This document shows positions 1 through 21,708 of a DNA stretch of 21,708 nt, one piece after another. Source of the stretch: a virus; the IMG/VR virus record IMGVR_UViG_3300042563_002444, positions 1-21,708 of that record. One strand, given 5' to 3'. The notes under the pieces were generated by a model. It saw only the letters and a program-made list of their open reading frames with translations. It made no database searches and had not been told where the DNA came from. The position numbers and the translations under genes are program-made. Position 1 is the stretch's first letter. Every line of letters starts with the position of its first letter.

Positions 1-450
1 CACAAGTTTCTCACATGTCAATATATGAACTATGCAGTTCTAGAAAAACATACAAAAATCCCAGTAAACTTAAACTCTATTAAGAGAGCGCCTCGTATTT
101 TTCAAGATATTCGCGAGTTAGAAACATTGTTTGGTTTTGAACCAGACGGTAAATTCCCGCCATCTGTTGATGAATATGCTGCTCATGTTACTGCGCTTGC
201 GGAAAAAAATGACAACCAATCTCTACTAGCTCATATGTATGTTCGCCATTTTGGTGAGTTGCATGGTGGCCAAATGATTAAGAAAAAGATTCCAGGTAAT
301 GGGATTATGTATGAATTTGACGGTGATACTAAAGTTCTAATTGAAGAATTTAGAAAACTACTTAATGATGACATGGCCGATGAAGCAAAAATCTGTTTTG
401 ATTTTGCATCAAAATTGTTTGATGAATTATCTCTGGAAATCAAAGAATAA
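1..450 (+). CDS. hemO: Heme oxygenase (biliverdin-producing), 5' end outside the window
   Basis: Heme oxygenase opens heme to biliverdin IX-alpha, iron and CO using reduced ferredoxin. The reading frame is open from base 1, and the codons before the first ATG (25) encode HKFLTCQY, which fits the family helix before a YxVLE-type segment. The gene is therefore probably cut by the window edge, and the N-terminal heme-ligand histidine is not visible. The best signature is LLAHMYVRHFGELHGGQ (about 211-261), matching the distal-helix pattern (Ahx-Y-x-RYLGDLSGGQ) of cyanobacterial HO1. It is followed by KKI, an MYEFDG segment and a C-terminal helix with FRKLLNDDMADEA. These are family knowledge compared from memory. 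The bilin reductase gene 400 bases downstream supports the call. Stop TAA at 448-450. Confidence 0.85.
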   Translation, partial: HKFLTCQYMNYAVLEKHTKIPVNLNSIKRAPRIFQDIRELETLFGFEPDGKFPPSVDEYAAHVTALAEKNDNQSLLAHMYVRHFGELHGGQMIKKKIPGNGIMYEFDGDTKVLIEEFRKLLNDDMADEAKICFDFASKLFDELSLEIKE

Positions 451-457
451 TTTTTTG

Positions 458-485
458 TTGACACACTCACACACTAGTATATAAT
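458..485 (+). promoter_or_regulatory. Strong sigma70-like promoter (TTGACA-N16-TATAAT)
   Basis: A consensus -35 box TTGACA (458-463) and a consensus -10 box TATAAT (480-485) are separated by 16 bases in the 69-base gap after the heme oxygenase stop. Expected start of transcription is near 492, leaving a short leader before the ATG at 520. A perfect host-type promoter implies early transcription of the following genes, including the bilin reductase. Confidence 0.8.
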
Positions 486-519
486 CTTTATATGGGACAA
501 TAAAATAAGGAGAAATCTT

Positions 520-723
520 ATGCAGTTTGAAGATGAAACCGTATCGTTCGAAGAACTCGAACTAATTAAAAATACAGCAAAAGCCAATAGATTGTTGCGA
601 AGCGAATCTGCAAGAACGAAGCGAAAAGAATTAAAGCAAATTCGCGAAACTAAAATTCTCAATGAATGGGCTAGACAACGTAGAGAGCGTAAACAAAATG
701 CAAAACAAAATCACAACACTTAA
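520..723 (+). CDS. Small basic, highly charged phage protein of unknown function
   Basis: A 67-residue protein, not recognised. The N-terminal third is acidic (EDETVSFEELE) and the rest is very basic with many Arg/Lys/Glu, predicted to be one long helix. The start is well supported: AAGGAG lies at a good distance before the ATG at 520, and the gene is the first behind the strong promoter at 458-485. It overlaps the next gene by 26 bases. The charge pattern would suit binding nucleic acid or RNA polymerase, but nothing seen proves this. Confidence 0.6.
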   Translation: MQFEDETVSFEELELIKNTAKANRLLRSESARTKRKELKQIRETKILNEWARQRRERKQNAKQNHNT

Positions 724-883
724 TGTAGAAGAAGATCCTCTTACTGGGGATTTTTTTCTGCAGCTTACAGATGAAATATGCGAAGAGCTAGGATGGACCG
801 TTGGTGATACTCTTATATGGGAAGAACTACCAAACAATTCTTGGTCAATAAAGAAAAAAGATAATGTACCCGCTGTGGAATAG
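698..883 (+). CDS. Small phage protein, possible AbrB-like swapped-hairpin fold
   Basis: I chose the ATG at 698, which gives 61 residues starting MQNKITTLNVEED. The frame extends upstream to an ATG at 662, but that would lie deeper inside the previous gene and its extra residues look like read-through of that gene. A GAGAG ribosome site sits at 683-687. The pattern LNVEEDPLTGDFFLQLTDEICEELGWTVGDTLIWEE, with a repeated beta-Leu-Gly-W-GD arrangement, recalls small AbrB/SpoVT-like beta-hairpin proteins and similar small proteins common in T4-like marine phages. DNA binding is possible but not shown. It overlaps the bilin reductase start by 20 bases, suggesting coupled translation. Confidence 0.6.
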   Translation: MQNKITTLNVEEDPLTGDFFLQLTDEICEELGWTVGDTLIWEELPNNSWSIKKKDNVPAVE

Positions 884-1547
884 ATTAAACGAATATGCTG
901 AGTATATTAATAGCCGCTTTAATGATAAGTTTCAGCGTTATGACAATCCAAAGTATACTGAAGATCTTCATTTTAAAGATTGGAATGATACTTTCTGGAA
1001 ATCGGAATTAATAGATAAAGCACATCTTAAAACTATTGCACCTAAAGACGGCAAAGGTTTGTGGTTAATGCATATTAATATTTTTCCAAAAACAGGAATT
1101 GAACTTCCTGTTCTAGGTTTTGATATTGTAGCAGGTCCTAAAAAGATTACGGGTTCTTTTATGGACTTTTCTCCATTACATGGTTTTTCACATCCATATA
1201 CAAAATATATGGAGACAAAGGTAAAAGATCTTGAATGGAATAAGCAGAGAGAATTGCCACCTTGGGCTAAAGAGATTTTTTCAGAGAACATGATTGCGGT
1301 TGGCAATATTAATACTGAAGAAGAATTAGAGCAATTTATTAAAGTAACGAGTGATTTACTTAATTACTATTTGGATAACTTAGAAAAAGATGCTGTTAAA
1401 GCTGAACGCGATACTAAGCCAATTCTAAATAAGTATTGTTCTAACCAAAAGCTAAATCCTCATTTGCATAGATCTATTCTTGCTATGGGAATTTCTGAAG
1501 AAGATAAAAACCTATACGTAAATAACGTATTGTTTGAGGAATTATAA
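864..1547 (+). CDS. pcyX: Ferredoxin-dependent bilin reductase, PcyA-like (probable PcyX)
   Basis: A 227-residue enzyme of the family that reduces biliverdin with electrons from ferredoxin. Compared from memory with Synechocystis PcyA, it shares LPxxGxDIVAGP, the DFSPL strand, QRELPPWxxEIFSE, a TEEE segment and the C-terminal YC-Q-N ... VLF block. Catalytic Asp105 of PcyA aligns with D87 and His88 with H70. Glu76, which PcyA needs to reduce the outer vinyl group, aligns with K56 (AHLK instead of HLE). PebS, the cyanophage enzyme, has Asn at the His88 position, so this protein is PcyA-like rather than PebS-like. That matches PcyX from oceanic phage contigs, reported to make phycoerythrobilin. 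Start at 864 overlaps the preceding gene; the ribosome site is weak. Length is close to family members (about 230-250). Confidence 0.85.
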   Translation: MYPLWNRLNEYAEYINSRFNDKFQRYDNPKYTEDLHFKDWNDTFWKSELIDKAHLKTIAPKDGKGLWLMHINIFPKTGIELPVLGFDIVAGPKKITGSFMDFSPLHGFSHPYTKYMETKVKDLEWNKQRELPPWAKEIFSENMIAVGNINTEEELEQFIKVTSDLLNYYLDNLEKDAVKAERDTKPILNKYCSNQKLNPHLHRSILAMGISEEDKNLYVNNVLFEEL

Positions 1548-1548
1548 A

Positions 1549-2472
1549 ATGAAAATTGCAGTATGCTCTGATGTCCATTTAGAATTTGGACCTATTACAC
1601 TTCAAAATACTGAAGGCGCTGACGTGTTAATCTTGTCGGGTGACATCTGTGTCGCTAATGATTTGAATGATCGTGCAGATCCTGCAATTCTTGGCATGAC
1701 AAACAAGAGTAATATCTATCATGACTTCTTTCAGAATTGCTGCCGCGAATTTAAGCACGTTGTTTACATCTCCGGTAATCACGAGCATTATAACGGTGAT
1801 TTTGCACTAACTTATTCTAGACTAAAAGAAAAACTAAGTTACTTAACTAACTTGCATATCCTTGAAAAAGAATATGTTACGTTTGATGATGTTACTTTTA
1901 TTGCTGGAACTCTTTGGACTGATATGAACAAAGAAGATCCAAGTACTCTGTATGCAATTAAAGGTTATATGAATGACTATAGAATCATCAAAGATACTTC
2001 TACTCTAGTAACATACAAAGCTCATATCTTAAAAGATAAGCCAGTTGGAATGACTGACGAAGAATGGATTGCATTGCCTTATGATGAACGTCATACTGTT
2101 GAATTTAAGACGCGTACAGGATCATTCACGCCGACAAAGTCTGTTGAAGAACATAAAGCTATGTTAGACTTTATTGATGCAACCGTAAAAGGATTGCCAA
2201 ACGAAAAGTTTGTAGTAGTTGGACACCATGCTCCTTGTAAGCTTTCAGTTAAGCCAGAATACGAAGATGACACGATGGTTAATGGTGCTTATTCTTCTGA
2301 TTTGTCAGAGTTTATTCTTGATCGCCCACAAATTAAAGTATGGACACACGGGCATACTCATGACAAATATGATTATATGGTTGGTTCTACTCGTGTTATT
2401 TGTAATCCTCGCGGTTACATCAAATATCAAGAAATCGCAGATAATTTTGAATTACAATATTTTGAGGTGTAA
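1549..2472 (+). CDS. Calcineurin-like metallophosphoesterase
   Basis: A 307-residue two-metal phosphoesterase with every family motif: SDVH (D8, H10), SGD (D32), SGNHE (N77, H78), VGHH (H226, H227) and HGHTH (H267, H269). Such enzymes cleave phosphomono- or diesters; the substrate (nucleotide, RNA or DNA end, or protein) cannot be told from sequence. The start at 1549 is supported by GAGGA at 1536-1540. The in-frame TTG at 1534 lies before this site and is rejected. The gene follows the bilin reductase stop by one base, so the two are probably co-transcribed. All metal ligands being present argues for an active enzyme. Confidence 0.85.
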   Translation: MKIAVCSDVHLEFGPITLQNTEGADVLILSGDICVANDLNDRADPAILGMTNKSNIYHDFFQNCCREFKHVVYISGNHEHYNGDFALTYSRLKEKLSYLTNLHILEKEYVTFDDVTFIAGTLWTDMNKEDPSTLYAIKGYMNDYRIIKDTSTLVTYKAHILKDKPVGMTDEEWIALPYDERHTVEFKTRTGSFTPTKSVEEHKAMLDFIDATVKGLPNEKFVVVGHHAPCKLSVKPEYEDDTMVNGAYSSDLSEFILDRPQIKVWTHGHTHDKYDYMVGSTRVICNPRGYIKYQEIADNFELQYFEV

Positions 2473-2474
2473 AT

Positions 2475-2900
2475 ATGGTTGATATGATTAGTAGTTATGA
2501 CGTCTTTACTAAACGTATGGAAGAAAAATATCCAAAAATGTTTTCTGGGCCGTATGGTGGCTTTTGTGTAGGCGAAGGTTGGTATCATATTATTGAATTA
2601 CTGTTTGAGCATATTCAAACACATATTGATTGGAATAATGCACGAGCTGAAAGACATCCGGATCTTTGTTATAAACCAATTGAGCAAGTTGTAGTTGAAC
2701 AAATTAAAGAAAAGTTTGGTGGCTTGCGCTTTTACTATAGAGGCGGCAACGATACTATTGCTGGTATGATTGCTATGGCAGAAACTTGGGCTGAACATAC
2801 ATGTGAAACTTGTGGTGATCTAGGTAAGCGTCGCTCAGGCGGTTGGATTCGTACACTATGCGATAAACATGAAGAAAAACGCCAAGCTACTATCTCTTAA
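2475..2900 (+). CDS. Conserved phage protein with a small zinc-binding motif
   Basis: A 141-residue protein of a type I recognise as widespread in phages but without known function. Typical features are FGGFxVGEGWYHII (28-40), QIKEKFGGLRFYY (76-88) and a C-terminal zinc-ribbon-like C-x2-C-x15-C-x2-H (C110, C113, C129, H132) containing RSGGWIRTLCDKH. The start at 2475 follows GAGGTG, and the gene begins two bases after the phosphoesterase stop. It overlaps the next gene by 32 bases. A structural zinc site is inferred from the cysteine and histidine spacing only. Confidence 0.7.
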   Translation: MVDMISSYDVFTKRMEEKYPKMFSGPYGGFCVGEGWYHIIELLFEHIQTHIDWNNARAERHPDLCYKPIEQVVVEQIKEKFGGLRFYYRGGNDTIAGMIAMAETWAEHTCETCGDLGKRRSGGWIRTLCDKHEEKRQATIS

Positions 2901-3168
2901 GACGTGGGATGAATGGGAGTCTGACGGCTTCCATGTTATTCGTGGCCAAAGAGCTACGGCATATAACTCAAATAATAAAGCTTTATTTGATAAATCGCAA
3001 GTAACTAAAACTATTCATCATTCATACAATGAACGAAAACATGTTACTGAGGTAAGTCGCAATAGTGAACCAAAACCAGAGTATGTTTATTACGCCGATG
3101 GTTCTGGATATGTAAATTATGGCGGCCCATGTGGACCACTGTATTTTGATAGAAATGGAAACACATAA
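2869..3168 (+). CDS. Hypothetical phage protein
   Basis: A 99-residue protein, not firmly recognised. The core WESDGFHVIRGQRATAYNSNNKALFDKSQV resembles short 'GY-V-RGQKAtg-n--G--LF---QV' segments found in small phage proteins. The C-terminus is rich in Tyr and Gly (YVYYADGSGYVNYGGPCGP). Start at 2869 overlaps the preceding gene by 32 bases in another frame; no later in-frame ATG exists that would remove the overlap. The stop overlaps the following ATG (TAATG). Confidence 0.6.
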   Translation: MKKNAKLLSLKTWDEWESDGFHVIRGQRATAYNSNNKALFDKSQVTKTIHHSYNERKHVTEVSRNSEPKPEYVYYADGSGYVNYGGPCGPLYFDRNGNT

Positions 3169-3383
3169 TGAGATTCTGGACCATTGTTTATCCCGGTGAT
3201 AACAACGAAGTAATTTACGAAACGTTATCTGACGCAGAGATTATTGCTACATACTGGAATCACTGGTACGGAAAAATGTGTGAAAAGTTTGGTAAAGACC
3301 ATGTTGATGCGCATTACTGCAAGCAAGACTGTATTGACGACTGGACAGTTGTGCACTGGGCTGTGGAGAGTAAAGATGACTAA
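3168..3383 (+). CDS. Hypothetical phage protein, Trp-rich
   Basis: A 71-residue protein rich in Trp and acidic residues (RFWTIVYPGD, SDAEIIATYWNHWYGKM, CKQDCIDDWTVVHWAVE). It is not assigned to a family by me. The start overlaps the previous stop by one base and the end overlaps the next gene by 8 bases, typical of a translationally coupled phage operon. Confidence 0.6.
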   Translation: MRFWTIVYPGDNNEVIYETLSDAEIIATYWNHWYGKMCEKFGKDHVDAHYCKQDCIDDWTVVHWAVESKDD

Positions 3384-3576
3384 AATACAAGATTTGTTAA
3401 ACCTTGAAGCAACATTGTCTAATAATGGACAAAAAGATTCTGAAGAATATCGTCAAGCGCATATTGAGATCAAGCAACTACGCGGTACTGAAGCCCCAGT
3501 TTGTTGGGGCGACGATGACTGCTCAACATTAATCTTGTCTCAATGTCCTTGGCGCATAGACTGCTATAAGGAATAA
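3376..3576 (+). CDS. Small cysteine-rich conserved phage protein
   Basis: The start at 3376 (MTKIQDLLNLEATL) is chosen because GGAG lies at 3365-3368; the frame is open further upstream but that part is a shadow of the preceding gene. The protein has 66 residues: an N-terminal helix, then a cysteine cluster CWGDDDCSTxxLSQCPWRIDC. I remember this C-x5-C-(x)n-CPWRIDC arrangement as recurrent in T4-like phages. Four cysteines in about 21 residues suggest a metal or Fe-S site; function unknown. Confidence 0.65.
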   Translation: MTKIQDLLNLEATLSNNGQKDSEEYRQAHIEIKQLRGTEAPVCWGDDDCSTLILSQCPWRIDCYKE

Positions 3577-3579
3577 GTT

Positions 3580-3807
3580 TTGCAAAGAATAAATCGCGAT
3601 GACACTGAACATGGTGTCGAATATTATAAAGCCAGCGAAGTAGATGATAAAATTAAATCTAATGCAGCTTGGGCGACTTTCATGTGCGCGCAATTGGTAG
3701 CAATCGAACGCGCCGAGTGCTCAAAGATTGCTAAGGGTTGGGTAAGACAATATGATGACGTTGCTGCGTCAATTTCTAGATCTATTGAAGCAAGAGGTAA
3801 TGAGTGA
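3580..3807 (+). CDS. Hypothetical phage protein with TTG start
   Basis: A 75-residue protein, mostly helical and charged, not recognised. The only sensible start is TTG at 3580, placed six bases after AAGGAA (3568-3573). The first ATG in frame comes about 35 codons later and would remove most of the protein. The central part (WATFMCAQLVAIERAECSKIAKGW) is a probable amphipathic helix. The stop overlaps the GTG of the next small gene (GTGA). Confidence 0.5.
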   Translation: MQRINRDDTEHGVEYYKASEVDDKIKSNAAWATFMCAQLVAIERAECSKIAKGWVRQYDDVAASISRSIEARGNE

Positions 3808-3902
3808 ACTGGGAAAAGCTACAATTTTTAATTACTTGTGTAATGTTTATAGCAACATTAATTGGATTTCTTGCAATAATATTTACATGGATTAGTGCAT
3901 AA
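3804..3902 (+). CDS. 32-residue single-span membrane peptide
   Basis: Too short for routine gene calling. A GTG at 3804 overlaps the previous stop (GTGA), six bases after GAGG at 3794-3797. The product is MNWEKLQFLITCVM followed by FIATLIGFLAIIFTWISA, one clear hydrophobic helix of about 22 residues with a short charged N-terminus. An alternative ATG at 3800 in another frame gives a peptide without such a pattern. Small membrane peptides of this sort are common in T4-like early regions; role unknown. Confidence 0.5.
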   Translation: MNWEKLQFLITCVMFIATLIGFLAIIFTWISA

Positions 3903-3907
3903 ACTAG

Positions 3908-3936
3908 TTGACAGTTTATAGTTTTTGTTATATAAT
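3908..3936 (+). promoter_or_regulatory. Perfect sigma70-like promoter (TTGACA-N17-TATAAT)
   Basis: TTGACA at 3908-3913 and TATAAT at 3931-3936 are separated by the optimal 17 bases in the intergenic gap 3903-3988. The expected transcription start is near 3943. It would drive the gene at 3989 and the gp33-gp59-(gp32) group behind it. Confidence 0.85.
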
Positions 3937-3988
3937 AGATATAACAAGTGGTATTGCCGCTTGATTGTTTAAACATAAAGGAAAAATA

Positions 3989-4201
3989 ATGAAGAAGGGT
4001 ACTATACCAAGAACTATTGTTACTGAAAAAGCTGGTAAACGCTTAGCAGTAGATTATTTTGAAACTACAACAGGTTCGGGCGTTCGATATTATGTTAATG
4101 ACGTTCTTGTTGAAGAAAAACTTTTTGAAGGCAAAAGTATTCATTGGGCACAATCTGCGGCTCATCATTGGCTAGATGCTATTAAACCTCTAAACGGATA
4201 A
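3989..4201 (+). CDS. Hypothetical phage protein at the head of the replication operon
   Basis: A 70-residue protein starting MKKGTIPRTIVTEKAGKRLAV. I start it at the ATG at 3989, six bases after AAAGGA (3977-3982), rather than the upstream TTG at 3965 which lies ahead of that ribosome site. It contains a beta-type segment (VDYFETTTGSGVRYYVNDVLVEEKLF) and a C-terminal helix. Being first behind the promoter at 3908-3936 and next to gp33 suggests a regulatory or replication role, but I do not recognise the family. T4 has dsbA in this place; I see no convincing likeness. Confidence 0.6.
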   Translation: MKKGTIPRTIVTEKAGKRLAVDYFETTTGSGVRYYVNDVLVEEKLFEGKSIHWAQSAAHHWLDAIKPLNG

Positions 4202-4205
4202 TATA

Positions 4206-4442
4206 ATGGCAATTGTACCAAGAACACCAGAAAAAGTTCATCACGAAATCCAAGAAATGCTATCAAAAGGTGTAAATTATATTGATGCTCTTGTGGAGTA
4301 TGCAAGAATAAATCATTTAGAAATTGAAACAGTTGCCGACATTGTTAAAAAATCTTCTATCTTAAAAGAAAAAGTAAGAAGCGAAGCAGTTGAATTAAGA
4401 ATGGTATATGACGATGATCAAGACATCACAAAGTTATGCTAA
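4206..4442 (+). CDS. 33: Late-promoter transcription coactivator gp33
   Basis: In T4, gp33 bridges the sliding clamp and RNA polymerase at TATAAATA late promoters. This 78-residue protein carries the helix pattern I associate with gp33 of marine T4-like phages: GVNYIDALVEYARINHLEIETVADIVKKSSILKEKVRSEAVELRMV, followed by an acidic tail DDDQDITKL. Position is strong support: it lies directly before gp59 and gp32, as in T4 (33-59-32). The abundance of late-promoter boxes in the window shows the phage needs such a factor. T4 gp33 is somewhat longer (112 residues). Its 3' end overlaps gp59 by 35 bases. Confidence 0.75.
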   Translation: MAIVPRTPEKVHHEIQEMLSKGVNYIDALVEYARINHLEIETVADIVKKSSILKEKVRSEAVELRMVYDDDQDITKLC

Positions 4443-5016
4443 TGATGATTCATTTCATTGGTATGTAAAATACCTTGCAATGAAGAAACATTTTACAACT
4501 GATGGATATGATTATCACAAATATAATGGAAAAATAAGAGCATCATTTGACACGTTTAGAACTAGGAATGATGCTTACTTTTTCGAAAAGCTATCTAATA
4601 AAGAAAATCCAGAAAAGTTAATGGTGGCTAATATGGTCATCAAACCAAATGTCTGGATTCGTGAAATCGTAGAACAAGAAGGTGAAGATCGGTATATTGA
4701 TTGGCAAAGAAAAATAGATTCTTTGTCTCGCGTCTTTAAAACAGATCTAAATCTTCTTGACGATAACTTTCAAGCTAATTTTACTTCAGTAAATGGACAA
4801 CATCCTTTTATTATGACTATGTACTTACAGAAGAAAATCAGTCTTGAAACATTTAGTATCATTGCGAAAATATCTAATATTTTTCCTTATTGGGAAAAAG
4901 AAATAGTTGACAAAATCGTAGCACGTGATATAATTAGGCTAATAAAGAAGTATAAACCTTTTTTAGAAATTGATGAAAAAAAGTTTAAAGATATCGTACG
5001 TGAACGCTTTTTCTGA
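4408..5016 (+). CDS. 59: Helicase loader gp59
   Basis: T4 gp59 binds branched DNA and gp32 and loads the gp41 helicase. This 202-residue protein (T4: 217) shows the same run of features: YVKYLAMKKHFTTDGYDYHKYNGKIRASFDTF, RNDAYFFEKLS, VANMVIKPNVWIREI, and later MTMYLQKKISLETFSII, comparable to T4 YLMIKQHM...YDVIKYN, RRDKYFFQKLSEK, SNLVANQDAWIGDI and LQSNIISFETFIL. The start is ATG 4408 or ATG 4414; the second (MIKTSQ) looks more like T4 (MIKLRM), but both lack a strong ribosome site and rely on coupling to gp33. gp32 follows, completing the T4 order. Confidence 0.85.
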   Translation: MTMIKTSQSYANDDSFHWYVKYLAMKKHFTTDGYDYHKYNGKIRASFDTFRTRNDAYFFEKLSNKENPEKLMVANMVIKPNVWIREIVEQEGEDRYIDWQRKIDSLSRVFKTDLNLLDDNFQANFTSVNGQHPFIMTMYLQKKISLETFSIIAKISNIFPYWEKEIVDKIVARDIIRLIKKYKPFLEIDEKKFKDIVRERFF

Positions 5017-5024
5017 TATAAATA
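5017..5024 (+). promoter_or_regulatory. T4-type late promoter (TATAAATA) upstream of gene 32
   Basis: A perfect TATAAATA lies just after the gp59 stop. With the usual spacing, transcription would begin near 5031, 70 bases before gene 32. A second, imperfect copy (TATAAATC) is at 5048-5055. T4 gene 32 is likewise served by several promoters including a late one. The rest of the gap to 5100 is AT-rich with no strong hairpin, ending in a good AGGAG ribosome site. Confidence 0.7.
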
Positions 5025-5100
5025 AGATTATGCAATTAAAACCTGCATATAAATCGCAATACAACAACGCTATATACAGCAAAACTAGGAGATAATTAAT

Positions 5101-6027
5101 ATGTCATTTGACGCACTTAAAAAGAATCGTTCAGCCTCCCTCGGCAAATTGAACGCACAGCTCGAAAAAATCTCAACAAAGAGCTACTCAGATCCCAACG
5201 AAGGTAAAATGTGGAAACCAACCCGCGATAAAGCAGGTAACGGTTTTGCAATTATCCGTTTCTTGCCTGCTCCTAAAGGTGAAGAAATGCCATTTGTTCG
5301 CGTATGGGATCACGGTTTCCAAGGCCCAACAGGTCTCTGGTACATCGAAAACTCTCTCACTACCATCAATCAAGACGACCCTGTTTCAGAATACAACGGC
5401 AAGTTGTGGAATTCTGGCTTGGATTCAGACAAAGAAATTGCTCGCAAGCAAAAGCGCCGCCTGAAATACGTTGCTAACGTTTACGTTATTAAAGATTCTG
5501 GTAATGCAGATAACGAAGGCAAAGTATTCATGTTTTCCTTCGGCAAAAAAATCTTCGACAAACTTAACGATCTAATGAATCCACAGTTTGAAGATGAAGC
5601 ACCGGTCAACCCGTTTGATCTTTGGGAAGGTGCTAACTTCCGTTTGAAAATCCGTCAATTCGAAGGATACCCAAACTACGATAAATCTGAATTTGATGCA
5701 CCGGGTCCTTTGTCTGATGACGAAGCAGAACTCGAACGTATTTACAACTCAGAGCATGCATTGCAAGAATTGATTGATCCTAAGAACTTTAAGTCTTACA
5801 ATGAGTTGAAAGCAAAACTTTACCGTGTTCTTGCTCTTGATGAAGAAGCTAGTGCTCCTTCTAAAGCAGCAGATGACAACGAGTTTGATCTAAGCAGCAT
5901 GGGTAATTCAGAAAAGGCTGCTCCAACTCCTACTTTAAAAGAAGCAAAATCTACTTCTAAGAAACCTGTTATGACAGATGACGACGATGACGATCTTTCT
6001 ATCTTTCAGGAACTAGCTAATGGCTAA
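5101..6027 (+). CDS. 32: Single-stranded DNA-binding protein gp32 (zinc ligands missing)
   Basis: gp32 coats single-stranded DNA during replication, recombination and repair. The 308-residue protein has a basic N-terminal LAST-like segment (KKNRSAS, 7-13), the core WKPTRDKAGNGFAIIRFLPAP, VWDHGF-LWYIEN, the YVANVYVIKD segment and NEGKVFMFSFGKKIFDKL, all matching T4 gp32. The flexible C-terminal tail ends in DDDDDD-LSIF, the usual acidic partner-binding tail. The T4 zinc ligands are H64, C77, C87 and C90; here the histidine (H71) remains but the cysteines are S85, D93 and S96, and the whole protein has no cysteine. RBS AGGAG precedes the ATG. Overlaps the next gene by 8 bases. Confidence 0.93.
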   Translation: MSFDALKKNRSASLGKLNAQLEKISTKSYSDPNEGKMWKPTRDKAGNGFAIIRFLPAPKGEEMPFVRVWDHGFQGPTGLWYIENSLTTINQDDPVSEYNGKLWNSGLDSDKEIARKQKRRLKYVANVYVIKDSGNADNEGKVFMFSFGKKIFDKLNDLMNPQFEDEAPVNPFDLWEGANFRLKIRQFEGYPNYDKSEFDAPGPLSDDEAELERIYNSEHALQELIDPKNFKSYNELKAKLYRVLALDEEASAPSKAADDNEFDLSSMGNSEKAAPTPTLKEAKSTSKKPVMTDDDDDDLSIFQELANG

Positions 6028-6346
6028 AAAACCTCATGAAGAGGTTTTAGATTATGACTTTGGTTTCAGCTTCATCGACGAAGAACTTCAAGAAAAAGAA
6101 GCTGAGGCCAAAGAAACTATTCAAAAAGTCAGTAGCGAAAAAGAGACGTTAAAAGAAAAATTAACAGACACTCAAGTAACTATTGACGATTTAGAATATC
6201 GTCTAAATCTTCTATACAAATCCATTACGCCATTCTTAGACAACTTGTGTAAGAACCCAGATAAATCAACAATTTTCTGGCCTGATCGAGTTAAAAAGAT
6301 TGAGGCGTATAAAAGTAAATTGCTTTCAATTGTAGAAGGAAAATAA
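6020..6346 (+). CDS. Coiled-coil protein conserved between gp32 and UvsX
   Basis: A 108-residue protein with an acidic N-terminus (YDFGFSFIDEE), a coiled coil at about 20-68 (ELQEKEAEAKETIQKVSSEKETLKEK...) and the C-terminal block FLDNLCKNPDKSTIFWPDRVKKIEAYKSKL. I recognise the NP-K-TI-WPDRV-KI-K-KL block as recurrent next to recombinase genes in marine T4-like phages, without an assigned function. The overlap with gp32 and the two-base gap to uvsX suggest it works with the recombination machinery. Confidence 0.75.
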   Translation: MAKKPHEEVLDYDFGFSFIDEELQEKEAEAKETIQKVSSEKETLKEKLTDTQVTIDDLEYRLNLLYKSITPFLDNLCKNPDKSTIFWPDRVKKIEAYKSKLLSIVEGK

Positions 6347-6348
6347 TT

Positions 6349-7437
6349 ATGAGTCTATTAGACAAGCTAGTGAAGAACAGTACAATTAAGTTAACTGCTC
6401 AACTTTCTAAATCCAAAGTTTTCGGTAAGAAAGATATGGCACCAACACAAGTACCAATGATTAACGTCGCGTTATCTGGTAGAATTGATGGTGGTGTTGT
6501 ACCTGGATTGCTCGTTCTTGCAGGTCCATCTAAGCACTTTAAATCGGCATTCGCGTTGTTGATGGCAGGCGCTTATATGCAACGAAATCCAGAAGCAATT
6601 CTTTTGTTTTATGATGCAGAATTTGGTACGCCTCAAGCGTACTTTGATTCATTTGGTATTGACGTAAACCGTGTTGTACACACACCAATTGTTAATGTTG
6701 AAGAACTTAAGTTCGATATTACTCAACAACTTGACAAAATCGAAAAAGGCGATAAAGTTATTATCGTTATCGATTCTATTGGTAACCTTGCTTCTAAGAA
6801 AGAAGCTGAAGATGCTCTTGAAGGTAAATCAGTAGCTGACATGACTCGTGCTAAAGCACTTAAGTCTTTGTTCCGTATTGTTACTCCGCATCTTAACCTT
6901 AAAGATATTCCTCTCATTGCAGTTAACCACACTTATAAAGAGATTGGTTTATTTCCTAAGGATGTCGTGTCCGGCGGTACGGGTATCTATTATTCAGCAG
7001 ATTGCATCTGGATTATCGGTCGTCAGCAAGATAAAGTTGGTACAGAAATTCAAGGCTATCACTTCATTATCAACATTGAAAAATCTCGTTATGTTAAAGA
7101 GAAATCAAAGATTCCGATTAGTGTAAGCTATGAAGGTGGTATTGTTAAATGGTCTGGTTTGATGGATATTGCTGAAGCAGGTGGTTACCTTCGTAAACCA
7201 AAAGCTGGTTGGTATGAAGCAGTTAATCCTGCAACTGGCGAAATCTTGTCAGAAAAATCTCTTCGTGCAAAAGATGTTAATGATAACAAAGACTTTTGGA
7301 TGATGATGTTTGAGAAGACTGATATTACAACTTATATTAAAGATAAGTTTACAGTTGGTGCATCTGGTAGTATTATGCGTGATGATTCAGAACGTGTTAG
7401 TACTATTGATGAAGATTATGAAGATGAAGACGAGTGA
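6349..7437 (+). CDS. uvsX: RecA-like recombinase UvsX
   Basis: UvsX forms filaments on ssDNA and carries out strand exchange in T4-type recombination-dependent replication. The 362-residue protein has the T4-like Walker A region GLLVLAGPSKHFKSAFAL (K65, S66 bind phosphate) and Walker B KVIIVIDS (D142). These are followed by the DNA-binding and subunit-contact region (VNHTYKEIG, SGGTGIYYSADCIWII) and an acidic C-terminal tail. T4 UvsX is about 390 residues. AAGGA lies in front of the ATG, and the gene follows its coiled-coil neighbour with a two-base gap. Confidence 0.93.
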   Translation: MSLLDKLVKNSTIKLTAQLSKSKVFGKKDMAPTQVPMINVALSGRIDGGVVPGLLVLAGPSKHFKSAFALLMAGAYMQRNPEAILLFYDAEFGTPQAYFDSFGIDVNRVVHTPIVNVEELKFDITQQLDKIEKGDKVIIVIDSIGNLASKKEAEDALEGKSVADMTRAKALKSLFRIVTPHLNLKDIPLIAVNHTYKEIGLFPKDVVSGGTGIYYSADCIWIIGRQQDKVGTEIQGYHFIINIEKSRYVKEKSKIPISVSYEGGIVKWSGLMDIAEAGGYLRKPKAGWYEAVNPATGEILSEKSLRAKDVNDNKDFWMMMFEKTDITTYIKDKFTVGASGSIMRDDSERVSTIDEDYEDEDE

Positions 7438-7444
7438 TCAACTG

Positions 7445-7473
7445 TTGACAGTATTTGTAATGTATGTTATTAT
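7445..7473 (+). promoter_or_regulatory. Sigma70-like promoter (TTGACA-N17-TATTAT) upstream of gene 41
   Basis: TTGACA at 7445-7450 is followed, after 17 bases, by TATTAT at 7468-7473 (one mismatch to TATAAT). Expected start of transcription near 7480, just before the UUCG hairpin at 7494-7513. It would allow helicase expression independent of the uvsX transcript. Confidence 0.65.
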
Positions 7474-7493
7474 ATAAGATAACATTGAATGTG

Positions 7494-7513
7494 TTGGCAG
7501 CTTCGGCTGCCAA
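7494..7513 (+). promoter_or_regulatory. UUCG-loop hairpin in the leader of gene 41
   Basis: TTGGCAGC (7494-7501) and GCTGCCAA (7506-7513) form a perfect 8-bp stem closed by a C(UUCG)G tetraloop. The following bases (TTCTAATTT) are only weakly U-rich, so this may be a leaky terminator for uvsX transcripts, a 3'-end stabiliser, or a 5' leader structure for gene 41. It lies downstream of the predicted start from the promoter at 7445-7473. Confidence 0.65.
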
Positions 7514-7540
7514 TTCTAATTTAGAACACGGAAATATCAA

Positions 7541-8968
7541 ATGATTGAAAAAACAGTATTATCAAATCTCGTACTCAACGATACATTTTACCGCAAAGTA
7601 TATCCATACATTAAAGCAGATTACTTTGACGATGGTTCACTAAGAAAAATCTTTGATACATATTCATCATACGTCGAAGAATACAAAGCACCGCCTTCTA
7701 TTGAAGCGCTTAAGCTTTCTCTAGATAAACGTAAAGACCTTAACGAAGAGTCTTACAAAAATATTATGTCTGAAGTTGATAGCTTAGCTACAGACTCATC
7801 AACAAATATAGATTTCCTTGTATCAGAAACAGAAAAGTTTTGCCAAGATAAAGATCTATTCAACTCAATTCGCAAAGCTATTTTGATTATGGACGGTCAA
7901 GATAAAGAAAACGATAAAGGCTCTATTCCAGAGTTGCTTGCTGCTTCTCTGGGTATTAGCTTTGACAGCTCGGTAGGCCACGACTTTATTGAAGATGCTG
8001 AATCGCGTTATGATTTCTATCACCGCAAAGAAGAACGTATTCCATTTGATATTGATATTCTAAACAAGATTACTAAAGGTGGCTTACCTCGTAAATCTAT
8101 GACTGTGCTGCTTGCAACAACTGGCGGTGGTAAGTCTCTATTGAAATGCCACTTTGCAGCAAATGCTCTTATGCAAGGTTTGAATGTTGTTTACATTACA
8201 ATGGAAATGGCAGAAGAACGTATTGCTGAGCGTATTGACGCTAATATGATGGATGTAACTCTTGACGAGTTAAAGCTGTTGCCGCGTGATGTTTACGCTA
8301 AACGTATTGAACGTATTAGATCAAAGACTAAAGGTAAGCTTGTTATCAAAGAATACCCAACTGGTTCAGCTCATGCTGGTCACTTCAGACATTTGCTTAA
8401 TGAACTGAAAATGAAACAAGGCTTTAAGCCTGATATTGTTTGTATCGATTACCTGAATATCTGTGCTTCATCTCGTGTTAAAGGTGCTGCAGCCGCAAAC
8501 AGTTACACTCTTGTTAAGTCTATTGCAGAAGAAATTCGTGGTTTAGCTATGGAATATAACTGTGCAGTTATTACATCTTCACAGTTTAACCGTGATGGTT
8601 ATGGAAACTCTGACGTTGATCTTACGAATACTTCTGAGTCTATGGGTATCACTCATACTGCCGATTGTATTCTTGGTTTAATTACTACTGAAGAACTTGA
8701 TGGTCTTGGCCAGCTAATGCTTAAACAATTAAAAAATCGCTGGGGCGATATTAGTTTTTATCGTAGATTTGTTGTCGGTATTAATCGAGCTAAAATGCAA
8801 ATCTATGAGCTTGAAGAAACTGCTCAACGAGGCATGACAGGTAATAGTGCTGCTAATACAGCATCATTCAGTAATTCGTCAAGAGATGATGATACTTTGC
8901 CATTCGACAAAACTGCATTTGGTCAAGGAAGTAAGAAGACATTGTTCTCAGCTGGTGGCATTTCTTAA
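7541..8968 (+). CDS. 41: Replicative DNA helicase gp41 (DnaB-like)
   Basis: gp41 is the hexameric 5'-3' helicase that opens the fork and works with primase gp61. The 475-residue protein has an N-terminal helical domain (1-140) and a RecA-like ATPase domain with Walker A ATTGGGKS (192-199), the ITMEMAEERIAERID segment that follows it in DnaB-type helicases, Walker B PDIVCIDYLN and the VITSSQFNRDGYG motif (DnaB H3/H4 type). Length equals T4 gp41 (475). The tail is rich in Ser and Asp as in T4. The ATG at 7541 follows CGGAAA. Confidence 0.92.
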   Translation: MIEKTVLSNLVLNDTFYRKVYPYIKADYFDDGSLRKIFDTYSSYVEEYKAPPSIEALKLSLDKRKDLNEESYKNIMSEVDSLATDSSTNIDFLVSETEKFCQDKDLFNSIRKAILIMDGQDKENDKGSIPELLAASLGISFDSSVGHDFIEDAESRYDFYHRKEERIPFDIDILNKITKGGLPRKSMTVLLATTGGGKSLLKCHFAANALMQGLNVVYITMEMAEERIAERIDANMMDVTLDELKLLPRDVYAKRIERIRSKTKGKLVIKEYPTGSAHAGHFRHLLNELKMKQGFKPDIVCIDYLNICASSRVKGAAAANSYTLVKSIAEEIRGLAMEYNCAVITSSQFNRDGYGNSDVDLTNTSESMGITHTADCILGLITTEELDGLGQLMLKQLKNRWGDISFYRRFVVGINRAKMQIYELEETAQRGMTGNSAANTASFSNSSRDDDTLPFDKTAFGQGSKKTLFSAGGIS

Positions 8969-8970
8969 TA

Positions 8971-8978
8971 TATAAATA
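8971..8978 (+). promoter_or_regulatory. T4-type late promoter (TATAAATA)
   Basis: A perfect TATAAATA lies right after the gp41 stop, with a start expected near 8985 and the first gene ATG at 9005. It marks the switch from replication genes to late virion genes and would drive 9005-12329 as one transcript. Confidence 0.85.
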
Positions 8979-9004
8979 AAGAAAAACCAACCAACTGAAA
9001 GAAA

Positions 9005-9802
9005 ATGAAATCCTTTAAAGACTTTATTGGTGAAGAACTGGAGTTGCTTCTTATGAGCGTCGCGTCAGATAAGTATGAAAAAGATGTTGCAGATCAATTA
9101 AAAGATTTGGGCTATGATGCCTCAAGACCAAAGGTAGATTCTACTTATTCTGACGTTCTTGTTAAACACAAGGGTAAAAACGTGTGGATTGAAGTAAAAA
9201 TGAACCATACAGACAACCTTGGAAATACTCGAGCTTCATATGATGGCAAAAAATGGTTTTCATCACTAGAAAAAAGTGGCCCATTTGCAGGAAAACAAGG
9301 ACCGTTAAAAGTTTATATAGCAAAAATGCTTGATAAGCATGCTGATAAATTCGTAAAAGATATATTAAAAGCTACAGGAAAAACTAAGCTAAATACAAAC
9401 GTTGGTCCTCAAAAAACTGATAAAGATACTGTAAATCATGCTGAAATGAAAGCTTACATGAGCAAGCAAGCTGATCAGTATATTGTAACAGTACCAAACC
9501 AAGATTTAGGTAAAGTTGTTAGAGACCACTACGCTGGCGGCGGAAAAGCAGAACCAGTTTATTATCTACAAGCTGATGACGATTTTTATAGACTTAGCAA
9601 TGAGGATCCTCTTGGTATTGCAGCAGACGTTCCTATGTTTGGTGGTAAAGGCGATTTTAGAATGCGAGTTGGTATTCGTACAAGCCAATATGAAATTCAA
9701 CCAGAAGTTAAAGTAAAAACTATGGCTAATAGTCCGTACTCTCTTAAACCTGGAACTACAAAGAAAAACCCGTTCACACACCAGCGAGTTAGAAAAGTGT
9801 AA
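9005..9802 (+). CDS. Predicted virion-internal PD-(D/E)XK nuclease-like protein
   Basis: A 265-residue protein. Its first ten residues, MKSFKDFIGE, closely resemble the capsid-targeting peptide of T4 internal proteins (MKTYQEFIAE), which gp21 cuts after the last Glu; cleavage here is expected after E10. Behind this, YEKDVADQLKDLGYDAS, then D50 and IEVKM (E63, K65) form the D-x(n)-ExK core of PD-(D/E)XK nucleases. The conserved-looking stretch WIEVKMNHTDNLGN follows. The remainder (about 130-265) is unassigned. A late promoter stands directly upstream. I infer a nuclease packaged with the DNA, acting on host or competitor DNA; a repair or DNA-end-processing role is equally possible. The ribosome site is weak (GAAAG). 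Confidence 0.65.
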   Translation: MKSFKDFIGEELELLLMSVASDKYEKDVADQLKDLGYDASRPKVDSTYSDVLVKHKGKNVWIEVKMNHTDNLGNTRASYDGKKWFSSLEKSGPFAGKQGPLKVYIAKMLDKHADKFVKDILKATGKTKLNTNVGPQKTDKDTVNHAEMKAYMSKQADQYIVTVPNQDLGKVVRDHYAGGGKAEPVYYLQADDDFYRLSNEDPLGIAADVPMFGGKGDFRMRVGIRTSQYEIQPEVKVKTMANSPYSLKPGTTKKNPFTHQRVRKV

Positions 9803-11031
9803 TGTTATCATTTAAAAGTTACTTAGTTGAGTCTAAGAACACTCACATGGAGCACCTCGAGGATAACATCCTTAATGCAGGTGTAGATGGAACTCGTGAT
9901 TCTATTAACTTCCTGCGCGCGCTACGCGACATGCTTGCTGGTACTGCAAAATCAAAAGTAAACGTTACTGTTAAATGGGATGGCGCACCAGCTGTATTTG
10001 CTGGCATTGATCCATCAGATGGTAAGTTCTTTGTTGCTAAAAAGGGTATCTTTAATAAAAACCCAAAGGTATATAAAACATCAGCTGATGTAGATGCTGA
10101 TACTTCCGGTGATTTGAATACAAAATTAAAACTAGCGCTAGCTGAGTTACCAAAACTTGGCATTAAAGGCGTAGTACAAGGTGACTTTCTATATGCTAAA
10201 GAAGATCTTAAAGTGGTGGACATTGAAGGTGAACCACATATTACTTTCCATCCTAATACGATTGTTTATGCGGTACCTAAGAACTCAAAACTCGGTGCGG
10301 AAATACTCGGATCCAAAATCGGAGTGGTCTGGCACACTACATACCGAGGATCAAGTTTTGAAGAAATGTCTGCAAGCTTTGGAGAGGAGATTGCTTCTGG
10401 CCTCAAGAAAGTAAAAGGCGTTTGGTCGGTAGATGCATTATATAGAGATGTATCTGGCACAGCAAACTTTACAGCATCAGAAACTAAAGAAGTAACAGAC
10501 ATTCTTTCTCGAGCTGGAAAATTATTCAATACCATTAAAAAAGAAACATTTAATGGTATTTCAGACAACGAAGATACTCTAGTAAAAGTAAAAACATTTG
10601 TTAATTCTAAAATTCGTCAAGGCGAAAGAATTAAAAATACAAAAACGTTTGTAAGAGATCTAGAAAAATACATTGCAGATTATTACGATGCAGAAGCAAA
10701 TAAGCTTAAGACCGATAAAGGTAAAGCTAGTAAGATTGCAAAAAGAGATTCTACTTTAGAATATTTCAAAAAAACTCCGCCTGCACAAATTGTAGCTATG
10801 TTTGATTTGTATAATTTGATTATTGACGCAAAGCTTATGATTATTGGCAAGCTAGATAAAGCAAAAACTATTGGTACATTCCTAAAGACCGCTGACGGAT
10901 ATCAAGTAACAGAACAAGAAGGATTCGTTGCTATCGATAAGATGGGCAAAAACGCTGTTAAACTTGTAGATAGATTGGGATTTAGTAATGCTAACTTCTC
11001 AGACAAATATATCAAAGGATGGCAACGCTAA
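9802..11031 (+). CDS. Predicted virion-internal KxDG nucleotidyltransferase (ligase-like)
   Basis: A 409-residue protein starting MLSFKSYLVE, another T4-type capsid-targeting leader with a gp21-like site (LVE, cut after E10). The next part has the nucleotidyltransferase motif I of DNA/RNA ligases, VTVKWDGAPAVFAG (K58-W-D60-G61), where the lysine is the expected covalent AMP acceptor. It then shows KFFVAKKG (75-81) and VVQGDFLY (124-131, resembling the G-E/D motif of ligases), and KIGVVWHTTY. A clear motif V (EGvvvK) is not seen, so sealing activity is uncertain. The C-terminal 200 residues are helical and lysine-rich. The start overlaps the preceding stop (TAATG). Phage proteins of this kind recur in marine T4-like genomes without known role. 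Confidence 0.65.
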   Translation: MLSFKSYLVESKNTHMEHLEDNILNAGVDGTRDSINFLRALRDMLAGTAKSKVNVTVKWDGAPAVFAGIDPSDGKFFVAKKGIFNKNPKVYKTSADVDADTSGDLNTKLKLALAELPKLGIKGVVQGDFLYAKEDLKVVDIEGEPHITFHPNTIVYAVPKNSKLGAEILGSKIGVVWHTTYRGSSFEEMSASFGEEIASGLKKVKGVWSVDALYRDVSGTANFTASETKEVTDILSRAGKLFNTIKKETFNGISDNEDTLVKVKTFVNSKIRQGERIKNTKTFVRDLEKYIADYYDAEANKLKTDKGKASKIAKRDSTLEYFKKTPPAQIVAMFDLYNLIIDAKLMIIGKLDKAKTIGTFLKTADGYQVTEQEGFVAIDKMGKNAVKLVDRLGFSNANFSDKYIKGWQR

Positions 11032-12329
11032 TGGCTCAATTTAATAAAAACAATCACCTCTATTTAGAAAATAATAAATCTCTTTTCGAAGTAGTAATGC
11101 TTGCAGACCAATATGGAAACAATGTTGGTCCAGCAAATCCATCAGGAATGGCTGTTGATGCTTTTGGACGAGCAAGAGTTTCAACACCACTTACAATGTT
11201 TGATTCTTCGCATCGTTATAGAGATAACGGTCTATGGGACACGGCTGTTGTTGGTGGCGGAACAGCTTCTTTTTCTGCAAACGAAGGTCTTGTAAATCTT
11301 GTTGTTGATACTGCTGCAAACTCTGAAGTAATAAGAGAGACATCTATGGTGTTTTCTTACCAACCAGGTAAATCGTTGCAAACATTTAGTACGTTTGTGA
11401 TGAACACGGCAAAGGAAGGTCTTCGCCAAAGAGTTGGATATTTTGGTGCACAAAACGGCATATACCTAGAACTTGATGGAAGTGACTTATATTTCGTAAG
11501 AAGATCTTACAATAGTGGAGTTGCTGTTGATACTAGAATTCACAAGAACGACTGGAACATGGATTCTTTAGATGGTGCTGGACCATCTGGACTTACTCTT
11601 GATATATCTAAAGCGCATATTTTGTTCATCGACATAGAATGGTTAGGTGTAGGATCTGTCAGATGTGGGTTTGTAATAAATGGCGAATTTATACATGCTC
11701 ACAGTTTTCATCATGCAAACAGTATTACGTCAACATACATGACAACTGCTTCGCTTCCACTTCGTTATGAGATAAAAAATAATAGCGCGACAGGTTCATC
11801 AAGTACTCTTAAACAAATATGCTCTACGGTTATATCTGAAGGCGGTTACGAACTTAGAGGTACTCAACGAGCTGTCGGCACCGCTATTACAGCACCAAAA
11901 TCTTTAGCAACCGCTGGAACATATTATCCTGTTGTATCAATCAGACTTAAATCTACTGCATTAGACGCAGTTGTTATTCCAACTGCAGTAGCAGTAATGG
12001 GTGTAGCCACGGGTATATACTCATGGAGAATTATTGAAGGCGCAACCGTTACAACAGGTTCTTGGTCAGACCCAGGAGCAGATTCTTCAATTGAATACAC
12101 CCTTGCCGGAACTGCTGTTTCAGGTGGAAAAATATTAGCTAGCGGATATTTTACATCTAATACACAAGACGCACCCGCTATAAATATTTTTAGAGATGCT
12201 CTGTTTAAGTTTCAATTAAGAAGAAATGGATTAGCAGGTACACCTGTATCTCTAACGCTTGCGGTATCAGCATCAACTAATACTGAAGTAGTTCACGGTT
12301 CAATGGACTGGGAAGAAGTAACAAGATAA
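11031..12329 (+). CDS. Virion structural protein (tail or capsid surface)
   Basis: A 432-residue protein starting MAQFNKNNHLYLENN. The ATG at 11031 is used because AAAGGAT lies 10 bases ahead and the previous stop overlaps it (TAATG); an ATG at 11019 lies inside that ribosome site. The block DAFGRARVSTPLTMFDSSHRYRDNGLW (43-69) recurs in structural proteins of marine phages. The rest is Gly/Ser/Thr-rich beta structure with no cleavage-site repeats. The middle third (IYLELDGSDLYFVRRS ... WLGVGSVRCGFVINGEFIHAHSF) looks like a jelly-roll, lectin-like fold. It is the last gene before the terminator at 12354-12380. Tail-associated adhesin or capsid decoration is inferred. Confidence 0.65.
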   Translation: MAQFNKNNHLYLENNKSLFEVVMLADQYGNNVGPANPSGMAVDAFGRARVSTPLTMFDSSHRYRDNGLWDTAVVGGGTASFSANEGLVNLVVDTAANSEVIRETSMVFSYQPGKSLQTFSTFVMNTAKEGLRQRVGYFGAQNGIYLELDGSDLYFVRRSYNSGVAVDTRIHKNDWNMDSLDGAGPSGLTLDISKAHILFIDIEWLGVGSVRCGFVINGEFIHAHSFHHANSITSTYMTTASLPLRYEIKNNSATGSSSTLKQICSTVISEGGYELRGTQRAVGTAITAPKSLATAGTYYPVVSIRLKSTALDAVVIPTAVAVMGVATGIYSWRIIEGATVTTGSWSDPGADSSIEYTLAGTAVSGGKILASGYFTSNTQDAPAINIFRDALFKFQLRRNGLAGTPVSLTLAVSASTNTEVVHGSMDWEEVTR

Positions 12330-12346
12330 GATGTTTATAAATGAGT

Positions 12347-12354
12347 TATAAATA
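12347..12354 (+). promoter_or_regulatory. T4-type late promoter (TATAAATA) abutting a terminator
   Basis: A perfect TATAAATA at 12347-12354 lies in the 75-base gap, with a near copy TATAAATG at 12336-12343. Its expected start (about 12361) falls inside the left arm of the terminator hairpin, so transcripts made from here would lack most of that stem. It would drive the glycan genes from 12405. Confidence 0.7.
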
Positions 12355-12384
12355 AAAGGACGGCTTCGGCTGTCCTTTTTGTTT
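12354..12384 (+). terminator. Rho-independent terminator with UUCG loop
   Basis: AAAAGGACGGC (12354-12364) pairs with GCTGTCCTTTT (12369-12379), an 11-bp stem with one G-U pair, closed by a UUCG tetraloop and followed by T-rich TTTTTGTTT. This is a textbook intrinsic terminator ending the operon 9005-12329. Confidence 0.88.
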
Positions 12385-12404
12385 ACTAAAATAGGATTAA
12401 TATT

Positions 12405-12965
12405 ATGGGAATGATTAAAGACCGCGGGCATGACGGCGGAAATACGTATAGATGGTCTACATTAGAACGGTTTGTAAAAGAAAACAACTGGACCATTGGC
12501 GCCGAACTTGGTGTATGGTATGGTGAAACTTTTAAACATCTAGTTAATAATTGTCAAAATCTTCGTTTGTTTGGTGTTGACTTATATGCACAGCAAGAAT
12601 CAAACGGCGGGCCACAAAAATATATTCCAGGTGAAGATGGTCTTGCGTGGGAGCATGAAAGATATTATGCAGATGTAAAAGCATTTTGTGATACTACAAA
12701 TGGAAGAGCAACTATTTACCGTGGATTTACGAATGACGCGTCAAAGCTAATTGAAGATGAAAGCTTAGATTTCGTATTCATAGATGCAGATCATTCATTT
12801 GAAGGTGTAGATGCAGACATTATACATTGGATGCCAAAAGTTAAAAAAGGTGGATACGTAATTGGTCACGATATACATTGGCCAACAGTAAAATCTGCAG
12901 TAGAAAAACATTTTGGTCAAGATTACAAAAAAGAACAAGATTTTATTTGGTATGTGGTGAAATAA
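12405..12965 (+). CDS. Class I SAM-dependent methyltransferase
   Basis: A 186-residue methyltransferase. Motif I is IGAELGVWYGETFKHL (31-46), followed by FGVDLYA (D59, ribose-binding position) and LDFVFIDADHSFEGVDADI (121-139), the pattern of sugar and small-molecule O-methyltransferases of the methyltransf_24 type; later VKKGGYVIGHDI. TAGGAT lies upstream of the ATG at 12405; a second ATG two codons later is possible. Together with the FkbM and two glycosyltransferase genes behind it, it probably modifies a glycan. The substrate is unknown. Confidence 0.75.
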   Translation: MGMIKDRGHDGGNTYRWSTLERFVKENNWTIGAELGVWYGETFKHLVNNCQNLRLFGVDLYAQQESNGGPQKYIPGEDGLAWEHERYYADVKAFCDTTNGRATIYRGFTNDASKLIEDESLDFVFIDADHSFEGVDADIIHWMPKVKKGGYVIGHDIHWPTVKSAVEKHFGQDYKKEQDFIWYVVK

Positions 12966-13591
12966 TGAATAATCAATTAGCTATGAGAAAAGTAAACATA
13001 GAAGGTGTAGATCAGCTTCTATGGCCAATTCGAGATTTTAATGCATTTCATTGGCCACTCCAAGATTGGATTCGTGACCGTGAATCATTTCTTAAATATG
13101 TAAAAGCTCGAGATGTGGTTGTACAAGCCGGTGGATGCTGTGGCATGTATCCAAGATTCTACAAAAATCATTTTGATAGAGTATATACATTTGAACCAGA
13201 TCCAGTTAACTATTATTGTTTAGAAAGAAACTGTGCTGTTCCTGGAATTTATCACCAAAACGCAGCATTAGGCTCTTCTAAAAAATTAGTAAGTCTTGAT
13301 TCACCAACAGCACCCGGTGAAGAAAATAACGTTGGTATGTATACAGTAAATGAAAATCCTGGCGCAGTAATGATGATTACTATAGATAGCTTAGGTCTTG
13401 ATAAATGCGATCTAATTCATTTTGACCTTGAAGGTTATGAACCGGAAGCATTAAAAGGTGCTATCAATTTAATTGAAAAATGCAATCCAGTTGTTATTAC
13501 CGAAAGAGAATGTGGTAGAGAATTCTTAGAATCGATTGGTTATAAGTTAGTTAAAAAGACTTCAATGGATGCGATTTTTGTGAGAGATTAA
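12965..13591 (+). CDS. FkbM-type methyltransferase
   Basis: A 208-residue protein starting MNNQLAMRKVN; the ATG at 12965 overlaps the previous stop (TAATG), and the longer frame to 12878 is a shadow. FkbM hallmarks: DVVVQAGGCCGMYPRFY (50-66) as the SAM motif, VYTFEPDPVNYYCLERN (73-89), and DLIHFDLEGYEPEALKGA with the typical D-x-EG-E. FkbM enzymes O-methylate sugars or polyketides. In this context a sugar on a phage or host glycan is the likely target. Confidence 0.82.
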   Translation: MNNQLAMRKVNIEGVDQLLWPIRDFNAFHWPLQDWIRDRESFLKYVKARDVVVQAGGCCGMYPRFYKNHFDRVYTFEPDPVNYYCLERNCAVPGIYHQNAALGSSKKLVSLDSPTAPGEENNVGMYTVNENPGAVMMITIDSLGLDKCDLIHFDLEGYEPEALKGAINLIEKCNPVVITERECGREFLESIGYKLVKKTSMDAIFVRD

Positions 13592-13593
13592 TT

Positions 13594-14244
13594 ATGAATA
13601 TTGAAAAGAAGTTAACTCAGATTTGGATTGGACCAAAGCCTGCTCCTATGGCATGGTTAAATACTTGGAAAGAAAAGCATCCTGATTGGGAATATTCTAT
13701 CTTTACTGATGAGATGCTTAGGGCTCGTAAATGGCACAACCAACATCTTATAAATCATTATTATAATACGCGCAAATGGCCAGGTGTATCAGATTTAATT
13801 CGTTATGAATTGCTATATGAGAATGGTGGCTTTTGGCCAGAAGCTGATATGGTATGCTTAGAAAATACCGATGAATTGTTTACAGCACCATCTGATCATG
13901 CCTACTCTTGTTATGAAAATGAAGCAGGCCGCCATAATTTTATTCAACCTATTATGGCTTGCAACCCAGGTAATGAATTTGTTAAACACGTTATTGATAC
14001 GTTACACAAAGTTCAGCCACATCAGTTAAGCCCAGAACCATTTAGATCAACCGGTAATGCATTTTTAGCAGATCACGTTGTTAATTGGAAACACAAACTT
14101 ACTATTTGGCCATCACATTACTTTATTCCACTATTTTATCATGGCAGTGCTACGAGATATAATGGACCAGATAAGGTATATGCAGATCACAAGTGGGGTT
14201 CTACTGGTCATGCAAATAGTGTTTCATATGATAAGGCAATATAA
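13594..14244 (+). CDS. Glycosyltransferase, GT32/Och1-like (sugar-binding DXD family)
   Basis: A 216-residue enzyme with the family pattern KKLTQIWIGPKPAPMAWLNTWKEKHPDWEYSIFTDE (5-40), then GVSDLIRYELLYENGGFWPEADM (64-86). In this family the metal- and sugar-nucleotide-binding DXD lies after GG-(I/F); here it reads E83-A-D85, a conservative change. The family transfers sugars from NDP-sugars. The C-terminal part is His- and Trp-rich. It begins two bases after the FkbM gene stop. Activity is likely but the E-x-D variant deserves care. Confidence 0.75.
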   Translation: MNIEKKLTQIWIGPKPAPMAWLNTWKEKHPDWEYSIFTDEMLRARKWHNQHLINHYYNTRKWPGVSDLIRYELLYENGGFWPEADMVCLENTDELFTAPSDHAYSCYENEAGRHNFIQPIMACNPGNEFVKHVIDTLHKVQPHQLSPEPFRSTGNAFLADHVVNWKHKLTIWPSHYFIPLFYHGSATRYNGPDKVYADHKWGSTGHANSVSYDKAI

Positions 14245-14247
14245 ATT

Positions 14248-14940
14248 ATGCAATCGATTAAAGCTCACATTTTAAAAATTGACAATCCTATCTCCAATGA
14301 GTATGCAAAGACTTGCTCAGACTCTTGTGATAAGATAGGTTTATCCTGGACTTACTTTAATGGCTATCATAAAATGGATGGTAGAATGGCTTTTGGTAAG
14401 ACAGGAATTAAGAATTTACCAACCTCAGAGTATCGTTATACAGAAAATGTGTCAGCTGCAGACAAAGCAATGTGCTGTACGGCAGGTCATTTTAGCATTT
14501 GGAAGAACATAGCAGACGGGCCAGAAGATGTCGGTATTGTTTTAGAACATGATGCATTGATGCTACAACCGTTAATGATAGACATTCCAGAAAACAGAAT
14601 TGTAGTATTGGGTTATAAGGTAACAGATCCTCAGAAATATAATCATGTTAAAGCAGGTCCACCGCAGCAAATTATTGATATAATTGGACATGAAGGTGCT
14701 CATGCATACGCAATTACAAAAAAGACTGCCAGATATCTTATTGATGAACTTGAAAGACAGGGAATTTACAGTGCAGTAGATAACGATTACTTTTTAGTCA
14801 ATCAAAGAAGAACAGCTGTGCCATTATCAATCGCTTCTCCAACACCAGCGATAGGATGGTTGAGACAATCTACTATTTGGAGCGGTTCTGCAGCCAGAAA
14901 CTACCCATTTATACCTTCTTTTCATGAAAATTATAAATAA
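14248..14940 (+). CDS. Glycosyltransferase, GT25-like (LPS biosynthesis type)
   Basis: A 230-residue protein. The segment KAMCCTAGHFSIWKNIADGPEDVGIVLEHDAL (73-104) matches the GT25 pattern A-x(2)-SH-x(3)-W-x(n)-LIEDDA, with E100-H101-D102 in place of EDD. GAHAYAITKKTARYLIDEL matches the later G-x-AY-ITK-gA--L block. GT25 enzymes add galactose-type sugars to lipooligosaccharide in bacteria. The ATG at 14248 follows the previous stop closely. The stop codon lies inside the late promoter TATAAATA (14932-14939). Probably acts in sequence with the other glycan enzymes. Confidence 0.75.
   Translation: MQSIKAHILKIDNPISNEYAKTCSDSCDKIGLSWTYFNGYHKMDGRMAFGKTGIKNLPTSEYRYTENVSAADKAMCCTAGHFSIWKNIADGPEDVGIVLEHDALMLQPLMIDIPENRIVVLGYKVTDPQKYNHVKAGPPQQIIDIIGHEGAHAYAITKKTARYLIDELERQGIYSAVDNDYFLVNQRRTAVPLSIASPTPAIGWLRQSTIWSGSAARNYPFIPSFHENYK
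14932..14939 (+). promoter_or_regulatory. T4-type late promoter (TATAAATA)
   Basis: A perfect TATAAATA overlaps the last codons of the GT25-like gene. Start expected near 14946, with TAGGAT and the ATG at 14970 following. It would drive the polyprotein and the three genes behind it. Confidence 0.83.
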
Positions 14941-14969
14941 AGCAAATATTACAATCTTAGGATTAACTA

Positions 14970-17705
14970 ATGGCAACGCCACCAGATAAAAAGAAGTTAA
15001 AAGGTTTCAAGGAATTTGATCCTTCTAAATACATCGATACCGAACCAACTATTGAAGAAGCTGTTATGAAGAACACAGTAGTGATTTCGTACGGTCGAAT
15101 GAACCCTATTACCGTAGGTCATGAAAAACTTATAGATAAAGTTACAGATGAAGCTGGCCGTCTAAAAGCAGATCCTATGGTCTTCTTGACTCACACACAA
15201 GATGCAAAAAAGAATCCTTTATCTTATGATGATAAGGTTAAATTTGCAAAGAAAGCATTTGGCAATACTATCCAGAAGTCTAATGCTAAAACTATTATTG
15301 ATGTTGCAAAATCTCTTACTGGCAAATACAAGAATTTAGTAATGGTAGTTGGTTCTGATAGAGTAGACGAATTTCAAAAATTGCTATCTAAATATAATGG
15401 TAAAGAGTTTAACTTTGAAAACATTAATATAATTTCTGCTGGAGAAAGAGATCCAGACGCAGAAGGTGTTGAAGGCATGTCTGCTTCTAAAATGAGATCA
15501 TTAGCAGCAGCTAATAATACTAAAGACTTTTCAAAAGGTTTACCAAAAAAATTACAATCATCTGCACCTACTATTATGGCAGCAGTACGTAAAGGCATGA
15601 ATATGACAGAAGAAACTATAAACGAAGAGATTGACGAAGCTTTAAATCAACAGCAAAGACGTAAAAGATCTATTGCAATGAGAAAAAACAGATTTAAACT
15701 ACAACGAGGTAGAGAAAAATCTTCAAGAAAAACCGCATCTCGTGAAGTATTAATGAAAAGAGCTAGAAAAGCTGCTATTGGTATTTTAAAGAAAAAGTTT
15801 TCTAAAAATAGACCTTACGAAGAATTGTCCGCTGGAGAAAAACAAGTTATAGATCAGCGTATAGAAAAGATTAGTAAAGCTCGTATTGCAGCTATAGCCC
15901 GTAAACTATTGCCAAAGATTAAACAAGGCGAAAGAGATCGTCGCGCTTCTAAGAATGCTCCACCGCCTGCTGCAGCACCTAAACCAGCACCTAAGAACGA
16001 GAGCATTGAAGAGGCATCATATAAAGATTCAAGAACTCTTAAAAGACCTCATCAATTAATGGACTCTAATAATAAGCCAAAGTTTGATGCTCGCTTTCGT
16101 ATGTTTAAGAAAAAGAATGTAAATGAAAGTGTTGATAATTTAGCGCAAGAATTAGTAGATTTAATTGAATCAACTGAACAATTTGTTGAAGAATTTGGTT
16201 CTGCACCTTTTAAAGATTTAAAATCGGCGGTCAAACATGCTAGCGATAAAGTTAAAACCCACCGTGACCACGAAGACGGTATCGAAGTATATAAACACAA
16301 AGGTGGTTATGACGTCAACCACACCATGAATTCGAGTGGCAGAAATTCTTTAAAGAGTTCTGGCGCTAAACATTTGGGAACAGTTTATAGAGATAAAAAA
16401 TTTAATGTTACTCATAATATTAAAGAAGCTAAAATTCCTGATGCATTAGATCCAAACAAAACGTTAAAACAAGCAATCGCTGCTCGCCGATTTGATAAAG
16501 ACAATGATGGTGATACTGATAAGTTTGATAAACAAGATATACCAGACGAAATTACTAGCACAGAAAAAACTGATCAGACTAGTAAGATGTTAAAGAAATA
16601 TGCAGATGAAAAGCGACATAGTAAAAAAGGTGTTGCTTATGAAGAAGTTGATCTTGACGAAGTTTCTATGAATACGTTAAACAACTATACTGCTGCAGCA
16701 AATAAAGATTATGATAAAGCCCATGCTGCCGGCGATCATAAGAAAACATTTAAAAGAGCGCTTGGCTTGATGAAAGCTTCCGGTAAAAAAATTGGAAAAG
16801 ATGCAGAAAATATTAGCAAAGCACTAAAAAGAGAAGAAATAGAAGAAGCTGTTGATAAGTCAAGTGACGTGTATAAGCATTACACAGAACTTAAAAAGAA
16901 ATCTGTTAAAGAACTTCGCGATACAATTAAGGGTAGTCGTAAAGTGGTAGACGTTAGTGGCTACGACAAGCACGGCGCAATATCTGATATTTTACGTAGT
17001 AGACACGGAAATAAAAAGGTTGCTGCTGCAATGGGTTTAGATGAAGCTAACTTTGCTGATACTATGAAAAAAGCAGTTGCTGCACATGAAAGAGGCGATC
17101 ATAAAAAAGCAGCGTATCATCTTAATAATGCTAAAACTGCTCGTTATGCGATGAAGTCAACTGAAATTTCTAAGCATAAAGATCTTCTTGATAAGTATAA
17201 AGAACTTAGAGATGTGCATGAAGCTACTTTTAAAGTAGATATTGAAGGCTTGCCTGCGATGTTTATTGATGCTGGAAGCGCGTCGCAAGTTAAAAAGACA
17301 TTGCGTCAAATGCTTAAAAAACCAGATGATACAATCAAAGGTGTTGATAGAGTACAACCAGCTGAAGTCAAAAAGCATTTCCGTTTAAAAGCTCTTGGCA
17401 AAGACGAAGAACAAATAGATGAAGCAACGTATAAAGTAGACATTGAAGGTTTACCGTCAGTGTTTATTGATGCTGGAAGTGAACCACAAGTTAAAAAGAG
17501 CTTACGTCAAATGCTTAAAAAACCAGATGATAGAATTAAAGGCATTGATAGAGTGCAACCGCATGAAGTTGTAAAGCATTTTCGTTTAAAAGCTCTTGGT
17601 AAAGAAGACTCGTCTGAACCAGTTGAAGAAGAAGCTGGTGCTGGCGAAGAAGGTACTAATAAGCTAGTTAAGAAATACAAAAAAGATACGCCTAATTGTT
17701 CCTAA
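14970..17705 (+). CDS. Virion polyprotein with N-terminal cytidylyltransferase-like domain
   Basis: A 911-residue, very lysine-rich protein. The leader (1-30) contains KGFKEF and ends TIEE before A31, a gp21-like site. Residues 33-190 form a nucleotidyltransferase: ISYGRMNPITVGHEKL (39-54; HxGH-type site), VMVVGSDRVDEF and GMSASKMR (169-176; ISxxKxR-type motif). Next is a basic domain (about 226-330: RRKRSIAMRKNRFKLQRGRE, KRARKAAIGILKKK). Further segments end in [I/L]-x-E followed by a small residue: after E223, E348, E486, E564, E626, E692 and E818. Residues 509-520 (DKDNDGDTDKFD) are a clear EF-hand-type calcium loop. Two copies of a 61-residue unit lie near the C-terminus. Behind a late promoter, it is probably packaged in the head and cut into pieces. 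The enzyme's substrate is unknown; NAD or CDP-compound chemistry is possible. Confidence 0.72.
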   Translation: MATPPDKKKLKGFKEFDPSKYIDTEPTIEEAVMKNTVVISYGRMNPITVGHEKLIDKVTDEAGRLKADPMVFLTHTQDAKKNPLSYDDKVKFAKKAFGNTIQKSNAKTIIDVAKSLTGKYKNLVMVVGSDRVDEFQKLLSKYNGKEFNFENINIISAGERDPDAEGVEGMSASKMRSLAAANNTKDFSKGLPKKLQSSAPTIMAAVRKGMNMTEETINEEIDEALNQQQRRKRSIAMRKNRFKLQRGREKSSRKTASREVLMKRARKAAIGILKKKFSKNRPYEELSAGEKQVIDQRIEKISKARIAAIARKLLPKIKQGERDRRASKNAPPPAAAPKPAPKNESIEEASYKDSRTLKRPHQLMDSNNKPKFDARFRMFKKKNVNESVDNLAQELVDLIESTEQFVEEFGSAPFKDLKSAVKHASDKVKTHRDHEDGIEVYKHKGGYDVNHTMNSSGRNSLKSSGAKHLGTVYRDKKFNVTHNIKEAKIPDALDPNKTLKQAIAARRFDKDNDGDTDKFDKQDIPDEITSTEKTDQTSKMLKKYADEKRHSKKGVAYEEVDLDEVSMNTLNNYTAAANKDYDKAHAAGDHKKTFKRALGLMKASGKKIGKDAENISKALKREEIEEAVDKSSDVYKHYTELKKKSVKELRDTIKGSRKVVDVSGYDKHGAISDILRSRHGNKKVAAAMGLDEANFADTMKKAVAAHERGDHKKAAYHLNNAKTARYAMKSTEISKHKDLLDKYKELRDVHEATFKVDIEGLPAMFIDAGSASQVKKTLRQMLKKPDDTIKGVDRVQPAEVKKHFRLKALGKDEEQIDEATYKVDIEGLPSVFIDAGSEPQVKKSLRQMLKKPDDRIKGIDRVQPHEVVKHFRLKALGKEDSSEPVEEEAGAGEEGTNKLVKKYKKDTPNCS
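17220..17603 (+). repeat. Tandem coding duplication, two 61-residue units, 201-base period
   Basis: Unit 1 (17220-17402) and unit 2 (17421-17603) encode EAT[F/Y]KVDIEGLP..FIDAGS..QVKK.LRQMLKKPDD.IKG.DRVQP.EV.KHFRLKALGK, differing at few residues but at many third codon positions. The duplication is therefore not very recent, or the units were exchanged with relatives. The units are separated by a short DEEQID linker carrying an IDE|A cleavage-like site. Confidence 0.9.
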
Positions 17706-17706
17706 T

Positions 17707-18738
17707 ATGATAAGCTTTAAACAGTATACTCAAATAAACGAGGGTGTTAACGACCCTGCTATTTTTAAAGCAGTGTTTTTAGCCGGTGGTCCTGGTTCTG
17801 GTAAATCATTTGTTGTGGGCAAAACTGCATTACAACCAATGGGATTTAAGTTAATTAACTCTGACCCAGCCTTTGAATCTGCTTTGAAAAAAGCAGGTTT
17901 GTCTACTTCGCCAGAAGATATTGCATCAGATAGAGGTCAAGAAGCACGAGCTAAAGCAAAGTCTTTAACTAAGAAGCAAATGGAACTTGCGCTTGGTGGT
18001 AGATTAGGTTTAGTTATCGATGGTACTGGTAAAGATCTTGATAAGATTATGCTTCAAGCAATTGCGTTGCGCAAGGTTGGATATGATACAGCAATGATAT
18101 TTGTTAATACAGATGAAGCTACAGCACAAGGTAGAAATCAAAAGAGAGCAAGAACATTGCCTGCCAGCATGGTTTCTAAAATGTGGAATGAAGTGCAGAC
18201 TAACCTTGGAGCTTTTCAAATATTTTTTGGAAACAGTTTTCATATCATTGATAACTCAGAAAAGTCAGACTATCAATCACAAATTAATACTGTATATAAA
18301 AGAATTCTTGGTTGGTCTAGAAAACTTCCTACTAATTCAATGGCTTCTTCATGGATTAAAAGCCAAAGAAAAGGAATGAACGAAGATATTACACAAGTAC
18401 AAGTAAATGATTTAGAAAAATTTGCTGATAAACTACTTAACAAATATGACATTGATATCGAATTCACTAGACATTTTGTTGATCGTTTAAATGACCCGCG
18501 CAACACTCCAGATATTAAAATTTCCGAATTGCAAAAACTGTTTAAGAAGATAGAAAAAACTAAAGGTAAATCTTTAAAGTCGCTTGGGCCAGACATTGAA
18601 GTAGTTTTAAAAGATATGGAAACAGATTTAAATCTTCCTGTTATTATTCGCTATAATAATGGAGAATTTGAAGTCACTCACAAAACAATTATGCGTAAAA
18701 AGAATTTCGCTACTACTAACCAGAAGGTGGAGATATGA
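17707..18738 (+). CDS. Predicted virion-internal zeta-toxin-like P-loop kinase
   Basis: A 343-residue protein. The leader MISFKQYTQINE resembles the T4 capsid-targeting peptide, with an INE|G cut site after E12. Then FLAGGPGSGKSFVVGK (25-39) is a Walker A motif (K33, S34), with LINSDPAFE, GLVIDGTGKD and an arginine-rich lid NQKRARTLPASMVSKMWNEV as in zeta-toxin / AAA_33 kinases. Zeta toxins phosphorylate UDP-N-acetylglucosamine; other members act on small molecules or nucleic acid ends. The C-terminal third (about 230-343) is separate: DIEFTRHFVDRLNDPRNTPDI-ISELQKLFKK ... RKKNF, a His/Arg pattern that could suggest a nuclease, but I cannot assign it. The start is one base after the previous stop; the end overlaps the next gene (ATGA). 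Confidence 0.68.
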   Translation: MISFKQYTQINEGVNDPAIFKAVFLAGGPGSGKSFVVGKTALQPMGFKLINSDPAFESALKKAGLSTSPEDIASDRGQEARAKAKSLTKKQMELALGGRLGLVIDGTGKDLDKIMLQAIALRKVGYDTAMIFVNTDEATAQGRNQKRARTLPASMVSKMWNEVQTNLGAFQIFFGNSFHIIDNSEKSDYQSQINTVYKRILGWSRKLPTNSMASSWIKSQRKGMNEDITQVQVNDLEKFADKLLNKYDIDIEFTRHFVDRLNDPRNTPDIKISELQKLFKKIEKTKGKSLKSLGPDIEVVLKDMETDLNLPVIIRYNNGEFEVTHKTIMRKKNFATTNQKVEI

Positions 18739-19625
18739 TTAGGTTTAAAGAGTTTCACGAAGCATGCTGGGACACTCACAAGCAAATTGGCATGAAGAAA
18801 AAAGGCAATCGCATGGTGCCTGATTGTGTTCCAAAGAATGAAGAAACCGAATTAGAAGAAACTTGGTCGAAGACCGGTAAAGAAGCTACTCATATACCAA
18901 CAGGTCAAAAAACTTACGAATACGCCAAGCTTGATAAAGAAGGCAGACCTACTGGTAAGAGACATTATCGCAATGCACAAGGTAAGGTAATGGGAGAATC
19001 TGTAGAAGAGTCTAAAGATTTTAGCAAATATATTATGAAGGCAACTAAAACTGAACCTAAAATAGTTCGCAAAACCAATCCGGCCGGAAGAACTACTGAC
19101 CACGTCGAATACGAAGTTCACGGTACACTATCTTCACATAAGAGAACTTTTAAATCTAAAAAAGAAGCTGAAGCATATTTCAATACTGTTAAAGAAGATG
19201 TTGAACTTGACGAAGCTATTAAGCTTAACACAAAAGTTAAGATCCACCACCCAGGTAAGTCATATCATGGTGAAGTTGGACATGTAGGCGAGATTAGACA
19301 TGGATTATTTAAAGGCGCGCCAAAGAAATATACAGTCGATTATGGTGATCGTAAGTCTATTCAATTAGATAAAGCAAATATAAGATTGCACAAAGAAGAA
19401 GCAGATTTAGAAGAAGGTGCTGGCGGTTCTGAAACTTGGGAAGCTGGTTATAAACGTCGTGTTGTTAAAACAACTAGTGCTGACCATAAAGAAAAAGGTT
19501 ACAACTGGCGTATTAAAGGCAAAGAACGTCCAGAAATTTCTATTAAACTATATAAAGAAAAGCCATCACAAGCCGAGTTTAATAACCAAATGAGAAGAGT
19601 TGCCGGTCACGAATTTGGAGGTTAA
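18735..19625 (+). CDS. Predicted virion-internal multi-cassette protein
   Basis: A 296-residue, strongly charged protein without an enzyme domain. The leader MIRFKEFHE fits the capsid-targeting pattern (cut after E9). It is followed by ACWDTHKQIGMKKKGNRMVPDCVP, a block I recall from other marine T4-like phages. Cleavage-like sites LEE|T (42), VEE|S (92), LDE|A (160) and LEE|G (227) divide it into segments of 33-68 residues. The segment 161-227 (KLNTKVKIHHPGKSYHGEVGHVGEI ... YTVDYGDRKSIQL) looks like a small SH3/KOW-type beta barrel. Segment 93-160 resembles a small alpha-beta unit. The ATG overlaps the previous stop (ATGA) after AAGGTGGAG. Likely packaged and processed; functions of the pieces unknown. 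Confidence 0.65.
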   Translation: MIRFKEFHEACWDTHKQIGMKKKGNRMVPDCVPKNEETELEETWSKTGKEATHIPTGQKTYEYAKLDKEGRPTGKRHYRNAQGKVMGESVEESKDFSKYIMKATKTEPKIVRKTNPAGRTTDHVEYEVHGTLSSHKRTFKSKKEAEAYFNTVKEDVELDEAIKLNTKVKIHHPGKSYHGEVGHVGEIRHGLFKGAPKKYTVDYGDRKSIQLDKANIRLHKEEADLEEGAGGSETWEAGYKRRVVKTTSADHKEKGYNWRIKGKERPEISIKLYKEKPSQAEFNNQMRRVAGHEFGG

Positions 19626-19626
19626 T

Positions 19627-19947
19627 GTGAAAACATTTAGACAACTAATAGAAGAAATATACGAAGAAAAAGACTCTCGCCTTGCTAATGCTGGTGTAGA
19701 AGGTTTTAATAAAGCTAAAAGAACACCGGGCCATCCAACAAAAAGTCATATTGTTGTAGCAAAAGATGGTGACAAAATTAAAACTATTCGCTTTGGTGAA
19801 CAAGGTGCTTCTACTGCTGGCGATCCTAAACCAGGTGAATCAGCCAAGATGAAAGCAAAGCGCAAATCTTTTAAAGCCCGTCACGGTAAAAATATTGCCA
19901 AGGGTAAGATGAGTGCTGCTTATTGGGCAGATAAAGAAAAGTGGTAA
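19627..19947 (+). CDS. Small basic virion-internal protein, conserved in marine phages
   Basis: A 106-residue protein with GTG start at 19627, four bases after GGAGGT (19617-19622). The ATG at 19600 lies inside the previous gene and gives no leader peptide. With the GTG start, the N-terminus reads MKTFRQLIEE, the closest match in this window to the T4 leader MKTYQEFIAE. The body, PGHPTKSHIVVAKDGDKIKTIRFGEQGASTAGDP then GESAKMKAKRKSFKARHGKNIAKGKMSAAYWADKEKW, belongs to a family I recognise from many marine myoviruses without known function. It is very basic, fitting a DNA-bound head protein. Confidence 0.72.
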   Translation: MKTFRQLIEEIYEEKDSRLANAGVEGFNKAKRTPGHPTKSHIVVAKDGDKIKTIRFGEQGASTAGDPKPGESAKMKAKRKSFKARHGKNIAKGKMSAAYWADKEKW

Positions 19948-19953
19948 TCTTTT

Positions 19954-19961
19954 TATAAATA
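19954..19961 (+). promoter_or_regulatory. T4-type late promoter (TATAAATA)
   Basis: A perfect TATAAATA sits in the 50-base gap after the 19627-19947 gene; transcription expected from about 19968, ahead of the ATG at 19998. Confidence 0.85.
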
Positions 19962-19997
19962 TCGTTAGTAAAACAATAATAAACACGAAAGCGTAAA

Positions 19998-21617
19998 ATG
20001 CAAAGTTTTAAGAAGTATATCAGTGATATGCCAGAATTGGACGAAGGTAAAGGCAAACCTGGTCTATGGGCTAATATTCACGCTAAAAGAAAGCGTGGAG
20101 AGCGTCCGGCTAAACCAGGCGAAGAAGGTTATCCTAAGACTCTTGATATCGAAGAAAGCGGCAAGGGTTATCAACCCGGATGGATGTTAAAGAAAGATCC
20201 AGAGCTTGCTAAAAAACTTAAAGATAAGATTGATTTAGCTAAAAAGCGTCAAGCATCTTATGGCAACCCAGCGGCTGGTAAATCCGTTAAAGAAAATAAA
20301 GATGAACACGATATTAACTCTTTACAAAAACATTTTGGACCAGCTGTCGCATATGACGCAGCAAGTCATGGTCCAGCAATGATGAAGAGAAAAGATATTT
20401 CTGGAAAATCACACACTTTAATAAAACAATCTAATGGAAAATATAAATCTGTTAAAGAAGATGTTGAGCAACTAGATGAAGCAGTTGATCCTAGTGAAAT
20501 TGCTGGTAATCCAAAAGCTTACGGCGTAGATACTGTAAAAAAAGCATACTACCACAAAAAAGCCTCTACTTCAGACAAAGAATCTTTAGCGCGCCATCTA
20601 GATAGATATCATGGTCATAAAGAATGGCGCAAACCGCTTGTAAAAGAAGAAACTGAGCTGCAAGAATTATCAAAAGAAACTTTAGGTTCGTATAAGCATA
20701 AGGCTGAACTATCAATTCCTAAAGATGATCGCGAATATGCTAATCGCTCAAAAGGTATTGATAAAGCAGAAAAGAAACTTAAAGAATCTGCTATCAAAGT
20801 TGGCGATACTGTTGTTTATAACAAAAATAAAACTGCCGAAACAGTCGGTAAAGTACACAAGATTGAAGCTAACGACTATATTTTACACCACACTAGAACA
20901 AATACTTATCACAGAGTTCCAAAGAAAGGCTCTGAACTGGCAGAATCAGTAGAACAACTTGACGAGCTTTCACCAAACCTATTGCACAGATATGTTAAGA
21001 AAGCTACCGGCAACATGGGTATGCATGCCGTAGATCATGGCAAATACGGTGATCAGCAAAAAGACAAGAAGAGTCTTAATAAAGCTATTAAGCGTTCAGA
21101 TGGTATTGCTTCTGCTTCAGGCCGTATGGCTGATAAAGCTAATAAGAACGAAGAGTTTACACCTGCTGAAAAAGCCGCATTTCTTGCAGCTGCTAATAAA
21201 AAAGCATCACTAGATTATTGGAAGACACACGCAGAACTAAAGAAGAACGATCCTAGAGTATCAAAGACTCCTAAGAAAGAAAGTGTTGATCTTGACGAAT
21301 CAGAAATTAATGACTTAGCTGCTCAATACATTAACGAAAACAATATTACTCTAGAACAACTAGAGAATATGACTGAAGCAGAATTAAACGAGTTAATCGG
21401 TGCTGCTATTGGCGGTGCTTTTAAACTTGGTGCGAAGGCTGCGGTTGGAGCTACTCGTTTAGCCGGTCGAGCAATTAACAGAATGACCACTTCTGGAAGA
21501 GCAGATGCTGCTGAAAAGAAAGCATCTACTTTAGAAAAAAAGAATGCAGACCGTGAGAGAATCAGAGCTGCCCAGGATCGTTTGCGTAAAGCAAAAGAAG
21601 CCGCAAGTAAAAGATAA
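19998..21617 (+). CDS. Predicted virion-internal polyprotein with repeated cassettes and glycine-rich tail
   Basis: A 539-residue, highly charged protein with leader MQSFKKYISDMPELDE (cut expected after E16). The following GLWANIHAKRKRGERPAKPGEEGYPKT is a block I know from other phages. Cleavage-like sites follow at IEE53, LDE161, LQE223, LKE263, LDE323, LDE434 and LNE465. Cassettes 224-263 and 324-386 both start LS-x3-L-x2-Y-x3-A and end near KG/DGI-x2-A, so they are related. Residues 265-310 look like a small SH3-type barrel (IKVGDTVVYNKNKTAETVGKVHKIE). The segment 466-492 (LIGAAIGGAFKLGAKAAVGATRLAGRAI) is a Gly/Ala-rich hydrophobic stretch that could enter membranes. The rest of the tail is a charged coiled coil. 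Own late promoter upstream; weak ribosome site. Confidence 0.65.
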   Translation: MQSFKKYISDMPELDEGKGKPGLWANIHAKRKRGERPAKPGEEGYPKTLDIEESGKGYQPGWMLKKDPELAKKLKDKIDLAKKRQASYGNPAAGKSVKENKDEHDINSLQKHFGPAVAYDAASHGPAMMKRKDISGKSHTLIKQSNGKYKSVKEDVEQLDEAVDPSEIAGNPKAYGVDTVKKAYYHKKASTSDKESLARHLDRYHGHKEWRKPLVKEETELQELSKETLGSYKHKAELSIPKDDREYANRSKGIDKAEKKLKESAIKVGDTVVYNKNKTAETVGKVHKIEANDYILHHTRTNTYHRVPKKGSELAESVEQLDELSPNLLHRYVKKATGNMGMHAVDHGKYGDQQKDKKSLNKAIKRSDGIASASGRMADKANKNEEFTPAEKAAFLAAANKKASLDYWKTHAELKKNDPRVSKTPKKESVDLDESEINDLAAQYINENNITLEQLENMTEAELNELIGAAIGGAFKLGAKAAVGATRLAGRAINRMTTSGRADAAEKKASTLEKKNADRERIRAAQDRLRKAKEAASKR

Positions 21618-21620
21618 ATA
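21613..21620 (+). promoter_or_regulatory. Probable late promoter (GATAAATA)
   Basis: GATAAATA differs by one base from the T4 late box and overlaps the stop of the polyprotein gene. It is well placed (start near 21627) ahead of the AAGGAG site and the ATG at 21653. Confidence 0.55.
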
Positions 21621-21652
21621 GAATAATAAAAAGCCTTTAAAGGAGAAATCAA

Positions 21653-21708
21653 ATGGCACTATGGGGAAAAACAGACGCTTTAGCTAGCGTACCAAAATGG
21701 TTAGAAGA
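21653..21708 (+). CDS. 5' end of a late gene, truncated by the window edge
   Basis: The ATG at 21653 follows a strong AAAGGAG ribosome site and a late-promoter-like box. Only 18 codons are visible (MALWGKTDALASVPKWLE). Proteins starting MALWG-xxD occur as virion structural proteins in marine T4-like phages, from memory, so a structural role is likely but not demonstrable here. Confidence 0.5.
   Translation, partial: MALWGKTDALASVPKWLE

Follow-up and report, generated by a model that had tools for sequence, protein, structure and literature searches.

Why do several proteins with unrelated bodies, encoded by a marine phage, begin with nearly the same short peptide? The question arises from the 21,708-nt window (the whole stretch of DNA analysed here), for which the first-pass annotation listed six such starts and read them as T4-type capsid-targeting leaders, cut off by gp21 after a Glu residue and marking a suite of proteins that are packaged in the head and injected into the host. 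The analysis makes it very probable that these leaders serve as capsid-targeting propeptides like those of the T4 internal proteins and that the long proteins are cargo polyproteins, with head packaging and protease cutting. Head targeting is well supported by the same spacing on unrelated bodies, mixed codons, gp21, the gp23 cut site, and virion listings for S-CREM2 and S-SCSM1; cleavage at the Glu, the place in the head, and injection are only inferred. For the phage of the window itself, represented by a 21.7-kb fragment, the suite of head-packaged, injected proteins is inferred throughout.

Table 1. Leaders, cargo proteins, candidate cutting sites, and late-promoter-type boxes in the window
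Feature	Position	Strand	Remarks
TATAAATA box, T4 late-promoter type	8971..8978	+	Before 9005
Leader MKSFKDFIGE	9005..9034	+	F4, F7, [LI]xE at 8-10; heads 265-aa nuclease-like protein
PD-(D/E)XK nuclease-like cargo, 265 aa, HhaI/Hjc-like fold	9005..9802	+	D50, E63, K65 invariant in 23 rows
Leader MLSFKSYLVE	9802..9831	+	F4, Y7, [LI]xE at 8-10; heads DUF6267 protein
DUF6267 protein, nucleic-acid-ligase-like	9802..11031	+	PF19782, E 3e-113
TATAAATA box, T4 late-promoter type	14932..14939	+	Before 14970-19947 gene run
Candidate seventh leader MATPPDKKKLKGFKEFDPSKYIDTEPTIEE (then A)	14970..15059	+	Longer; T4 spacing not matched
Cytidylyltransferase/NMNAT-type protein with further modules, 911 aa, candidate polyprotein	14970..17705	+	PF01467, E 1.3e-4 (residues 41-147); phrog_3041, phrog_395
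Candidate [LI]xE sites of 14970	15060..17423	+	After residues 30, 219, 223, 348, 486, 564, 626, 692, 818
Tandem 60-aa module in 14970 (50/60 identical)	17223..17603	+	VHE then ATFKV at 17223, IDE then ATYKV at 17424
Leader MISFKQYTQINE	17707..17742	+	F4, F/Y/L7, [LI]xE by residue 16
AAA_33/zeta-toxin-type kinase (residues about 24-159) with second domain (227-341)	17707..18738	+	
Partial leader MIRFKEFHE	18735..18761	+	F4, F7 targeting residues; first [LI]xE at residues 40-42
Modular protein, 296 aa	18735..19625	+	Candidate sites ELEE/T, ELDE/A, DLEE/G (ends 18860, 19214, 19415)
Leader (V)KTFRQLIEE	19627..19656	+	GTG start, GGAGG just upstream
Cargo protein, 106 aa	19627..19947	+	Leader-bearing
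TATAAATA box, T4 late-promoter type	19954..19961	+	Before 19998
Leader MQSFKKYISDMPELDE	19998..20045	+	F4, F/Y/L7, [LI]xE by residue 16
Candidate polyprotein, 539 aa	19998..21617	+	Ten candidate [LI]xE sites, first ends leader

All six of the open reading frames originally listed exist at the starts assigned to them, and every one has Phe at position 4 and Phe, Tyr, or Leu at position 7. The T4 gp21-type [LI]xE motif is present by residue 16 in five of the six; the leader at 18735 fits only in part because its first such motif comes much later. The T4 model that had been quoted for comparison, MKTYQEFIAE, is correct for IPII and IPIII, but IPI starts with MKTFKEFTSTTTPVSTITE. As for further genes with the same leader, the 911-aa protein at 14970, absent from the original list, can be added as a candidate seventh, albeit without the T4 spacing. 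The lack of a canonical leader at 14970 and of a near [LI]xE at 18735 were both counted against the explanation. A looser pattern taken from published T4 work (aromatic residue at 4, hydrophobic residue at 7, [LI]xE by about residue 22) is matched by 4 of the 30 genes called in the window, versus 0.07 expected with internal positions as the background; the start at 9005 was not used by the gene caller, though the leader there also fits this pattern. Stripped of their leaders, the bodies of the six proteins and of 14970 are, as had been claimed, unrelated at the BLAST level, because no pair scored better than an E value of 0.018 (14970 versus 19998).

The TATAAATA box, which we take to be the late promoter of T4, occurs six times in the window, always on the plus strand, versus 2.47 occurrences expected on both strands. 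This number was reached in 5 of 100 shuffles, a modest signal in the window alone. Four of the six leader genes had been placed in operons opened by such a box; the boxes at 8971, 14932, and 19954 in fact head three tight runs that hold all six, but only 9005 and 19998 have a box directly upstream. In a larger set of genes, the box precedes 45 of 311 leader genes versus 365 of 5,654 other genes.

The description of the leader as a portable tag holds well beyond the window. The exact T4 spacing (F4, F/Y7, I/L8, E10) was found at 201 of 6,015 N termini in relatives, versus 2.3 expected, on bodies that fall into 28 clusters. Some single-member clusters have probably split off larger ones, for example, a DUF6267 fragment in L335. 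The looser pattern was matched by 130 of 1,674 N termini, versus 5.9 expected. Redundancy among the 6,015 proteins was removed only where the last 50 residues were identical, and 124 of the 201 cases lie in just two clusters. Because such counts lack independence, counts by family are given as well (looser pattern in 37 of 763 families versus about 2.7 by chance). The exact spacing was not found in the negative controls phiM12 (0 of 351 genes), Atu_ph07 (0 of 857), and HTVC008M (0 of 195), so that N termini in general do not have it. It counts against the explanation that HTVC008M encodes gp21 yet lacks the exact spacing; of the five looser matches in this phage, most do not resemble leaders. 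The looser pattern does give false positives: 5 of its 9 matches in T4 are other proteins, such as the product of the lysozyme gene e. Atu_ph07, in which nine tandem proteins start with M[KR]W-x-[QD]-L-[TN]-E, was rejected as a leader phage, having no exact matches; of the three tandem proteins scanned against Pfam, two received no family name, and this phage, for which only part of the description (PMC6102473) was available, was left out of the evidence count.

In the alignment of 32 DUF6267 sequences, including that of the window, position 4 is Phe in 28 (Leu in 4), position 7 is Phe or Tyr in 30, position 8 is Ile or Leu in 31, and position 10 is Glu in all 32, with [LI]xE at 8 to 10 in 31 sequences and the remaining leader positions variable. 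The conserved positions match the T4 map, in which, according to the accessible part of PMC9026906, residues 4 and 7 serve targeting, residues 8 and 10 serve processing, and the cut follows L/I-x-E. The looser pattern is found in 53 of 65 nonredundant members of the DUF6267 family and in 5 of 13 members of the 19627 family. In the 9005 family (23 rows), ten members, 9005 included, have [LI]xE at 8 to 10, and [LIM]xE stands directly before the conserved body in 13. The gp21 protease (PF03420) and gp23 (PF07068) were each detected in 19 of the 23 records of relatives searched, and the four records without them are fragments of 72 to 99 kb. All 21 aligned gp23 sequences have L-x-E at the position of the T4 gp23 cleavage (E65).

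Mass spectrometry published by others places leader proteins in virions. All four S-CREM2 proteins with the exact spacing (gp6, gp14, gp136, and gp154, of which gp136 has FSE in place of [LI]xE) were detected, versus 48 of 215 others (P = 0.003). With the looser pattern, the figures are 4 of 5 versus 48 of 214 (P = 0.012), the undetected protein being gp92; 48 virion-detected proteins carry no leader. One of the S-CREM2 virion leader proteins belongs to the cytidylyltransferase family of 14970, and the NMNAT of S-SCSM1, annotated as a virion protein, starts with MKSFLQFLKE followed by Ala. The cyanophage papers, as far as they were accessible, report such cytidylyltransferase/NMNAT proteins in the virions of S-CREM2, S-SCSM1, S-SM1, and S-CBWM1, all in the same family as 14970, and offer in those parts no route by which these and other enzymes reach the head; the S-CREM2 authors mention that carry-over is possible in virion mass spectrometry. 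Left out of the virion evidence were S-SM1, whose annotation (one of four stretches) lacks clear mass-spectrometry labels, and S-CREM1, for which the available portion of PMC9964418 gave no usable protein list.

Judged by sequence or fold likeness, the cargo includes a restriction-enzyme-like nuclease, the ligase-like DUF6267 protein, a kinase, and an adenylyltransferase-type protein. The 9005 protein qualifies as a PD-(D/E)XK nuclease by its D...ExK motif and its modelled fold, its activity being predicted only. The best fold match was HhaI (Z 9.5, 177 aligned residues, rmsd 4.1, 14% identity), Hjc scored 7.5, and Foldseek alone gave an E value of 0.026 at best. In the DUF6267 protein, the residues K58-x-D60-G61, E373-G374-x-V376, and K387 are invariant in 32 rows; we take KxDG, EGxV, and the latter Lys to be motifs I, IV, and V, respectively, of covalent nucleotidyltransferases/polynucleotide ligases. 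RNA and DNA ligases make up 48 of the 50 fold matches listed for this protein, with a best Z score of 7.8 (195 aligned residues, rmsd 4.9), and scores under 8 may reflect only a common arrangement; Foldseek returned no ligase at an E value of 0.001 or better. In sequence searches of the PDB, all matches to the DUF6267 protein and 14970 had E values of 0.2 or worse, and there was no relative at E 0.01 for 17707, the second domain of which occurs apart in other phages. No paper on DUF6267 or DUF6321 was found by full-text search.

The leader and cut-site reading, supported at the N termini, turned out to be only half of the picture, as the cutting site recurs inside long proteins. Modules headed by a leader in one phage occur in another within longer proteins, right after [LI]xE. 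The exact motif precedes the module at 140 of 815 such junctions, versus 13.4 (maximum, 24) in composition-preserving shuffles; control junctions have it at 24 of 1,136, somewhat above their own shuffles (13.0; maximum, 23), as is also the case within three residues (161 versus 86.5). An earlier count with a laxer start agrees (139 of 945 versus 27 of 1,410 in the control). Among the 272 junctions with Glu at P1, Leu or Ile occupies P3 in 140, versus P2 in 26, P4 in 22, and P5 in 19. By family, junction sites were found in 16 of 25 leader families versus 2 of 77 control families, with the caveat that a single family (KLKKSD), whose sites are also seen among the leader junctions, accounts for 19 of the 20 exact control sites. 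The targeting aromatics are kept at 11 of 225 internal sites and lost at 214, while [LI]xE stays.

In the window, 14970, 18735, and 19998 look like polyproteins, with multiple [LI]xE sites where modules meet, although their cutting by the head protease is inferred from the sequence. The site after residue 486 of 14970 (NIKE followed by AKIPDALDPN, nt 16427/16428) matches a stand-alone leader-bearing gene in L104, and both copies of the tandem module in this protein directly follow an xxE site. Other contigs match the last module of 18735 (residues about 231 to 296) more often than any other part of this protein, and the candidate sites of 19998 include DVEQLDE followed by A and SVEQLDE followed by L. 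No description of cargo made as polyproteins was found in the open-access literature searched, nor was any paper found in open-access full text that combined the prohead protease with a polyprotein.

It cannot be dismissed, though it seems unlikely, that the leader does target the head, with the [LI]xE motifs inside proteins being merely acidic linkers that gene fusion left behind and that stay uncut. These sites do lie in acidic stretches, with Glu enriched about 4-fold at P7 to P4, and some of them are plain fusion remnants that keep a whole leader (SFKSYINE, RFKQYLSE); however, exact sites far exceed those in the shuffles, Leu/Ile is enriched at P3 only, and the great majority of the sites have lost the targeting residues yet kept [LI]xE. 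That the leader sends proteins to the tail, neck, or outer head, or is an assembly helix rather than an interior capsid tag, is improbable: mass spectrometry shows presence in the virion and not position, but the leader matches the T4 interior tag position by position, includes a head-protease-type site, and precedes several bodies that resemble enzymes and not structural parts.

Very little speaks for a signal in the DNA or mRNA, such as one for late translation or a repressor site, in place of a peptide signal. Codons are skewed somewhat (TTT at F4, 0.76 versus 0.61 in the background; GAA at E10, 0.81 versus 0.72), but synonymous codons are mixed, Phe/Tyr and Ile/Leu interchange, S-CREM2, with 47.9% G+C, has the same peptide, and the cutting site is reused inside proteins; codon use gives no support to an RNA-level signal. 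The least credible explanation is chance or the kinship of a few homologous proteins that share their start. Chance similarity is ruled out by the internal-position and shuffle controls; the dominance of two clusters and the probable split-offs would fit kinship, but many further clusters carry the leader, the window bodies have no clear BLAST kinship, and kinship alone is ruled out by the family counts.

If the leaders are capsid-targeting propeptides and the long proteins cargo polyproteins, the leader proteins would be made late, residues 4 and 7 would dock each enzyme into the prohead scaffold core, and a gp21-type prohead protease would cut after [LI]xE, so that the enzyme would be free inside the DNA-filled head and able to leave with the DNA at infection. 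In 14970, 18735, and 19998, one leader or targeting site would import a chain of mostly basic modules, to be separated by the same protease at internal acidic [LI]xE sites before A, G, or S. The leader, its spacing and enrichment, the unrelated bodies, the presence of gp21 and of the gp23 site among relatives, the detection of leader proteins in the virions of two of these, and the interchange of leader and internal sites are documented here or in print; docking, cleavage, head location, and injection are inferred, no N-terminal sequencing or cleavage data having been seen for these proteins.

Similarly to T4 IPI, IPII, and IPIII, the proteins combine an N-terminal peptide of 10 to 19 residues (aromatic residues at 4 and 7, I/L8, E10) with unrelated bodies, a gp21-type protease in relatives, and TATAAATA boxes upstream. 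Unlike the small T4 internal proteins, several bodies here can be recognised as enzymes or consist of long chains of modules, and the leader is found in Kyanoviridae and their kin, on more families, with its site reused internally. The motif and propeptides of the head-protease substrates and ejection proteins of phiKZ and SPN3US differ from the T4 10-mer. These phages resemble the present case in having divergent relatives of gp21 with cleavage after Glu and propeptides with multiple sites, according to the accessible part of PMC9026906. The same partial source describes T4 Alt, a head-packaged ADP-ribosyltransferase cut at both ends, which is likewise an enzyme with a short propeptide, and the core proteins gp22, gp67, and gp68, with several gp21 cuts per chain (PMC9026906); the pieces of the latter are mostly removed scaffold, whereas here they are conserved modules, some of which stand alone with leaders in other phages. 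For capsid targeting in cyanophages, open-access full text gave only a T4 review.

A marine phage and many of its relatives thus front unrelated enzymes with a T4-type head-address tag, which suggests that an enzyme toolkit enters the cell with the DNA, and the cutting site of the tag is apparently reused inside longer proteins. Only tentatively can it be proposed that the heads carry a ready-made set of enzymes for repairing and attacking nucleic acids and NAD (the ligase-like DUF6267 protein, the kinase, the restriction-type nuclease, the NMN-type adenylyltransferase, and HD and HAD phosphatase-like proteins), supplied partly as polyproteins that the head protease would cut into free basic modules, and that these enzymes would work on the incoming genome, or on its behalf, ahead of any phage gene expression. 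The leader supplies a possible head-entry route for the cytidylyltransferase/NMNAT and other enzymes of cyanophage virions, such as the leader-bearing S-CREM2 and S-SCSM1 members. It also provides a sequence-only rule for predicting head cargo across a widespread marine phage group, and the findings point to head cargo made as polyproteins.

All six open reading frames to which the first-pass annotation assigned a T4-type capsid-targeting leader (named here by their start in the window) are real, and their starts were confirmed. An [LI]xE motif is present by residue 16 in five of the six, but not in 18735. According to a review (PMC9026906), the first 10 residues of IPIII are enough for targeting in T4, targeting depends mainly on residues 4 and 7 and processing on residues 8 and 10, and L/I-x-E is the motif after which the prohead protease gp21 cleaves. 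Across 32 aligned DUF6267 proteins, including 9802 of the window, position 4 is Phe in 28 sequences (Leu in 4), position 7 is Phe or Tyr in 30, position 8 is Leu or Ile in 31, and position 10 is Glu in all 32, while positions 2, 3, 5, 6, and 9 are variable. The conserved residues thus occupy the same positions as the T4 targeting and processing residues. The families of gp21 (PF03420) and of its other substrate gp23 (PF07068) were each detected in 19 of the 23 records searched, the four misses being fragments of 72 to 99 kb. At the site of the T4 gp23 cut (E65), every one of the 21 sequences aligned, which include gp23 and gp24 of T4, has L-x-E, followed mostly by Ala or Thr.

Features of the window and of related phages discussed in the text
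Feature	Location	Description
5101, 6349, 7541	window, starts as named	gp32, UvsX, and gp41, as read from the ORFs and the HTVC008M gene order
9005	window, from 9005	leader gene; nuclease fold
9802	window, 9802-11031	leader gene; DUF6267 (PF19782), 409 aa
Structural gene	window, 11019-12329	matches phrog_1645 (E 2e-142), a virion structural protein; leaderless, within the run of leader genes
Gene block	window, 12405-14940	between leader genes; two methyltransferase-like, one glycosyltransferase-like, one with a weak glucosyltransferase match
14970	window, from 14970	seventh candidate
17707	window, from 17707	leader gene; kinase
17707 C-terminal domain	window, 18385-18729	occurs apart from the kinase in phages of Sinorhizobium and Flavobacterium; the phiM12 copy closes a 602-aa protein read as cytidylyltransferase-like
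18735	window, from 18735	leader gene
18735 C-terminal module	window, 19425-19622 (about residues 231-296)	matches better than any other stretch in most of the 80 retained loci, identity often 76-95%
19627	window, from 19627	leader gene
19998	window, from 19998	leader gene
T4 61.1	L418:267-431	54 aa, adjoins the primase gene; start MKTFKEFIKE is the exact capsid-targeting pattern
Atu_ph07 tandem proteins	L007:340-9608	nine proteins starting M[KR]W-x-[QD]-L-[TN]-E; a YRGM stretch occurs in several, and a 17707-type kinase is fused to the ninth
S-CREM2 gp12	L412:7704-10313	virion protein annotated as Cas9-like
S-CREM2 gp6		SAM lyase (PF23780 match)
S-CREM2 gp14		kinase-like according to PMC10665884; Pfam matches under the cut-off
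S-CREM2 gp136		MQTFSMFFSE, with Phe in the place before S-E
S-CREM2 gp154		cytidylyltransferase

A looser pattern (an aromatic residue at position 4, a hydrophobic one at 7, and [LI]xE by about residue 22) was sought in the genes called in 130 related viral-contig loci and the window, 1674 proteins after removal of 90% near-duplicates. It was found at 130 protein starts versus 5.9 expected from its frequency at 243,554 internal positions; counted by family, the figures are 37 of 763 versus about 2.7. The exact T4 spacing (F4, F/Y7, I/L8, E10) was sought in 6015 proteins from the window, loci L101 to L372 of related contigs, and eight phage genomes, from which only proteins with identical last 50 residues had been removed. 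It occurred at 201 starts versus 2.3 expected, in 28 clusters, two of which account for 124 of the cases; some single-member clusters are probably split off from larger ones. Gene starts came from a simple calling script, and the related contigs are not independent. In T4 itself, IPII, IPIII, and 61.1 have the exact spacing, whereas IPI, like five further T4 proteins that are not internal proteins, matches only the looser pattern. Leaders with exact spacing are absent from phiM12 (0 of 351 proteins), Atu_ph07 (0 of 857), and HTVC008M (0 of 195). The tandem protein starts of Atu_ph07 may represent another type of leader, carried by an effector family that has been amplified.

The published virion list of S-CREM2, a member of the Kyanoviridae, comprises 52 of its 219 proteins (PMC10665884). 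It holds all four S-CREM2 proteins with exact spacing (gp6, gp14, gp136, and gp154) versus 48 of the 215 others (p 0.003); the looser pattern, which was applied first, gave 4 of 5 versus 48 of 214 (p 0.012). The NMNAT of S-SCSM1, labelled a virion protein, starts with MKSFLQFLKE/A (slashes mark predicted cuts after Glu). Among the named phages inspected, T4-type leaders were seen in eight cytidylyltransferases (S-CREM2, S-SCSM1, S-B68, S-CRM01, S-SRM01, S-SM2, P-TIM68, and P-SSM2), those of S-CRM01 and P-TIM68 having Phe instead of Leu/Ile before x-E. No T4-type leader was found at the cytidylyltransferase starts of HTVC008M, C48C1 (annotated start), phiM12 gp159 (read as a relative), or 14970. 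A cytidylyltransferase was reported in S-SM1 virions by Sullivan et al. (PMC3037559), and the S-SCSM1 paper cites S-CBWM1 regarding a virion cytidylyltransferase/NMNAT (PMC9602691). S-CREM2 gp12, in which no Pfam family was found, has a leader-like LRFASFMAE/A about 15 residues off its annotated start, a displacement like that in 14970. Detection of leader proteins in virions by mass spectrometry is not proof of their location or cleavage.

The proteins behind these leaders include several apparent enzymes. In 9005, D50, E63, and K65 are invariant in 23 rows, and its model (pLDDT 87) retrieved HhaI endonuclease as the top structural match (Z 9.5), followed by Hjc resolvases; as modeled, this is a restriction-type PD-(D/E)XK nuclease fold. 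The DUF6267 protein 9802 has an invariant K58WDG, E373GxV, and K387, and in a second-look structure list RNA/DNA ligases made up 48 of the 50 rows listed. The best Z of 7.8 may reflect no more than a common arrangement, and Foldseek alone gave nothing at E 0.001 or better. DUF6267 is probably a nucleotidyltransferase of the polynucleotide-ligase type, its activity being inferred. Profile matches assign 14970 to the cytidylyltransferase/NMNAT type and 17707 to the AAA_33/zeta-type kinases, with a weak polynucleotide-kinase match (E 2e-4). Among the leader families of the relatives are an HD phosphohydrolase (PF13328) and a family that combines a weak polynucleotide-kinase match with an FDIDDTL stretch, which we take to be HAD-like; for 7 of the 10 scanned, Pfam gave nothing at E 0.01. 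The combination of a predicted kinase, a ligase-like protein, and predicted phosphatases suggests, by inference, a role in RNA or DNA end repair.

Recurrence of the cutting site inside proteins is an addition to what the first-pass annotation had observed. There are 9 candidate sites with [LI]xE in 14970 (911 aa), 3 in 18735 (296 aa), and 10 in 19998 (539 aa), often of the ELDE/A kind, and a 60-aa module is repeated in 14970 (50 of 60 residues identical), each copy directly after xxE. For 313 leader proteins, the 80 residues that follow the predicted cut were sought inside other proteins, with each 25-residue neighborhood shuffled 200 times as the null. [LI]xE lay just before the module at 140 of 815 distinct junctions (shuffles 13.4, the largest 24), versus 24 of 1136 (shuffles 13.0, the largest 23) for control junctions from 5702 non-leader starts. 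Of the 272 junctions with Glu in the last place, 140 had Leu or Ile at the third place before the cut, and only 19 to 26 had it at neighboring places. After collapsing by family, at least one exact junction was found in 16 of 25 leader families versus 2 of 77 control families. For example, the window kinase 17707 reads MISFKQYTQINE/GVNDPAIF, and inside other proteins the corresponding junctions read LELEE/GVNDPA, LLDE/GVNDPS, ALNE/GVHDPS, and FDLDE/GVYDPA; junctions of this family are exact in 5 of 6. Since the targeting aromatics are kept at only 11 of 225 internal sites, it is the cutting site that is retained, not the tag. Such a pattern would be expected of a polyprotein that the head protease cuts into pieces; the evidence is from sequence, and cleavage is inferred.

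The window, a virus record of 21,708 bases, carries T4-type replication genes, including a helicase loader (phrog_269 match), and the leader-bearing block lies downstream of the helicase. Relatives of the DUF6267 gene occur in 451 of 50,697 phage records; among the matches listed (60 of the 451, spread over the ranking), the closest are in phage C48C1 (55%) and then HTVC008M (42%), both Kyanoviridae. A TATAAATA box precedes each of the three gene runs in which the leader genes lie. In the wider set, 45 of 311 leader genes have the box within 90 nt, versus 365 of 5654 others, a modest signal that fits late expression. The capsid-targeting proposal is well supported, although there are no measurements on the phage of the window. 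The leaders are a variant of the known T4 mechanism, which is hereby extended to enzymes and apparent polyproteins in marine phages.
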